DNA from: an uncultured Bacteroidales bacterium
Lineage (GTDB): Bacteria; Bacteroidota; Bacteroidia; Bacteroidales; UBA932
DNA length: 64,000 nt
Assembly: GCA_944325445.1 (NCBI GenBank)
Contig: CALVAG010000002.1
Coordinates: 62,001-126,000, forward strand
Direction of reading: 5' to 3'
The notes beneath the pieces are model-generated. The model did not search any database and was not told where the DNA came from. It was given only the letters and a program-made list of their open reading frames with translations. The translations under genes were made by a program, and so were the position numbers. Positions 1-64,000 of the stretch are shown piece by piece (within the stretch, counting starts at the first letter, position 1; every line of letters begins with the position of its first letter).

Positions 1-198
1 GCCCGGAGGACCATGAAGAAGGACATGATCCAAAGATTCACCGCGTAATTTTGCAGCCTTTACGAATATTTTAAGATTTTCAAGAATTTTATCCTGACCG
101 GAAAAATTTTTGAAATCACGGGGCCTTATTACGTTTTCTATATCTTTGTCTGAAACTTCGGAAACTTTCCGAGGATCGAAATTTTCATTCATATTCAT
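1..198 (-). CDS. ruvB: Holliday junction branch-migration helicase RuvB, N-terminal part (runs off window)
   Basis: Only the first 66 codons are in the window. The translation has the RuvB N-terminal pattern: an RPxxFxxFxGQ stretch, then [11 protein letters not shown], the beginning of the Walker A loop, where the window ends. RuvB is the AAA+ hexamer that drives RuvA-bound Holliday junctions in recombinational repair. The start chosen is the ATG at 198; a second in-frame ATG lies two codons in. A -7 box (TATTTTTG on the minus strand, 203-210) ends exactly 4 bases before this ATG, so the mRNA is predicted to have essentially no leader. Divergent from mfd. Identity is near certain despite truncation. 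Confidence 0.93.
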
Positions 199-202
199 GA
201 TA

Positions 203-210
203 CAAAAATA
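203..210 (-). promoter_or_regulatory. ruvB promoter -7 box
   Basis: TATTTTTG on the minus strand matches the Bacteroidetes consensus TAnnTTTG. Four bases separate its G from the ruvB ATG, which places the expected transcription start at the start codon. No clear TTG -33 element is seen at the usual spacing. Confidence 0.6.
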
Positions 211-371
211 TATATTTTATTTTTAAAATCCTTTGATACTTATTTATGACTGTTGATATGTTGATAAAATATAAATTAAAAGTTGTCAATATATCTTTTA
301 ACAATACATTTTATTGAAAAATAGCAGATTGATAATATTATTAACACCTGTTTATATTATATTCTGAGATT

Positions 372-511
372 ATTGTTTATAAAGTCGATGTTGAAATCAT
401 GTGAAAATTTCTGTATAAAAACACTCTTTGTTTTTTCTTTTTAAGGAAAGGATTTTTATATGTAAATTTTAATCAAGAGTACAAAAAAAATTATCATGAT
501 TTATAAACAAT
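372..511. repeat. 12-base inverted repeat, arms 117 bases apart
   Basis: ATTGTTTATAAA at 372-383 is the exact reverse complement of TTTATAAACAAT at 500-511. The arms lie within the AT-rich ruvB/mfd gap. They may be paired binding sites or chance in AT-rich DNA. Confidence 0.45.
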
Positions 512-558
512 TTGTCATAACGTTACAGGTGGAAATGTTAATAATTTCATATCATTTA

Positions 559-589
559 TTGATAGTTGTTTAAAACTTCATTTACTTTG
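559..589 (+). promoter_or_regulatory. mfd promoter (TTG -33, N20, -7 box)
   Basis: TTG at 559-561, a 20-base spacer, then TTACTTTG at 582-589, one mismatch from TAnnTTTG. The box ends 7 bases before the mfd ATG, predicting a leader of 0-3 bases. Confidence 0.55.
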
Positions 590-596
590 CACGCCG

Positions 597-3500
597 ATGG
601 ACAAGTATGATTTCCAAAATAGATTCTCTTCCCAGAATCCTCAGAAAAAACTGACGGAATTTTTAAAGGGAAGCAATAACGGCGTGATATTGAAAGGGCT
701 TTATGGTTCATCCAAAGCATGCTCGTTTTCAGACGCGGCTGAATCTTATAATAAAGGAGTACATATAGTAATACTTAACAATATAGAGCAGGCGCGTTTT
801 TTTACGAACGATCTGTATGGTCTGCTTTCTGATTCGAATGTCTTCTATTTTCCCACATCTGCAAACGGAAACAGTAAGGTTGCTACAATAAAGGAGAGTT
901 CGAACAAGGTACAGCGCAGTGCTGCCATAAATGCATTGAATCACTTTAAAAATGGCGAAAGCAGTTTAAAATTTCTGGTTCTCGTTACCTATCCGGGCGC
1001 TGTATTTGAAAAAATAATAGATAAAAAGGAACTGTCGGACAATATACTTAAAATATCTGTAAATGATACTCTTTCACATGAATTCATAAAGGAGGCCCTG
1101 GCGCTCTATAATTTTGAGAAGGTGGATTTTGTGAGCAGACCCGGAGAATATGCCTTAAGGGGCGGTATCATAGATTTGTTTTCGTTTTCGGACGACAGGC
1201 CGTACAGGATAGATTTTTTCGGAAATACGATAGAGAGCATAAAATATTTCGATATCAATACACAGCGTTCTACGGAACCTGTGGACAGCGTGGAAATATT
1301 TCCGAATATCTATGATGAAGAGAAATTCGAAGAGAGCAACCGTGTTTCCATATTCGAGTACGCAGGTAAAGATTGCATCGTGTGGATAGACAATTATATG
1401 GATGTGGCGACGGAGAGCTTCAAAGAGGTGATGAAATCTGCAGAATCGCTCAAATGCGTCTATTTCGAAGATTATTCGATAGCCGGATACAATAGCGAAG
1501 GGCGCAGAAAAGAGCTGCCGGTAATAAATTTCGATACGGAACCCCAACCGGCATTCAACAAGAATTTCAAACTGTTGCTTTCGGATATAGAAAACAGGGC
1601 GTCAAACGGATACCATATATATATAAGCAGCGACAATCCCAAACAGATAGAGAGGCTAAAAAGCATATTTTCGCACAGTTACGGAGATGATGATGGAAAA
1701 GTGCCGTCATTTGGAGTTATAGACAATTCCATTCATGCCGGTTTTATAGACAATAATTCAAAATTATGCCTCTATACCGACCATCAGATTTTCGACAGAT
1801 TTCACAGAGTAAGGGTAAAAAGGGAGGTCCAGGCAAGCGAAAGGCTTACTTTAGACGAATTGAATGCCTTTAGAATAGGAGATTATGTAGTCCATATCGA
1901 CCATGGAGTAGGCATATTCGGCGGATTGGTAAAGACGAATGTGAACGGCAAGGTACAGGAAGCCATAAAACTCATATATAAGGATAATGATGTAATATTC
2001 GTCTCCATCCACGGGATACACAGGATAGCCAGATATAAATCAAAGGATTCCGTCCCTCCGAAAATTTATAAACTCGGCAGCGGCGCATGGGAAAAACTGA
2101 AAAGGACGACTAAATCCAAAGTCAAGGATATAGCGAAAGAGCTCATAAAACTTTATGCTCAGCGTCAGGCAGTAAAGGGATTCGCCTTTTCGGGCGATAC
2201 ATATATGCAGCATGAGTTGGAAGCTTCGTTTATTTACGAAGATACTCCCGACCAGCTTAAAGCCACTAAAGCCGTCAAGGAGGATATGGAAAAACCGCAT
2301 CCCATGGACAGGCTTGTATGCGGGGATGTAGGGTTCGGCAAAACGGAGGTAGCAATAAGGGCGGCATTCAAAGCAGTCGCAGACAACAAGCAGGTTGCAG
2401 TTTTGGTTCCTACCACAATTCTGGCATTGCAACATTACAAGACCTTTTCCGGGCGGCTCGAAAAATTCCCGTGCAATGTGGAATTCCTGAGCCGTCTCAA
2501 AAGCCCGAAAGAGATAAGGGAGATAGCTGAAAATTTAAAGAACGGAAAGATAGATATAATAATAGGCACTCACAGGCTGTTGAACAAATCCATAGAGTTC
2601 AAAGATTTGGGGTTGCTGATAATAGACGAGGAGCAGAAGTTCGGTGTTGCGGCAAAGGAGAGATTAAGGCATTTGAAATTATCTGTAGATACGCTGACCT
2701 TGACGGCGACCCCCATTCCCCGGACACTTCAGTTTTCGCTTTTGGGCGCAAGGGATCTTTCAATAATAAATACTCCTCCGCCCAACAGGCTTCCCGTGCA
2801 GACCGAGATTATGGATTTTAATGAAGACAGTATAAGGGATGCCATAATATTCGAGATAGAGAGGGGAGGCCAGGTCTTTTTCGTACACAACAGAGTTGAG
2901 GATATTCTGGCTATAGAGGATATAATACGTAGGATATGCCCTGGCGTAAAGACGTGCGTCGGACATGGACAAATGGAACCGAAAGAGTTGGAAACTAGAA
3001 TGATGGATTTTATCATGGGTGATTATGACGTACTTATAGCCACTTCCATAATAGAGAACGGCATAGATGTACCGAACGCCAATACCATTATAATAAATCA
3101 GGCACAGAACTTCGGACTGAGCGACCTTCACCAGTTAAGGGGCAGGGTGGGCCGTTCCAATGTAAAGGCTTTCTGTTATCTGATAGTACCTCCTATGGTT
3201 TCCATTACGGATGATGCCCGCCGCAGGCTTAGGGCAATCGAAGCCTTTTCCGATTTGGGCAGCGGGTTCAATATTGCGATGCAGGATTTGGATATCAGGG
3301 GGGCAGGCAATCTTTTGGGAGGAGAGCAGAGCGGTTTTGTGGCGGATATGGGATTCGAAACTTATCAGAGGATATTGTCGGAGGCCTTTATGGAGATAAG
3401 GGAAGAGGAGGAAGATACATTGCCAGATGATGCTCTTCAAAGCGACAGATATCTTACGGATTGCGTAATAGATACCGATCTGGAACTCCTGATACCCGAC

Positions 3501-3923
3501 AGCTATATTTCCCAGGTGTCGGAAAAAATCAGATTATACAAGGAGCTTGATGCCATGAGCGGCGAAGATGAAATCTCGGACTTTATAGCGGGCCTCAGAG
3601 ACAGATTCGGAGAACTTCCGGAGCAGCTGGTGCAACTTATAAATGTAGTGCGGTTGAAACGCGAAGCGATAGCTTTGGGTTTTGAAAGGATTGTGATAAA
3701 GAACGGTATAATGCTGGCTTATTTTATCTCGAATCAAAGTTCCGATTATTATAAATCCGTACTCTTTTCCGATATTCTGAACTATATAAACGGCAGAAAG
3801 GCCGATTTCAGGATAAAGGAGCAGAACGATAGGCTTTTTTTAAGGGTAGAAGGTGTGGAGACGATGGGAAAAGCATACAATTTGTTGCTGAAAATGAGGG
3901 AGACAGTGGGAAAAATATCCTAA
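597..3923 (+). CDS. mfd: Transcription-repair coupling factor Mfd
   Basis: Full-length Mfd (1108 aa, usual 1100-1150). It displaces RNA polymerase stalled at DNA lesions and recruits UvrA for nucleotide excision repair. Visible modules are a UvrB-like N-terminal region (SRPGEYALRGGIIDLF, about residues 178-195), a CarD-like RNA-polymerase interaction domain (GDYVVHIDHGVGIFGG, about 426-442), and a superfamily 2 translocase with Walker A GDVGFGKTE (about 575), DEEQ (about 676), TATPIPRTL (about 702) and HQLRGRVGRS (about 843), followed by the C-terminal TRCF domain. All key helicase residues are present. It has its own promoter; coaX follows after 20 bases with a separate -7 box. Divergent to ruvB, so two repair genes share one intergenic region. 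Confidence 0.98.
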   Translation: MDKYDFQNRFSSQNPQKKLTEFLKGSNNGVILKGLYGSSKACSFSDAAESYNKGVHIVILNNIEQARFFTNDLYGLLSDSNVFYFPTSANGNSKVATIKESSNKVQRSAAINALNHFKNGESSLKFLVLVTYPGAVFEKIIDKKELSDNILKISVNDTLSHEFIKEALALYNFEKVDFVSRPGEYALRGGIIDLFSFSDDRPYRIDFFGNTIESIKYFDINTQRSTEPVDSVEIFPNIYDEEKFEESNRVSIFEYAGKDCIVWIDNYMDVATESFKEVMKSAESLKCVYFEDYSIAGYNSEGRRKELPVINFDTEPQPAFNKNFKLLLSDIENRASNGYHIYISSDNPKQIERLKSIFSHSYGDDDGKVPSFGVIDNSIHAGFIDNNSKLCLYTDHQIFDRFHRVRVKREVQASERLTLDELNAFRIGDYVVHIDHGVGIFGGLVKTNVNGKVQEAIKLIYKDNDVIFVSIHGIHRIARYKSKDSVPPKIYKLGSGAWEKLKRTTKSKVKDIAKELIKLYAQRQAVKGFAFSGDTYMQHELEASFIYEDTPDQLKATKAVKEDMEKPHPMDRLVCGDVGFGKTEVAIRAAFKAVADNKQVAVLVPTTILALQHYKTFSGRLEKFPCNVEFLSRLKSPKEIREIAENLKNGKIDIIIGTHRLLNKSIEFKDLGLLIIDEEQKFGVAAKERLRHLKLSVDTLTLTATPIPRTLQFSLLGARDLSIINTPPPNRLPVQTEIMDFNEDSIRDAIIFEIERGGQVFFVHNRVEDILAIEDIIRRICPGVKTCVGHGQMEPKELETRMMDFIMGDYDVLIATSIIENGIDVPNANTIIINQAQNFGLSDLHQLRGRVGRSNVKAFCYLIVPPMVSITDDARRRLRAIEAFSDLGSGFNIAMQDLDIRGAGNLLGGEQSGFVADMGFETYQRILSEAFMEIREEEEDTLPDDALQSDRYLTDCVIDTDLELLIPDSYISQVSEKIRLYKELDAMSGEDEISDFIAGLRDRFGELPEQLVQLINVVRLKREAIALGFERIVIKNGIMLAYFISNQSSDYYKSVLFSDILNYINGRKADFRIKEQNDRLFLRVEGVETMGKAYNLLLKMRETVGKIS

Positions 3924-3931
3924 ATATTTAA

Positions 3932-3939
3932 TATATTTG
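3932..3939 (+). promoter_or_regulatory. coaX promoter -7 box
   Basis: TATATTTG, a perfect TAnnTTTG match just after the mfd stop. Four bases separate it from the GTG start of coaX, so the predicted transcript begins at the start codon itself. Confidence 0.6.
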
Positions 3940-3943
3940 CGCG

Positions 3944-4678
3944 GTGACTGATTTTTTGATAGATCTGGGAAATACGAACTGCAAAGTCGCATTTGAAAAA
4001 GACGGCGTTCTCACAGAGGTGAAAAGAGGTTCATTCGGTGAGGATGTCTCTTCTTTTATACTCTCCTCTCTGGGAGATAAAAAGCCGGAAGTGATAGTAT
4101 TTTCGAATGTGCGGGAGGATAAACCGGCACTTGTGGAAGAGTTGAAAAAACGGTGCAACAAGCTCGTGATTCTGGATTACAGGACCGAATTGCCGTTGGA
4201 TTTGAATTACAGGTTTCCGGCAGCCGGGCTCGGTGCAGACAGAATAGCCGGGGCCCTGGCGACCGCTATGATGTTTCCCGGCAGGGATTGCATAAAATTC
4301 GATTTCGGAACGGCGCTTACCGTAGATTTTATAGATAAAAATGGAACATTTTTAGGAGGGAATATATCTTTAGGGCTAACAAGCAGATTCAGAGCGCTTA
4401 ATATATTTACGAAAAGACTTCCGCTCATAAAACCGGAAGGTGATTTCCCGGATATAGGCGTCGATACCGAGGGCGCCATGACCGCCGGAGTCGTTTTCGG
4501 TCTAATATTTGAAGTAGAGGGTTATATTAAGAAATATCCGGAACATGCGGTTGTATTTACCGGCGGTGATTCGTTTTATTTTGCAGAACGGATGAAAAAT
4601 GCCATATTTGTTGTTCCGAATTTAGTACTGAATGGATTGGCGAAAATCGCAACTTATTATGCAAACAGGAAAGATTAA
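3944..4678 (+). CDS. coaX: Type III pantothenate kinase
   Basis: Phosphorylates pantothenate, the first committed step of coenzyme A synthesis. The 244-aa length is normal for CoaX. The ASKHA-fold signatures are clear: DLGNTNCK at residues 7-14 (phosphate 1), GADR near 97, and DFGTALTVDFI near 119 (phosphate 2). The start is GTG, the only suitable start before the DLGNTN motif. It overlaps the next gene by 20 bases. In Bacteroidales coaX commonly heads a run of outer-membrane biogenesis genes, as here. The upstream -7 box is 4 bases away, so the mRNA is probably leaderless. Confidence 0.96.
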   Translation: MTDFLIDLGNTNCKVAFEKDGVLTEVKRGSFGEDVSSFILSSLGDKKPEVIVFSNVREDKPALVEELKKRCNKLVILDYRTELPLDLNYRFPAAGLGADRIAGALATAMMFPGRDCIKFDFGTALTVDFIDKNGTFLGGNISLGLTSRFRALNIFTKRLPLIKPEGDFPDIGVDTEGAMTAGVVFGLIFEVEGYIKKYPEHAVVFTGGDSFYFAERMKNAIFVVPNLVLNGLAKIATYYANRKD

Positions 4679-5978
4679 GAAATCTCTGTTTTTCATTCTG
4701 CTTTCGGCTCTGTTTTTTGCCGGTGCAGATGCAATGGGGCAAAACACAGATGCTTTGGGAACATATACTCCGTATTCCCTGTACGGAATCGGTAATATAG
4801 AAAAACAGGGAACGGCGGTAAACAGGGCGATGGGAGGAATCGGTACGGGACTTCGGAGCAATCGTTATATAAATTATCTCAATCCGGCATCCATTACGAA
4901 CAGGGACACTCTTTCATTTATGCTGGATTTCGGTGTAGACCAGAAAAACATTTACAGTTCTGACGGAATAAGCAATACCGGTTACAATACGTTTAGCGTC
5001 AAAAATCTGGTCTTTTCCGCCCCTGTGTATAAGAAGTCGGCGTTGATAGTGGGAGTAGTTCCGTACAGCAATATCGGTTACAAATTCGAGAATACGGAGA
5101 CCGATCCGTCGATTGTTTCGCAATATGGCAGCATAACATATCAAAAGTACGGCGAAGGGAGCATCAACCAGTTTTTTATAGGAGGTGCGATGAATTTCCT
5201 TAAGGATTTTTCAATCGGTGCCCAATATATCTACTATTTCGGTGCATTGAACAGAAACAGCAATGTCCTTTTCAGTTCAGATCCTTCTGTCCGTAGCATT
5301 ACGACGGGGTGGGACTATTCGCTGGGTGCCTCTTCGGTCAAGGTAGGCCTGCAATATTTCAAGGGATTCGGGGAGAGGAACCAATATTATTTCAATGCCG
5401 GTGCTACCTATACTCTGGCAACCTCGCTTAAGGGAGACTACAACCGTTTTGCCCGTGCACAGCAGGAAGGCACAAGCGCTATCGATACGGTGTACAATTA
5501 TTCGACAGATAATGCAAAGGTGAAACTGCCGCATGAATTTTCGATAGGAATGTCGATAGGGCAAAGGGACAAATGGATGTTGGGAGCCGATTATGTGCAG
5601 CAGAACTGGAAAAGTTCGGCGTATGACGGGGTGGAGGGAATGAATTTCACTCCCAATACGGCACGTTCGTTCAGACTGGGCTTTGAGTTCATTCCCAACA
5701 TGTATGACTTGAAATATTATTTCAAAAGGGTTACATACAGGTTCGGAGCATATTATGACCAGACCTATATGAACTTTGGCGGAAACCGGATAAATGCTGC
5801 CGGTTTCACGTTCGGGATGTCGCTTCCCATATACAGGCTGTACAATGCTTTCAACGTTGCTGTGGATTTCGGACAGAGGGGTTCTACTAAAAACAACCTG
5901 GTGCGTGAAAGATATGTACAGTTTGTCATAAACATCAGCCTGCACGATTTATGGTTCATAAAATACAGATACCAATAA
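4659..5978 (+). CDS. Predicted outer-membrane beta-barrel protein
   Basis: 439 aa from the ATG at 4659. An alternative ATG at 4632 lies deeper inside coaX and would place nine polar residues before the signal peptide. The chosen start gives a clean signal peptide (KKSLFFILLSALFFAGADA). The mature protein starts with a conserved-looking TPYSLYGIGNI segment, has many alternating aromatic strands (for example RYINYLNPASI), and ends in IKYRYQ, typical of a barrel. It resembles the FadL/OmpP1-like proteins found after coaX in Bacteroidales; the substrate is unknown. The 20-base overlap with coaX suggests translational coupling. Confidence 0.75.
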   Translation: MQTGKIKKSLFFILLSALFFAGADAMGQNTDALGTYTPYSLYGIGNIEKQGTAVNRAMGGIGTGLRSNRYINYLNPASITNRDTLSFMLDFGVDQKNIYSSDGISNTGYNTFSVKNLVFSAPVYKKSALIVGVVPYSNIGYKFENTETDPSIVSQYGSITYQKYGEGSINQFFIGGAMNFLKDFSIGAQYIYYFGALNRNSNVLFSSDPSVRSITTGWDYSLGASSVKVGLQYFKGFGERNQYYFNAGATYTLATSLKGDYNRFARAQQEGTSAIDTVYNYSTDNAKVKLPHEFSIGMSIGQRDKWMLGADYVQQNWKSSAYDGVEGMNFTPNTARSFRLGFEFIPNMYDLKYYFKRVTYRFGAYYDQTYMNFGGNRINAAGFTFGMSLPIYRLYNAFNVAVDFGQRGSTKNNLVRERYVQFVINISLHDLWFIKYRYQ

Positions 5979-6021
5979 AAAACAACATTTTTATTATAAA
6001 TAAACTTATTTTTAATATATT

Positions 6022-7341
6022 ATGAAAAAATTATCTTTAGCTCTTTTGACCGTTGTTATGCTTTTCAGCGTAACATCACTTTTCGCTCAGGGCAAATACG
6101 GCGCCGATAGCGCGAACTGTGTAAAGTACTTAAACTTCTACCGCGATTATTATAGACAAAATAATTATCAGGAAGCTGCCGGATTGTGGAGAAAGGCAAT
6201 GGAAAGCTGCCCTCCTACCGCAAGCCAGAACATGCTGATTCATGGCCGTACCATTATGAGATATCTTATCGACACCTATCAGGGCGCACCTGAAGGGAAG
6301 CAGGCTCTCATAGACTCTCTTATCATGATTCACGATATCAGGGCGCAGTACTATCCGAACAGAAAACTTCAGGCTATGGAGAACAAGGCATTCGATATGA
6401 TATCATATGAGCCGGCAGACAACAAGGAGGTATTCGATGTATTGGGAGAGGTCATAGATATGATGGGAGAAGAGGTGAATCCCGATCTGCTGGTTGCGAA
6501 AATGGACAGGGCAAGGCAGCTCTATGAGGCCGACAAACTTTCAGATGAAGAGGTTCTCAATACATACTCGCACTACGCCCCTATATTGGAAGAGATTGTA
6601 GATGATAATCCTTCTGAGGATAACCAGCAGAGACAAAAGGTATTCGACAATGCATTCGTTGCCAGCGGAGTTGCAAGCTGCGACAACCTTATCAGGGTAT
6701 TCCAGCCGAGATTCGAGGCCAATCCCAATGATCTTGCTCTTGTAAAATCAATCGCCACCCTGCTTTCGAATGCGGATTGCGTGGATTCTACACTCTTCCT
6801 GCATGCGGTAAATGCGATGCATAAACTGGAGCCGTCTTACAGTTCAGCACGCCTTCTTTACAGACTGCACGCTTCAAAAGACGAGCATGATCTTGCAATA
6901 CAGTTCCTTCAGGAGGCTATAGACGATGAGGAGTCTACTGCGGCTGAAGATGCGGACATGCTTATGGAGATGGCTTCATATCAGTTCAAGAACATGAATT
7001 CTCCCGCTGCGGCAATAGCGTCTGCAAGAAAGGCTATGGAGATGAATGAGGCGGTTGCAGGAAAAGCATATCTTTTGATCGGTACAATATGGTACAATAC
7101 CTCATGCAGCGGCAACGAGATAGAGCAGAGGGCAAAATTCTGGGTTGCAACAGATTATCTCCAGAGAGCAAAGAATGCCGATCCTTCATTGGGCGTTGAG
7201 GCGGATGACCTTATCAGAAATTGCCGCATGTACTATCCTACAACGGAAGATGCCTTCATGTATGACTTGACAGACGGCAACTCTTACACCGTATCATGTT
7301 CAGGCATGAGTGCGACTACAACAGTAAGGACTCAAAAATAG
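6022..7341 (+). CDS. Secreted tetratricopeptide-repeat protein
   Basis: 439 aa with signal peptide (MKKLSLALLTVVMLFSVTSLFAQ). The remainder is helical with TPR-like repeats, for example NNYQEAAGLWRKAMESCP near residues 50-67 and NSPAAAIASARKAMEMNE near 323-340. Two runs, one after the signal peptide and one at the C-terminus, carry several cysteines. It lies between an outer-membrane barrel and LptC, so a periplasmic scaffolding role in envelope assembly is a reasonable inference, but the function is unknown. Its stop codon is immediately followed by the lptC start. Confidence 0.75.
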   Translation: MKKLSLALLTVVMLFSVTSLFAQGKYGADSANCVKYLNFYRDYYRQNNYQEAAGLWRKAMESCPPTASQNMLIHGRTIMRYLIDTYQGAPEGKQALIDSLIMIHDIRAQYYPNRKLQAMENKAFDMISYEPADNKEVFDVLGEVIDMMGEEVNPDLLVAKMDRARQLYEADKLSDEEVLNTYSHYAPILEEIVDDNPSEDNQQRQKVFDNAFVASGVASCDNLIRVFQPRFEANPNDLALVKSIATLLSNADCVDSTLFLHAVNAMHKLEPSYSSARLLYRLHASKDEHDLAIQFLQEAIDDEESTAAEDADMLMEMASYQFKNMNSPAAAIASARKAMEMNEAVAGKAYLLIGTIWYNTSCSGNEIEQRAKFWVATDYLQRAKNADPSLGVEADDLIRNCRMYYPTTEDAFMYDLTDGNSYTVSCSGMSATTTVRTQK

Positions 7342-7343
7342 TG

Positions 7344-8051
7344 ATGCTCTGGCGCACTTATAATGTTATAAAAGAGATGGTATTGGTAGCAATTGCACTG
7401 GCGGTTGCTACCAATGTCGTATCTTGTTCCAACAAAGTGGACCAGGGGGAGATTGTAGATATAAACAAGGTCCCCCGTCAGGTCATAGGCGGCATGTATG
7501 CGGTACAGACGAACAATGGAGGCCTGCAAATGCGTTTGGAGGCGGATTTGATGGAGAGATTCCAGAACGACTCCACAAATGAGTCTTACGAACTCTTTCC
7601 TGAGGGCTTTAAGGTGTACGCATATAATGAAGAGGGGCTTCTGGAGACCCATATCTATTCCGATATTGCGAAGCACACGACCATAAAGGATGGCGAGAAA
7701 TGGGAGGCGTACGGAAATGTGGTGGTTGAAAACTATATTAAGGGGCAACAACTGTTTACCGATACCCTTTATTGGGACCGTGAGGAGGGGAAAATTTATA
7801 CGGATTGTCTGGTGGAGATGTACTCTCCCGACGGTTACATGAAGGGATATGGTATGGAGAGCGATGAAATGGCGCGGAACGCCTCTATTCTGGTTCCGTT
7901 CGACAGTTATGCGATAATCGGCGATTCGCTCTCATATTATGTAGATACGGCAAATTTTATAGGGCCTGTGGCCAGGCCGAATCCGATAGAGACTCTCAAA
8001 CTCACGCAGGGAGATGCGGACACAACTCATAAAGTATTGTCTATAGAGTAA
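7344..8051 (+). CDS. lptC: LPS export periplasmic protein LptC (lipoprotein form)
   Basis: LptC bridges the inner-membrane LptBFG transporter to LptA in the lipopolysaccharide export path. The protein (235 aa from ATG 7344; a GTG at 7341 is also possible) begins with a hydrophobic segment ending in VVSCSNK, a lipobox. It then has the LptC/DUF1239 beta-jellyroll pattern: GLQMRLEADLMERF, FPEGFKVYAYNEEG, HTTIKDGEKWEAYGNVVVEN. A lipidated LptC is usual in Bacteroidetes, unlike the membrane-anchored E. coli form. The start sits 2 bases after the TPR gene stop, so the two are co-translated. Confidence 0.9.
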   Translation: MLWRTYNVIKEMVLVAIALAVATNVVSCSNKVDQGEIVDINKVPRQVIGGMYAVQTNNGGLQMRLEADLMERFQNDSTNESYELFPEGFKVYAYNEEGLLETHIYSDIAKHTTIKDGEKWEAYGNVVVENYIKGQQLFTDTLYWDREEGKIYTDCLVEMYSPDGYMKGYGMESDEMARNASILVPFDSYAIIGDSLSYYVDTANFIGPVARPNPIETLKLTQGDADTTHKVLSIE

Positions 8052-8070
8052 ATAATCGCAAAAAAATTAC

Positions 8071-8078
8071 TATCTTCG
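8071..8078 (+). promoter_or_regulatory. Possible -7 box upstream of ppiD
   Basis: TATCTTCG differs from TAnnTTTG at one position. It lies 41 bases upstream of the PPIase start and would allow expression independent of lptC. Confidence 0.4.
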
Positions 8079-8119
8079 CACCCTCAATATTGTGTTAATT
8101 ATTAAAATTATTATAAAAG

Positions 8120-10210
8120 ATGGCTGTTTTAGAGAAAATACGCGTTAAGATGGGTGCTTTCATAACCATTCTTATCGCCATAGCATTGTTATCGTTCATC
8201 ATAGATCCTTCTACTCTGGAATCTACACTTTCGATGTTCTCTTCGAAGTATGATGTAGGCGAGATAGACGGGAAATCCGTAACATATCAGGATTATCAGA
8301 ACAAGGTAGACTATTTTACCGGCATTTACGAGATGTCGTCAGGCGGAGCGATGAACGACCAGACCCAGGAATTGATAAACAATACCGCTTGGCAGGATGA
8401 AATAACCGAACGCGTCTTTATCCCCGCCGCCATGAATGCAGGATTGAATTTGGGCGAGGAGGAGCTGCTCGATATGAGCCAGGGCAACGATATCTCTCCT
8501 GTTCTGGCAAATGAAGCCTCTTTCAGGGATGAGAACGGTGCATTCGACAGGCACCGTGTCGTTGAATTCGTCCAGGCGGTTTCACAGGATCCCTCAGGGC
8601 AGTTGCAACTCTATTGGAACTATCTCGAGGACAATATGAGAAAGGACAGGCTGTTCACCAAATATATCTCATTGCTCGAGAAGAGTGCGGTTGTAAATCC
8701 GATGGAACTTGCAAGGGCTATCGCAGACAATAATACGACTTATAGCGTAGACTTCGTTGTAAAACCAATGGGATTTGCGCAGGACAGCACAGTTACCGTT
8801 TCCAATGAGGAGATAAGGGCTTACTACGAGGAGCACAAGCACAATTACAAGCAGCCCGAAAGCAAGGATATAGACTACGTAGTCTATGAAGTGGTTCCTT
8901 CTGCAGAGGATCTGGAATTGACCTATAACAATATGGAAAAGGTATATCCCGAATTTACGACCACTTCCAACATGAAGACATTCCTTGCCCGCAATTCCGA
9001 CCAGCCTTTTACCGGATACTATTATTCCGAGGAGGAGTTGGGAATGCTGCCTTCGCAGATTGCCGAATTTGCCACAGAGGCCAAGGTCTCGGAGTCTCTT
9101 CCGGTTTTCCAGGATGAAAATGTCTATTATGCGGCAAGGCTGATGGATGTAAAATCCCTGCCCGATTCCATTTTCGTAAAACATATTCTTCTGCCGGCAT
9201 CCGATGAGGCGAAGGCAGACAGCCTTCTGAATGTGCTGAAAAGAGGCGGCGACTTTGTTGCACTGGCAAGCGAATACTCGTTGGACCAGAATCCCAATGT
9301 AGAGGAGCCGGGCGATTTGGGATGGATGACACAGCGTTATATCATTCCCGGTTTCGAGCAGCTTTTTATGGCAGACAGGAATGAAGTTGTAAAACTTACT
9401 ACAAGCTATGGAATACATCTCGTGAAATTTACACAGAGAACGGCTCCATATAAAAAATATCAGGTAGCCCTGCTGGTTAAGGAGGCGGTTGCCGGAAAGC
9501 AGACATATGCAGACTATTATGCCAAAGCGAATGATTTTGCTACCCAGTGCGGCGGCGATGCTGCGAAATTCGACGAAGTGGCAAAGGCGCTTAATGTTCC
9601 CGTATATCCTGCGTTGAGGGTTTTGGCATCTGCAAAGACGATTTCCAACAGCTACGACAATACCAAAGAGGTGCTCCGCTGGATGAATGAAAGCGAGACA
9701 GGAGATGTTTCCGAGATATTGGCGGTAGATAACAGATACTTCTTTATAGTAGCCATCAGGGGAGAGCACCATGCGGGTATCGCCACTTACGAGGAGATGG
9801 CTTCGCAGTTGAAAGATATAATAATGTATGAGAAAGAGTCTGCAAAGCTTGCTGCAGAGACTGAGGAGCTCGTAGCCGGAGCTGCAACACTCGAACAGGT
9901 TGCGGAGAAGCTGAGTCTGCCTGTAAGCCACAGGGACGGTGTGGTATTTTCATCGCTTACATCGCAGCAGCTCGATCCTAAATTCATAGGTGCGATTGCA
10001 TCTGCAAACGAAGGCGAACTGGTAGGCCCTGTAATAGGCGAAATAGGTGTTTATTACTTTACCGTCACAGGCAAGGAGATCGGTGCATTCTATACCGAAG
10101 ATGATGCTAAAAACAGGAAAGCGCGCGAGCTGGAATATATGACTCAGGTTTTGCCGGCTGTTCTGGCCGAACAGGCCAATGTAGTGGATACGCGCTACAA
10201 ATTCTATTAA
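8120..10210 (+). CDS. ppiD: Membrane-anchored peptidyl-prolyl isomerase, PpiD/SurA type
   Basis: 696 aa periplasmic chaperone for envelope proteins. It has one N-terminal membrane anchor (FITILIAIALLSFII, residues 14-28), a SurA_N-like helical region, then a parvulin domain at about 353-445 (VKHILLPASDEAKADSLL, GDFVALASEYSLDQNPNVEEPGDLGWM, IIPGFEQLF). The C-terminal third resembles another, degenerate parvulin/chaperone segment. Length and layout match the Bacteroidetes PpiD family. It closes the coaX-OMP-TPR-LptC run and is followed by a strong terminator. Confidence 0.9.
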   Translation: MAVLEKIRVKMGAFITILIAIALLSFIIDPSTLESTLSMFSSKYDVGEIDGKSVTYQDYQNKVDYFTGIYEMSSGGAMNDQTQELINNTAWQDEITERVFIPAAMNAGLNLGEEELLDMSQGNDISPVLANEASFRDENGAFDRHRVVEFVQAVSQDPSGQLQLYWNYLEDNMRKDRLFTKYISLLEKSAVVNPMELARAIADNNTTYSVDFVVKPMGFAQDSTVTVSNEEIRAYYEEHKHNYKQPESKDIDYVVYEVVPSAEDLELTYNNMEKVYPEFTTTSNMKTFLARNSDQPFTGYYYSEEELGMLPSQIAEFATEAKVSESLPVFQDENVYYAARLMDVKSLPDSIFVKHILLPASDEAKADSLLNVLKRGGDFVALASEYSLDQNPNVEEPGDLGWMTQRYIIPGFEQLFMADRNEVVKLTTSYGIHLVKFTQRTAPYKKYQVALLVKEAVAGKQTYADYYAKANDFATQCGGDAAKFDEVAKALNVPVYPALRVLASAKTISNSYDNTKEVLRWMNESETGDVSEILAVDNRYFFIVAIRGEHHAGIATYEEMASQLKDIIMYEKESAKLAAETEELVAGAATLEQVAEKLSLPVSHRDGVVFSSLTSQQLDPKFIGAIASANEGELVGPVIGEIGVYYFTVTGKEIGAFYTEDDAKNRKARELEYMTQVLPAVLAEQANVVDTRYKFY

Positions 10211-10235
10211 TGGAGATTAACCCATATTATACAAT

Positions 10236-10268
10236 AACAGGCAGCTGTCCGGCTGCCTGTTTTGTTTT
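10236..10268 (+). terminator. Rho-independent terminator after ppiD
   Basis: Ten-base perfect stem AACAGGCAGC / GCTGCCTGTT (10236-10245 with 10252-10261) around a six-base loop, followed by a T-rich tract. It may serve the opposite-strand zinc-ribbon gene less well, since that side has fewer Ts. Confidence 0.85.
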
Positions 10269-10550
10269 TCAATTTTGATCTTCTTCCGGAGAATACTCTT
10301 GAGAATACCCACATCGTTTACATTTTATTTTATCAATATCACCTGTTTCGTTGTTCCCATATGCCCACCAACAATTGTGACCACAAATAGGACATATGAT
10401 AGGGCTATTGTCAAGATCTTCAATAGGAAGTTCTTCATTTTGCGAAGAGTTAAACCTATTGGCAGGAGAAGATTCTATTGCATTTGTACTTTCAACAGAA
10501 ACCAAAAGCAGTGTGGCAACGAACATTAGTTTAAAAAAGTTTTTTTTCAT
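10269..10550 (-). CDS. Small secreted zinc-ribbon-like protein, unknown function
   Basis: 93 aa. It has a clear signal peptide (KKNFFKLMFVATLLLV), a polar acidic linker, then a C-terminal module with CPIC at residues 53-56, Cys60 and CKRC at 77-80, a two-knuckle zinc-ribbon spacing with a WW pair between. Zinc ribbons are normally cytoplasmic, so a predicted export signal is unusual. It lies 25 bases downstream of a beta-propeller lipoprotein gene on the same strand and is probably co-transcribed. The arrangement recalls the small exported peptides found beside 6-bladed beta-propeller genes in Bacteroides, but the NVEALA motif of that family is absent. I do not recognise a specific family. 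Confidence 0.7.
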   Translation of the reverse strand: MKKNFFKLMFVATLLLVSVESTNAIESSPANRFNSSQNEELPIEDLDNSPIICPICGHNCWWAYGNNETGDIDKIKCKRCGYSQEYSPEEDQN

Positions 10551-10575
10551 AGTAAGTAAATTTGTTGTTATACAA

Positions 10576-11802
10576 TTATTGTAATTGAACCGCCATTATA
10601 ACCGGGTTGGATTCATCTGTAAGTTGTGCTGCGATGCTTTGCATTTGCGGCGAGCCGCTCTCCCGTGCCGCTTCAATAAAAGTCATGGCATCTATAATCT
10701 GATACATTATGCCATTCTGTAAATATTGTGGTGAAAATGGGAGTCCGTCGTCCAAATCATTTATGAATGATGAGAGTTTTGTTATGCTGTTCGGTTTCAA
10801 CAACGAGATTTTGCCGTCAGCCTTGTCGTATAAAAAGATGACATGTGAGCCGCCCATAGTTTCCACTTTCGTAAACATTGGCCACTCCTCAGCCGGAAGG
10901 AACATGCCAAAGAGCAGGAATTTTTCTGTCTCCATTATTATGTTACTTTCCGGATTTATACGATTTTCAAAATCTGATGCCTCAATGGCTGAATCATGAT
11001 ATTTACCGTAATCCATAATATAACTTGCTTTTTTCCCGTAATCCGGAATATAAGTAAAGATTGTGTCAAACCTTCCGTTTACAAGCCTATATTCACTGCC
11101 GTATGTATATAATTTGCTTATCATTGGACGAGGCATGGATATTTTACCATAGAACTGATATTCTGTTGGTCTTGAATGAAGCTCTCCCAGCAGGTAGTTT
11201 AGAAGAATCTTCCCATTTTGGTCTATAATGCAAAGCTCTTCTTTTCGTTTCATAATGGTGGAATCTGTGTATGTATGGATGAGTATGAATTCATTCTCTC
11301 CATAATTACATAGATTTTCTGCCCTGCTGACTCCCGTATTGCCAAATCCTGAAAGTTCGCTTACATATTTTCCTTCTGTATTGTATATGATTGATTTATT
11401 ATATGTCATAATGCCCAATAGGCTTTCTGTGGTAAGGAAGATTTTGCCAACACCCATGTGTTCTCCGGGCCCTCTGCCCTTCGTACCTATTGCCTTTACA
11501 AACTTGCCGTCACTTGAAAATTCAAGCGCGCTGTTTCCGTTTAGGGATGCAAGGTAAAAGTTTTTGCCATCTGTGCTGAACGAACTCACCTCTCCGAGAA
11601 GTGATTCTTCGGTTGTCTCCAATGGAATATATTTAACAGAGGAGGCATATCTGCTCAGGTTTACGGTCGCCATTTCGTTGTCCAATGCCTCTTCGATATT
11701 CAGTACCGTTATACCTTCATCCTGCATCTTTTCTTTCTTTCCTCCGCATGACAAGGCGAGCAGGAAAAGGGAAACAGATATGATCCTCAGTAAATTTTTC
11801 AT
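10576..11802 (-). CDS. 6-bladed beta-propeller lipoprotein
   Basis: 408 aa from ATG 11802; an upstream ATG at 11817 adds five residues before the signal. The signal peptide ends in a lipobox (LLALSCGGKK). Then comes VKYIPLETTEESLLGEV, a hallmark of Bacteroidales 6-bladed beta-propeller lipoproteins (DUF4934/BF3164-like), followed by propeller strands such as NGNSALEFSSDGKFVKAIG and GRGPGEH. These proteins are surface or periplasmic and of unknown function. No sharp promoter is seen; the near-consensus TAACTTTA (minus strand, about 11837) is weak. The secreted zinc-ribbon gene follows downstream. Confidence 0.85.
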   Translation of the reverse strand: MKNLLRIISVSLFLLALSCGGKKEKMQDEGITVLNIEEALDNEMATVNLSRYASSVKYIPLETTEESLLGEVSSFSTDGKNFYLASLNGNSALEFSSDGKFVKAIGTKGRGPGEHMGVGKIFLTTESLLGIMTYNKSIIYNTEGKYVSELSGFGNTGVSRAENLCNYGENEFILIHTYTDSTIMKRKEELCIIDQNGKILLNYLLGELHSRPTEYQFYGKISMPRPMISKLYTYGSEYRLVNGRFDTIFTYIPDYGKKASYIMDYGKYHDSAIEASDFENRINPESNIIMETEKFLLFGMFLPAEEWPMFTKVETMGGSHVIFLYDKADGKISLLKPNSITKLSSFINDLDDGLPFSPQYLQNGIMYQIIDAMTFIEAARESGSPQMQSIAAQLTDESNPVIMAVQLQ

Positions 11803-11869
11803 AAGCGTAAAATTCAATTCAGATTAAAATTTACGCTAAAGTTAAAAAAAAAACGAGAAAAAACAATAT

Positions 11870-12973
11870 CTACACGTTAAAGAGAAAGTGCATGATATCA
11901 CCGTCCTGTACAATATAATCTTTTCCCTCCGTGTAGAGTTTTCCGGCATTGCGGCATGCTGCCTCCGAGCCATATTTTATATAATCGTCGTACTTTATGA
12001 CCTCTGCCCTTATAAAGCCCTTTTCAAAGTCCGAGTGGATTACGCCGGCTGTCTGAGGGGCCTTGTCCCCCTTGTTGTAAGTCCAGGCCCTCACCTCCTG
12101 CGGACCGGCGGTAAAGAAGGTTTCCAGATTGAGAAGCGCGTATGCGCTCCGGATAAGCCTTACGACCCCCGATTGTTCCAGCCCTATCTCTTCTAAAAAC
12201 ATCTGACGCTCATCGTAGCTCTCCAGCTCCGCGATTTCAGACTCTATTTTGGCGGCAATCACCAAAATCTGTGCATTCTCGTCCTTTACGGCCTCCCTTA
12301 CCTTCTCCACATATTCATTGCCGTTTTTTGCGCTTGCCTCGTCTACGTTGCAGACATACATGACCGGTTTGTTTGTAAGCAGGAAGAGTTCCCTTGCCAG
12401 TTTCTGCTCCTCCGGGCTGTCGAACGTTACCGAACGTGCAGACTTGCCCTGCTCCAACACGCTTTTATACCTGAGAAGCACCTCATAGAGTTTTTTTGCA
12501 CTCTTGTCTCCGCCAGTCTGCGCCTGCTTCTGCACCTTGTGTATCCTGTTTTCTATGGTTTCGAGATCTTTGAGCTGCAGTTCGGTATCTATTATCTCCT
12601 TGTCGCGGACGGGGTCTACGTTTCCGTCTACATGTACTATGTTGGGATCATCGAAACAGCGCAGCACATGCAGGATCGCATCTGTCTCCCTTATATTTGC
12701 AAGGAACTGGTTCCCGAGCCCTTCGCCCTTGCTCGCTCCCTTGACAAGCCCGGCTATATCTACGATTTCTACGGTTGCAGGGACGACCCTCTGGGGGTGT
12801 ACTAGTTTTTCCAGAACCTGCAGTCTCTCGTCAGGGACTATTGTAGAACCTATATTGGGTTCAATCGTACAAAAGGGGAAGTTGGCCGACTGGGCCTTCC
12901 CGGAACTTATACAGTTGAAAAGGGTTGATTTGCCTACGTTTGGCAGCCCCACTATTCCGCATTTCAAAGACAT
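11870..12973 (-). CDS. ychF: Ribosome-binding ATPase YchF (OLA1 family)
   Basis: 367 aa, the standard length. YchF is an Obg-related P-loop protein that prefers ATP, binds ribosomes and influences start-site choice and oxidative stress responses. Motifs: GLPNVGKST (G1) at the N-terminus, DIAGLVKGASKGEGLGNQFL (G3 region), NVDE in place of NKxD (the altered G4 that favours ATP), and the C-terminal TGS domain with IHSDFEKGFIRAEVI. The start is ATG 12973; upstream in-frame ATG 13012 precedes the promoter and is rejected. A -7 box lies 27 bases upstream. Confidence 0.97.
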   Translation of the reverse strand: MSLKCGIVGLPNVGKSTLFNCISSGKAQSANFPFCTIEPNIGSTIVPDERLQVLEKLVHPQRVVPATVEIVDIAGLVKGASKGEGLGNQFLANIRETDAILHVLRCFDDPNIVHVDGNVDPVRDKEIIDTELQLKDLETIENRIHKVQKQAQTGGDKSAKKLYEVLLRYKSVLEQGKSARSVTFDSPEEQKLARELFLLTNKPVMYVCNVDEASAKNGNEYVEKVREAVKDENAQILVIAAKIESEIAELESYDERQMFLEEIGLEQSGVVRLIRSAYALLNLETFFTAGPQEVRAWTYNKGDKAPQTAGVIHSDFEKGFIRAEVIKYDDYIKYGSEAACRNAGKLYTEGKDYIVQDGDIMHFLFNV

Positions 12974-13000
12974 TTTTCTGATTTTAAAAATTTTAGTCCG

Positions 13001-13008
13001 CAAAAATA
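13001..13008 (-). promoter_or_regulatory. ychF promoter -7 box
   Basis: TATTTTTG on the minus strand, followed by a roughly 22-base leader to the ychF ATG. It also rules out the upstream start of the longer ORF. Confidence 0.6.
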
Positions 13009-13071
13009 ACAATAAAAAGGGTAAAAAACAGGGTTTTTACGATAAATGAGGATAAGTGGCGGAGCATTGCG

Positions 13072-13079
13072 TAGTTTTG
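13072..13079 (+). promoter_or_regulatory. -7 box of the EEP-family gene
   Basis: TAGTTTTG, a perfect TAnnTTTG match. Its G is 4 bases before a GTG codon in frame with the downstream gene, the same spacing as at ruvB, coaX and lepA. Confidence 0.55.
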
Positions 13080-13083
13080 CGGA

Positions 13084-14085
13084 GTGTGTCAATACTGTAT
13101 TGAAAAGATGGGCGGAATATCTAAAACTGCGGTATGGAGCATTATCTGGATTATGATGTTCTGGAATGTGGAGAATTTTTTCTATCCGGTGCAGGAGGGG
13201 GAAAACGATACGGAATATACTCCTGCCGGGTGGCGCCGCTGGAATTGGTGGAAATTCAACAGAAAATGCGACGATATTGCAAAAATAGCGGTTCTGGCAA
13301 AGGAGAGGTACGGGAAATATCCTATGCTTGTAGGGTTGTGCGAGGTGGAGAACAGGAAGGTACTCAACAGTTTGGTATATAATACCATACTGAGCCGGTT
13401 GGGGTACGGGATAATCCACAGGGATTCTCCCGACCGGAGGGGAATAGATGTCGCCCTGCTCTATCGGGAGGAGGATTTCAGGGTTTTGTGGAGAGAATTC
13501 CTGCAGATACCGGATATAAAAAAGGGAGGAGTATTGCCGACAAGGGAGATACTTTATGTAAAGGGCGTCGCGGAGGAGCTGGATACGCTGCATTGTTTTG
13601 TAAACCATTGGCCCTCGAAGCTCGGGGGAGAAAAACGCTCACAGTATAAACGGGTAGCGGCAATGGAGCGGCTCAAAGGCAAATGCGATTCCATTTTAAG
13701 CGCGGATTCCCTTGCAAATATTGTGGTAATGGGGGATTTCAACACAGAGGCGGATTCTCCCCTGCTTGCAGGATTTGCGGGGCTGGTGAACATGAGTACG
13801 GAGCCTTGTGCAAAGGCAGGGAAAGAGGGGGTTGCGGCGGGCAGTTACAAGTATAAGGGAGAGTGGGAGAACATAGACCATTTCCTGCTCTCCGAAAGCC
13901 TGTACAACGGCCGTTGGTTCAATGCCGGGGGCGGTGCGGAAATCTTTGTTTCGGATTATCTTCTGGAGAAGGATGCGGCTTATTCCGGATATAAGATAAA
14001 ACGGACGCTCATAGGGCCGAGGTATAATGGAGGCGTAAGCGACCATCTGCCCATAATCTTGAAAATTTTTCAGGAGGAGTATTGA
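13084..14085 (+). CDS. Endonuclease/exonuclease/phosphatase (EEP) family protein
   Basis: 333 aa from GTG 13084; ATG 13108 is the alternative. The GTG is favoured only by the 4-base distance from the -7 box. EEP-fold phosphodiesterase signatures are present: FWNVENFF (Asn metal site), GLCEVEN (catalytic Glu, about 85), NHWPSK (His), VMGDFNTE (about 215) and SDHLPI (about 318). Substrate could be nucleic acid, a phospholipid or a sugar phosphate; the family does not allow a choice. A Trp-rich hydrophobic N-terminus (VWSIIWIMMFWNVENFF) is partly the first beta strand and perhaps not a signal peptide. thyA follows after a separate promoter. Confidence 0.85.
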   Translation: MCQYCIEKMGGISKTAVWSIIWIMMFWNVENFFYPVQEGENDTEYTPAGWRRWNWWKFNRKCDDIAKIAVLAKERYGKYPMLVGLCEVENRKVLNSLVYNTILSRLGYGIIHRDSPDRRGIDVALLYREEDFRVLWREFLQIPDIKKGGVLPTREILYVKGVAEELDTLHCFVNHWPSKLGGEKRSQYKRVAAMERLKGKCDSILSADSLANIVVMGDFNTEADSPLLAGFAGLVNMSTEPCAKAGKEGVAAGSYKYKGEWENIDHFLLSESLYNGRWFNAGGGAEIFVSDYLLEKDAAYSGYKIKRTLIGPRYNGGVSDHLPIILKIFQEEY

Positions 14086-14093
14086 AAAAGCCC

Positions 14094-14101
14094 TATCTTT
14101 G
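14094..14101 (+). promoter_or_regulatory. thyA promoter -7 box
   Basis: TATCTTTG, perfect consensus, located just after the EEP gene stop. It gives a leader of about 17 bases. Confidence 0.6.
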
Positions 14102-14122
14102 CAAGGGTAAAAAGGCGTGTAA

Positions 14123-14917
14123 ATGAAGCAATATTTAGATCTCCTCAATAAGATAATGACGGAGGGCAAGTTTAAAAGCGACCGTACGGGAACCGGCACC
14201 AAAAGCATATTCGGTTACCAGATGCGGTTCGACCTTTCGGAGGGTTTCCCCCTTTTGACTACGAAAAAGGTACATTTGAAATCCATTATCTATGAACTGT
14301 TATGGTTCATAAAGGGAGATACGAATATCAAATACCTGAACGACCACGGGGTTACAATCTGGGATGAATGGGCGGATGCAAACGGAGAGCTGGGCCCGGT
14401 GTACGGCGCGCAGTGGCGCCATTGGAAAACGGCGGACGGACGCGAGATAGACCAGTTGGCCAATCTAATGCGCTCCCTTAAGGAAAATCCCGATTCGAGA
14501 CGCCATATAATCTCTGCATGGAACGTCGCCGATGTGGACAGGATGGCCCTGCCCCCATGCCACTCGCTTTTTCAGTTCTATGTCGCCGACAACCGTCTCT
14601 CCTGCCAGCTTTACCAGCGCAGTGCGGACGTATTTCTGGGGGTCCCGTTCAATATCGCCTCTTATGCGCTGCTTACCATGATGGTGGCAAAGGTCTGCGG
14701 ATATACGCCGGGCGATTTCGTGCATACTCTCGGAGATACCCATATATACCTTAACCATTTCGAACAGGTCAGGACGCAGTTGGAAAGGACTCCGCGTCAG
14801 TTGCCCCAAATGCTCATACACGGAGAGCAGAAAGATATCTTCAGTTTCGGGTATGAAGATTTCGAACTGGTGGGATATGACCCTTATCCCGCAATAAAGG
14901 CGCCTGTTGCAGTATAA
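14123..14917 (+). CDS. thyA: Thymidylate synthase
   Basis: 264 aa, identical in length to E. coli ThyA. It methylates dUMP to dTMP using methylene-tetrahydrofolate. Signatures: [14 protein letters not shown] (phosphate-binding Arg), [15 protein letters not shown], the active-site Cys in [14 protein letters not shown] (about residue 147), [20 protein letters not shown], and HIYLNHFEQ. It is followed 20 bases later by dihydrofolate reductase, which regenerates the folate consumed here. Confidence 0.98.
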
Positions 14918-14937
14918 TTACCAAACCGCCGGAAAAG

Positions 14938-15492
14938 ATGCTTTCCATAATAGTTGCGATAGACCTTAACAATGCGATAGGCAATAAAAATGGCCTGTTG
15001 TGGCATATTTCGCAGGATTTGAAATATTTTAAATCAGTGACCACCTCCCATCCCGTAATAATGGGCCGGAACACATACTATTCCATAGGGCGTCCGCTTC
15101 CAGGCAGACGCAATATCGTGGTAAGCGGCAAGGGGCTCTCCGAGGAGGAGACAGAGAGGGCGCTCTCTGCAATAAAGAGCGGCAGCAACACCTCATTTGA
15201 ACAATGCCGGGATCTGGAGAGCCTTGTGAAAACCGCGAAAGAGTCGGAGGAGGAGTTTTTCGTAATAGGGGGAGGGCAGCTTTACAATACTCTTTTCAAG
15301 TATGCCGACAGACTTTATATAACCCGGATTCATGCAGTTGCAGCGGAGGCCGATACCTATTTCCCGGCAATAGATTGCAGGCAATGGAAGAGGGTCTCGG
15401 ACAGCGGCAGGATTCATGACGGAGAAAACGATATAGATTTCAGTTTTATCATTTACGAAAAACCGGATTTGACCGATGGAAAACAGAGATAA
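14938..15492 (+). CDS. folA: Dihydrofolate reductase
   Basis: 184 aa. It reduces dihydrofolate produced by ThyA. Motifs: IVAIDLNNAIGNKNGLLWHI (Met20-loop region), DLKYFKSVT with the catalytic acid position, VIMGRNTYYSIGRPLPGR (NADPH and substrate contacts) and FVIGGGQLYN. Slightly longer than the 160-aa E. coli enzyme, with an extra segment near residues 65-85. It overlaps the following transporter gene by 17 bases. Confidence 0.96.
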   Translation: MLSIIVAIDLNNAIGNKNGLLWHISQDLKYFKSVTTSHPVIMGRNTYYSIGRPLPGRRNIVVSGKGLSEEETERALSAIKSGSNTSFEQCRDLESLVKTAKESEEEFFVIGGGQLYNTLFKYADRLYITRIHAVAAEADTYFPAIDCRQWKRVSDSGRIHDGENDIDFSFIIYEKPDLTDGKQR

Positions 15493-16816
15493 TTTCAGAA
15501 GCAGGATAGGAGTGCTGCTTGCGCTTGCCGGTTCTGCAATAGGATTGGGCAATCTTTGGCGTTTCCCCTATCTGTTGGGAACGAACGGAGGGGCGGCATT
15601 TATAATCATATACCTCTTTTTTGTCTTTATAATCTGTCTGCCGATAATGTTTTCGGAATTTACGATAGGGCGCAGGAGCGGAGCCAATGCGTTCGGCGCC
15701 TATAAGATCCTTGCGCCAAAATCGAAATGGGGCATTGTGGGAATCCTTGCCGTTCTGACTCCCACACTTGTCGTCTCGTTCTACAGTGTGGTGGGGGGCT
15801 GGACTATAGATTATATGGTAAAAGCGGCAATGTCCAGGTTTTCCATGGGTTCCGAAGGGTTGGGCACGCTTTTCAGCGATACAATCAGCTCTCCCGTGGA
15901 GCCGATAATTTATATGCTTGTATTTTTGGCGTTGAGCTGCCTTGTGGTTGCGGCCGGAGTGGAAAAGGGAATAGAGAAGTACACAAAGATAATGATGCCG
16001 GCACTCTTTATCATGATAATCGTCATTGCGGTAAGGTCGGTAACATTGAAGGGGGCGGGAGCCGGTCTTTCGTTTCTCTTTAATCCAGATTTTTCAAAGG
16101 TCACCGGACAGACATTTCTGGATGCGCTCGGGCAGGCATTCTTTTCGCTCAGCCTCGGTTGCGGAACCATTATAACCTATGCCTCCTATGTGGCCAAGAA
16201 GGAGAGCATAGTCGGTCTCTCTTCCCAGACTGCCATAGCCGATACAACCTTTGCGCTGCTTGCAGGCGTGGCAATCATGCCTGCGGTATTTGCTTTCGGT
16301 ATCTCTCCTTCGCAGGGGCCGGGGCTGGTATTTGTCACGCTTCCATATATTTTTTCGCAGATCCCGTTTGGAAATGTGTTGGGAGTAATTTTCTTTTTCG
16401 TACTCTTTATAGCGGCAATAACTTCTGCCATTTCGCTCATAGAGGTTCTGGTTGCCTATCTGAAGGAGGAGTTCGGTTTCAGCAGGCTTGCCGCCGTAGC
16501 CGTTTCGTTTTTCGGGGTGGGGACAGTGGCGGTGCTATGTTCGCTTTCCCAGGGAGATATGGTGCGGATAGAGCTTTTCGGAAAAAATCTGTTCGATTTG
16601 CTGGACTATACCTCATCCAATATCCTTATGCCCGTAGGCGGATTGTGCGCGGTCATCTTTGCAGGCTGGGTTCTCAAGAAACCGGAGATTTCGGATGAAC
16701 TTACATCGGGGGGAACCGTAAAATTGAAAAAGACCGCCATAGAGGTCATATTCTTTTTGATAAGATATGTTTCACCTATAGCGGTAATTGCGATTATGCT
16801 GGGCGCATGGCTGTAA
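15476..16816 (+). CDS. Sodium-dependent transporter, NSS/SNF family
   Basis: 446 aa LeuT-fold Na+ symporter, about 11 membrane helices. TM1 carries the NSS signature GSAIGLGNLWRFPYLLGTNGG (shown in part: SAIGLGNLWRFPYL), which forms the Na1/Na2 and substrate sites; the loop AFFSLSLGCGTIITYASY in TM6 is also typical. Substrate is probably an amino acid, not identifiable from sequence. It begins inside folA, so it is translationally coupled to the thyA-folA operon. It ends 16 bases from the convergent NMO gene with no obvious terminator. Confidence 0.92.
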   Translation: MENRDNFRSRIGVLLALAGSAIGLGNLWRFPYLLGTNGGAAFIIIYLFFVFIICLPIMFSEFTIGRRSGANAFGAYKILAPKSKWGIVGILAVLTPTLVVSFYSVVGGWTIDYMVKAAMSRFSMGSEGLGTLFSDTISSPVEPIIYMLVFLALSCLVVAAGVEKGIEKYTKIMMPALFIMIIVIAVRSVTLKGAGAGLSFLFNPDFSKVTGQTFLDALGQAFFSLSLGCGTIITYASYVAKKESIVGLSSQTAIADTTFALLAGVAIMPAVFAFGISPSQGPGLVFVTLPYIFSQIPFGNVLGVIFFFVLFIAAITSAISLIEVLVAYLKEEFGFSRLAAVAVSFFGVGTVAVLCSLSQGDMVRIELFGKNLFDLLDYTSSNILMPVGGLCAVIFAGWVLKKPEISDELTSGGTVKLKKTAIEVIFFLIRYVSPIAVIAIMLGAWL

Positions 16817-16832
16817 CGCCGGATATTTCCTG

Positions 16833-17741
16833 TTAAATGAGGCTCTCCATTATCTGCTCCACGCTCTCTATCGAGTTTATAAGGGAGGCGGATTGTCCTA
16901 TTTCTATCTCTCCTTCATCTATCTCTCCTTCGAAGATCCCCTTTTTGGCCCTGCCTTTTCCGAGGTATAGCTGAAGAGCCTCCTTTGTGGCGCCTTCGTT
17001 TTCCATCTTTTCTACGGTTTCTGTAAAGAGCGAGCCGCAAGCCAGCCTTGTCGGGGAGATTTTTTTAAGCAGCAGCCGCGTATCGCCCTCGCCGAGGTTT
17101 ATACAGTGCTCCTTGAATGAGCGGTGGGCGGAACTCTCCTGTGAAAGTGCAAAGCGGGTACCGATTTGCACTCCTTCGGCCCCGAGCGCCTTTACCGCCT
17201 CGATCTGGCATTTGAGGGCAATGCCTCCTGCCGCAATGAGCGGAAGCGAGGTCGCTTGCCTTACCCGTGGAATAAGGCATAACGTAGTGGTCTCTTCCCG
17301 GCCGTTGTGCCCTCCGGCTTCGAAACCCTCCGCCACTATGGAGTCCACTCCGGCCTGTTCGCACTTCTCGGCGAACAGTGCGCTTGAAACCACATGGCAG
17401 ACTGTAATACCATGCTCTTTAAGGTATGGAGTCCATTTCTTGGGAGAACCGGCGGAGGTAAAGACAATCTTTACCTGCTCCTCTACGAGAATTTGCATCA
17501 GCTGTTCGATTTGAGGGTACATAAGGGGTACATTTACTCCGAACGGCAGCTCTCCCAGATTCTCCCGGCACATTCTTATATGATATCTCAGATTGTCGGG
17601 GTGCATGCTGCCCGCTCCGAGAAGCCCGAGTCCGCCGCACCTGCTTACCGCCGAGGCGAGACGCCACCCGCTGCACCAAACCATACCGCCCGAGATTATC
17701 GGATACTTTATATTGAATAGTTTACAAATTCTGTTTTCCAT
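16833..17741 (-). CDS. FMN-dependent NMO/FabK-like oxidoreductase
   Basis: 302 aa from ATG 17741 (MENRICKLFNIKYPI); starts at 17762 or 17798 lie inside the upstream gene. The TIM barrel has the signatures shared by nitronate monooxygenase and the FabK enoyl-ACP reductase: YPIISGGMVW, GGLGLLGAG, FGVNVPL, VAEGFEAGGHNG, AAGGIA and GVQIGTRFA. Nitronate detoxification and fatty-acid enoyl reduction cannot be separated by eye. It is the last gene of an envelope-related minus-strand operon and overlaps the YfhO gene by 20 bases, so translational coupling is likely. Confidence 0.88.
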   Translation of the reverse strand: MENRICKLFNIKYPIISGGMVWCSGWRLASAVSRCGGLGLLGAGSMHPDNLRYHIRMCRENLGELPFGVNVPLMYPQIEQLMQILVEEQVKIVFTSAGSPKKWTPYLKEHGITVCHVVSSALFAEKCEQAGVDSIVAEGFEAGGHNGREETTTLCLIPRVRQATSLPLIAAGGIALKCQIEAVKALGAEGVQIGTRFALSQESSAHRSFKEHCINLGEGDTRLLLKKISPTRLACGSLFTETVEKMENEGATKEALQLYLGKGRAKKGIFEGEIDEGEIEIGQSASLINSIESVEQIMESLI

Positions 17742-20247
17742 CTTTTCTTCTTGTTTTTCCATATAACGTCGTTCCCAGAAGGGCCAGCAGTGCAACATAG
17801 AGCATGGCGGATGATGCCATCGAGCAGCGTTCGCCCTTTACAAAGCTGTCGGGATTGAAGGTAAATGTAATCTCTCCGCTTCCTGCAGGCAGGGAGAGGG
17901 CGCGCAATATGTAGTCGGCCCTGAAAATCGGCAGTTCCCGCTCCTTTCCGCCATTGTCTTTCAGGAGGGCCTTCCACCCCTTGGGGTAGTATATTTCACT
18001 GAATACGGCAACGGCATCGCAACTGCTTGAATAGTTGTAGACAAGCTTGTTGGGGGCATACGATACGAGCGATATGTGCGAGAGGCTGTCGGGTCTCCTG
18101 ATATTGTTTATACAGTTGCCCAGAAACTCCGCTGTCATGAACTCCTTTTCTATAACCGCTTCACGGGCAGGGTCGGCCTTTTTTAGCATCTCCATTTCCA
18201 TGCGGGCTCCCTCTGCCTTTACAAGGGTATCTGCAAACCATGCATTCCCCAAGGCATGCCGGTTTACAAGCGGAGGCAGAGAGCCGTTTATGATTATATA
18301 TTTTGTGTTGAGCATATCCAATGCAGGATGGCCGCCCAAGGCCTGCTGCGCCTCTTCCATTGTCTGCACGTTGCCCAGCCTCCGCGAAAGAATCTCTATT
18401 TCGGGGTAGAGACAGTTTTCTATGATATCCTGGTAACGTTGAAGCTTGGCCGGGCTGTAACCGCCGACCGTTTTATGATAATAGCTCGGATTTGCATCGT
18501 TGAACGGATCTGTTGTCAGGTCGAGAACGCGGTAATCCAAGCTCTTGTCCTGCAGGATAATCTCGTCGGCAGGCCTTTTTGCGAATGTGGTGTTGAACTC
18601 TCTGCGGGTTACGAAATGCGAGCCGTTGAGGTAGCGTTTGTCTATGCTCCACAAATCTGCAAGAATGAGAAGCGTTACAATCATTATGGCCTGGTTTGCC
18701 TTGAGTTTGCCTGTCAGTCCCAACCATATTATCAGAGCGGCGATAGCAATGAATAGAATGCTTCTGATTGCATCGTTGCGCAGAAGCGAAATTCTGTCAT
18801 CTACCAGCGAGGCTGCAATAAGTTGCGGCATTTGCGAATCCGATTCCGATACGAAATTCCCGGCAAGCGAAGGTATAAGGATGAAAAGGAAAGAGATGCC
18901 GCATGTTATGCCGAGCGACCATGCAATTGCCTTTCCTGTTTTTTTACGTTCTGCGGCAGCAGTTCCATTGCCGAACATCTGCTTGAGGCAGAGAACGGCC
19001 AGAACAGGCAACAGAATCTGCAGGATGACAAGTATCATCGAGACTGTCCTGAATTTGTTGTAGAGCGGCGCTATGCTGAAAAACAGTTTTGTGGCAGGCA
19101 TAAAATGGTAGCCCCATGAGAGCATCAGAGCGAGCAGGCTTACTGCCGCTATCCACCATTTCGCCCCTCCCTTTACCAGAAAGAGTCCTAAAATAGCGAG
19201 GAATATGGTTATGGCCCCCATGTACATGGGACCGGCGGTAAATGATTGCGGCCCCCAATAGAGCGGAAGCGCCTTTACGATCCGGTCTGCCGCATAACCG
19301 TTTTGTTGCAAGGTCTTGTAGGTTTCCGAGCCGCTTCCCAACTCCCCTACAGATGCTCCTCCATTGAAGTTCGGGATCAGAAGGTTCAGGGTCTCTTCCA
19401 CTCCGTATGACCATGCAGTCGCATACTCGAGGTCAAGTCCTGCGCTCTTCTGCTGACCCTCTTCTGCTGCAAGTTCGGAGCCTCCGCGCATAGAGTATTG
19501 CGAATATTCATAGGTAGGCCAGAGGTGGTTTATATTTGTTGCGATTCCTAAGGTGCCTGCAACAAGCAGCAGTGCAGAAACCTTTATAAAACGGGGCAGC
19601 AGCTTATCCTTTAATGCGGCGCAGAACTGCCAGATGACATAACCCGCCACAATCATCGCAAGATAGTAGGTTATCTGCGGATGGTTGGCCTTTATCTGAA
19701 AACTGAGCGCAAAGGCAAAGAAGAGCGCCCCCCAGAGCATGGATTTCCTGTAGGCATAGATAACTGCCGCAAGAACCCACGGCATAAAGGCTATTGCAAC
19801 CATTTTAGAGTTGTGGCCCACCTGGATTATCTGCATGTTGTAGGAGCAGAAGGTTATTGCAATGGCCCCGAGTATGGAGAGCCATATGTTCGCCCCAAGG
19901 GCGAGGCAGAGCAGGAACCCTCCGACAAGGCTTATCAGCAGGTAGCTTGCAGGCCTTTCGCCTACGAAAAGCAGGTCATACAGATATTGGGTAAAGTCCC
20001 CTTTGTAGACTACTGAAATGACGGTAGCCGGCATGCCTCCGAACATCGAGTTGGTCCAGAGCGTGCGGTCTGCCGGATGATTTTCATTGTAGGTTACGAT
20101 TTCATGCGACATCCCTGTCCAGCCGGAGATATCGGACTGGTTCACGATTTTCCCCTGCAATACCTGCGGGGCGTATGCATAGGCAATGACCGCAAAGAGC
20201 AGAATTGCACCTGCATACGGCAATATTTTCTTAAAGTTGAAGACCAT
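17722..20247 (-). CDS. YfhO family multispanning membrane protein
   Basis: 841 aa. The N-terminal two thirds have about 12 hydrophobic helices separated by short loops, including YAGAILLFAVIAYAYAP and VGGFLLCLALGANIWLSI; the C-terminal part is a soluble extracytoplasmic domain with a final helix (MASSAMLYVALLALLGTTLYG). The layout and NPSYYHKTVGGYSPAKLQRY motif match YfhO (DUF6541-like GT-C-fold) proteins. Homologues in Gram-positives take part in glycosylating envelope polymers, so a lipid-linked sugar transfer role is an inference. It follows a glycosyltransferase gene by 20 bases. Confidence 0.85.
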   Translation of the reverse strand: MVFNFKKILPYAGAILLFAVIAYAYAPQVLQGKIVNQSDISGWTGMSHEIVTYNENHPADRTLWTNSMFGGMPATVISVVYKGDFTQYLYDLLFVGERPASYLLISLVGGFLLCLALGANIWLSILGAIAITFCSYNMQIIQVGHNSKMVAIAFMPWVLAAVIYAYRKSMLWGALFFAFALSFQIKANHPQITYYLAMIVAGYVIWQFCAALKDKLLPRFIKVSALLLVAGTLGIATNINHLWPTYEYSQYSMRGGSELAAEEGQQKSAGLDLEYATAWSYGVEETLNLLIPNFNGGASVGELGSGSETYKTLQQNGYAADRIVKALPLYWGPQSFTAGPMYMGAITIFLAILGLFLVKGGAKWWIAAVSLLALMLSWGYHFMPATKLFFSIAPLYNKFRTVSMILVILQILLPVLAVLCLKQMFGNGTAAAERKKTGKAIAWSLGITCGISFLFILIPSLAGNFVSESDSQMPQLIAASLVDDRISLLRNDAIRSILFIAIAALIIWLGLTGKLKANQAIMIVTLLILADLWSIDKRYLNGSHFVTRREFNTTFAKRPADEIILQDKSLDYRVLDLTTDPFNDANPSYYHKTVGGYSPAKLQRYQDIIENCLYPEIEILSRRLGNVQTMEEAQQALGGHPALDMLNTKYIIINGSLPPLVNRHALGNAWFADTLVKAEGARMEMEMLKKADPAREAVIEKEFMTAEFLGNCINNIRRPDSLSHISLVSYAPNKLVYNYSSSCDAVAVFSEIYYPKGWKALLKDNGGKERELPIFRADYILRALSLPAGSGEITFTFNPDSFVKGERCSMASSAMLYVALLALLGTTLYGKTRRKDGKQNL

Positions 20248-20267
20248 AAGTCCGTTAGATTATCGGT

Positions 20268-21620
20268 TTATATTTTTGTTATACTATTCAGAAATTCCGA
20301 CAGTTTTACAGCCTCCTCCTTTCTGGAGTAGTGTAAGATTTTCGGATCCGTTATCTCTTTTGCCCTGTCGTTAAAGGTCTCTTTGCCGCAATCTTCCAGC
20401 CATTTTCCATAGAGTGCGAGCAGATATTTTTTTATGGGCTCCTTTTCATCCCATTGGAAGATTGTCCCGGCGCCGGTTTCCGCAAGGGCGGCAGCCAAAT
20501 CCCCATTCTTGGGGCCGAAGGCCAGAATGGGAGAGCCGGAGGCCAGATATTCGAAAAATTTCCCGGTGAGGATTCCACCTGCCTCCGGCTCCTTGCGGAG
20601 CGGCAGCAGCAGAAGCGAGGCAGCCCTTTGCCATGTGGGAATAACGGAGTGCGGCATATAGCCCATGTTTACAAAGCACTCCTGCAGGCCCGCTTCCGCC
20701 ACTGCCCGCTCCACGGATTTGCCTGCCTGCCCCATAACCCTGACCTGCAGCCTCTTTTTGAACTCCGGATTCCCGGCTGCAATCTCCCCTAATGCTTTCC
20801 ATAACATTTCCGGATTGCCGTCGTCTGCAAGGATGCCTGTATGCAGAATCAGAAACTTCTCCTTTATCTCATCGTATTCCGGCAATGAAGCCATATCCGC
20901 GGCGTTTGCAAAGTCTTCCGGGTCGAATCCGTTCGGAATTACCGTTACCGGGGTATCTGTAGCAGACCTGAAATTTTCGGCAATCTGCCCGGAAACCGTC
21001 ACTATTCCGTCTGCCCTCTCGAGAACCTCCTTTTCCAATTTCCCATGTCTTTTTTTTGCAAAATTTGTGAGAGGCAGATGCTTGAAATAAAAAATCTTTG
21101 TCCACGGGTCTCTGAAATCCGCTATCCATTTTATTTTTGCAGCCTTGCTCAACCGTGCCGCTATAAGGTGCATCGAATGGGGCGGCCCGGTACTTATTAT
21201 GGCATCTGCAGGATTATTTTTCAGGTACCGTTTCAAAAACCTTGCAGAGGGCCTTATCCAGAAGCAGCGCGGGTCCGGAATGAAAAAATTCCCCCTTATA
21301 AAGGCAAACAGCCTTGCACTTGCAGAACCGCCGCTCTCCTTTGAAATAATGTTGGCCTCTATCGTCTCTCCCCTTTTCTTTCCGCTCAGGAATTTGTATA
21401 CCGAATAGGGTTCGAATATTTTTCGTTTGAGCACTGTCATCCCCTCCGGAATTTCCCTGCATAATGCCTCATCTATGGCGTTCGGCTCAGGATTGAGAGG
21501 GGTATAAATGACCGGCTCCCACCCGAGTTGGGGCAGGTACTTGGCAAATTTGAGCCAGCGCTGAACACCCGAACCGCCGGATGGGGGCCAATAATATGTA
21601 ATAATCAATACTCTCTTCAC
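20268..21620 (-). CDS. Glycosyltransferase family 4-like (GT-B fold)
   Basis: 450 aa from a GTG start. N-terminal domain: ITYYWPPSGGSGVQRWLKFAKYLPQLGWEP (GT4 acceptor domain; here YYWPPSGGSGVQRWLKFAKY) . C-terminal nucleotide-sugar domain: TVIPNGFDPEDF, ILHTGILADDGNPE, LLPLRKEPEAGGILTGKFFEYLASGSPIL with the conserved Glu. The GTG overlaps the stop codon of the upstream serine-hydrolase gene (TAGTG), a typical coupled junction. Acceptor unknown; an envelope polysaccharide is likely given YfhO downstream. Confidence 0.9.
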   Translation of the reverse strand: MKRVLIITYYWPPSGGSGVQRWLKFAKYLPQLGWEPVIYTPLNPEPNAIDEALCREIPEGMTVLKRKIFEPYSVYKFLSGKKRGETIEANIISKESGGSASARLFAFIRGNFFIPDPRCFWIRPSARFLKRYLKNNPADAIISTGPPHSMHLIAARLSKAAKIKWIADFRDPWTKIFYFKHLPLTNFAKKRHGKLEKEVLERADGIVTVSGQIAENFRSATDTPVTVIPNGFDPEDFANAADMASLPEYDEIKEKFLILHTGILADDGNPEMLWKALGEIAAGNPEFKKRLQVRVMGQAGKSVERAVAEAGLQECFVNMGYMPHSVIPTWQRAASLLLLPLRKEPEAGGILTGKFFEYLASGSPILAFGPKNGDLAAALAETGAGTIFQWDEKEPIKKYLLALYGKWLEDCGKETFNDRAKEITDPKILHYSRKEEAVKLSEFLNSITKI

Positions 21621-22792
21621 TATTGCTCTTTAACGAAATTGTTGTAGAGACAGGCTACGGCTTCGCGGTGAATTGACATAAAGCCGTTGTCTCTTCTGCC
21701 GGTACAGCCGTTGGTCATTACAACAAAGCCGAATTTGCGGTCAGCATCCCAGAACATTGCGGTATAAACTCCGTATGCGCTTCCGGTATGGCCTATCATT
21801 GTCACTCCGTCGAGCAATTTGTCTGCAGTGCATATTGCAAATCCGTAACCTGTTGTACCTTCCTCATTTGTAGGGATAATCTGCGATTGCATAAGTTCTG
21901 CGCTCTCCTTGTTTATGATGGTTGTGCTGTCGAGAGTTCCGAGCCCCATATGCATCATCATGACTTTGGCCAGATCCTGTGCAGAGATTTTGACTCCGCC
22001 GGTAGGAGAGAAAATAGGGGTGGATTTTCCCATTACATAATTTGCAATCTCTTTGGTCCTTGGTGCGTATGCATCGGGAGAGTTTACGAACGTTCCCTTT
22101 TCAGTGTCGTACTCATAGAGCTTTACGAACTTAGAAGAATCGAGCGAAGCTATTTCGTAACCTGCATAGACTCCGAGCGGTTTCATGATGTGGTTCACAA
22201 TATACTGGTCGAACCTTTCACCGCTTACAATCTCTATTATGGTACCCAATGTATTGAATCCCATATTGCAGTATTCATATTTCGTTCCCGGCTCATAGTC
22301 GTTCCATGCGGTTTTCCATGTCTTTGAGGAGTCGGGATTTATCGAATTCAATGAAAAGTAGCCGTTATAGTCGTTCATGCTCGAAGAGTGCGAAAGCAAC
22401 ATTCTGACCGTAACGGGCACCTTGGGATATTTGGGGTTCCTTACTTTAAATCCTAAAATATCTGAAACATCTGCTTCAAGATCGAGTTTGCCCTGCTCTA
22501 CCAGTTGCATTATGCCGGTAGCGGTAAACGATTTTGAAATGGAGGCGATTCTGAAAATGTCGTCTTTACTGAGCGGAGTCTGCGCATCAAGGTCTTTGTA
22601 GCCGAACGTGTTGTTGTAGACAACCTGGCCGTCCTTTACAGCTACTACAGCAAGGCCGACAGCCTTGTTTGTCTCCATAATCTGTTGGATTTCATTTGCA
22701 ACGATCTCTTCTTTGGTCTCGCCGCATGAAATGATGAGGGCAGTGGCGAATATCGGCAGCACTGCGGCTTTGAGAAATTTTTTCAGGTTCAT
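21620..22792 (-). CDS. Serine hydrolase lipoprotein, class C beta-lactamase fold
   Basis: 390 aa. Signal with lipobox (ALIISCGET, Cys23). The three penicillin-binding/beta-lactamase motifs are present: SISK at residues 84-87, a YxN motif in YEYCNMGFN, and HTG in GHTGSAYG. It can be a peptidase or esterase acting on cell-wall peptides or D-amino-acid substrates; true beta-lactam hydrolysis is not implied. First gene of the operon with the glycosyltransferase, YfhO and NMO genes. A TAAATTTG box lies 26 bases upstream. Confidence 0.9.
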   Translation of the reverse strand: MNLKKFLKAAVLPIFATALIISCGETKEEIVANEIQQIMETNKAVGLAVVAVKDGQVVYNNTFGYKDLDAQTPLSKDDIFRIASISKSFTATGIMQLVEQGKLDLEADVSDILGFKVRNPKYPKVPVTVRMLLSHSSSMNDYNGYFSLNSINPDSSKTWKTAWNDYEPGTKYEYCNMGFNTLGTIIEIVSGERFDQYIVNHIMKPLGVYAGYEIASLDSSKFVKLYEYDTEKGTFVNSPDAYAPRTKEIANYVMGKSTPIFSPTGGVKISAQDLAKVMMMHMGLGTLDSTTIINKESAELMQSQIIPTNEEGTTGYGFAICTADKLLDGVTMIGHTGSAYGVYTAMFWDADRKFGFVVMTNGCTGRRDNGFMSIHREAVACLYNNFVKEQ

Positions 22793-22818
22793 AATAATTG
22801 GAATTAAGGTTCAAAGAG

Positions 22819-22826
22819 CAAATTTA
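22819..22826 (-). promoter_or_regulatory. -7 box of the serine-hydrolase/GT/YfhO operon
   Basis: TAAATTTG on the minus strand, a perfect consensus match, with a leader of about 22 bases to the ATG at 22792. Confidence 0.55.
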
Positions 22827-22861
22827 ATTTTTTTGATGCAAAATTCATAAATTTAGACCAC

Positions 22862-23083
22862 TTAATTCCTTTCCTTGGTCTCGGGCCGGAACAATCCGGA
22901 ATCTCCATCATGCTTCCATAAAACTCGGCCGCGGTGTCTGGACAGGGGCGCATGCTGCCATTCTCCCGGGAGTGAGATAGGGGACAATGCCGTTGTTGCG
23001 GCAGGCGCAGCGGTATCGAAAGACGTAGAGGCAAATACAATAGTCGGAGGCGTACCTGCAAAGTTCGTCAGATACATAACCCC
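22862..23083 (+). pseudogene. Remnant of a hexapeptide-repeat acyltransferase (3' end only, frameshifted)
   Basis: Two adjacent frames together give the C-terminal left-handed beta-helix of a LbetaH acetyltransferase. Frame one, up to 22971, reads KLGRGVWTGAHAAILPG; from 22974 the next frame reads EIGDNAVVAAGAAVSKDV and then NTIVGGVPAKFVRYI. One missing base at about 22972-22973 explains the break. There is no start codon, no N-terminal catalytic region, and the second frame runs into the convergent lipoprotein gene. Intact members transfer acetyl groups to sugars or antibiotics. The fragment is all that is left of a gene once located here. Confidence 0.8.
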
Positions 23084-23098
23084 CGACTTTATACCGCC

Positions 23099-23362
23099 CT
23101 ATTTTGCAGGAGCGACTTTTGATGCCTCCATTCCGGGCGTGTAATCTCCTTCATAGGAAATTTCGAGGGTATCGCCTATAAAGAGCCCGTCTACTTCGCT
23201 CTTGTCTGCATTCATTGTAGAGAATGTAAGGGTGTCGCTTCCCGATACCACCATTACGGTATTCATGCTTGCGTCGAGTACAACACCTTTCGAGCTGTTG
23301 GATTTGGGTGCGCAACTCCACAACAGGAGCGCCGCCGCTGCAATTGCCAATACTTTTTTCAT
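23099..23362 (-). CDS. Small lipoprotein, unknown function
   Basis: 87 aa. The signal peptide ends in a lipobox (ALLLWSCAPK). The mature part of about 70 residues is predicted all-beta (TVMVVSGSDTLTFSTMN, GLFIGDTLEISYEGDY) and may be an OB-like or small barrel fold. No family recognised. A TACTTTTG promoter box lies 47 bases upstream. It converges on the acyltransferase remnant. Confidence 0.75.
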   Translation of the reverse strand: MKKVLAIAAAALLLWSCAPKSNSSKGVVLDASMNTVMVVSGSDTLTFSTMNADKSEVDGLFIGDTLEISYEGDYTPGMEASKVAPAK

Positions 23363-23408
23363 AGATTCTGATTTTTATAAAGTTCTGTAAATAACAAGTT
23401 TTACGCTG

Positions 23409-23416
23409 CAAAAGTA
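23409..23416 (-). promoter_or_regulatory. -7 box of the small lipoprotein gene
   Basis: TACTTTTG on the minus strand, perfect TAnnTTTG match, leader about 41 bases. Confidence 0.55.
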
Positions 23417-23494
23417 AAACAGAGGTTTTAAATCTGCAAATTGCATCCCATTTATTTTTTACAAACCGGAAAACCATTTGTCAGGAGTTTTCTT

Positions 23495-23502
23495 TATTTT
23501 TG
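23495..23502 (+). promoter_or_regulatory. mutS promoter -7 box
   Basis: TATTTTTG, perfect match. It ends 7 bases before the ATG at 23510, so the predicted mRNA leader is 0-3 bases. Confidence 0.6.
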
Positions 23503-23509
23503 TAGTCCT

Positions 23510-26119
23510 ATGGATGAGGAGAACAAAATAGCGCAGACTCCGTTGATGAAACAGTATTTCAGCGTAAAGGCGCAACATCCCGATGCGCTGCTGCTGTTCA
23601 GGGTGGGAGATTTTTACGAGACTTTTGGAGAGGATGCCAGAATAGCCAGCAAGGTGCTCGGAATAGTCCTTACCAAAAGGGCCAACGGTTATGCCTCTTC
23701 TGTAGATCTTGCCGGATTCCCGCACCATGCCATAGATACATATCTGCCGAAGCTGGTAAGGGGTGGTTATAAGGTTGCGGTCTGCGACCAGCTCGAAGAT
23801 CCCAAGCTTACAAAAAAGATAGTCAAAAGAGGCGTTACCGAGCTTGTCACGCCCGGTATAGCCTACAATGAGCAGTTGCTGACACAAAAGGAGAACAATT
23901 TCCTTGCGGCAGTCAATTTCAGCGGGAAAAAAGCCGGAGTGGCCTTTCTCGATGTCTCTACCGGAACTTTTGAAGTAGGCGAAGGTTCGATAGACTATGT
24001 GGAGATGCTGCTTTCCAATTTTTCTCCTAAAGAGATCGTACTCCAGCGCGAATATGTTAAGGGGTTCAGGGAGCGTTTCGGAAACAGTTTCTATCTCTCC
24101 GTTATGGATGAGTGGGCCTTTGTGGAGAGTGCCTGCGAAGAGAAACTGAAAAAACAGTTCAACCTCTCATCGCTGAAAGGGTTCGGGGTGCAGCGTTTCC
24201 CCCTTGGAGTAACTGCGGCAGGTACCATTCTCTTTTATCTGGAGCAGAACCATGCTACAGACCTGAGCCATATCTGTTCCATCTCGAGAATAGACGGCAA
24301 CGATTTTGTCTGGCTCGACAAATTTACAATCAGGAATCTGGAGATCTTCTCCCCTGCAATGGGAGAGGACGGTACGGCGCTTATAGATATTGTAGACAGG
24401 TGTGCCTGTACGCTCGGTTCCAGAATGCTGCGCAGCTGGATGACAATGCCGCTCAAGGAGAGCGCGAAGATAGAGGAGCGTCTCTCTGTTGTAGAATATT
24501 TTGTGAATGAACCGGAAAAACGAGGTGAAATAAGGGAACACCTTTCGAATGTGGGAGATTTGGAGAGGATTACCGCCAGGGCTGCCGCCGGAAAGATATT
24601 TCCGCGCGAGGTACTCCAGTTGAAAAGGGGGCTTTCACAGGCAATCCCAATCAAGGAGCTTTGCGAACAGTCGGGAGTGGAGCGTCTGGCCGCTTTGGGT
24701 AAAAGCATAGATGTGCCATTGGAACTTTTGCAGAAAATAGATAAGGAGCTTTTGCCCAACCCCGCAGCGCAGCTGGGCAAGGGAGACATCATAGCGGATG
24801 GCGTAAACGAAGAGCTGGACAGTCTCAGACAACTTGCACGGCATGGCAAGGATTACCTGCTTGATTTGCAGCAAAAAGAGATGGAGAGAACCGGAATATC
24901 TTCGCTCAAGATAAGTTACAACAATGTTTTCGGCTATTATCTGGAGGTAAGGAATACCCACAGGGATAAGGTGCCGGCAGAGTGGATAAGAAAGCAGACC
25001 CTTGTAAATGCCGAAAGATATATAACCCCGGAACTGAAAGAGTACGAGGAGAAGATTCTCGGGGCCGAAGACAGAATATACATTATAGAGCAGCAGATTT
25101 ACGGCGCTCTGGTAAATGAGATAAAGGAACATATTCCGCAAATCCAGCAGACAGGGCTTGCAGTGGCCCAGGCAGATTGCCTTTCCGCTTTTGCGCAGCT
25201 GGCCTCCGAGCGGAACTACTGCAAGCCGAAGATGAACGACTCGCGGGTAATAGATATAAAACAGGGCCGCCATCCTGTAATAGAATCCCTAATGGAGGAG
25301 GGAGAGGAGTATGTCGCAAACGACCTTTTCCTCGACAGCGATTCGCAGCAGATAATAATTCTTACAGGCCCGAATATGGCCGGAAAGTCTGCATTGCTCA
25401 GACAGACCGCACTTATCGTCTTTATGGCGCAGATAGGTTCATTCGTTCCTGCGCAGAGTGCTGAAATAGGGGTTACCGACAAGATTTTTACAAGAGTCGG
25501 CGCATCGGACAATATTTCTCGCGGAGAGTCCACCTTCATGGTGGAGATGACCGAGACTTCTACCATATTGCACAATCTGTCGGAACGCTCGCTTATATTG
25601 CTGGATGAGATTGGGCGCGGTACGAGTACGTTCGACGGCATGTCCATAGCGTGGGGGATAGTGGAATACCTGCATAAATGCGGAAAACGGCCGAAAACGC
25701 TTTTTGCAACCCATTATCACGAACTGAATGAGCTGGAAAATCTTTACGAAAGGGTAAGGAACTATCATATCTCTGTTAAAGAGGTTGATAAGAATGTCAT
25801 ATTTTTAAGGAAACTGGAACGGGGAGGCGTGGCCCACAGTTTTGGAATACATGTGGCCCGTCTGGCCGGAATGCCGCGGGAGGTTATAAATTTCGCGGAG
25901 AGAAAACTGAACCGTCTGGAGAGCGAACAGGGGGACGGTGGCGGCAAGGGCAGGCAGAAGGAGGGCCGGATGGATCTGCAGCTTTCGCTCTTTCAGCTCG
26001 ACGATCCCCTGCTTTTGGAGATAAAGGAGCAGCTGAGGGAAATCGATTTGAATAAAATGTCGCCTCTCGACGCTTTCGATACGTTGAGGGCCTTGAAAAA
26101 GAAGATAGGAGCAGATTAA
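23510..26119 (+). CDS. mutS: DNA mismatch repair protein MutS
   Basis: 869 aa MutS1. It recognises mismatches and recruits MutL. The start is ATG 23510 (MDEENKIAQTPLMKQYFSVK); the ORF extends 23 codons further up, but that part contains the promoter. Motifs: the mismatch-reading loop RVGDFYETFGEDA (Phe-x-Glu) near residue 38, connector and lever domains, Walker A GPNMAGKSALLRQ (about 619), GASDNISRGESTFMVEM, DEIGRGTSTFDG, and the C-terminal helix-turn-helix. Nothing essential is missing. The ABC permease gene follows after 10 bases. Confidence 0.98.
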   Translation: MDEENKIAQTPLMKQYFSVKAQHPDALLLFRVGDFYETFGEDARIASKVLGIVLTKRANGYASSVDLAGFPHHAIDTYLPKLVRGGYKVAVCDQLEDPKLTKKIVKRGVTELVTPGIAYNEQLLTQKENNFLAAVNFSGKKAGVAFLDVSTGTFEVGEGSIDYVEMLLSNFSPKEIVLQREYVKGFRERFGNSFYLSVMDEWAFVESACEEKLKKQFNLSSLKGFGVQRFPLGVTAAGTILFYLEQNHATDLSHICSISRIDGNDFVWLDKFTIRNLEIFSPAMGEDGTALIDIVDRCACTLGSRMLRSWMTMPLKESAKIEERLSVVEYFVNEPEKRGEIREHLSNVGDLERITARAAAGKIFPREVLQLKRGLSQAIPIKELCEQSGVERLAALGKSIDVPLELLQKIDKELLPNPAAQLGKGDIIADGVNEELDSLRQLARHGKDYLLDLQQKEMERTGISSLKISYNNVFGYYLEVRNTHRDKVPAEWIRKQTLVNAERYITPELKEYEEKILGAEDRIYIIEQQIYGALVNEIKEHIPQIQQTGLAVAQADCLSAFAQLASERNYCKPKMNDSRVIDIKQGRHPVIESLMEEGEEYVANDLFLDSDSQQIIILTGPNMAGKSALLRQTALIVFMAQIGSFVPAQSAEIGVTDKIFTRVGASDNISRGESTFMVEMTETSTILHNLSERSLILLDEIGRGTSTFDGMSIAWGIVEYLHKCGKRPKTLFATHYHELNELENLYERVRNYHISVKEVDKNVIFLRKLERGGVAHSFGIHVARLAGMPREVINFAERKLNRLESEQGDGGGKGRQKEGRMDLQLSLFQLDDPLLLEIKEQLREIDLNKMSPLDAFDTLRALKKKIGAD

Positions 26120-26129
26120 AACGAGGGGT

Positions 26130-27428
26130 ATGGATTACGGGAAGTTTGTGCGCAGGGGGATTATTGTTGCAAAGTTGATAAAAGAGAGCGTCGCTTTTGC
26201 CTCCGGACAGTTGAGGGGAGATAAATTGAGGACATTTTTGAGTCTGTTCGGCGTTACGATAGGCATTTTTTCCATTGTCGCGATATTTACGGCAATCGAT
26301 GCGCTTAAGGAGAGCACCAGGCGGGGCTTTGAGGTATTGGGCGGCGATGTAGTGCTGGTAAGCACATTCCCTTTTACCGCAGAAGAGGAGGAGGGGGCGG
26401 ATGTATCGGGCGGAGGGGGTGAATATAAATGGTGGGAATATATGCGGCGCCCGGCTCTTACAGATGATGATTTCGAATTCCTCAAAGAGCATTCGAAGCT
26501 GACCGAACATTTTGCCAGAATGGTGCAGTTCAGGCGTACCGTAAAATATGGCAGGACCTCTGTAGACGATTGTTTTCTATGTGCCGTTACCTATGAGTGG
26601 AATGCGGTTTCTCCGTTCGATCTGGATGAAGGACGCTACTTTACCAATGAGGAGTGCAACAGAGGGTTGCCCGTAGCCATATTGGGCTGCGATATCGCCC
26701 GGGAACTTTTCAACGGAATTTCGCCTATAGACAAAACCATAAAGGTCGGAGGTTTTCCGGTCAGAATCATAGGAGTCGTCGAAAAGCAGGGAAGCAGTAT
26801 CGTCAATATCATCGGTTACGACAACATGGTGCTTTTACCCGTTGAATATGCAGGCAGACTGGTAAATACGCGGAACGCCGATATCTTTGCCAAGCCTTAT
26901 CCCGATGTAAACGGAGAGGATTTTACGGATGAGCTGAAGCAGCTCCTTAGAAATTCGCGCAGGCTTTCGCCGCAGGATAAAAATAATTTTTCCGTAAACG
27001 AGATGACCTTCATAACCTCGATAGTGGATAAGGTTTTTGCCTCTTTGACCACGGCCGGCTGGATTATAGCGGGATTTTCACTCTTGATAGGAGGCTTCGG
27101 AATAGCGAATATAATGTTTGTATCGGTAAAGGAGAGAACGCATATAATAGGAATCCAGAAGGCTTTGGGAGCCAAGCGTTATTTTATACTCTCCCAATTT
27201 CTGGCCGAAGCTATTTTCCTTTCCGTCGCAGGAGGTGCAGCGGGCATATTTTTGGTTTTTGTGCTGGTACTCCTCACTCCGGAATCCGAAATCGTCACCA
27301 TAAGTCTGTCGATATATAATATATTGAGCGGTCTGCTCATAGCGGCTGCGATAGGAGTGATAAGCGGCATCATTCCCGCAATAAAGGGGGCGTCGCTGAA
27401 TCCCGTAGATGCGATAAATTCCAAATGA
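26130..27428 (+). CDS. ABC transporter permease, MacB/LolC-like
   Basis: 432 aa with the FtsX/MacB topology: one N-terminal helix (TFLSLFGVTIGIFSIVAIFTAI), a large periplasmic MacB_PCD domain (SRRGFEVLGGDVVLVS through RNADIFAKPY), then three C-terminal helices (AGWIIAGFSLLIGGFGIANIM, SVAGGAAGIFLVFVLVLL, LLIAAAIGVISGIIPAI). KERTHIIGIQKALGAKR is the coupling helix region. Such permeases export lipoproteins, peptides or drugs with a separate ATPase; no ATPase gene is adjacent. A LolD-type ATPase is 11.5 kb away, but a partnership is only speculation. Confidence 0.9.
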   Translation: MDYGKFVRRGIIVAKLIKESVAFASGQLRGDKLRTFLSLFGVTIGIFSIVAIFTAIDALKESTRRGFEVLGGDVVLVSTFPFTAEEEEGADVSGGGGEYKWWEYMRRPALTDDDFEFLKEHSKLTEHFARMVQFRRTVKYGRTSVDDCFLCAVTYEWNAVSPFDLDEGRYFTNEECNRGLPVAILGCDIARELFNGISPIDKTIKVGGFPVRIIGVVEKQGSSIVNIIGYDNMVLLPVEYAGRLVNTRNADIFAKPYPDVNGEDFTDELKQLLRNSRRLSPQDKNNFSVNEMTFITSIVDKVFASLTTAGWIIAGFSLLIGGFGIANIMFVSVKERTHIIGIQKALGAKRYFILSQFLAEAIFLSVAGGAAGIFLVFVLVLLTPESEIVTISLSIYNILSGLLIAAAIGVISGIIPAIKGASLNPVDAINSK

Positions 27429-27436
27429 CAGGCTAT

Positions 27437-28222
27437 CTATCTACTCTCTGATTCCGACAGCCTGTTTGTAAGTTCCGCGAATTGTTCGACAGACAATTGT
27501 TCCGGACGCATGCCGAGCAGATGGAATCCCTCCAGTTCTTTGAGCTTATCTCCGAAGAGGGGCTTGAGCGAATTGGCAATCTGTTTTCTGCGTTGGTTGA
27601 AGGTGGTTTTTACAATGGTTTTGAACAGGGAATAATCGCACCCGAGATTCTCCCTCTTGTTTCTGGTGAGCCTTATTACGCCCGATTTTACCTTGGGCGG
27701 AGGCAAAAAGAGATGTTCGTCTACTGTAAAAAGGTATTCGGTGTCATACCAGGCCTGAAGCAGAACGGAGAGAATTCCGTACGATTTGTTTCCCGGCCCT
27801 GAGGTCAGGCGCTGCGCCACCTCGCGCTGGAGCATGCAGACAACCTGCGGGACACTATCTTTGTAGTCCAGTATTCTAAAGAAAATCTGCGATGAGATGT
27901 TGTAGGGGAAGTTGCCGATTACTGCAAACCGGCCTTGGAAAATCTTCTCTAACGGAATTTTCAGAAAATCCCTCTGTTGCAGTGAGTAGAGAAGCTGGGG
28001 AAAGAGTTCCTGAAGGCAGGCGATGCTTTCAGGGTCTATTTCTGCCACTTCCAGCTTTATGTCGGGATTGGCAAGCAGATATTTTGTAAGCACGCCGGTA
28101 CCCGGTCCGATTTCCAGAACCTGGGTCCGTCCGTTTATGACAAGAGAGTCTACGATTCTTTTTGCAATCCCCTCATCTTTCAGAAAGTGTTGGCCCAATG
28201 CCTTTTTCGCCCTGACATACAT
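27437..28222 (-). CDS. rsmA: 16S rRNA (A1518/A1519-N6)-dimethyltransferase
   Basis: 261 aa KsgA/RsmA. It dimethylates two adjacent adenines in the 3' hairpin of 16S rRNA, a late 30S assembly step. Signatures: KKALGQHFLKDEG at the N-terminus, SAM-binding EIGPGTGVLT, and NFPYNISSQI as the N-x-P-Y catalytic motif. Convergent with the ABC permease, only 8 bases apart. The -7 box TATATTTG is 7 bases before the ATG, a near-leaderless layout. Confidence 0.97.
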   Translation of the reverse strand: MYVRAKKALGQHFLKDEGIAKRIVDSLVINGRTQVLEIGPGTGVLTKYLLANPDIKLEVAEIDPESIACLQELFPQLLYSLQQRDFLKIPLEKIFQGRFAVIGNFPYNISSQIFFRILDYKDSVPQVVCMLQREVAQRLTSGPGNKSYGILSVLLQAWYDTEYLFTVDEHLFLPPPKVKSGVIRLTRNKRENLGCDYSLFKTIVKTTFNQRRKQIANSLKPLFGDKLKELEGFHLLGMRPEQLSVEQFAELTNRLSESESR

Positions 28223-28229
28223 AATGGCG

Positions 28230-28237
28230 CAAATATA
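28230..28237 (-). promoter_or_regulatory. rsmA promoter -7 box
   Basis: TATATTTG on the minus strand, perfect match, ending 7 bases before the start ATG at 28222. Confidence 0.6.
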
Positions 28238-28262
28238 GCAATCTCTTTTATTCTATTTTTAT

Positions 28263-28270
28263 TAATTTTG
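28263..28270 (+). promoter_or_regulatory. aspS promoter -7 box
   Basis: TAATTTTG, perfect match, with a leader of about 35 bases to the aspS start. It drives aspS-yqeY-DHOD-like and is divergent from rsmA. Confidence 0.6.
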
Positions 28271-28309
28271 CGTTTCGAAAGAAGGTGAGAAAAATTAATT
28301 ACAAATAAT

Positions 28310-30079
28310 ATGTATAGAACACATACTTGCGGCGAATTGCGCAGTTCGGACATCGGCCGCGAAGTTACATTGGCCGGATGGGTACAGAGAATCCGTAAAA
28401 TGGGCAGTCTGAGTTTCATAGACCTGCGGGACAGATACGGAATAACCCAACTGGTAGCGGATGAAAATGATTCCGCTGAAGTGAACGGCCTGGTCTCCAA
28501 GCTCGGAAGGGAGTTTGTAATACAGGCAAAGGGCGTTGTAGTGGAGCGCCAGAGCAAAAACGGTAAAATCCCTACGGGAGAGATCGAAATAAAGCTTTCG
28601 CATATAAATATACTCAACAGTGCAGTTACGCCTCCCTTTACGATAGAGGACAACACCGACGGCGGTGAAGATTTGCGTGCGCAGTACCGTTATCTCGATT
28701 TGAGGAGAAATCCGTTGCGCAGGGCGCTCGAGTTACGCCACAGGATGGCGCAAGAGGTGCGCAACTATTTGAGCGATATAGGTTTTCTCGAAATAGAGAC
28801 ACCGTGTCTCATTAAATCTACACCGGAGGGAGCCAGGGATTTCGTAGTTCCCAGCCGTATGAATCCGGGCGAGTTCTATGCGCTTCCTCAAAGTCCGCAG
28901 ACATTCAAGCAGCTGCTTATGGTTGCAGGCTACGACAAATATTTCCAGATAGTGAGATGTTTCAGAGATGAGGATTTGCGTGCAGACCGCCAGCCTGAGT
29001 TTACACAGATAGATTGCGAAATGTCATTCGTCGAGCGCGAGGATATCCTTGCCACATTCGAAGGGCTGATAAAGAATCTGTTTAAAAAGATTTTGGGCAT
29101 AGAATACAAAGAGGCTTTTCCGAGAATGGCCTACCGGGATGCAATGGAGTATTATGGCTCGGACAAACCGGATATCCGTTTCGGAATGAAGATGAATACT
29201 ATAACCGACAGGGTCAAGGGACATGGTTTCGGAGTGTTCGACGATGCCGAATATATAGGGGCCATAGCCGTACCCGGTTGTGCCGGTTATACGCGCAAGC
29301 AGCTGGATGAACTTACCGAGTGGGTAAAGCGCCCTCAGATAGGAGCGAAGGGGCTTATCTATGTAAAATACGGCGAAGATGGAATAAAATCTACCATAGA
29401 CAAGTTCTTTACTGCGGAGCAACTTGAAGAGCTGGCTGTTTCGATAGGGGCGAAGAGAGGAGATCTGATTTTGATTCTAAGCGGTGCGAAGAAGAAGATG
29501 CAGGTTGCACTGGGTACGTTGAGACTTGAGATGGGCTCACGTCTGGGTTTGAGGGACAATTCCAAATATGCGCCTTTGTGGATATATGATTTCCCTCTTT
29601 TGGAATGGGATGACGAGACTGCCCGTTTTTATGCGATGCACCATCCCTTTACTGCACCCAAGCCGGAGGACCTTGATAAATTCTACAGCAACAGGAAAGA
29701 GGATTTGGAGCAGGTGAATGCAAATGCGTATGATTTTGTCCTTAACGGCACGGAGGTAGGCGGAGGTTCTATAAGGATACATGATTCCGATATACAGGAG
29801 AGAATGTTCGAAGTGCTCGGTTTCTCGAAGGAGGATGCAGAGTACAGGTTCGGATTCATTATAAATGCGTTCAAGTACGGCGCTCCGCCCCACGGAGGAA
29901 TCGCATTCGGATTCGACCGTTTCTGTGCTCTCTTCGGAGGACAGGATACCATAAGGGATTATATCGCATTCCCTAAAAACAATACCGGAAGGGATGTTAT
30001 GCTCGATGCTCCGTCGAGAATAGATGATGCTCAGATGAAAGAATTGTTTATTGAATCTACTGTAAAAGAGAATAAATAG
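28310..30079 (+). CDS. aspS: Aspartyl-tRNA synthetase
   Basis: 589 aa bacterial-type AspRS. N-terminal OB fold ([16 protein letters not shown]), then class II motifs: motif 1 [20 protein letters not shown], motif 2 [18 protein letters not shown], and motif 3 [15 protein letters not shown]. The bacterial GAD insertion lies between motifs 2 and 3 (about 290-400). Whether it charges only tRNA-Asp or also tRNA-Asn depends on the presence of GatCAB or AsnRS elsewhere. First gene of a three-gene operon closed by a terminator at 31.6 kb. Confidence 0.98.
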
Positions 30080-30090
30080 GAGGAAACAAG

Positions 30091-30540
30091 ATGAGTTTGG
30101 AAGCGAAAATCCAGGATGAGATAAAGGCCGCCATGCTGGCCAAAGAGAAGGTGAAACTTGAGGCCCTCAGGGCCATAAAGGCTGCAATCCTGTTGGAGAA
30201 GACCTCCGACGGTTCCGAGACTATTTCCGATGACGCTGTTCTGAAAATCATAATGAAGCTTGTAAAGCAACGCAAGGAGAGCGCTGAACTTTACGGCAGC
30301 CAGAACAGATCTGACCTTGCGGAAAATGAACTGGCAGAGGCTTCGTTTATGGAGGTTTTCCTGCCCAGGCAGCTTTCTGAAGAGGAACTTGAGTCTGAAC
30401 TGGCAAAGGTAATAGAGCAGGTAGGGGCCAAAGGGCCTCAGGATATGGGCAAGGTGATGGGCGTTGCGGCCAGGCAGCTCGCAGGCAGAGCCGACGGAAA
30501 GGCCATATCTATGGCTGTAAAGAAGTTGCTGCAAAATTAA
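30091..30540 (+). CDS. yqeY: GatB/YqeY domain protein
   Basis: 149 aa. YqeY proteins resemble the tRNA-binding tail domain of GatB, the amidotransferase subunit. Landmarks: KAAMLAKEKVKLEALRAIKAAI near the N-terminus (shown: MLAKEKVKLEALRAIKAAIL), LVKQRKESAELY, EASFMEVFLPRQLSEEEL and the C-terminal GKVMGVAARQLAGRADGKAI. Its position right after aspS supports a tRNA-related role, which is unproven. It starts 11 bases after the aspS stop. Confidence 0.93.
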   Translation: MSLEAKIQDEIKAAMLAKEKVKLEALRAIKAAILLEKTSDGSETISDDAVLKIIMKLVKQRKESAELYGSQNRSDLAENELAEASFMEVFLPRQLSEEELESELAKVIEQVGAKGPQDMGKVMGVAARQLAGRADGKAISMAVKKLLQN

Positions 30541-30561
30541 TTAATAAAAAATCTTATAGTT

Positions 30562-31539
30562 ATGACTACATTAGAGACAACCTATGCGGGACTGAAATTG
30601 AGGAACCCGATTATTGTAGGCAGTTCAGGTTTGACAAACAGTGCGGACAAGAACCGTCGGCTGTATGAGGCCGGTGCCGGTGCTGTGGTTCTCAAATCGC
30701 TTTTCGAGGAGCAGATTCTCATGGATGCAGACAGCCTGTCGAATCCTCAAATGGCTCCGGAAGGCAGTGACTATCTCCTGAACTATGTGCGCATGCACAA
30801 GCTGGGAGAGTATCTTGAACTTATCCGTGAAACAAAAAAGGCATGCCCCATACCTGTAATTGCCAGCATAAACTGCTATGATGACAGTAACTGGGTAGAT
30901 TTTGCCCGCCAGATAGAGGAAGCTGGAGCAGATGCGCTGGAGATAAATATTCTGGCCTTGCAGACAGAGATTGATTACAAACCGGGAAGTTTTGAGCAGC
31001 GTCACGTAGACATTCTCCGTCATGTGAAAAAGACAGTATCCATTCCGGTAATCATGAAACTGGGTACCAATCTTACAAATCCGGTTGCCCTGATGGAGCA
31101 GTTGAAGGCTAACGGTGCGGCGGCTGTAATATTGTTCAACCGTTTTTATCAGCCAGACATAGATATAGAAAAGATGGAACAGACCTCAGGACCGGTTTTC
31201 AGCCAGCCCGAAGATTTTTCCAATGCATTGCGCTGGGTGGGCATCGCATCTGCTGCGGTAAGGCAGCTGGATATAGCCGCTTCGGGTGGAGTACATACCC
31301 CGGAGGCTGTGGTAAAGGCTATCCTGGCCGGCGCTTCTGCCGTTGAGGTTTGCAGTGCCATTTACACGAAAGGTCCTGCCGTCATAGGTGAATTCACACA
31401 GTTCCTCGGCAACTGGATGGAGCGTAAGGGCATGGAGTCTGTACAAAGTTTCCGCGGCCGTCTGAATGCCGGGAGTCCAGACAAGGTCAATACTTTCGAG
31501 AGAACCCAGTTCCTGAAATACTATTCTTCAAAGGAGTAG
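30562..31539 (+). CDS. Dihydroorotate dehydrogenase-like flavoprotein
   Basis: 325 aa TIM barrel of the DHOD-like family common in Bacteroidetes and distinct from the true PyrD. Visible: TTYAGLKLRNPIIVGSSGLT (substrate/FMN loop), VIASINCYDD, DALEINI, VIMKLGTNLTNP (FMN-binding Lys), ASGGVHTPEAVVKAILAGAS and VEVCSAIYTKGPAVI (phosphate site). The actual substrate is not known. Last gene of the aspS operon; a terminator follows. Confidence 0.88.
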   Translation: MTTLETTYAGLKLRNPIIVGSSGLTNSADKNRRLYEAGAGAVVLKSLFEEQILMDADSLSNPQMAPEGSDYLLNYVRMHKLGEYLELIRETKKACPIPVIASINCYDDSNWVDFARQIEEAGADALEINILALQTEIDYKPGSFEQRHVDILRHVKKTVSIPVIMKLGTNLTNPVALMEQLKANGAAAVILFNRFYQPDIDIEKMEQTSGPVFSQPEDFSNALRWVGIASAAVRQLDIAASGGVHTPEAVVKAILAGASAVEVCSAIYTKGPAVIGEFTQFLGNWMERKGMESVQSFRGRLNAGSPDKVNTFERTQFLKYYSSKE

Positions 31540-31576
31540 GCTTTAAAGAGCGGTAAAACAGGATAATATATCATAA

Positions 31577-31612
31577 AGGGGCTGAAACGTTTTGTCACAG
31601 CCCCTCTTTTTT
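31577..31612 (+). terminator. Rho-independent terminator of the aspS operon
   Basis: GGGGCTG at 31578-31584 pairs with CAGCCCC at 31598-31604, followed by a T tract. Confidence 0.8.
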
Positions 31613-31639
31613 ACCGTTATTCAGACAGTGCGCGGCCGG

Positions 31640-32710
31640 TTACAGTTGCTCTGCAATCTTTACAAATGCATCGAATACCGGGCCTGGCCTTACTGCAGAA
31701 GGCTCGCCTTCGTCTCCGCACTCTCTTATGCTTTGAACAATGGGAATCTGTCCCAGCAGCGGAACATTATATTTTTCCGCCATCTTACGGCAACCGTCCT
31801 TGCCGAAAATATAATATCTGTTTTCCGGGAGCTCTTCCGGAGTAAACCATGCCATATTTTCGACCAGGCCGTATATGGGCTTGTTGATGCCCGGGTTCCT
31901 GAAAAGATTTATTCCTTTCTCGACATCAGAAAGGGCGACGGCCTGCGGTGTACTTACCACGATAGCGCCTGTAAGCGGAATATCGTGGACAAGACTTATA
32001 TGTATGTCTCCAGTACCCGGGGGAAGGTCGAGCAGCAGGAAGTCGAGTTCGCCCCACTTTACCTGCAGTATCATCTGTTTTAGGGCATTGCATGCCATCG
32101 GCCCCCTCCATATGAGGGCCTGCTCAGGAGCTGCAAAATAACCTATTGACATCCACTTTACGCCATACTTTTCTATAGGGACAATCAGTTCCGAATTGTC
32201 TCCCTCCCTGTAACCTTCCGGCAAGTAGACTTGCGGCACTTCCCCTTCTGTCCCGGTCATTTTCGGTATGGACGGGCCGTACACATCCGCATCCGCCAAT
32301 CCTACCCTGTAACCCATTTTGGCCAAGGTCACAGCCAGATTGACCGCAACGGTAGACTTGCCTACTCCTCCCTTTCCCGAAGCTATGGCTATGATTTTGT
32401 CTACATTTTCCAATTGCATCTGGTCTGTCTCCAGCTTTTTTGCCTTGTGGGCCTTTTTCTCCCTCACAAGTTCCATTATCTCTACGGCATATCCGGGGAA
32501 AGCCTCCTCCACTGCTTTTTTGCAGGAGGCCTTTATACTTGCAGAAAGGGCGTCGGGGCGCGGGAAAACCAGTTTGAACTTGATTTTGCGCATATCGCCC
32601 TCTTCTTCGGTCCTTATTGCCTCGACAAGCTCGAGTTCGACCACATTCCTGTCGAACGCAGGGTGGATAACCCCACGCAGGACGTCTTCAATCTGTTTGC
32701 TCTCTATCAT
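31640..32710 (-). CDS. mrp: Iron-sulfur cluster carrier ATPase Mrp/ApbC
   Basis: 356 aa. Cytosolic P-loop ATPase that carries Fe-S clusters to apoproteins. An N-terminal DUF59/MIP18 domain (residues about 1-90) is followed by the deviant Walker A GKGGVGKSTVAVN, LADADVYGPSIPKM, and GPMACNALKQM. The usual C-terminal CxxC of ApbC proteins is not evident: only Cys in NALKQ upstream region and DGCRKMAE near 310 are seen, so metal binding may differ. It lies 16 bases downstream of the S46 peptidase gene on the same strand. Confidence 0.93.
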   Translation of the reverse strand: MIESKQIEDVLRGVIHPAFDRNVVELELVEAIRTEEEGDMRKIKFKLVFPRPDALSASIKASCKKAVEEAFPGYAVEIMELVREKKAHKAKKLETDQMQLENVDKIIAIASGKGGVGKSTVAVNLAVTLAKMGYRVGLADADVYGPSIPKMTGTEGEVPQVYLPEGYREGDNSELIVPIEKYGVKWMSIGYFAAPEQALIWRGPMACNALKQMILQVKWGELDFLLLDLPPGTGDIHISLVHDIPLTGAIVVSTPQAVALSDVEKGINLFRNPGINKPIYGLVENMAWFTPEELPENRYYIFGKDGCRKMAEKYNVPLLGQIPIVQSIRECGDEGEPSAVRPGPVFDAFVKIAEQL

Positions 32711-32726
32711 GATAAATTCCAGATAA

Positions 32727-34823
32727 TTATCTTACCAAATTCATCTCTTTGAGAAGGTAATCGGCACCACCGAACTTGTCTATTATAAAGAGTACATATC
32801 TTATGTCTACGGCTATGCAACGCTGCAATTCCGGCTCGAATATTACATCGCCGCTCATCGCCTCCCAGTTCCCGTCGAAAGCAAGTCCCAAAAGTTCGCC
32901 GTTGGCGTTAAGGACCGGACTGCCGGAATTTCCTCCCGTAATATCATTGTTGGTTAGGAATGCGACAGGCATCTTTCCGTTCTCCATTGCATATCTGCCG
33001 TAATCTTTGTTTTTCCACAACTCTTTCAATTTGGCGGGAACCGTGAATTCGCGGCTTCCCGGCTCCTCTTTCTGCATTACACCGTCGAGGGTAGTGTAAT
33101 AATCGTACTCCACTGCATCGCGCGGCGAATATGAAAGAACCTGACCGTAGGTAAGCCTCATTGTGGAGTTGGCATCGGGATATGAGGCTTTGTCTCCGTT
33201 CATCTCCAGTATGCCTGCAAGGTACTCCCTCTTGCCTTCACTGTAAGTGTCGTAGCCTTTGTTTATCTCGTTCGATACCTCTCTCTTCTTTTCGCGCACG
33301 GAGTTATAGAATGCGGTCGCCGGGTCGGAAGCGATAAGTGCGCTGTCTGCCTTCGCCCCGTTATACCTCTCCATGGAGGTGAATACAGAGTTTGAATAGA
33401 GGCTATCCAGATAAGCCTCCACGTCTCCTCCGAATTCGTTGTGGATAGTCTTCATGATATCAGGCTGGTAGCGGCTCTCCACGCTGTCGCGATATATTTT
33501 TATCATTGCAGAGGCAACCTTCCTGTCGGTAGGCATGGAGTAATCCTTGTAGAAATTCTCCATACGTTCCTCTGAAACATTTTTCCTGTTGGCATATCCG
33601 GCTATGGATGTAAGTTCTATTCTGTCGAGCGTCTCTGTAAGATATCTCGATGCCGCCATTATCCCGGCCCTGTTTTTGATATAACCGTTTATCTTTCCGA
33701 TGGCGTTCCCGTATTTGGCGCTCCTCGAAGGATTTTCTGAAACCCATTTGTCGAAGAGTTCTTCCTCTTCTGCCCTGCGCTGTACCACATCCAGCTTGTC
33801 GAATGTTTCATTCATGCCTATCCATTTTTTCCATGCATTGGAAGAGGAGGTATATTTGTCGGCATATTGGATATTTATTTTAGGGTCTGAATTCATATCC
33901 TCCATCAGGATATCCTGACGGATCCCGCGTGTGAAAATCGAGATTCTGTTTGAGATATTCTGCGCCTCTTTTGCCTCTTCGGATGTCATGAAACGCGTTG
34001 TCCTGCCCGGAAAGCCTATGATCATGGCAAAATCATTCTCCTGAATGCCTTTCAGAGATATGGAGAGGAACTTCTTTGGAGTGTATGGAACATTTTCATC
34101 GGAATATTCGGCCGGGTTGTTGTTTCTGTCTGCATAGACGCGGAACATTGAAAAATCCCCGGTGTGTCTGGGCCACATCCAGTTGTCTGTATCTCCGCCG
34201 AATTTTCCTATGGAAGAGGGCGGCGCACCTACAAAGCGGATATCCTTAAAAGTCTTTGTAATAACCAGATAGTAGATATTTCCGTTGTAGAAATTCACGA
34301 CTTTTCCCTTTACATACGGGTCTTTGGCTTCTGCCTCGGACTCTATCTTTTTTGAAATTTCATTGAACAGTCTCTCCCTTTGCTTTTCGTTTGCAGCTGT
34401 TGCAAGATAATTGAGAACTCTTTTTGTAACATCGGTAAAACTCTCTACGAATGTTACCGTAAGCCCTTCCGCTGGCAGTTCTTCGCTCATGTTCATTGCC
34501 CAGAATCCATCCTTGAGGTAATCGTGTTCGACGGAACTCAATTTTTGGATGCTGCTATATCCGCAATGGTGGTTGGTAATCAAAAGACCGTTGTTCGAGA
34601 TAATCTCTCCCGTACATCCGTTGCCGAATCTGACTATCGCATCCTTGATGGAGGAGTTGTTTATAGCATAAATATCATCGGCTGAAAGCTGACACCCCAT
34701 TTTTTGCATCTGCTCTATGTTGAACTTTTCCAGCAGGGGAAGCAGCCACATTCCCTCGTCTGCCCTGACTTTTGCCCCGATTGAGAGCGAAAGGCATAAA
34801 ACAAAGATTATTAATTTTTTCAT
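32727..34823 (-). CDS. S46 family dipeptidyl-peptidase (DPP7-like)
   Basis: 698 aa, the family's standard size. Periplasmic serine exopeptidase that releases dipeptides from oligopeptides, a main nitrogen route in Bacteroidales. The start is ATG 34823, giving signal peptide KKLIIFVLCLSLSIGAKVRA; the TTG at 34847 is rejected. Chymotrypsin-like triad: His in ITNHHCGY (about 85), Asp in MWPRHTGDFS, Ser in TGGNSGSPVLN. After it, FDGNWEAMSGD carries Gly at the position that is Arg in Asp/Glu-specific DPP11, so hydrophobic P1 specificity (DPP7-like) is inferred. Divergent from glycerate kinase with overlapping promoters. Confidence 0.93.
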   Translation of the reverse strand: MKKLIIFVLCLSLSIGAKVRADEGMWLLPLLEKFNIEQMQKMGCQLSADDIYAINNSSIKDAIVRFGNGCTGEIISNNGLLITNHHCGYSSIQKLSSVEHDYLKDGFWAMNMSEELPAEGLTVTFVESFTDVTKRVLNYLATAANEKQRERLFNEISKKIESEAEAKDPYVKGKVVNFYNGNIYYLVITKTFKDIRFVGAPPSSIGKFGGDTDNWMWPRHTGDFSMFRVYADRNNNPAEYSDENVPYTPKKFLSISLKGIQENDFAMIIGFPGRTTRFMTSEEAKEAQNISNRISIFTRGIRQDILMEDMNSDPKINIQYADKYTSSSNAWKKWIGMNETFDKLDVVQRRAEEEELFDKWVSENPSRSAKYGNAIGKINGYIKNRAGIMAASRYLTETLDRIELTSIAGYANRKNVSEERMENFYKDYSMPTDRKVASAMIKIYRDSVESRYQPDIMKTIHNEFGGDVEAYLDSLYSNSVFTSMERYNGAKADSALIASDPATAFYNSVREKKREVSNEINKGYDTYSEGKREYLAGILEMNGDKASYPDANSTMRLTYGQVLSYSPRDAVEYDYYTTLDGVMQKEEPGSREFTVPAKLKELWKNKDYGRYAMENGKMPVAFLTNNDITGGNSGSPVLNANGELLGLAFDGNWEAMSGDVIFEPELQRCIAVDIRYVLFIIDKFGGADYLLKEMNLVR

Positions 34824-34835
34824 CAAAGTTTTGTT

Positions 34836-34843
34836 TAATTTTG
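34836..34843 (+). promoter_or_regulatory. Glycerate kinase promoter -7 box
   Basis: TAATTTTG, perfect match; start ATG 34865 follows after 21 bases. It faces the opposite-strand box at 34852-34859 only 8 bases away. Confidence 0.55.
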
Positions 34844-34851
34844 TCAAACCC

Positions 34852-34859
34852 CAAAAGTA
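34852..34859 (-). promoter_or_regulatory. S46 peptidase promoter -7 box
   Basis: TACTTTTG on the minus strand, perfect match, leader about 24 bases to ATG 34823. The predicted start sites of the two divergent promoters coincide. Confidence 0.55.
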
Positions 34860-34864
34860 GCTAA

Positions 34865-36043
34865 ATGGAGAGGATTTTCAAAAAATACGGTAAAATATTG
34901 TTGGCTGTCGATAAATTCAAGGGTTCGCTTACCTCGTATGAGGCCGAAACCGCGATAGAGGAGGGTATTTTAGAAGCGGCCGGCAACGGAGAAAAAGGTA
35001 TAGGCGGGTTCCATGCAGTGCCTCAGATAATAAAAATTCCCATAGCCGACGGCGGCGACGGAAGTATGGATGCCGTATCTGCGGTTTGGGGCGTCTCCTG
35101 CAGGAGGGTCGGCTGCAGCGTCACAGGCCCGTCCGGTGAGGCTGTCGAAACGGAATATCTGCTTTCCGGCGGAAGTGCATTTATAGAGATGGCAAAGGTT
35201 TGCGGGCTTGTGATGGTGCCCGGGCATGAGAGAAATCCGTTGAATACTACTACATTCGGATTGGGAGAGGTCATTTTGCATGCTTTACGTAAAGGCGCAA
35301 GGCATATTTTTGTCTCGATAGGCGGCAGTGCAACGAATGATTGCGGGGCCGGCATGATGCAGGCTTTGGGATATGAATTTATGGATATCGAGGGGAATGT
35401 TTTAGACAGTCCGGTATTCGGGAGAGATCTTGTCAGGATAAAAAGGATATTGCCTCCGGGAAAATTTCCTGCCGGGGCCGATATTACTGTCATCTGCGAT
35501 GTTACCAATCCTCTTTTGGGAAGCAGCGGCGCCACGATGGTTTACGGCAGGCAGAAGGGTGCCGGCGATGCGGAACTTGTATTGCTGGAGGCCGGGATGG
35601 AAAATTTTGCGGCAACGGCTGTCGGAACGCTTAATGGTACAGAGGCGGATCCGGACTTCCCCGGTGCAGGTGCAGCGGGAGGCGTGGGGTTCGCCATGAA
35701 ATATTTTGCCGGCGCAACCCTTTTGAAGGGGGAGGAGTTTTTTGTAAAACTTACGGGAATCGAGGCTTTGATTGCAGATGCCGCTCTGGTTGTGGGAGGC
35801 GAGGGCAGTATAGACGACCAGAGTTTTTACGGTAAGATTGTAAGCTGGCTTTACAGGCTTTGCCGTAAGTACGATAAACCTCTCATGCTCTTTTGCGGTG
35901 TAAATAAAAGCGGTTTTTCCGCTCAGGATTGCAGGATTTTTGCCTTGAACGATATCGAAAAAGATACTTCCCGCTGCATTTCGCAGGCTTACCCGCTTCT
36001 AAGGAAGAGGGCCCGTATGGCTTTTTCAGATAATGAGCCTTAA
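34865..36043 (+). CDS. garK: Glycerate kinase (GK type II, GarK/GlxK family)
   Basis: 392 aa. Phosphorylates D-glycerate, feeding it into lower glycolysis. Motifs: LLAVDKFKGSLTSYEAE at the N-terminus, IADGGDGSMDAV, NPLNTTTFGLGEVI, and ISGGSATND-type phosphate loop VSIGGSATNDCGAGMMQALG. The tail includes GEGSIDDQSFYGK. All landmarks of the GarK fold are present. Its stop overlaps the convergent rnhB stop. Confidence 0.94.
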   Translation: MERIFKKYGKILLAVDKFKGSLTSYEAETAIEEGILEAAGNGEKGIGGFHAVPQIIKIPIADGGDGSMDAVSAVWGVSCRRVGCSVTGPSGEAVETEYLLSGGSAFIEMAKVCGLVMVPGHERNPLNTTTFGLGEVILHALRKGARHIFVSIGGSATNDCGAGMMQALGYEFMDIEGNVLDSPVFGRDLVRIKRILPPGKFPAGADITVICDVTNPLLGSSGATMVYGRQKGAGDAELVLLEAGMENFAATAVGTLNGTEADPDFPGAGAAGGVGFAMKYFAGATLLKGEEFFVKLTGIEALIADAALVVGGEGSIDDQSFYGKIVSWLYRLCRKYDKPLMLFCGVNKSGFSAQDCRIFALNDIEKDTSRCISQAYPLLRKRARMAFSDNEP

Positions 36044-36636
36044 AAAAGGGCGGGTTCGTCTCTGAGCAATGTGTAGCTCAATCTGTGGTAGGGCGTTATC
36101 CCGTACTTTTTTATCGCTTCCCTGTGGGCGGCGGTAGGGTAGGCCATATTCTTGTCCCAGCCGTATTGCGGATATTCTGCGGCAATCCTTTTCATATATT
36201 CGTCACGGTGCGTTTTTGCAAGAATAGAGGCTGCCGCAATCGGGGCGTACTTTCCGTCTCCCTTTATAATACATTGGTGGGGGATATCCTTATATCTGTA
36301 GAATCTGTTTCCGTCTATCAGCAAAAGCGAGGGGGTTGTGGAGAGTTGCGATATCGCGTTGTGCATTGCCGTTATCGAAGCCCTGAGAATGTTGAGTCTG
36401 TCGATTTCCGCCGCATCGAGCGAGGCTACGGCCCATGCAACTGCCTCCTGCTCTATGACAGTACGCAGCTCGTCCCGCTGCCTTGCCGTAAGCTTTTTGG
36501 AGTCGTTCAGCATAGGATGGCGGAAATCTTTCGGCAAAATTACCGCAGCTGCAAAGACCGGCCCGGCAAGGGCTCCGCGCCCTGCTTCGTCGCACCCTGC
36601 CTCTATCAGTTCTTCATGCAGATATGGAAGTAACAT
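36040..36636 (-). CDS. rnhB: Ribonuclease HII
   Basis: 198 aa from ATG 36636. The ORF extends 24 codons upstream, but a TAGATTTG promoter box lies within that extension, so the shorter start is preferred. It removes ribonucleotides from DNA and RNA primers. Active site: Asp-Glu in EAGCDEAGRGALAGPV, later acids in LLIDGN and AKTHRDEYM. The YPQYGWDKNMAYPTAAH segment is the family signature (GWxxNkGYpt). Normal length. Confidence 0.96.
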   Translation of the reverse strand: MLLPYLHEELIEAGCDEAGRGALAGPVFAAAVILPKDFRHPMLNDSKKLTARQRDELRTVIEQEAVAWAVASLDAAEIDRLNILRASITAMHNAISQLSTTPSLLLIDGNRFYRYKDIPHQCIIKGDGKYAPIAAASILAKTHRDEYMKRIAAEYPQYGWDKNMAYPTAAHREAIKKYGITPYHRLSYTLLRDEPALF

Positions 36637-36665
36637 CAGTTGTCCTGTTTTCTCTTTCCGGAATG

Positions 36666-36673
36666 CAAATCTA
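36666..36673 (-). promoter_or_regulatory. rnhB promoter -7 box
   Basis: TAGATTTG on the minus strand, perfect match, leader about 24 bases. Confidence 0.5.
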
Positions 36674-36746
36674 CGATTTATATTATTATTCGGAAAAGCA
36701 TGCAGCATTGCAACCGCAATGTTTCCGGCCTCCGTCCGCTCCTATA

Positions 36747-36777
36747 TTGTTAGTGTAGAATATTTTTTATAAATTTG
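36747..36777 (+). promoter_or_regulatory. EF-G2 operon promoter
   Basis: TTG at 36747-36749, a 20-base spacer and TAAATTTG at 36770-36777, one of the best -33/-7 pairs in the window. The leader to the start codon is about 40 bases. Confidence 0.65.
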
Positions 36778-36822
36778 AGGTTTCAACAACAACAAAAATT
36801 AACATGTAATACTTTTTGACAG

Positions 36823-38976
36823 ATGAAAACGTACAATACGCAAAATGTAAGGAATGTTGTTCTTCTGGGCAGTTCCAAATCAGGCAAGACCACTTTGGCG
36901 GAGACAATGATGTATGAGGGAAAAATTATAGACAGAAGGGGAAGCATAGAGGCTAAGAATACCATAAGTGACAATACGGAGATAGAGCAGATTTACCAGC
37001 GCTCGATTTATTCTACTCTTCTGTATACCGAGTTCCTCAATACAAAGTTCAATATTATCGATACTCCGGGGTCGGATGATTTCGTAGGCGGCGTATTCTC
37101 TGCATTTTCCGTTGCCGAAATAGGTATTATGTTGGTAAATGCAACTCAGGGGGTCGAGGTAGGAACGGAAATTTTCGCCCGTTATGCATTCAGCCATAAA
37201 AAGCCGCTTATTCTGGGTGTAAACCAGCTCGACCATGAAAAACAGGATTGGCAGGCTACAATAGATTCGCTCAGGCAGGCATTCGGAAACAAGGTGGTGT
37301 TGGTTCAATATCCTGTAAATGCCGGCCCCTCTTTCGATACATTCATAGATGTATTGAAGATGAAGATGTACCATTTCAAGGATGACAACGGCACGAGGGA
37401 GGAGATGCCCATTCCGGAAGAGCATATGGAGGAGGCGAAGGCGCTGCAGCAGCAGCTTATAGAGATGGCTGCCGAAAATGACGAGACCCTGATGGAGACA
37501 TTTTTCGATAAAGGCGACCTTACGGAGGATGAAATCAGGGCAGGTATGAAAATAGGAATGCGCAAAGGGGATATTCTGCCGGTATTCTGTCTCTCTGCCA
37601 AGAAAGATATAGGCGTAAAGAGAATAATGGAGTTCACTATCAATGCCGCCCCGTCTCCGGACCAGGTAGAAAACGAATTGATAGATTCCAAGACCGTAAA
37701 GGTGGATTCCAACGGTCCTACAGCCGTATTTATCTATAAAACGGCGCAAGAACAACATATAGGCGATGTTTCGTACTTCAAGGTTATGTCCGGAAAACTT
37801 ACGGAGGGGATGGATCTGGTGAATCCCCAGACCGGAGCTAAGGAGAGAATCGCCGCTATCTATGCTGCGGCCGGCAAAAAACGCGAAAAAGTTTCCGAAG
37901 TCATGGCAGGCGATATAGCATGTACTGTCAAGTTAAAGAGTGTCAAGACAGGGCAGACGCTTTGCGAGCCGGGTTGCGAGTATGTATTCAAGCCTACCCA
38001 GTTCCCCGCTCCTAAATTCCGTACTGCCATCAAGGCAAAGGATGAGAAGGACGAAGAGAAATTGGGCGAGATTCTCAACAAAGCGGCATCGGAAGACCCT
38101 ACAATTATCGTGGAGTACTCCAAAGAGCTCAAACAGACTATCTTGAGCGGCCAGGGAGAACATCAGATAAATATTCTCAAATGGTTGATAAACAACGAGA
38201 ATAAAATGGAAGTCGAGCTTTTTGCTCCAAGAATTCCATATCGTGAAACAATTACCAAGGCTGCACGCGCAGATTATCGTCATAAAAAACAGTCGGGAGG
38301 TGCAGGGCAGTTCGGCGAGGTGCATCTTATCATAGAGCCATATGTAGACGGCGCACCCCAGAACAACAAGTTTAAGGTAGACGGTAACGAGTATACCCTT
38401 AATATAAAAGGAAAAGAGGAGTACGCTCTTGAATGGGGAGGAAAACTCGAATATTATAACTGTATCGTGGGAGGTGCAATTGATGCCCGTTTCATGCCTG
38501 CGATTTTAAAGGGTATAATGGAGAAGATGACGGAAGGACCTCTTACCGGATCATATGCACGTGACATAAGGGTATATGTTTACGACGGCAAGATGCACCC
38601 TGTAGATTCAAATGAGCTGGCATTCAAGCTTGCAGCCAGAAATGCCTTTAAGGAGGCCTTTAAAAAGGCGGCTCCCAAGATTATGGAGCCGATATACAAT
38701 GTAGAGATTCTTGTGCCGAGCGATTGCATGGGAGATGTAATGAGCGATTTGCAGAACAGAAGGGCCATGATCGAGGGTATGAGCAGCGAGAAGGGGTTCG
38801 AAGTCCTTAAGGCAAGGGTTCCTCTTGCAGAGCTCTACAAATATTCTACTACATTGAGCTCCCTGACTTCGGGCCGTGCTACCTTTACAATGTCCTTTGC
38901 AGATTATCAGCAGGTACCCGGTGAGGTACAGGAGAAGCTGCTCAAGGCTTACGAAGCGGAAGAAAAAGACGAGTAG
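36823..38976 (+). CDS. EF-G paralogue (EF-G2) with degenerate GTPase motifs
   Basis: 717 aa with the complete five-domain EF-G layout, ending in the domain IV/V signatures [16 protein letters not shown]. The P loop is kept (GSSKSGKTT, residues 16-24), but the switch I RGITI becomes RSIYS (60-64), the G3 DTPGHVDF becomes DTPGSDDF (80-87) so the catalytic His is Ser84, and NKxD becomes NQLD (134-137). The canonical FusA in this window keeps all of these. Bacteroides thetaiotaomicron EF-G2, which supports translocation without GTP hydrolysis under carbon limitation, is the likely counterpart. It leads an operon with a LolD-type ATPase and TrmN6. Confidence 0.92.
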
Positions 38977-38987
38977 TTTGCATTCGC

Positions 38988-39668
38988 ATGTCGCCGGTTA
39001 TGATAGAGTGTTCAGGCATAAACAAATATTATGGCAATATACATGTATTGAAGGATATTGCGCTGACTGTAGACAAAGGAGAAGTCGTAACCATCGTCGG
39101 AGCCAGCGGAGCGGGCAAATCTACGCTTTTGCAGATTTTGGGCACGCTGCTTAAGCCCGACAGCGGCATTTTGAAAATAGACGGAACAGAGCCTCTTTCA
39201 TTGGATGAGAAGGGGCTCTCCGCCTTTAGAAACAGCCGTATCGGCTTTGTTTTTCAATTTCATCATCTGTTGCCGGAATTTACGGCGCTTGAAAATGTGA
39301 TGATGCCTGCACTTATAGCCGTTGCAGAGAAAAGAAGTTCGCTTTCGGCGCATGCCGTCAGGGAGAGGGCGTTGGAAATTCTCTCTTCTGTAGGATTGGG
39401 CGAAAGAGTCTCTCATCGTCCTGCGCAGATGAGCGGGGGCGAACAGCAGAGGGTGGCCATAGCAAGGGCTTTGATAAATAATCCTGCCGTTCTGTTTGCG
39501 GATGAACCGTCCGGCAATCTTGACAGCAGGACAAAAGAGGAGTTGCACTCGCTCTTTTTTGATTTGAGGGCGAAGTTGGGGCAGACTATAGTTATCGTTA
39601 CCCACGACAGGGAACTGGCGAAACGGAGCGACCGCACGCTCGAAATGCGCGACGGAGAATTCATATAG
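38988..39668 (+). CDS. lolD: ABC transporter ATP-binding protein, LolD/MacB type
   Basis: 226 aa ATPase. Walker [14 protein letters not shown] loop [16 protein letters not shown] (LolD/FtsE-like), signature [15 protein letters not shown], Walker [14 protein letters not shown] and switch [21 protein letters not shown]. The sequence class is the lipoprotein-releasing/FtsE/MacB group. A second start at ATG 39000 is possible. No permease gene is adjacent; the partner may be LolC/E-like proteins elsewhere. It starts 12 bases after EF-G2. Confidence 0.92.
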
Positions 39669-39680
39669 CGGCCTACTGCA

Positions 39681-40478
39681 ATGGCGGATTTCAGATTCAA
39701 AAAATTTTGGATAAGACAGGATAATTGCGCCATGAAGGTCAATACGGATGGCGTTTTGCTTGCCGCCTGGATGAACGTGGCGGCTTCTGACAGTTATGTT
39801 CTTGAGATAGGTACAGGGTGCGGTGTTATGGCAATAATGGCTGCCCAACGCATTTGCGGGCTGAAAAAAGCTCCGTTGCCATATCAGGCGGAAACGAGAG
39901 TCGATGCCGTAGAGATAGATATGTTTGCCGCTATGGATGCGGAGTATAATTTCAGACGGGTCGAAGGTGAGTTCGGAGAGGATATAAAATTGAATATCAT
40001 AAACCTTCCGGCAAATGATTATGCTGCGGTCTGCGGGACAAAGTATGATTTGATTTTTTCCAACCCTCCTTTTTTTTCAAATTCCTTAAAAAATCGGGAT
40101 CCGTATAAAACGCTTGCCAGACACAACGGTACCCTGACCCAGTCAGATATAATAAGGATTTCACTTATGCTGCTTGTCCAGGGCGGCCGCCTGGCTTTGA
40201 TTCTCCCCGTAGAGGAGGCGGAGCGGTTCAAAAAGAAGATAGAATTTCTCCAAAGAGCGGCAAAAGAGGGAGACAATTTTTTGGCGCTGTCAAGAGAGTG
40301 CCATATAAAAACAACCCCCAATAAAGAACCTAAGCGGCTTTTATTGGAGTTTGTCTATCTTCCATGCGGCTCTGCTTTACCCGTCGCAGAGGAGGATATA
40401 CTTACGATACACAATGAAAACGGAGAATATTCAGATAAATATAAGTCTCTTACCGGAGATTTCTATTTGAATTTCTGA
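39681..40478 (+). CDS. trmN6: tRNA1(Val) (adenine37-N6)-methyltransferase
   Basis: 265 aa, YfiC/TrmN6 family. Methylates N6 of A37 next to the anticodon of tRNA-Val. Signatures: FKKFWIRQDNCAMKVNTDGVLLAAW (shown in part: RQDNCAMKVNTDGVLLAAW), SAM loop LEIGTGCGVMAIMAAQ, and the catalytic IFSNPPFF (N-P-P-F, about 127). Slightly longer than the E. coli enzyme because of an insertion around residues 65-80. It ends only 2 bases from the convergent Spy-like gene. Confidence 0.92.
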   Translation: MADFRFKKFWIRQDNCAMKVNTDGVLLAAWMNVAASDSYVLEIGTGCGVMAIMAAQRICGLKKAPLPYQAETRVDAVEIDMFAAMDAEYNFRRVEGEFGEDIKLNIINLPANDYAAVCGTKYDLIFSNPPFFSNSLKNRDPYKTLARHNGTLTQSDIIRISLMLLVQGGRLALILPVEEAERFKKKIEFLQRAAKEGDNFLALSRECHIKTTPNKEPKRLLLEFVYLPCGSALPVAEEDILTIHNENGEYSDKYKSLTGDFYLNF

Positions 40479-40480
40479 TA

Positions 40481-40996
40481 TTACCGCGGTCTGCCCGGAG
40501 CATCCTTTTCAGGATGTGCCGGCCTGTTTTTTTTGTATCTGTTGAAAAGCGATTTCTTGAATTTTTCTTCTGTGTTGAAAATTTTCATGGCCTTTTCCGT
40601 AGGGAGCACCTTTTTGAATTTCTGATAGTACTCTTTCATAAGGTCGCTCTCCTTTGTAAGACAGAGAACAAATTGGTCTGAAAGCTTTTCAATCTCTTCT
40701 TTTTCCTTCAGTTCGGGAGAATTGACCCTGTTCAGAATTCGCATGAACTCTCTGCGGGCCTGTACTCTTTTCTCCCAGAATTCATTATAGAGAGGCCAGA
40801 ATACCTGGGCCTCCTGAGGTGTCAGATTCAAAGCATTTGTAAAAAATGCCACTTTATTGGCCAGAAAATCTTCTCTTGCCTCTTTCATGGCTGCAGCATG
40901 ATGGCCATCTTTTGGAGGAGGGTTCTGTCCCGATGCATTTACGGCGGCTGCAGTGGCGAATACCAGTGCAATAACTGTAATTTTCAAATAATTCAT
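40481..40996 (-). CDS. Spy/CpxP-like periplasmic LTxxQ protein
   Basis: 171 aa. Signal peptide (ITVIALVFATAAAVNASGQ), then a helical domain with LTPQEAQVFWPLYNEFWEKR, the LTxxQ-like motif of Spy/CpxP and periplasmic metal sensors. Such proteins bind misfolded proteins or metals and tune a partner anti-sigma factor or kinase. It is the last gene behind an ECF sigma factor and an anti-sigma-like membrane protein, so an envelope-stress sensing role is a fair inference. Confidence 0.85.
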   Translation of the reverse strand: MNYLKITVIALVFATAAAVNASGQNPPPKDGHHAAAMKEAREDFLANKVAFFTNALNLTPQEAQVFWPLYNEFWEKRVQARREFMRILNRVNSPELKEKEEIEKLSDQFVLCLTKESDLMKEYYQKFKKVLPTEKAMKIFNTEEKFKKSLFNRYKKNRPAHPEKDAPGRPR

Positions 40997-40998
40997 AT

Positions 40999-41451
40999 CT
41001 ATTCAAATGATAAAAGTGTCACCAGATTGAGTTCCGAGAGGAGATAGTTGTTTATCAGTTCCTCTTCTAAATTCTCCATATCGGAGGAGAGGGTGTCTGC
41101 CTGCTCCAAATAATAAATCTGTTCGATGGTCTCTATAAGAGAGTAATCCGCCACAGCCTCTTCCAGAACATTCTCCATCCCGATTACATTTTCGGCTTCG
41201 GCGGAATATGAACGGTTCCCCAGGTTTTTGGTTGCGGTCATCACTCCATATCCCAACCCCAATATTATGGCAAAAGTCGCAACCATGGCAAATGCGGGTT
41301 TGAGTTTTGTCAGCAATGAATTGTTTTCGTAATCCTCTTTTGCCTTTATCTTTTTTGCGAGTTCATCTTCCAATGCAGAAAAATAGCCGTCAGGAACCTT
41401 GTACGGGAACTTTTTTTGCAATACCTCTTCTATTTCTTTTCTATTTTTCAT
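40999..41451 (-). CDS. Anti-sigma factor-like single-pass membrane protein
   Basis: 150 aa. A cytoplasmic N-terminus of about 50 residues (KFPYKVPDGYFSALEDEL, a common Bacteroidetes anti-sigma opening), one membrane helix (AFAMVATFAIILGLGYGVM, about 53-71) and an acidic periplasmic tail. It follows an ECF sigma gene after 62 bases and precedes the Spy-like gene by 2 bases. Binding to the sigma factor is inferred from position and topology. Confidence 0.8.
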   Translation of the reverse strand: MKNRKEIEEVLQKKFPYKVPDGYFSALEDELAKKIKAKEDYENNSLLTKLKPAFAMVATFAIILGLGYGVMTATKNLGNRSYSAEAENVIGMENVLEEAVADYSLIETIEQIYYLEQADTLSSDMENLEEELINNYLLSELNLVTLLSFE

Positions 41452-41513
41452 GACATTGTTTTACCATTTGACTCTTTTTTTTGAAAAAAGATTAATCGGA
41501 AAATCTTTTTTAA

Positions 41514-42059
41514 TTAAAATTGCTCTTCCAAAGCCTTTTTGATTTTCTGGTAGGCAAGATGGTAAGAGGCTTTCAGAGCACCCACAGAGGTATTCATTAT
41601 TTGAGATATTTCTTCATATTTCAACTCCTGAAAATATCTGAGAGAAAAAATAGCTCTCTGCTTGTCCGGCAATTTGAGAATTTCTCTTCTCACCGCAAGC
41701 TGGAGCTCATCTCCATTGAAAGCGGGTTCGGCTTTTAATCTGCTTTCCAAAACCGAAGTGTAATTGCCCAAAAGCAAAAAACTTTCAACTCTCTTTTTCT
41801 TTAGAAATGTGAGAGCCTCGTTGGTTGCGATTCTATAGAGCCATGTGTACAGTCTTGATTCTTCCCTGAACGAGGGCAATCCTTTCCATGCTTTTATCAA
41901 GGTGTCTTGAAGCAAATCGTTGGCATCTTCATGGGAACAGACCAACTCCCTTATATGCCAATAGAGCCTTTCACCATATTCTCTTACAATCAGGTTATAT
42001 GCGTATTCCTCTTTTCCCTCTTCTCTGTAGAGCTCCAATATTTGCCTGTCGTCTGTCAT
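41514..42059 (-). CDS. ECF-type RNA polymerase sigma factor
   Basis: 181 aa sigma-70 family, ECF group. Region 2: SHEDANDLLQDTLIKAWKG-like segment (here EDANDLLQDTLIKAWKGLP) and RLYTWLYRIATNEALTFL. Region 4: LPDKQRAIFSLRYFQELKYEEISQIMNTSVGALKASYHLAYQKI (shown in part: KYEEISQIMNTSVGALKASY) with the helix-turn-helix. The ATG directly follows the transketolase C-subunit stop codon (TAGATG), so the sigma factor is probably translated from the transketolase mRNA. Regulon unknown; the downstream genes suggest envelope stress. Confidence 0.93.
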   Translation of the reverse strand: MTDDRQILELYREEGKEEYAYNLIVREYGERLYWHIRELVCSHEDANDLLQDTLIKAWKGLPSFREESRLYTWLYRIATNEALTFLKKKRVESFLLLGNYTSVLESRLKAEPAFNGDELQLAVRREILKLPDKQRAIFSLRYFQELKYEEISQIMNTSVGALKASYHLAYQKIKKALEEQF

Positions 42060-43016
42060 CTATTGTTTTCTGGAGATGGCTTTTTTTGCAGCCTGTACTA
42101 TGTGGTCTGCATCCAATCCGTAGCTTTTCATGAGTTCGGCAGGAGCTCCGCTTTGTCCGAAACGGTCGTTTACTGCGACAAATTCCATTGGAACAGGTTT
42201 TCTTGCAGCGAGTTCGCCGGCAATGCTTTCACCGAGACCTCCGGCTATAAAATGCTCTTCGGCGCATACGGCTGCACCGGTTTTGGTGACAGACGCAATA
42301 ATACTTTCAGTATCGAGAGGCTTGATGGTATGGATATCCATCACTTCTGCAGATACTCCCTCTTCTTCCAGCAATTTGCATGCCTGCAGCGCTTCCCATA
42401 CAAGATGCCCTGTAGCAAATAAAGTTACATCTTTACCCTCTGAAAGTTTGAGAGCTTTTCCGATTTCGAATTTTTGATTTTCAGGAGTGAAATTCGGAAC
42501 GCCCGGGCGGCCGAACCGCAGATATACAGGGCCGTTATGGGATGCAACTGCAATGGTCGCCGCTTTTGTCTGATTATAATCGCAAGGGTTTATTACAATC
42601 ATATTGGGCAGCATTTTCATCAATCCTATATCTTCCAGTATCTGGTGTGTGGCGCCATCTTCCCCGAGGGTAATTCCAGCGTGCGACGCACATATCTTTA
42701 CATTGGTGTTCGAGTAGGCCACAGCCTGCCTTATCTGGTCGTAGACGCGGCCTGTTACAAAGGCTGCGAATGAACCCGCAAAGACGCATTTGCCGCTGAG
42801 CGCAAGCCCCGCGCTGACTCCTATCATATTCGCTTCCGCTATTCCGGACTCGAAGAAACGGTCTGGAAATGCTTTTGCAAAGGCATCCATTTTCAATGAT
42901 CCGGTAAGGTCTGCACAGAGTGCGACTACATCATTGTTTTTTTGTCCTATTTCGTAAAGTCCGGCCCCGAATCCGGAACGTGTATCTTTATTTCCGCTGT
43001 TGGTATATGTTGTCAT
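42060..43016 (-). CDS. tktB: Transketolase, C-terminal subunit
   Basis: 318 aa, the pyrimidine-binding and C-terminal domains of transketolase (separate-subunit type). Motifs: SGIAEANMIGVSAGLALSG (Glu of the TPP-activating site), HAGITLGEDGATHQ, and KTGAAVCAEEHFIAGGLGES. Together with the adjacent N-terminal subunit it makes one functional transketolase linking glycolysis and the pentose phosphate path. The DXS reaction is not likely: its subdomains differ. It is followed directly by a sigma-factor gene. Confidence 0.93.
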   Translation of the reverse strand: MTTYTNSGNKDTRSGFGAGLYEIGQKNNDVVALCADLTGSLKMDAFAKAFPDRFFESGIAEANMIGVSAGLALSGKCVFAGSFAAFVTGRVYDQIRQAVAYSNTNVKICASHAGITLGEDGATHQILEDIGLMKMLPNMIVINPCDYNQTKAATIAVASHNGPVYLRFGRPGVPNFTPENQKFEIGKALKLSEGKDVTLFATGHLVWEALQACKLLEEEGVSAEVMDIHTIKPLDTESIIASVTKTGAAVCAEEHFIAGGLGESIAGELAARKPVPMEFVAVNDRFGQSGAPAELMKSYGLDADHIVQAAKKAISRKQ

Positions 43017-43043
43017 GACAATGATTTTAATGTGTGGATAGAA

Positions 43044-43892
43044 TTAAAAATCTCCTAAAGTCTCTTTTAATTGTGCAAGTGCCTTGTCTGCCTGCTCCGG
43101 TTTGGGAGCCTTGCCATGCCATTCGCAGGTCCCTTCCATAAAATCCACCCCTTTGCCCATGCAGGTTTTCATCAAAATCATTACCGGACGGTTTTTCTCT
43201 TTCGACTCCTTTTTAGCCCTCGAATAGGCATCCAGGATAGAGTCGAAATCGTGTCCGTCTGCAACTATGACGCTCCATCCGAAGGCTCTCCATTTCTGCT
43301 CCAAATCTCCCAGCCCTGCAACTTCATCTACGTTGCCGTCTATCTGCTGACGGTTCCAGTCCGTTATGGCAATGAGATTATCTACTTTGTTGTGGGCGGC
43401 AAACATGGCTGCCTCCCAAATTTGTCCCTCTTCGCTTTCTCCGTCTCCTACAAGGACATATACATAGTTCGGGTCCTGGTTCGCCCTTTTTGCAAGGGCT
43501 GCTCCTATTGCTACTGAAAGACCTTGCCCGAGAGAGCCTGAAGCGCAATGTACCCCCGGCAGGTGCATCTCTACGGAAGGATGGCCCTGAAGTCTGCTGC
43601 CGAGTTTTCTGAATGTGGCAAGTTCTTTTACCGGAAAATATCCTGCTCTTGCCAATATGCTGTAAAACATGGGAGATATATGGCCGGCAGAGAGAAAGAA
43701 CATGTCATTGCCCTTACCCTCTTTTGTCCATCTTTGGGCTGAAGAGTTGAGCTCTTTAAAGAAAAGGGCGGTCATAAAATCCGTACTGCTTAAACTTCCG
43801 CCCGGATGTCCGCTTTGGGCCAGAGTCACCATTCTTATGATATCTCTTCTGACCTGAACGGCCGTATCCTTGAGTTGTTGAATATCCTGCAT
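43044..43892 (-). CDS. tktA: Transketolase, N-terminal subunit
   Basis: 282 aa, the TPP pyrophosphate-binding part. Landmarks: VTLAQSGHPGGSLSSTDFM, GSLGQGLSVAIGAALAKR, and the thiamine motif VGDGESEEGQIWEAAMFAAH...LIAITDWNRQQIDG (Asp, Asn, Mg ligands; GDG at the start of the motif). It lies 27 bases upstream of the C-terminal subunit, so both are in one operon. A TACATTTG box is found 24 bases upstream. Confidence 0.94.
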   Translation of the reverse strand: MQDIQQLKDTAVQVRRDIIRMVTLAQSGHPGGSLSSTDFMTALFFKELNSSAQRWTKEGKGNDMFFLSAGHISPMFYSILARAGYFPVKELATFRKLGSRLQGHPSVEMHLPGVHCASGSLGQGLSVAIGAALAKRANQDPNYVYVLVGDGESEEGQIWEAAMFAAHNKVDNLIAITDWNRQQIDGNVDEVAGLGDLEQKWRAFGWSVIVADGHDFDSILDAYSRAKKESKEKNRPVMILMKTCMGKGVDFMEGTCEWHGKAPKPEQADKALAQLKETLGDF

Positions 43893-43916
43893 TTTAAAAG
43901 TTGTTTTTCGCTATAA

Positions 43917-43924
43917 CAAATGTA
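43917..43924 (-). promoter_or_regulatory. Transketolase-sigma operon promoter -7 box
   Basis: TACATTTG on the minus strand, perfect match, leader about 20 bases to ATG 43892. It lies back to back with the yeiH promoter. Confidence 0.6.
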
Positions 43925-43953
43925 GTTTTTTTTAGATAAAAAGCAAAATCCGT

Positions 43954-43961
43954 TATCTTTG
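43954..43961 (+). promoter_or_regulatory. yeiH promoter -7 box
   Basis: TATCTTTG, perfect match, leader about 38 bases to the ATG at 44004. The longer ORF start at 43959 lies inside the box and is not used. Confidence 0.6.
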
Positions 43962-44003
43962 CGCCCTTGTTTTAAAAATAGACTTAATTTTCAATTGTTT
44001 AAT

Positions 44004-45023
44004 ATGGCTTCAGACTCCAGAAAAAGCATGTTGCACGGGATTTTGCTCATAGCTCTTTTTTCTTGTGCGGCATTTTATATTGCAGAATTCGATTTTATCA
44101 AAAAACTCTCCTTCAGTCCGCTTATAGTGGGAATCGTACTGGGAATGCTTTACGCCAATTCATTGAGGAATAATCTGCCTGAGACATGGGTGCCCGGCAT
44201 TAAATTCTGTTCCAAGCGGATTTTGAGACTGGGGATAATATTGTATGGGTTCAGACTTACATTTCAAAGCGTAATAGCGGTAGGCGCGGAAGCGATAGTT
44301 ATAGATTTGATAATCGTGACTCTCACTCTTCTGTTGGGCATGGCACTCGGAAAACTATTGAAAATAGACAAAGACCTTTCCCTGCTTACTGCAACTGGAA
44401 GCGCGATTTGCGGCGCAGCGGCGGTATTGGGGGCGGAGTCCGTTGTAAAGCCCCAGCCTTACAAAACGGCGGTGGCTGTCTCCACGGTCGTAATATTCGG
44501 AACAATCGCCATGTTTGTCTACCCTGCACTCCATTCTGCAGGAGTCTTTACGCTCGAACCTGTGGAAATGGGCGTTTATACCGGTTCTACGTTGCACGAG
44601 GTGGCGCATGTTGTAGGGGCCGGGAATGCGATGGGAGAGAATATTTCGGATGTGGCGATTATAGTAAAGATGATAAGGGTGATTCTGCTTGCACCGGTAT
44701 TGCTTGCCATGAGTTTTTTCATAGGAGGCAAATCCGGAGAAGGTGCCGGGAAGAGAAAAATAACGGTGCCGTGGTTCGCTTTCGGTTTTATAGCCGTTAT
44801 AGGATTCAATTCATTGAATCTGTTGCCTGTCGCGATAGTAAATTTTATAAATGGATTCGATACGTTTTTGCTTACCATGGCAATGGCTGCGCTCGGGGCC
44901 GAGACGAGCATAGAGAAATTCAGGCAGGCAGGAGCCAAACCTTTTCTGTTGGCGGCATTGCTCTTTGCCTGGCTTATGGGCGGAGGCTATTTGCTGGCTA
45001 AATTTTTGGGGCCTCTGCTTTAA
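44004..45023 (+). CDS. YeiH/PSE family putative sulfate exporter
   Basis: 339 aa membrane protein with about 10 helices from ATG 44004. Family traits: PLIVGIVLGMLYANSL, LLTATGSAICGAAAVLGAESVVK, YTGSTLHEVAHVVGAGNAMG, LPVAIVNFINGFDTFLLTMAMAALGAETS (part: NGFDTFLLTMAMAALGAETS). The name sulfate exporter comes from homologues and the true substrate is unsure. It stands alone between two promoters. The stop is 9 bases from the lepA -7 box. Confidence 0.9.
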   Translation: MASDSRKSMLHGILLIALFSCAAFYIAEFDFIKKLSFSPLIVGIVLGMLYANSLRNNLPETWVPGIKFCSKRILRLGIILYGFRLTFQSVIAVGAEAIVIDLIIVTLTLLLGMALGKLLKIDKDLSLLTATGSAICGAAAVLGAESVVKPQPYKTAVAVSTVVIFGTIAMFVYPALHSAGVFTLEPVEMGVYTGSTLHEVAHVVGAGNAMGENISDVAIIVKMIRVILLAPVLLAMSFFIGGKSGEGAGKRKITVPWFAFGFIAVIGFNSLNLLPVAIVNFINGFDTFLLTMAMAALGAETSIEKFRQAGAKPFLLAALLFAWLMGGGYLLAKFLGPLL

Positions 45024-45032
45024 TAAAATTCC

Positions 45033-45040
45033 TATCTTTG
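45033..45040 (+). promoter_or_regulatory. lepA promoter -7 box
   Basis: TATCTTTG, perfect match, ending 4 bases before the lepA ATG at 45045. Transcription would start at or near the A of the start codon. Confidence 0.65.
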
Positions 45041-45044
45041 CATC

Positions 45045-46832
45045 ATGAAAAATATACGCAATTTCTGCATAATAGCCCATATAGATCACGGAAAAAGCAC
45101 CCTTGCCGACAGGCTTCTGGAAGCTACCAACACCCTTTCGGAACGCGAGATGGAGAATCAGGTGCTGGATTCCATGGATTTGGAGAAGGAGAAGGGCATT
45201 ACGATAAAGAGCCATGCGATTCAGATGGAGTATAATCACGAAGGTGAAAAGTATATCCTGAATCTTATAGATACACCGGGGCATGTGGACTTTTCTTATG
45301 AAGTATCCAGGGCCATTGCTTCATGCGAGGGGGCGTTGTTGGTCGTGGATGCTACGCAGGGCATTCAGGCTCAGACAATATCCAATCTGTATCTTGCGCT
45401 CAACCACGATCTTGAGATAATACCTGTCTTGAACAAGATTGACAAGGATGCCGCAATGGTGGATGTAGTCAAGGATCAGGTTATAGATTTGCTGGGTTGT
45501 AAAGATGAGGATATTTTGCTTGCGAGCGGGAAAACGGGCGAGGGCGTCCCTGAAATTCTGGAGGCCATCGTAAAGAGGGTGCCTCCTCCGGCAGGTGATC
45601 CGTCGAAGCCTTTGCAGGCGTTGATTTTTGATTCCGTCTTCAACTCTTTCAGAGGGATAATCGCCTATTTCAAGGTTGTAAACGGTTCCGTGAAAAAAGG
45701 AGACAGGGTAAAGTTTTTCAATACCGGGAAGGAGTATGTGGCAGAAGAGGTGGGCGTGTTGAGAATGAGACTTTGCCCCAAAGATGAGATAACTACGGGA
45801 GATGTAGGCTATATCATTTCCGGTATAAAAAGCGCGGTAGAGGTAAAGGTCGGGGATACCATTACCAAATGCAGTGAACCGTGCGATGCTGCGATAGCCG
45901 GATTCGAAGAGGTAAAACCTATGGTCTTTGCAGGTGTTTATCCTATCGAAAGCGATGAATACGAGGATTTGCGTGCATCATTGGAAAAGCTGAGGCTGAA
46001 TGATGCGTCATTGGTTTTCGAACCGGAGTCTTCTCTGGCTTTGGGTTTCGGTTTCCGTTGCGGCTTTTTAGGGCTGCTCCATTTGGAAATCGTGCAGGAA
46101 CGCCTTTTCAGGGAGTTCAATATGGATTGTATAACCACTGTCCCCAATGTCTCTTATAAGGTTCATACTACTCAGGGAGAAGTACTCGATGTACACAATC
46201 CCAGCGGATTGCCGCCCATTACGCTCATAGATTATATAGAGGAGCCGTATATAAGGGCGCAGATTATATCCAAGAGCGAATTTTTCGGTCCTATCATGAA
46301 ACTTTGCCTGGACAAACGGGGGCTTCTTATAAGCCAGCATTTCCTTACCAGCGACAGGGTTGAACTGAATTTCGATATTCCTCTGGCCGAGATTGTCTTC
46401 GATTTCTACGACAAGCTCAAATCAATATCCAAAGGGTATGCATCATTCGACTATCATATCATCGATTACAGGGATTCCGACCTTGTGAAGCTCGACATAT
46501 TGCTGAACGGCGAGCAGGTAGATGCCCTTTCGAGCCTTATTCACAGAGACCACGCGTATGATTTCGGCCGGAAGATGTGCGAGAAGTTGAAGGAGCTCAT
46601 TCCCCGTCAGCAATTCGATATTGCAATACAGGCCGCGATAGGGGCAAAGATAATAGCGCGTGAGACGGTAAAGGCCGTAAGAAAGGATGTGACGGCCAAG
46701 TGCTACGGCGGTGACATTACCCGTAAAAGGAAATTGCTCGAGAAACAGAAACGGGGCAAGCGCCGTATGAGGCAGGTGGGGAATGTAGAGGTCCCTCAAA
46801 GCGCCTTCATGGCGGTATTGAAACTGGATTGA
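45045..46832 (+). CDS. lepA: Elongation factor 4 (LepA)
   Basis: 595 aa GTPase of the ribosome, promoting back-translocation or correct initiation-stage assembly. G motifs are all intact: [22 protein letters not shown] (switch I), [18 protein letters not shown] and SGKTG. The LepA-specific C-terminal domain is present ([39 protein letters not shown]), and domain IV of EF-G is absent as expected. The predicted mRNA has no leader. It ends 8 bases from the convergent U32 gene. Confidence 0.98.
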
Positions 46833-46839
46833 CAGAGTT

Positions 46840-48087
46840 TCAGCATTGTGTCTCTGTCTCTTCTTCAAAGAGATATACTTTATCTGAACGACGGAGTTTC
46901 TCCTTGACAGGAATTGAACAGCAGACTCCTTTCCCCGCTCTCTCCACCGGTTTCAGGTCTACCCTTATTTCCGGGATTTTCATCTCTATTACTCCTGTTG
47001 AAGGACCGATAATAAGAATGTTGTTCCCTACAGAAAGGCTTCCCGTCTCTACAAGGACTTCAGCGACTGCTATGTTTGTAAAATAGTTGGTGATCTTTCC
47101 TATATACACCTTTTTGCGGGTGGCCTTGTTGCCGTAAACGCTGCTCCATTCCCCGAGTCTGGCCCCCTGGTAGTAGCCATCCCAGAACCCCCGGTTGAAA
47201 ACCTGTTCGAGCTCTTTTTTGAGCGATATGGACAATTCCGGCGTAAATCTTCTTTCCAAAACGGCATCTGCCGCCCTCCTATATGCAGAAACGACCTTTT
47301 TTACATATTCCGCACTGCGTGCCCGGCCTTCAATTTTAAAGACCGAAACTCCGGCATCGACCATCTTGTCCATGAATTCGATAGTGCAGAGGTCTTTCGG
47401 GGACATGATGTATTTATTGTCTATCTCGAGTTTTGCGCCCGTTTCCAGATCAGTCACTTCGTACCCTCTTCTGCAAAGTTGAAAACATGACCCTCTGTTT
47501 GCGGAGGCGTTGTATTCATGGAGGCTCAAATAGCATTTACCTGAAATGGCCATACACAAGGCACCGTGGCAGAACATCTCTATGCGGATCTTTTCTCCGG
47601 ACGGGCCTGTAATGTTTTCCTCTTCTATGAAACGGCTGATCTCCTTAACCTGTACGAGGGTAAGCTCTCTGGCGAGTACAATGACATCGGCAAATTGCGC
47701 ATAAAATCCAAGGCTCTCCCTGTTGGAGATATTGAGCTGGGTTGAAATATGTACTTCCATCCCTATGGAACGGGCATATGCTATGGCGGCCATGTCGGAT
47801 GCTATGACTGCCGTTACTCCGGCCTTATGCGCTATGGATATCGCCTCACGCATAGGTTCCAAATCCGAGTCGTAAAGTACTATGTTGAGTGTAAGGTATG
47901 AGCGCACTCCATGCTCATTGCAGATTTCTACTATCTTTTCTATGTCGGAGCTGTTGAAATTGTTTGCCGAGTGAGAACGCATATTAAGATTGCCTACTCC
48001 GAAATAGACGGAGTCGGCCCCTCCTTGTATAGCAGCCGTAAGCGCCTCGAAGTTTCCGGCCGGCGCCATTATCTCCAATTTCTGCAT
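46840..48087 (-). CDS. U32 family protein, tRNA hydroxylation (TrhP-like)
   Basis: 415 aa. U32 proteins such as TrhP act in tRNA U34 5-hydroxylation or in ubiquinone hydroxylation; the older label is peptidase. Landmarks: PAGNFEALTAAIQGGADSVYFG at the N-terminus (part: MAPAGNFEALTAAIQGGADS), VHISTQLNISN, and the Cys cluster EMFCHGALCMAISGKCYLS with further Cys in SCFQLCRRGYE, probable Fe-S ligands. It is 44 bases downstream of the polyprenyl synthase gene and likely in its operon. Confidence 0.88.
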   Translation of the reverse strand: MQKLEIMAPAGNFEALTAAIQGGADSVYFGVGNLNMRSHSANNFNSSDIEKIVEICNEHGVRSYLTLNIVLYDSDLEPMREAISIAHKAGVTAVIASDMAAIAYARSIGMEVHISTQLNISNRESLGFYAQFADVIVLARELTLVQVKEISRFIEEENITGPSGEKIRIEMFCHGALCMAISGKCYLSLHEYNASANRGSCFQLCRRGYEVTDLETGAKLEIDNKYIMSPKDLCTIEFMDKMVDAGVSVFKIEGRARSAEYVKKVVSAYRRAADAVLERRFTPELSISLKKELEQVFNRGFWDGYYQGARLGEWSSVYGNKATRKKVYIGKITNYFTNIAVAEVLVETGSLSVGNNILIIGPSTGVIEMKIPEIRVDLKPVERAGKGVCCSIPVKEKLRRSDKVYLFEEETETQC

Positions 48088-48130
48088 CTCTTTTTAAACT
48101 TTATTTACAATCACGCTGCGTCCGGGCAGT

Positions 48131-49108
48131 TTATTTGATTCTGGTTATGAGCCTGTCGGCATATTGTGTAAGCAATTCTTTCTGGTTTTCGGCGAGACTG
48201 GATTGCCCGAGCAGTTCCAGGGCCCCGTTATAATACTCCTTGATTGCCTTTTCTGCATCTTCTTTGATACCGTAATCCATGTAAAGACGGCGCATTCCCT
48301 CTATTTTTTGTTCTGCCTGCCCTTCTGTAAGCGCAAGCAGGCTGTCCAATTTCCCGCGTTCCAGTGACGGAATCTTTTTGAATGCCTGCACAAGAAGCCA
48401 GCTTTTTTTATTATTTACAATATCTCCCCCAATGCTTTTTCCGAATATGGAGCTCTGGGAAAACGTGTCGAAATAATCGTCCTGAATTTGAAAGGCGATA
48501 CCTATTCTGTAGCAAAAATCGTAAAGCATATCGCAGATTTCTGAATCCGCACCGGCGATTACGGCTCCTGTTTTGGCCGAGCAGGCCAGCAAAACGGCTG
48601 TCTTGAGCCCTATCATTTTAATATAGTCTTCCATGGTTATGTAGGGAAGAGCTTCATAGTCCATATCGTATTGCTGTCCTTCGCATACCTGCTGCACCGT
48701 CTTCGAGAAGAGGCCGAGCACCTGCGGCAGATTTTCCGCCTTGCACTCTGCAAGGAGCTGATATGCCATTATAGACATTACGTCTCCCGAGAGAATCGCC
48801 ACATTGCTGTTCCATTTGGTGTAAATTGTGGGCTGGCCTCTCCTTATGGGAGCCTTATCCATGATATCGTCGTGAATAAGCGTGAATCCGTGGAAAATCT
48901 CTATGGCAAGTGCCGGGTAGAGAATGGTTTTGTCGATGTTGTCGTCGAAAAGGGTGTACGACATGAGACATGCGAGAGGCCTTATTCTTTTGCCTCCGAT
49001 GGAAATCATATATTGTATGGGATCGTAAAGGTCCGCAGGCTCTTTTTTTAGATCGAGCGAGCCGAGCCCCTTTTCAATTATCCCCTGCAACTGGTCGAGT
49101 GAATACAT
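48131..49108 (-). CDS. trans-Polyprenyl diphosphate synthase (IspA/IspB/GGPPS family)
   Basis: 325 aa from ATG 49108; the longer ORF from 49153 lies across the promoter. It condenses isopentenyl diphosphate into prenyl chains for quinones or carriers. First aspartate-rich motif LIHDDIMDKAPIRRG, second IGIAFQIQDDYFD, and GGKRIRPL at the N-terminus. Chain length cannot be read exactly, though short residues before the first motif (FHGF) are compatible with farnesyl/geranylgeranyl products. A TACCTTTG box lies 23 bases upstream. Confidence 0.93.
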   Translation of the reverse strand: MYSLDQLQGIIEKGLGSLDLKKEPADLYDPIQYMISIGGKRIRPLACLMSYTLFDDNIDKTILYPALAIEIFHGFTLIHDDIMDKAPIRRGQPTIYTKWNSNVAILSGDVMSIMAYQLLAECKAENLPQVLGLFSKTVQQVCEGQQYDMDYEALPYITMEDYIKMIGLKTAVLLACSAKTGAVIAGADSEICDMLYDFCYRIGIAFQIQDDYFDTFSQSSIFGKSIGGDIVNNKKSWLLVQAFKKIPSLERGKLDSLLALTEGQAEQKIEGMRRLYMDYGIKEDAEKAIKEYYNGALELLGQSSLAENQKELLTQYADRLITRIK

Positions 49109-49130
49109 TTTTTTGCATTTTATACGAAAA

Positions 49131-49138
49131 CAAAGGTA
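49131..49138 (-). promoter_or_regulatory. Polyprenyl synthase promoter -7 box
   Basis: TACCTTTG on the minus strand, perfect match. Back to back with the rsgA promoter. Confidence 0.55.
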
Positions 49139-49158
49139 ATTGATTTTGCACAAATTTG

Positions 49159-49166
49159 TATATTCG
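49159..49166 (+). promoter_or_regulatory. rsgA promoter -7 box
   Basis: TATATTCG, one mismatch from TAnnTTTG, 28 bases before the ATG at 49195. Confidence 0.45.
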
Positions 49167-49194
49167 CAAAGGCTAAAAAAGTGTGGTCATATAC

Positions 49195-50130
49195 ATGGAA
49201 TCGTCCGGCAATGCAACTGTGGTAAAACATACGGGGAGTCATTATCTGCTCTCGAAACTGCCCGAGTGGCAACCTTTTCCTGCCGTTATAAAAGGAAAGC
49301 TGCGTCTCAAGGATTTTAACTCCACAAATCCTGTGGCGGTAGGCGACAGGGTGGAATATAAAAGGGATGCCGCCGGAACGACCGTAATATCGGCCATAAT
49401 GCCGAGAAAAAACTGCATTATACGCAAATCTACCAATTTAAGCCGCCAGTCTCATGTCATAGCCGCAAATTTGGACAGGGCCTTTTTGGTCGTTACGGCT
49501 GCGATGCCGGATATAAAACTTCCGTTTGTAGACCGGTTCCTGGTGACGTGCCAGGCATACGGCGTACCTGTATCAGTCGTTATAAATAAAAATGATATAT
49601 ACGATAAGATGCAGAGGGAGATGGTGGAAGCTCTGCAGGAGATTTACGAAAATGCAGGTTATCATGTCATGAAATGTTCGGCTGTGTCGGGAGAGGGAGT
49701 CGGGGAGTTGAGAGAGATATGCAGAGATAGAATCGTCCTCTTTTCCGGGCAGTCCGGTGTGGGAAAATCTTCGCTGATAAAGGCAATGGACCCAGCCCTG
49801 GATTTGAAAATCGGAGAGATGTCCGAGTATCACAGGCAGGGAAAGCATACTACCACATTTTACCAGATGCACCCTCTTTCAGGAGGGGGATTCCTCATAG
49901 ATTCTCCCGGAATACGCGGGTTCGGGCTGGTAGATTTCAATAAATATGAATTAAGCACATATTTTCCGGAGATGCTGCGTGTGGAAGATTGTTGTAAATT
50001 TGCGCCGTGCACCCATACGCATGAACCCGGATGCGCGGTTAAAGAGGCGGTAGAAGAGGGGAAAATAGCAGTTGAAAGGTACGAATCCTATTTGGGAATG
50101 CTTGAAGAGGAGGGAAAGTACAGAGTATGA
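49195..50130 (+). CDS. rsgA: Ribosome small subunit-dependent GTPase RsgA (YjeQ)
   Basis: 311 aa from ATG 49195; a GTG at 49183 adds four residues. It checks and releases maturing 30S subunits. N-terminal OB fold (AVGDRVEYKRDAAGTT), a circularly permuted GTPase with NKND, then SGQSGVGKSSLIKAM, and DSPGIRGFG, and a C-terminal zinc finger (CCKFAPCTHTHEPGCAVKEA: three Cys and His ligands). The stop overlaps the MATE start by four bases (ATGA). Confidence 0.96.
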   Translation: MESSGNATVVKHTGSHYLLSKLPEWQPFPAVIKGKLRLKDFNSTNPVAVGDRVEYKRDAAGTTVISAIMPRKNCIIRKSTNLSRQSHVIAANLDRAFLVVTAAMPDIKLPFVDRFLVTCQAYGVPVSVVINKNDIYDKMQREMVEALQEIYENAGYHVMKCSAVSGEGVGELREICRDRIVLFSGQSGVGKSSLIKAMDPALDLKIGEMSEYHRQGKHTTTFYQMHPLSGGGFLIDSPGIRGFGLVDFNKYELSTYFPEMLRVEDCCKFAPCTHTHEPGCAVKEAVEEGKIAVERYESYLGMLEEEGKYRV

Positions 50131-51440
50131 GTTTGGTTTTAAAAGGGTCGATGAACAAGAATGTCTTGAGGATAGCTGTACCGAGCATTCTCGCTACCAT
50201 TACCGTACCTTTGGTCGGCATGGTGGATTTGGCTATTGCCGGGCGATTGGGCGATGCCGCCCTTATCGGAGGCGTTGCCATTGCTACGATGCTTTTCGAT
50301 CTGCTCTACTGGAATATGAGTTTTCTCAGGGTGGGTACAAGCGGAATGGTGGCGCAGGCGTACGGCCGCCGGGACTTTAAAGAGGCGATGCGGGTGTTTG
50401 TCCAGGGTATCTTTACCTCTACGGCCATTGCGTTTCTGATATGGATAATACAGGTGCTGTATGTAGATGTGGCCTTTGCGGTGATAGAGTGTTCCGAGGA
50501 GGTGGAACAGCTTGCAAAAGAGTACTATTATGTGAGGATATGGGCAGCTCCGGCAACTTTGGGGCTTTATGTCTTTAAAGGCTTCTTCATCGGTATGCAG
50601 AATGCTGTGAGTCCTATGGTGGTGGACCTTACCGTAAACGGAGTGAATTTTATTGCAAGCGTCTTTTTCGCCCTCCATACCAAAATGGGCTTTTCCGGCA
50701 TAGCGATGGGAACAGTGGTCTCACAATATACGGGACTTGTGCTGGCAATAATCCTCATGTTTATCTATTACAGAAGGTTTTTCAAACATATAAGCCTGAA
50801 GGCCAGCATACAGCTGAAGAGTGTCAGGAGATTTTTCTCTCTGAATACGGACCTCTTTATACGCTCTATCTGCTTTCTCTGCATATATTCCGGTTTTACA
50901 GCCCTTTCCGCTACATTCGGAGATCTGATGCTTGCTGTATGTACCATAATGATGAAACTGTTGCTGCTCTATTCATATTTCATAGACGGTTTCGCATATG
51001 CGGGCGAGGCTCTGGTCGGAAGATACACCGGTGCGAATGACGGGGCATCGCTGAAAAAGGCGGTAAAGGTGATATTTATCTGGTGCCTTTCCATAGCGGC
51101 TGTTTCTACTGTTGCCTATGCCGTGGAAGGCGAAACGTTTGTAAGAATCCTTACAACGGATGAAGAGGTGATTTCGGCAACGGCTCCGTTTTTGCCATGG
51201 CTGCTGATTATGCCATTGATGAGCTGTATAGCATTTACATGGGACGGCATTTTCATAGGGGCCACTGCCTCCAAAACAATCAGAAATTCCATGATTTATT
51301 CCGTAGTGGGATTTTTTGCCGCTTACTATCTGCTGAAAAGTTCAATAGGTGTCCAGGCGCTTATGGTAGCGTTCATGGTACACCTATTGGTAAGAAGCCT
51401 CTATCTCTCGATTCTGGCAAAGAGACGGGTATTCATATAA
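50127..51440 (+). CDS. MATE family efflux transporter (DinF-like)
   Basis: 437 aa, 12 membrane helices in two halves. Signatures: VPSILATITVPLVGMVDLAIAGRLGD at the start (part: TVPLVGMVDLAIAGRLGDAA), GMVAQAYGRRDFKEA, and GFAYAGEALVGRYTGAND in the second half. It exports drugs or metabolites using Na+ or H+ gradients; substrate unknown. It is translationally coupled to rsgA by an ATGA overlap. It ends 11 bases from convergent sodB. Confidence 0.92.
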   Translation: MSLVLKGSMNKNVLRIAVPSILATITVPLVGMVDLAIAGRLGDAALIGGVAIATMLFDLLYWNMSFLRVGTSGMVAQAYGRRDFKEAMRVFVQGIFTSTAIAFLIWIIQVLYVDVAFAVIECSEEVEQLAKEYYYVRIWAAPATLGLYVFKGFFIGMQNAVSPMVVDLTVNGVNFIASVFFALHTKMGFSGIAMGTVVSQYTGLVLAIILMFIYYRRFFKHISLKASIQLKSVRRFFSLNTDLFIRSICFLCIYSGFTALSATFGDLMLAVCTIMMKLLLLYSYFIDGFAYAGEALVGRYTGANDGASLKKAVKVIFIWCLSIAAVSTVAYAVEGETFVRILTTDEEVISATAPFLPWLLIMPLMSCIAFTWDGIFIGATASKTIRNSMIYSVVGFFAAYYLLKSSIGVQALMVAFMVHLLVRSLYLSILAKRRVFI

Positions 51441-51451
51441 CGGGGATGCCT

Positions 51452-52030
51452 CTATTCGAATCTCTTTTCTACGACAGCCCAGTCTATTATTTCCCAGATT
51501 TTCTTTACATACTCTGCCCGCCTGTTCTGACAGTCGAGATAATATGCATGTTCCCAGACATCTATTGTAAGCAGCGGAACAAGTCCTGAAGTCAGAGGGC
51601 AACCGGCATTGGATTCCTTTGTAATTACCGGCTCCCCGTTGCTGTCTTTGCTCAGCCATGCCCAGCCGCTGCCGAAAAGCGAAACTGCCGCAGCCGAAAA
51701 TTCCTCCTTGAAGGCATCGAAGCTGCCCCATTTCTTTTCAATGGCCTTGGCAAGTTTCCCCTTGGGAGCTTTTTCCCCGTTCGGAGAGAATGTTTCGAAA
51801 TAGAATGTATGGTTGAATGTCTGTGCGGCATTGTTGAAAATCCCGCCGTCGGATTTCTTTATTATCTCTTCCAGCGGCATCTTTGCAAATTCGCTGCCCT
51901 CAATCAATTTGTTGAGGTTGTCTATATAGGTTTGCAGATGTTTGCCATAGTGGTAACTCATGGTCTCTTTTGATATTGCCGGCTCAAGACTATCCTGCGC
52001 GTAGGGCAATTTTGGCAATTCGAATTTCAT
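51452..52030 (-). CDS. sodB: Superoxide dismutase (Fe/Mn family)
   Basis: 192 aa cytoplasmic dismutase, typical length. Metal ligands: His in YHYGKHLQTY, His in FNHTFYFETF, and Asp/His in IDVWEHAYYLDCQNRRAEYV. GSGWAWL is also present. Fe versus Mn, or cambialistic use as in related anaerobes, cannot be assigned by eye. Divergent to fbp with 123 bases between; no clean -7 box was found for it. Confidence 0.96.
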   Translation of the reverse strand: MKFELPKLPYAQDSLEPAISKETMSYHYGKHLQTYIDNLNKLIEGSEFAKMPLEEIIKKSDGGIFNNAAQTFNHTFYFETFSPNGEKAPKGKLAKAIEKKWGSFDAFKEEFSAAAVSLFGSGWAWLSKDSNGEPVITKESNAGCPLTSGLVPLLTIDVWEHAYYLDCQNRRAEYVKKIWEIIDWAVVEKRFE

Positions 52031-52153
52031 ATCTTTATATTTTTATCAGGTAATTCCGACAGATTATGTTTTATAATCGATTTTTATGCTCCCGTCGTAT
52101 ATAATAAAACAAATAATTGCTATATTAGTTTATTCTTTGTAAAAATTAATTGA

Positions 52154-54112
52154 ATGAAAAGGGATTTGAAATATCTGCAACTGCTGGCAAAGAGTTTTCC
52201 TACGGTTCAGGCGGCAAGTACGGAGATAATAAATCTGGAAGCCATTCTGAACCTTCCCAAAGGTACTGAGCACTTTGTAACCGACCTGCATGGCGAGAAT
52301 GAGGCTTTCGACCATGTACTCAGGACGGCTTCCGGAGTCATAAAGCGGAAGGTGGAAGAGCTTTTCGGAAATACCTTGAGGGAGGTCGAAAAGAGAGATC
52401 TCTGTACGCTTATCTATTATCCGGAAGGAAAACTGAAGATAGTGAAGCAGAAGGAAAAGGCAATGACGGAATGGTACAAGGTAGTTCTTATGCGGCTTGT
52501 AAAGGTCTGTGCCGTAGTATCGTCGAAATATACCCGTTCCAAAGTAAGAAAGGCCTTGCCGCCGGAGTATGCATATATCATCGAGGAACTTTTGCATGAA
52601 TCCAAGGCCGAAGAGGCGAACAAGCATGCCTATATCATGGCCATATTGGAGACCATTGTCTCCACAGGCAGGGCCGACCATTTCATTATAGCCATATGCA
52701 ACCTGATAAAGAGACTTACGATAGATTCGCTCCATATAATAGGCGACATTTACGACAGAGGCCCTGGTGCGCATATAATTCTGGACACCCTTTGCAATTA
52801 TCATAATTTCGATATACAGTGGGGAAACCATGATTTGGTGTGGATGGGCGCGGCATCCGGGAGCGAAGCCTGCGTGGCCAATGTCTTGAGAATCTGTTTC
52901 AGATATGCGAATTTCGCCACTTTGGAGGAAGGATACGGTATAAATCTGCTCCCCTTGGCAACTTTTGCGATGGATACATATAAAGATGACGATTGCGCGA
53001 TTTTCCATCCTAAATTGAATGAAGATGAGCATATAACTACCAAACAGGAACACCTGGTGGCAAAAATGCACAAGGCAATAGCCGTAATCCAGTTCAAGCT
53101 CGAGGGACAGATAATTTCCCGCAGGCCGGAGTTCGAAATGGAGGAGAGAAGGCTGTTGCACCTTATAGACTTCGGAAAGGGTACTATAACCATAAATGGA
53201 GTGGAGTATGAGTTGAAAGACAAATCGTTCCCTACAATAAATCCGGAAAGGCCGTATGAACTTACCGCAGAGGAGAAAGATGTTATGGAGCAACTCACTC
53301 ACAGTTTTACCACGAGTTCGAAGCTTGCCAAACACATGCATTGCCTCTACGACCACGGTTCCCTTTATCTTGTGAGAAACTCCAATCTGCTGTATCACGG
53401 TTCGGTGCCTTTGAACGAAGACGGCTCGTTCAAGGTTGTAAAAATCGAAGGGAAAGAGTATTCCGGGAAGAAACTTTTCGACAAGATAGAGTCATTGGTC
53501 AGAGTGGCATATTTCGGTGATGAAGGTTCCGCCGCAAAGAATTACGGCAAGGATTATATCTGGTATCTGTGGTGCGGCCCCTCATCCCCCCCTTTCGACA
53601 AGGACAGGATGGCTACGTTCGAACGTTATTTCCTTGCCGAAAAGGAGCTCCATAAAGAGAACAAGGGGGCTTATTATACTCTCAAGAACAATAAGGATAT
53701 ATGCGAGAAGATTCTGCAGGAGTTCGGCATAACCCGGTTGGAAAATTCCCATATAATAAACGGCCATATTCCCGTAAAGACCAAAAAGGGGGAGACTCCC
53801 ATAAAGGCGGGAGGAAAGCTTCTGGTTATAGACGGAGGTTTTTCAAAAGCGTACAGGAAGGAGACGGGAATAGCTGGCTATACATTGATTTATAACTCGT
53901 ACGGGCTAAAGCTGGTACAACATGTGCCTTTCGAATCCATAGAAAAGGCCATAGTGGAAGGCATAGATATCATATCCGAAACCAAGGTCGTGGAATTTGC
54001 GGAAAACAGAAAACTGGTAAGGGATACCGATATAGGCAAAAGCCTTATAGAGCAGATAGAAGACCTTAAACAATTGTTGCATGCCTACAGAAATGGTTTG
54101 ATAAGAAAATAA
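52154..54112 (+). CDS. fbp: Fructose-1,6-bisphosphatase, class III
   Basis: 652 aa, the normal size of the Bacteroidetes/Firmicutes class III enzyme. It supplies the irreversible step of gluconeogenesis. Metallophosphatase motifs: VTDLHGENEAFDHVL (D-x-H), GDIYDRGPGAHIILDT and QWGNHDLVWMGAASG. Later GKGTITINGVEYELKDKSFP and INGHIPVKTKKGE are family typical. The upstream region contains only an imperfect TATTCTTTG box (about 52131). yidE follows after 34 bases with its own promoter. Confidence 0.96.
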   Translation: MKRDLKYLQLLAKSFPTVQAASTEIINLEAILNLPKGTEHFVTDLHGENEAFDHVLRTASGVIKRKVEELFGNTLREVEKRDLCTLIYYPEGKLKIVKQKEKAMTEWYKVVLMRLVKVCAVVSSKYTRSKVRKALPPEYAYIIEELLHESKAEEANKHAYIMAILETIVSTGRADHFIIAICNLIKRLTIDSLHIIGDIYDRGPGAHIILDTLCNYHNFDIQWGNHDLVWMGAASGSEACVANVLRICFRYANFATLEEGYGINLLPLATFAMDTYKDDDCAIFHPKLNEDEHITTKQEHLVAKMHKAIAVIQFKLEGQIISRRPEFEMEERRLLHLIDFGKGTITINGVEYELKDKSFPTINPERPYELTAEEKDVMEQLTHSFTTSSKLAKHMHCLYDHGSLYLVRNSNLLYHGSVPLNEDGSFKVVKIEGKEYSGKKLFDKIESLVRVAYFGDEGSAAKNYGKDYIWYLWCGPSSPPFDKDRMATFERYFLAEKELHKENKGAYYTLKNNKDICEKILQEFGITRLENSHIINGHIPVKTKKGETPIKAGGKLLVIDGGFSKAYRKETGIAGYTLIYNSYGLKLVQHVPFESIEKAIVEGIDIISETKVVEFAENRKLVRDTDIGKSLIEQIEDLKQLLHAYRNGLIRK

Positions 54113-54119
54113 ATAGTAT

Positions 54120-54127
54120 TACTTTTG
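54120..54127 (+). promoter_or_regulatory. yidE promoter -7 box
   Basis: TACTTTTG, perfect match, 19 bases before the ATG at 54147. Confidence 0.55.
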
Positions 54128-54146
54128 CCGCGCAAAAAAAGAAAAG

Positions 54147-55814
54147 ATGGATTGGTTGTCACAATTGGTAACAGGTAGTGGGATAGCACATTCAATCTTT
54201 ATTATAGCAATAACCATTGCCGTAGGAATTTTGCTCGGGAAGGTAAAGATAGGCGGTATCTCCTTAGGAGTCACGCTGATATTGTTTACCGGCATAGCGT
54301 TAAGCCATTTTAAGATTTTGGTAGATCCGGCCATTCTTAATTTCGTAAAGGAATTCGGCCTGATATTGTTTGTATTTTCGATAGGGCTGCAGGTCGGCCC
54401 GGGTTTCTTCTCTTCATTCAAGAAAGGAGGGGTGGCCATGAATCTTCTTGCCACATTGGCTGTGCTGCTCAGTTGTGCGACTGCTGTCGCATTACATTAT
54501 ATTACCGGAGAAGATCTGGTCGTAATGACAGGCATTCTCTGCGGTGCGGTTACCAACACTCCAGGACTGGGAGCGGCGCAACAGACATACAGCGATGTGA
54601 TGGGGAGCGCAAATCCGGATATAGCTCTCGGTTATGCAATGGCATACCCTCTGGGTGTGCTCGGCATAATAGGTACGATGGTCGGGATAAAATATCTCTT
54701 CAGGATAAAACTCGACAGGGAGAACTATAAGATAGACCAGGAGAGCGCAAAGGCGGGCGGAATCACTACGAAAATTTCCATAGAGGTCCGGAATCACGCA
54801 ATATTCGGAAAGAGCATCAAGGACCTTCACAGCCTCATAGACAAGAGTTTTGTAATCTCGCGCATGCTGCACGGCGACGGCAGGATAGAGATTCCGACTT
54901 CGCAGTCTGTGTTGAACGAAGGGGACAAGCTTCTTGTCATTACCTCTTCGGATTATGTGGAGGCAATAATCTCCTTTATAGGAAAAGCCATCGATATGAC
55001 ATTCGACGAATGGCTTGACCTGGATTCGCAGCTTATAATGAAGAAGGTCATTATAACCCGTTCAGAGATAAACGGAAAGAGTTTGAGCGACCTCAAGGTA
55101 AGATCTCTGTTCGGCGTGAATATAACGCGTGTGACACGTGCCGGCGTAGATTTGGTTGCAGACGGCGATTTGGAGTTGCAGATAGGAGACAGGGTGCTGG
55201 TTGTAGGAGACGAGTCGAGCGTGGAGGGGCTGGCCCGTTATTTCGGAAATTCATTGAAAAGGCTGAGGGAGCCGCACCTTATTTCCATATTCATAGGAAT
55301 AGCCGTAGGTGTGCTGTTCGGTTCGATTCCTTTTATGCTGCCGGGCATTCCGCAACCGGTCAAGCTGGGATTGGCCGGCGGTCCGCTGGTGGTGGCTATT
55401 CTGATAAGCCGTTTCGGGTGTAAATTGGGCTTCATTACATATACTACGCAGAGCGCCAACATAATGCTGAGAGAGATAGGCATATCGCTGTTTCTTGCGG
55501 CTGTCGGGCTCGGCGCAGGCGAGAATTTTGTGGAAACCCTTGTCGGAGGAGGTTACAGATGGGTCGGCTACGGCTTTATAATAACGGTGTTGCCGTTGCT
55601 TATAGTATCGGTTCTGGCGAGATTCTTATATAAGCAGAACTATTTTACAATTATAGGCCTTATAGCCGGAAGTACCACGGACCCTCCTGCACTTGCATAC
55701 TCCAACTCTATCTCTTCGAGCAATTATCCGGCTGTCGCATACGCAACGGTTTACCCGCTCGTGATGTTCTTGAGGGTGCTTACTGCCCAACTGATAGTGC
55801 TGTACGCTTTGTAA
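54147..55814 (+). CDS. YidE/YbjL/AspT-type putative transporter with two TrkA-C domains
   Basis: 555 aa. N-terminal helices (about 5), two TrkA-C/RCK-C-like cytosolic domains (FGKSIKDLHSLIDKSFVIS, and NGKSLSDLKVRSLFGVNITR), then about 5 more helices. Motif GAVTNTPGLGAAQQTYSDV in the first half and GSTTDPPALAYSNSISSSNYPAV in the second form the AAEx-family re-entrant repeats. Homologues exchange aspartate/alanine or succinate; the substrate here is not known. Confidence 0.9.
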   Translation: MDWLSQLVTGSGIAHSIFIIAITIAVGILLGKVKIGGISLGVTLILFTGIALSHFKILVDPAILNFVKEFGLILFVFSIGLQVGPGFFSSFKKGGVAMNLLATLAVLLSCATAVALHYITGEDLVVMTGILCGAVTNTPGLGAAQQTYSDVMGSANPDIALGYAMAYPLGVLGIIGTMVGIKYLFRIKLDRENYKIDQESAKAGGITTKISIEVRNHAIFGKSIKDLHSLIDKSFVISRMLHGDGRIEIPTSQSVLNEGDKLLVITSSDYVEAIISFIGKAIDMTFDEWLDLDSQLIMKKVIITRSEINGKSLSDLKVRSLFGVNITRVTRAGVDLVADGDLELQIGDRVLVVGDESSVEGLARYFGNSLKRLREPHLISIFIGIAVGVLFGSIPFMLPGIPQPVKLGLAGGPLVVAILISRFGCKLGFITYTTQSANIMLREIGISLFLAAVGLGAGENFVETLVGGGYRWVGYGFIITVLPLLIVSVLARFLYKQNYFTIIGLIAGSTTDPPALAYSNSISSSNYPAVAYATVYPLVMFLRVLTAQLIVLYAL

Positions 55815-55829
55815 AAATTCCTTTGAATT

Positions 55830-55859
55830 TTGGCATTCAAGAAATTAATTGTATCTTTG
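55830..55859 (+). promoter_or_regulatory. str operon promoter
   Basis: TTG at 55830-55832, a 19-base spacer and TATCTTTG at 55852-55859, the best textbook Bacteroidetes promoter here. Leader about 48 bases. Confidence 0.7.
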
Positions 55860-55911
55860 CAAGCCGTTTTATACACGGATGTTTAGGTAAAATAAAGATT
55901 AACAATTAATT

Positions 55912-56295
55912 ATGCCAACAATTCAACAGTTAGTACGCAACGGTCGCGAGACTATCGTAGAAAAATCAAAGTCTCGTGCACTGGATGCTTGTCCTCAAAG
56001 ACGCGGAGTTTGTGTACGTGTTTACACTACAACTCCCAAGAAACCTAACTCGGCAATGCGTAAGGTTGCCCGTGTAAGGTTGACTAATCAGAAAGAGGTG
56101 AATGCCTACATCCCGGGAGAAGGACACAATTTGCAGGAACACTCTATTGTTCTTGTTCGTGGCGGTCGTGTTAAGGACCTTCCTGGAGTACGTTATCACA
56201 TTCTTAGAGGGGCATTGGATACTGCAGGTGTAGACGGACGCAAACGTTCGCGTTCTCTGTACGGTGCAAAAAGACCTAAGCCAGCTAAGAAGTAA
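55912..56295 (+). CDS. rpsL: 30S ribosomal protein S12
   Basis: 127 aa. Sits at the decoding centre. [17 protein letters not shown] carries the Lys whose change gives streptomycin resistance, here wild type (Lys in KPNS); [19 protein letters not shown] and [16 protein letters not shown] are conserved. First gene of the str operon. Confidence 0.99.
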
Positions 56296-56323
56296 GTCAT
56301 TAATCATTTAAAGTTTTAAAAAA

Positions 56324-56800
56324 ATGAGAAAATCGAAGCCGAAAAGAAGGATTCTACTTCCTGATCCAAAATTTCACGATACAATGGTTACACGTTTCGT
56401 GAACAATCTTATGTTGCAGGGGAAGAAGAGTATCGCTTACGCTATTTTTTACAAATCAATCGACATGATTGGCGAGAAGATGAAAGATTCTGACAAGGCT
56501 CCACTGGAAATTTGGAAGAAAGCATTGGAAAATATTACACCGCAAGTCGAGGTCAAGAGCCGCAGAGTGGGTGGTGCAAACTTCCAGGTTCCTACAGAGG
56601 TGCGTCCCGAGAGGAAGATTTCATTAAGTATGAAGAACATGATTCTTTATGCTCGCAAACGTTCGGGCCACTCAATGGCTGAAAAATTAGCTGCAGAGAT
56701 ACTGGCTGCATACAATAACGAAGGTGCTGCCTTCAAGAGAAAAGAAGACATGCACAAGATGGCTGAGGCCAACAAAGCATTTGCTCATTTCCGTTTTTAA
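56324..56800 (+). CDS. rpsG: 30S ribosomal protein S7
   Basis: 158 aa. Binds the 16S 3' domain head. [23 protein letters not shown] (part: [19 protein letters not shown]), [21 protein letters not shown] and [37 protein letters not shown] (C-terminal helix) are family typical. Located 28 bases after rpsL. Confidence 0.99.
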
Positions 56801-56814
56801 TTAACAAAAATTAA

Positions 56815-58932
56815 ATGGCAAGAGATTTAAAATACACTAGAAATATCGGTATCATGGCTCATATCGATGCCGGTAAAACTACTACATCCGAAAGAATTTT
56901 ATACTATACCGGAAAGACGCACAAGATAGGTGAAGTTCATGAAGGCGCCGCTACAATGGACTGGATGGTTCAGGAGCAGGAGAGGGGTATTACAATCACA
57001 TCTGCTGCAACTACCGCATTCTGGCACTATAATAACGGCACTTATCAGATCAACCTTATCGATACCCCGGGCCACGTGGATTTTACCGTTGAGGTCGAGA
57101 GATCGTTGCGCGTGTTGGATGGTACTGTCGCTACTTTCTGTGCGGTAGGACGTGTGCAACCGCAGTCCGAAACCGTATGGAGACAGGCAGACAAGTATAA
57201 GGTTCCTAAAATCGCTTATGTAAACAAGATGGACCGTATCGGAGCGGACTTTCTTGCAGTCGTAAGCGAGATAAAGGAGAAGCTCGGTGCAAATGCTGTT
57301 CCTATTTGCCTTCCTATCGGAGCGGAGGATAAGTTCCAGGGTATTATCGACCTTATAGCGATGAAGGGCTATTTCTACGATCAGGAGAGCAAGGAGCTTG
57401 TTAATTACGAAGTAAGAGAAATTCCTGAAAATCTTCGGGCAGAGGCGGAAGAGTGGAGAGGAAAACTTATAGAGTCCGTTGCAGAGTACGATGATGCTCT
57501 CATGGAGAAATTTTTCGATGATCCGTCCAAGATTACAGAAGATGAGATTATCACCGCATTGAGAAAGGCTACAATCGACATGGCGGCCGTTCCGGTTTGC
57601 TGCGGTTCTTCATTCAAGAACAAAGGCGTTCAATTCCTTTTGGATGCCGTCATAAGGTATTTGCCTTCTCCGCTCGACAAGAATTCCGTAGAGGGTACCA
57701 ATCCTAAGACAAATGAGACGGAGGTCCGCCACTCTACAGTCAAGGAGCCTTTCTGTGCATTGGTTTTCAAGATTGCGACAGACCCGTTTGTGGGAAGACT
57801 GGCATTCATGAGAGCCTATTCCGGAAAACTCGATGCAGGAAGCTATGTCTTGAATACCCGTTCAGACAAGAAGGAGCGTGTAGCAAGACTATATCAGATG
57901 CACTCTAACAAACAGAATCCTATAGATTTTGTAGAGGCGGGCGATATATGCGCTGCAGTAGGTTTCAAGGATCTTAGGACAGGCGATACGATTTGCGATG
58001 AAAATCATCCTATAGTTCTCGAGTCTATGACATTCCCTGATCCGGTTATCGGACTGGCGGTTGAGCCCAAGACACAGAAAGATTTGGATAAACTGGGAAT
58101 CGCTTTGGGCAAACTCGCGGAAGAGGATCCAACATTTACCGTCAAGTCTGATCATGAGACAGGCCAGACAATTATCAGCGGTATGGGCGAGCTTCACCTC
58201 GATATCATAGTGGACCGTCTTAAGAGAGAGTTCGGTGTCGAGATTAACCAGGGTGCGCCTCAGGTTAATTATAAGGAGGCGATCCTTTCTTCTGTACAAC
58301 ACAGGGAAGTCTTTAAGAAACAGACCGGCGGTAGAGGTAAATTCGCGGATATCATTGTAGAGATAGGCCCTGCAGACGAAGGTGTGACAGGATTGCAGTT
58401 TATAGATGAAGTTAAGGGAGGAAACATTCCCAAAGAGTTTATTCCTGCTGTAGAAAAGGGTTTCAAATCCGCTATGGCAAACGGTGTGCTTGCAGGTTAT
58501 GAGGTTACTTCAATGAAAGTTATCCTTAAGGACGGTTCGTTCCACCCTGTAGATTCGGATGCCCTTTCATTCGAAATCTGCGCCCGTCAGGCATTCAGGA
58601 AAGCTCTTCCCAAGGCATCGCCTGTGATAATGGAGCCTATAATGTCTCTGGAGGTAGTAACCCCTGAGGAGTATATGGGAGACGTAATCGGCGACTTGAA
58701 CAAACGTCGCGGACAGATTACGAGCATGGACTCTAAAGGTAATGCAAGAATAGTCAATGCCAAAGTTCCGCTTTCGGAGCAGTTCGGTTATGTGACGATA
58801 TTGAGAACACTCACATCTGGTAGAGCAACAAGTACGATGACATTTTCTCATTATGCTGAGTTGCCTGCAACATTGGCGAAAGAGGTTATCGAAAAATCGG
58901 GTAACAGAAGAGTCGCAGATGATGAGGAATAA
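56815..58932 (+). CDS. fusA: Elongation factor G (canonical)
   Basis: 705 aa translocation GTPase. All motifs are intact: [15 protein letters not shown] (16-30), [12 protein letters not shown] (57-68), [12 protein letters not shown] with catalytic His88, and [10 protein letters not shown]. Domains II-V follow, ending [20 protein letters not shown]-like ([20 protein letters not shown]). Serves as the functional reference for the degenerate EF-G2 18 kb upstream. Located 14 bases after rpsG. Confidence 0.99.
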
Positions 58933-58958
58933 TTATGATTTAAATTGGTATAGATACA

Positions 58959-59264
58959 ATGAGCCAAAAAATAAGAATTAAATTAAAATCTTACGATCAC
59001 GCGTTGGTAGACAAGTCTGCCGACAAGATTGTAAAAACGGTAAAGGCGACAGGTGCGGTTGTAAGCGGCCCTATTCCTCTTCCTACCGACAAGAAGATTT
59101 TTACTGTAAACCGTTCTACTTTCGTGAATAAAAAATCGCGCGAGCAGTTCGAACTGAATTCTTTCCGCCGTTTGCTGGATATCTACAGCTCTACACCTAA
59201 AACTGTAGATGCCCTTATGAAACTGGAACTTCCAAGCGGTGTCGAGGTCGAAATCAAGGTCTGA
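58959..59264 (+). CDS. rpsJ: 30S ribosomal protein S10
   Basis: 101 aa. Head-assembly protein of the 30S subunit and NusE antitermination partner. [38 protein letters not shown] and [16 protein letters not shown] are conserved. In most Bacteroidales rplC and the rest of the S10 cluster continue here; instead a tRNA gene and terminator follow. Confidence 0.99.
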
Positions 59265-59266
59265 TT

Positions 59267-59295
59267 TTGAGAAATAAAAATATTCATTATCTTTG
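59267..59295 (+). promoter_or_regulatory. tRNA-Met promoter
   Basis: TTG at 59267-59269, 18-base spacer, TATCTTTG at 59288-59295. It begins 3 bases after the rpsJ stop and makes the tRNA independent of the str operon. Confidence 0.65.
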
Positions 59296-59341
59296 CATCT
59301 GCAATTCCCGGAAGGGAGTTGCAGTTACAGAGATGTGATTG

Positions 59342-59416
59342 GGGCCCATAGCTCAGTTGGTTAGTAGCACCTGACTCATAATCAGGGGGTCACAGGTTCA
59401 AGCCCTGTTGGGCCCA
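59342..59416 (+). tRNA. tRNA-Met (CAT), probably elongator
   Basis: 75 nt cloverleaf: acceptor GGGCCCA / TGGGCCC, anticodon stem CCTGA / TCAGG with loop CTCATAA (anticodon CAT), T arm ACAGG-TTCAAGC-CCTGT, discriminator A, no encoded CCA. The variable loop GGGTC and T stem match elongator tRNA-Met; tRNA-Ile2 (lysidine-modified CAT) is the alternative. The D arm has one extra base (TTAGTAGC in place of TTAGAGC), leaving one D-stem position mismatched. Confidence 0.9.
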
Positions 59417-59417
59417 C

Positions 59418-59450
59418 AAAAAAGGACTTCGTTGCAACGAGGTCCTTTTT
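59418..59450. terminator. Bidirectional terminator between tRNA-Met and the GT2 gene
   Basis: GGACTTCGTT pairs with AACGAGGTCC (one G-T wobble), with an A run on one side and a T run on the other, so it can stop both strands. Confidence 0.85.
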
Positions 59451-59458
59451 GTATATAT

Positions 59459-60175
59459 TTAAATCTTGTCCAGTCCCTTGACTATCTTGTACCAATAATA
59501 TTTTAGAGGGGAACTGTATTTGAGCTGTTTCCATGGCCTGCTGGCATGAGGTCTGTGCCAGACGGGAAGCGAAAGAAACAGATAGTTTTTGAATCCCATT
59601 TTAAGTGCCGTTTGGGAAATCGAAACGTCGTACCAGTTTTTGGCAGGATCCAAAAGATTGAAATCGTATTTGTTGAGGAAACCGTTCGTTATAACGGAAC
59701 AGCAGAAACTGCAATGCTTTTTAATGGGCGATATCTCTTTCCGCAACCTTTTTGCAAAAAGATACGGATAATTTATCTCTCCGTTTTCATCTACCGTAAC
59801 CGCTGCGGCTATTGCACAGTCCGCCTCACTTTTGGAGCCCTCGTATAGTCTCTGTATCGTATCCGGTTTTACAACCACATCGCTCTCTATAATCAGCAGC
59901 GAGGCCCCCTCTTCGAGGGCTTTTTTCTGTGAAAGTTGGAGCGTGATGCGGTAGTTGGGAGAGGGATTCCGTGTAATATCCTGAAGATTTATCAATTCGA
60001 ATCCCATCTCTTTTGACGCATGCCGGAGTTTTTCGGTATTTTCCGGAGTACTGAAATCGTTATATACGGTATACCTGTAAGGGACTTTGATGTCGGAACC
60101 GATGACAGACTTTACTGTCTGCAAGGTAAGCTCCAGAGAGTCCTTTACTGGTGTTATTATATGCAATGATTCCAT
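59459..60175 (-). CDS. Glycosyltransferase family 2-like (GT-A fold)
   Basis: 238 aa from ATG 60175; the ORF extends six codons further into the promoter. GT-A pattern: LHIITPVKDSLELTLQTVKSV, YTVYNDFSTPENTEKL, LLIIESDVVVKPDTIQRLYEG (DxD-like SDV; part: LLIIESDVVVKPDTIQ). The C-terminal part ends WHRPHASRPWKQLKYS. Short for a GT2 enzyme but apparently complete. Acceptor unknown. Confidence 0.85.
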   Translation of the reverse strand: MESLHIITPVKDSLELTLQTVKSVIGSDIKVPYRYTVYNDFSTPENTEKLRHASKEMGFELINLQDITRNPSPNYRITLQLSQKKALEEGASLLIIESDVVVKPDTIQRLYEGSKSEADCAIAAAVTVDENGEINYPYLFAKRLRKEISPIKKHCSFCCSVITNGFLNKYDFNLLDPAKNWYDVSISQTALKMGFKNYLFLSLPVWHRPHASRPWKQLKYSSPLKYYWYKIVKGLDKI

Positions 60176-60190
60176 ACTCCAAAAATTATA

Positions 60191-60198
60191 CAAAAATA
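60191..60198 (-). promoter_or_regulatory. GT2 gene promoter -7 box
   Basis: TATTTTTG on the minus strand, perfect match, 15 bases before the ATG at 60175. Confidence 0.55.
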
Positions 60199-60220
60199 CG
60201 AAATGTATCTGATAAAATAT

Positions 60221-60252
60221 TAACTTTGCTTACGTTTTAGCCTAAAGGAGGG
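60221..60252 (+). promoter_or_regulatory. Serine hydrolase promoter -7 box and Shine-Dalgarno-like site
   Basis: TAACTTTG at 60221-60228 (perfect match) and AAAGGAGGG at 60244-60252, 5 bases before the ATG. A strong Shine-Dalgarno site is exceptional among the genes here. Confidence 0.5.
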
Positions 60253-60257
60253 TTATC

Positions 60258-61385
60258 ATGAGAAAAGTTTTTATTATGTGCGCAGTCATTTTTTCTTCAA
60301 TTGCTTCGGCCTGTTCCCAGAAAGAAGACCTGAAAGAGCATTATGATGCCCAGGTTTCGCAAATGATTCAGCAGGCCGGTATCCCGTTTATAGAATTGAG
60401 ATTCCGCTCGCCGGAAATAAACTATTCGGTGCAATGCGCCAATCCTGATTTTTACGATTCGGTAAAAATTGCAGAAGGAACGGCAATAAGGCAGCCGGCA
60501 ATAATGCAGGCGGCATCTTTGAGTAAAGTCGTCTTTTCATATATTGTCATGAAGGCGGTGCAGGATGGGGAGATAGATCTGGATACTCCTCTTTACAAAT
60601 ATACCGATATCGACAGATTCAAAGATAAGGAGACTGCCAAAAAACTTACGGCCAGAATGGTACTCAGGCACAGGTCTGGACTGCCCAATTGGAGCGTAGC
60701 CGCTTCGTCTGCCGAGTGGCCGACATCGGAGATAACGTTCAAATTTCCGCCCGATTCATGTTATGACTATTCCGGTGAAGGTTTTGCATTTTTGCAGAGA
60801 GCTATCGAGAAGATAAAGGGAAAAGATATAGAGACCATAGCGGAGGAAGAGGTGTTCAATCCGCTTGGCATGAAGAACAGCAGTTACGCATGGCGCAGCG
60901 ATTACGATACTCTGGCTGTTTTTGGTTACACCGATGATAAATGCGAAGGGCTAAGGCGTCATCCCAGGGCGAATGTGGGTTATACTTTAAGGACAACTGC
61001 GGAAGATTATGCCAAGTTTTTGGATGAATTGCTCTTCGGTACGACCCTTAACCCCGAAATCAAAGAGATGATGTTTACTCCCGATACGAACAAGGCCATA
61101 AGGTATGCAGACGGGGAGCGGCCTTGCGATTCTTCCATTTTCTGGGGGCTCGGAATAGGAACGGAGAACAATGCGAATCATGGAAAGGTTCTATGGCATT
61201 GGGGAGACAATGACACTTTCAGGGCGCTCTTTATCCTGATACCTCAGGAGCAGTCGTATCTGCTCTACTTTACAAACAGCAATCATGGCCATGATATAAT
61301 AGACAAGATGACGGCTCTGTTTTTCAATGACGGGCAGCCTTTCGCCTTATCATCATGGGTAAATGACGAAACCGGTGAAGAGTAA
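60258..61385 (+). CDS. Secreted serine hydrolase, beta-lactamase/PBP-like fold
   Basis: 375 aa. N-terminal signal (KVFIMCAVIFSSIASAC; Cys19 may be lipidated). SLSK at residues 87-90 is the nucleophile motif, YSG in YDYSGEGFAF the second motif, and HWGDN replaces the KTG/HTG triad. Similar in type to the lipoprotein at 21.6 kb but diverged. Likely acts on cell-wall or peptide substrates. It has the only strong Shine-Dalgarno site in the window and is followed by a bidirectional terminator. Confidence 0.88.
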   Translation: MRKVFIMCAVIFSSIASACSQKEDLKEHYDAQVSQMIQQAGIPFIELRFRSPEINYSVQCANPDFYDSVKIAEGTAIRQPAIMQAASLSKVVFSYIVMKAVQDGEIDLDTPLYKYTDIDRFKDKETAKKLTARMVLRHRSGLPNWSVAASSAEWPTSEITFKFPPDSCYDYSGEGFAFLQRAIEKIKGKDIETIAEEEVFNPLGMKNSSYAWRSDYDTLAVFGYTDDKCEGLRRHPRANVGYTLRTTAEDYAKFLDELLFGTTLNPEIKEMMFTPDTNKAIRYADGERPCDSSIFWGLGIGTENNANHGKVLWHWGDNDTFRALFILIPQEQSYLLYFTNSNHGHDIIDKMTALFFNDGQPFALSSWVNDETGEE

Positions 61386-61416
61386 CAATGCAGCGTGATT
61401 GAACGAAGTTTGAAAT

Positions 61417-61453
61417 AAAAAATCCGAATCGGAATTTCCGGTTCGGATTTTTT
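61417..61453. terminator. Bidirectional terminator
   Basis: A near-perfect palindrome: AAAAAATCCGAATCGGAA pairs with TTCCGGTTCGGATTTTTT. It ends the serine hydrolase gene and, in the other direction, tRNA-Glu. Confidence 0.88.
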
Positions 61454-61486
61454 ATCTAAAAAACTTAAAACATATGAAAACTTCTG

Positions 61487-61558
61487 TACAGGATAGGAGA
61501 ATCGAACTCCTATTTGAAGATTGAGAATCTTCTGTCCTAACCGTTAGACGAATCCTGC
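61487..61558 (-). tRNA. tRNA-Glu (CTC)
   Basis: 72 nt: acceptor GCAGGAT / ATCCTGT, D arm GTCT...GGAC with TTCGTCTA context typical of Glu tRNAs, anticodon stem GAAGA / TCTTC with loop TTCTCAA (anticodon CTC, reading GAG), T arm AGGAG / CTCCT, discriminator A. No CCA encoded. It has its own promoter. Confidence 0.93.
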
Positions 61559-61569
61559 GTTTGGGACTG

Positions 61570-61577
61570 CAAAGATA
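61570..61577 (-). promoter_or_regulatory. tRNA-Glu promoter -7 box
   Basis: TATCTTTG on the minus strand, perfect match, 11 bases before the tRNA 5' end. Confidence 0.6.
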
Positions 61578-61613
61578 GTAAAATTTTATATAAAAAAAAA
61601 TAAATCAAAAATT

Positions 61614-61642
61614 TTGTCGGAACTATAAAAATAGTACATTTG
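61614..61642 (+). promoter_or_regulatory. btuB/riboswitch promoter
   Basis: TTG at 61614-61616, 18-base spacer, TACATTTG at 61635-61642. It precedes the riboswitch by a few bases. Confidence 0.65.
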
Positions 61643-61649
61643 CAAGCGT

Positions 61650-61822
61650 AATTGGTTTCCTGGTCATGTCAAATTAGTCTCATGACCGGAATTAAAAGGG
61701 AATGCAGTGAAAATCTGCAACAGTTCCCGCTGCTGTGAGTTCCTTAATGTGTTTAGCACTCTTTGCCACTGGTTCAAACCGGGAAGGCGCTAAACAGGGA
61801 CAAGTCAGAAGACCTGCCGTTA
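61650..61822 (+). ncRNA. Cobalamin (adenosylcobalamin-type) riboswitch
   Basis: Contains the conserved core: AAAAGGGAATGCAGTGAAAA at 61695-61714 onward, CAGTTCCCGCTGCTGTGA, GCCACTG with GGGAAGGCGC, and the B12 box AAGTCAGAAGACCTGCC at 61802-61818. The transcript reaches the btuB start at 62013, leaving about 190 bases after the box with two further hairpins (TGCGC-TCCG-GCGCA near 61910, AGTATTGC / GCGGTACT near 61926-61948) that may form the expression platform. No poly-T terminator is seen, so control is probably at translation. Confidence 0.93.
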
Positions 61823-62012
61823 CGGTTTAAAAGTTACTCCTGCGGAGAATGGGAGGAATGAGAACAATAGAGTTGAATCGTAGGTTTCTCTTTTGATTTG
61901 TCTTATGATATGCGCTCCGGCGCAGTATTGCCGAATGTGCGGTACTGTTACGGACGCAAATGAGAGGTGAATGTTATCCGCAGGTGTAATGATTGATTTA
62001 AAATTAATTGTT

Positions 62013-64000
62013 ATGCCTGATTGCAGAGGATTGTCATTCGCCCTTTTTTTGTCTGTTGTGCCGTTGGCTGCAACAATATCTGCTGCTTCCGTGCCGGTTT
62101 ATGAAGGGCATACCATGTCGGACGGCTTTGATGCGGATTCGGTGCAGCAGCTGGAAAGCGTATATGTCACGGCGCATAAGAGCGTACCTAAAATCATACC
62201 GGCCCAAAGGCTGGCCGGAGAGCGGCTCCAGAGGTTAAGCGCCCATTCGGTAGCAGATGCCATACGCTATTTTTCCGGCGTGCAGATAAAGGACTACGGA
62301 GGTGTGGGCGGTCTCAAAAGCGTAAATATCCGCAGTCTGGGAAGCCAGCATGTAGGAGTTTTTTATGACGGAGTGGAGATAGGGAATGCCCAGAACGGGA
62401 TAGTCGATTTGGGCAAATTTTCATTGGACAATATGGAAGCGGTCTCCCTCTACAATGGCCAGAAAAGCTCCATATTCCAAAGCGCAAAGGACTTTGCATC
62501 GGCCGGCTCCATTTATCTGCAATCCAGGACTCCGTTCTTCGGGGAGGGAAAGAAGAATAATTTCAAGGCTGCGGTCAAAGGCGGGTCGTTCGGGACCGTA
62601 AACCCGTCATTGTTGTGGGAGAGGAGAATCGGGGAGAATCTCTCCATGCAGATAAGTACGGAGTATCTTTATACAACTGGCAAATATAAATTCAGCTATT
62701 CAAAGAGAGACGGTTATGATACCACCGAGGTAAGAAAAAACGGCGATGTCAGGTATTACAGGGCGGAAGCCTCTCTCTTTGGGAATATAGAAGACGGAAG
62801 ATGGCAGGCGAAAGCCTACTTTTATGATTCCGAAAGAGGGTATCCCGGAGCGTCCGTAAGGGAAGAGCCGGGTAAATACAGGCATCAGGACCGGCAATGG
62901 GATAGGAATTTTTTCCTGCAGTGGAGATTCCATAAAGAGATTTCCAGGTTTTACAGAATGCAGCTGAATGCCAAATATGCATACGATTATCTGCATTATC
63001 TGTCGGACCCGAGGCTGGACGTTACCACAATGTATGTAGACAACCGATACAGGCAGCAGGAACTCTATTTTTCATCGGTAAACGGGTTCAGGCTTTTTGA
63101 ATGGTGGAGCATGAATCTGTCGGCAGACCTGCAATACAATACTCTCAATGCAGACCTGACGGATTTTGCCTATCCCGACAGATATACCCTCCTTGCAGCC
63201 CTTGCCACCTCATTCGACTGGGGAAAATTAAAGGTTCAGGGAAGCCTGCTCAATACCTTTGTTACGGAGAGCGTGAAAAAGGGGAAACCGGCTCCGGATA
63301 AAAACGAACTGACCCCGACAGTTGTAGCCTCTTACAGACCGTTCGATAATAGCGGTCTCACTTTCAGGGCCTTCTATAAGCGGATATTCAGGATGCCTAC
63401 CCTGAATGATCTCTACTATACCTTTATCGGAAACAAACAGCTCAATCCCGAATATACTACCCAATATAATATCGGAGCCTGCTATGAAAAGAGCCTGAAC
63501 GGCAGATTCTGGAAAAAAGTAAAGGTACAGGCGGATCTCTATTACAATGAAGTTGAAGACAAGATAATTGCAGTGCCTGCATCGAACCAGTTCCGGTGGA
63601 CGATGCTGAATCTGGGCTATGTGGAGATTCGCGGTGCAGATGTTTCGGCGGAAGTTTCAGCCAGTATAGCTAAGGTTTCCCTCAATTTGCTTGCGAGCTA
63701 CACATATCAGAAGGCACAGGATTTTACAGACCGCGAAAGCAGCTATTACGGCGGGCAGATACCGTATATCCCCTGGCATAGCGGCTCGGTGGTTTTCGGG
63801 GCCGTATATGGCTTGTGGAGTTTTAACTACAGTTTCATCTATACTGGCGAAAGGTATGAATCATCTGCAAACATTCCGGAAAATTATGCCCAGCCGTGGT
63901 ACACGAGCGATCTCTCCCTTGCAAAAAGGTTCGATGTAGGGGATTGCAAGTTGCAGCTTGCTGCGGAGGTGAACAATATTTTCAACCAGCAGTATGAGGT
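62013..64000 (+). CDS. btuB: BtuB-like TonB-dependent cobalamin receptor (3' end beyond the window)
   Basis: First 662 codons visible. Signal peptide (GLSFALFLSVVPLAATISA), a TonB box-like stretch (QQLESVYVTAHKS), the plug (QRLAGERLQRLSAHSVADAIRYFSGV... and NIRSLGSQHVGVFYDGVEIG), then beta-barrel repeats with TonB receptor signatures such as FRMPTLNDLYYTFIGNKQLNPE (part: RMPTLNDLYYTFIGNKQLNP). ATG 62013 is the sensible start; a TTG in another frame is not. The cobalamin riboswitch immediately upstream supports vitamin B12 or corrinoid uptake. Downstream genes are out of view. Confidence 0.93.
   Translation, partial: MPDCRGLSFALFLSVVPLAATISAASVPVYEGHTMSDGFDADSVQQLESVYVTAHKSVPKIIPAQRLAGERLQRLSAHSVADAIRYFSGVQIKDYGGVGGLKSVNIRSLGSQHVGVFYDGVEIGNAQNGIVDLGKFSLDNMEAVSLYNGQKSSIFQSAKDFASAGSIYLQSRTPFFGEGKKNNFKAAVKGGSFGTVNPSLLWERRIGENLSMQISTEYLYTTGKYKFSYSKRDGYDTTEVRKNGDVRYYRAEASLFGNIEDGRWQAKAYFYDSERGYPGASVREEPGKYRHQDRQWDRNFFLQWRFHKEISRFYRMQLNAKYAYDYLHYLSDPRLDVTTMYVDNRYRQQELYFSSVNGFRLFEWWSMNLSADLQYNTLNADLTDFAYPDRYTLLAALATSFDWGKLKVQGSLLNTFVTESVKKGKPAPDKNELTPTVVASYRPFDNSGLTFRAFYKRIFRMPTLNDLYYTFIGNKQLNPEYTTQYNIGACYEKSLNGRFWKKVKVQADLYYNEVEDKIIAVPASNQFRWTMLNLGYVEIRGADVSAEVSASIAKVSLNLLASYTYQKAQDFTDRESSYYGGQIPYIPWHSGSVVFGAVYGLWSFNYSFIYTGERYESSANIPENYAQPWYTSDLSLAKRFDVGDCKLQLAAEVNNIFNQQYE

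Follow-up and report, generated by a model that had tools for sequence, protein, structure and literature searches.

The window analysed here, a 64,000-nucleotide stretch of the genome of an uncultured Bacteroidales bacterium, carries a small gene (designated here as Z) whose product is, as judged from its sequence, a member of an undescribed family of predicted exported four-Cys mini-proteins. Z adjoins a gene (designated P) for a six-bladed β-propeller lipoprotein, and we consider it very likely that this pairing is real and recurrent. While pairs of small exported proteins and propellers are already known, the undescribed exported ribbon family in a recurrent propeller cassette is new. In the reading preferred here, to which we assign a probability of about 0.35, Z may be secreted to antagonize propeller lipoproteins, the linked P representing an insensitive self version. 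The features concerned are:

10269..10550, minus strand: Z, 93-aa predicted exported four-Cys (CPxC...CxxC) zinc-ribbon-like mini-protein
10576..11802, minus strand: P, 408-aa six-bladed β-propeller lipoprotein, DUF5128/DUF4934, lipobox LLALSC
10236..10261, no strand assigned: hairpin located where Z and a neighbouring 696-aa peptidyl-prolyl isomerase (PPIase)-like gene converge

The Z and P genes of the window

The Z ORF starts at an ATG codon, and its translation comprises a predicted signal peptide (approximately residues 1-24), a linker (25-50) and a ribbon (51-85), the last of which holds both Cys pairs (C53-P-I-C56 and C77-K-R-C80). The N-terminus is hydrophobic, with a plausible signal peptidase I site (...ESTNA/IES) as judged by eye; throughout, signal peptides were called by inspection aided by a hydropathy script rather than by SignalP. 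A preliminary description had reported a small exported protein with a CPIC...CKRC pattern at this position, and the ORF, the signal-peptide-like N-terminus and both Cys pairs were confirmed. All four Cys were invariant among the aligned Z members (16/16), and the sequence outside these Cys was strongly variable. Comparison with a full-length relative (L093, 45% identical) showed that silent sites were favoured (pN 0.42; pS 0.81, saturated). Because homologues retain the four Cys and pN is lower than pS in this comparison, the small ORF represents more than a chance reading frame. No claim of diversifying selection is made; a dN/dS near 1 (0.156/0.143) was obtained for one pair, but this pair is mosaic and offers few silent sites.

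The window Z matched no family over the curated cut-off in Pfam or NCBIfam, and three further checks of small proteins likewise returned nothing over a family cut-off. The 16 Z members of the wider profile (A2, see below) gave best E values of 2.2e-4 (Pfam) and 6.5e-5 (NCBIfam), in tables that carry no cut-offs for members beyond the window Z. A plasmid collection searched with the window Z yielded no match.

The coordinates and length of P assume the ATG at 11802; an in-frame TTG start at 11817 is also listed. P carries a lipobox (...LLALSC/GG) and matches PF17170 (DUF5128; E 6e-18) and PF16288 (DUF4934; E 5e-11), both over the Pfam cut-off, and its predicted structure (mean pLDDT 89.9) has as its best PDB match 4raa, the Bacteroides fragilis exported protein BF0058 (E 3e-15). 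By curated cut-offs, propeller fold and lipobox, P is thus a DUF5128/DUF4934 propeller lipoprotein, although most sampled members of these families elsewhere lack a small exported neighbour. Z lies downstream of P on the same strand, as had been described, at a distance of 25 nt.

The T-run of the hairpin at 10236..10261 is present on the plus strand only, and the hairpin is therefore probably the terminator of the PPIase-like gene, a name that is our own and does not derive from a family search; two terminator-like sites were found, compared with 1.1 expected. This neighbour was considered because BfUbb, the B. fragilis protein discussed below, reportedly targets a PPIase. A functional link between the window pair and the PPIase-like gene was dropped, the gene being absent from the other Z regions examined, except for a relic locus in Candidatus Egerieousia excrementavium (G030), which belongs to the same genus as the window's genome.

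Relation to NVEALA peptides

Pfam searches up to E 10 gave no match of the window protein to PF14055 (NVEALA), PF14055 was over cut-off in none of the 37 genus genomes searched, and hhalign of Z against NVEALA profiles aligned 20 signal-peptide columns and nothing else. Z was accordingly rejected as an NVEALA member, in line with the earlier proposal of a distinct small-peptide class without the NVEALA motif. The likeness to NVEALA/propeller pairs that had also been proposed was upheld in that Z is a small exported ORF whose same-strand neighbour encodes a propeller lipoprotein, but the order is reversed: the small gene comes second in the window, whereas it precedes the propeller in NVEALA pairs. 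The NVEALA ORFs (~70-110 aa) are paired with propeller families that overlap those accompanying Z. They have two hallmarks that Z lacks, namely the NVEALA block and a Cys-rich, irregular tail; the four Cys of Z follow ribbon spacing.

Of 198 order genomes, five had a PF14055 match over the cut-off. Across 16 NVEALA loci, our propeller model found a propeller in eight, and all ten hand-chosen neighbours of NVEALA ORFs matched TolB_like or DUF5128 in Pfam, nine of them over the curated cut-off. Five other Bacteroidales genomes held 41 propeller ORFs in 30 loci (overlapping loci count some ORFs twice), among which one clear small exported partner was observed, itself an NVEALA peptide; other short ORFs were gene fragments or unconvincing.

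Distribution of Z and P

The window's genome (G000; 1.8 Mb, 21 contigs) encodes seven propellers of the P family and one Z. With the window P as query, relatives at E ≤ 1e-20 were detected in 4 of 37 genus genomes (G000, G030, G012 and G018), most genomes of the Egerieousia genus having no propeller at this threshold. True Z genes were present in three of these four P-bearing genomes and in none of the other 33. In G012 and in G018, full-length propeller genes number 33 or more, and many of them are arranged in tandem arrays among housekeeping genes.

A first Z profile (A1, 9 rows), searched against 39 genus genomes, gave one match in G000, seven in G018 and eight in G012, and the wider A2 profile (16 rows), searched against 398 family genomes, gave one, nine and ten, respectively, together with matches in G579, G567 and G434. 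G579, which belongs to another genus, encodes an 84-aa predicted exported Z between two TolB_like propellers, and G567 a predicted exported four-Cys Z with no propeller within 1.5 kb. The G434 match was rejected as Z, being a 231-aa, cytoplasmic-looking frame that appears FHA-like by eye, as was a match in G013, a 34-residue signal-peptide match inside a 527-aa frame. An order-wide sample of 393 genomes, from which G012 and G018 are absent, returned weak Z matches only (39 genomes besides that of the window, best E 2.7e-5), none of which were counted as Z. Irregular copies include L135 and L103, which are interrupted or have irregular starts, the third Z of L093, which has an irregular start, and L095_8168, for which translation from the first conventional start codon yields no signal peptide.

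Linkage and gene order

G012 and G018 together contain 19 Z loci (profile A2). At 18 of them a same-strand P lies within ~100 nt; in one case (G018 C27) this P is a fragment. The 19th locus (G012 C50) ends its contig, and the terminal sequence is found again, directly upstream of a P, where contig C47 ends. The pairing is thus recurrent, and the possibility that the two genes would prove unlinked in other genomes, which the preliminary description had named as its refutation, did not materialize. Since G012 and G018 are closely related (median identity 96% across 85 reciprocal non-propeller proteins), the 19 loci are not independent events. Only the whole-genome searches test linkage free of the bias of regions chosen for holding a P, and even there P neighbourhoods contributed part of the Z profiles.

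In regions that had been fetched because they hold a P, 17 Z ORFs were present. Thirteen have a P directly downstream, at gaps of -29 to +96 nt and with six overlapping; of the remaining four, three have a P just upstream (the window Z, L097 and L118) and one is at a contig end. The L097 and L118 Z genes follow P by 24-25 nt if a GTG start is assumed, and by 130 and 129 nt, respectively, from the first ATG. The usual order is therefore Z immediately upstream of P, and that of the window is the minority order. No fusion of Z to P was found by Cys pattern. A scan of 90 neighbours, hand-picked from 148 and mostly housekeeping genes, revealed no third recurrent partner, with no family occurring in more than four, and no linked outer-membrane release route or processing gene.

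P genes without Z, relics and co-divergence

Among 77 full-length P proteins (≥340 aa) in the analysed stretches of the four genomes, 18 are accompanied by an intact or near-intact Z and 59 are not (Z-bearing P: G000 1/7, G018 7/33, G012 10/33, G030 0/4). Counted among the 18 are L093_6715, with an irregularly starting Z, and L131, for which Z lies at the end of the neighbouring contig; relic loci were counted as lacking Z. In the drawn tree of the 77 P sequences, Z-bearing members are scattered in a patchy manner. Decayed Z copies beside an intact P were observed at three loci, namely the G030 counterpart of the window locus, G030 L115 and G018 L106. The first of these is syntenic with the window (PPIase-like gene, P and a 380-aa GTPase-like gene) and retains no more of Z than a broken 3' fragment, whose local DNA alignment scores 43, compared with 32 for the best of 1000 base-shuffled sequences.

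Distances between Z (ribbon part) and P were correlated (Mantel r 0.64, p 5e-5, 15 pairs), also when only the 13 Z-first pairs were considered (r 0.66), and removal of close copies left 12 pairs, which gave r 0.36 (p 0.007); near-duplicates (L124, L097 and L093z) had been dropped before all three tests. This co-divergence may reflect co-inheritance only. In one pair of loci from G012 and G018 (L119/L093), the upstream DNA and leader are ~99% identical (4058-4297 of L119), and identity falls with the first Cys and does not recover into P, indicative of a mosaic in which the leader is separated from ribbon and propeller.

Short inverted repeats (GGGGCTGYRTC ... mirrored) were observed at L113:6198-6233, L115:4959-4969 and L010:2973-3005, adjoining both decayed Z copies in G030 and, in the genome from which the window derives, lying upstream of a propeller gene. 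The window itself lacks the paired form, and the element could be a rearrangement repeat or a terminator.

Fold of Z and state of its Cys residues

The structural model of Z (mean pLDDT 67.9, pTM 0.42) shows a signal helix and a three-strand region (61-65, 72-77 and 83-85) holding the Cys pairs, and thereby the zinc-ribbon pattern of two CxxC knuckles ~20 residues apart on β hairpins, at a model pLDDT of only 67.9. A structure search gave no significant match (E ~0.3), the top ones being mainly ribosomal and RNA-polymerase chains, which we take to be zinc ribbons. By sequence, the Z family profile matches zinc-finger and zinc-ribbon PDB chains, and Z shares its CxxC...CxxC spacing and sub-threshold profile matches with cytoplasmic zinc ribbons (RPB9/TFIIS-like, Lar and YnfU); unlike these, it has a predicted signal peptide and reaches no curated family cut-off. 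From this we infer that Z would fold around a metal held by the four Cys.

The four Cys might alternatively pair with each other as disulfides in a peptide that binds no metal, a reading that concerns the fold and is compatible with any mechanism. Exported Cys are often oxidized, and NVEALA tails are also Cys-rich. This alternative is nonetheless judged rather unlikely, as the Z Cys spacing is that of zinc knuckles, and DsbB and VKOR models found no match in the window's genome (89.5% complete), while both matched in control genomes. Moreover, Cys numbers in 19 putative exported proteins, counted by a crude script, were odd in 12 and even in 7, without an even bias. The DsbB/VKOR result and Cys parity thus weakly favour reduced Cys and a metal site.

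Proposed mechanism and alternatives

The many diverged Z/P copies in relatives suggest that the two proteins work together, and a physical partnership between Z and P is probable. Z and P are proposed to form a two-gene envelope cassette, in which Z would be exported via the general (Sec) route and fold around its metal site, and P would be a lipid-anchored propeller. Linkage and co-divergence point to Z as an exported ligand of such propellers. Z may then serve as a secreted competition factor acting on propeller lipoproteins of related cells, the linked P being the producer's own matched, insensitive version. The export-signal-like N-terminus, invariant Cys, tight linkage, co-divergence and loss of Z with P kept all support the cassette, and the frequency of P without Z (59/77) is as expected if P has a job of its own. 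Conversely, no small exported partner accompanies most of the propellers sampled in the five other Bacteroidales genomes, and the G567 Z has no propeller within 1.5 kb.

PMC5705921 describes BfUbb as a small signal peptidase I-exported protein of B. fragilis that antagonizes related strains and whose variable locus adjoins divergent β-propeller genes, one of them truncated, thereby providing a precedent for a small exported antagonist beside propellers. BfUbb differs from Z in its ubiquitin fold and its single locus, and according to the same paper BfUbb producers need no immunity protein, which argues against the antagonism proposed for Z; BSAP-1 producers carry a resistant orthologue of the target (PMC5705921), a scheme like that envisaged for Z and P. 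As PMC3482391 states that β-propellers had not been found among immunity proteins, against a plain toxin-immunity pair, P is preferred as a member of the target or receptor family. The patchy occurrence of Z, the retention of P and the three relics bear on this toxin or partner question. Antagonism is further weakened by the lack of a linked release route or processing gene among the scanned neighbours and by the drop in co-divergence to r 0.36 without close copies.

Z might instead be a subunit, a regulator or an internal signal of the propeller, binding P in the envelope of the producer cell, with no antagonism involved. Start-stop overlaps of Z and P suggest translational coupling and a matched dose, which, like the co-divergence and the layout common to NVEALA/TolB_like pairs (known by family models only), would suit such same-cell partners. 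However, Z has been lost at several loci with P intact, and P mostly sits without Z, so that Z is evidently dispensable for P; we regard this explanation as possible, if on the unlikely side. A metal or redox role, in which Z, anchored by P, would capture envelope zinc or iron or act as a small redox protein of the rubredoxin type, is improbable: the CPxC...CxxC pattern, the profile matches to PDB zinc fingers and ribbons and the ribbon folds among the structure matches (E only ~0.3) would fit, yet the 25 commonest neighbourhood families include no recurring metal-uptake family, and the strong variation outside the Cys is unlike that of an electron carrier. Similarly doubtful is co-inheritance without interaction, whereby Z hitchhikes with P arrays expanding by duplication. 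The arrays are indeed large and tandem, and recent copies supply part of the Mantel signal, but Z occurs beside P in two gene orders and on separate branches of the P tree, and the pairing is also seen in a second genus (G579) with another propeller family.

Extended to the genus, the antagonist reading would tentatively, and against the odds, have Egerieousia carry diversified secreted zinc-ribbon proteins, each of which would target a propeller lipoprotein and have its own insensitive or receptor version linked to it. If so, NVEALA peptides, zinc ribbons and perhaps Ubb would represent one general recognition or competition system acting on a common lipoprotein family. DUF5128/TolB_like propeller lipoproteins are numerous in gut Bacteroidales, the family models used give no function, and literature searches for NVEALA, DUF4934, DUF5128, PF17170, PF14055, PF15869 and BF3164 (family accessions by title) found no functional account. 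That a second, unrelated small exported class recurs and changes with propellers suggests that these propellers bind small exported proteins, and the Z/P loci supply matched and mismatched natural pairs for testing such binding.

Other features of the propeller loci

In the window's genome, a propeller cluster surrounds recA, rlmN and a gene for a patatin/Omp85 protein (L010:4404-10195). A 381-aa protein with weak ATPase-type matches only is encoded immediately upstream of a propeller at L012:4148-5293, and a 125-aa predicted exported ORF, unlike Z, was observed upstream of a Z/P pair in G012 (L136:9922-10299).
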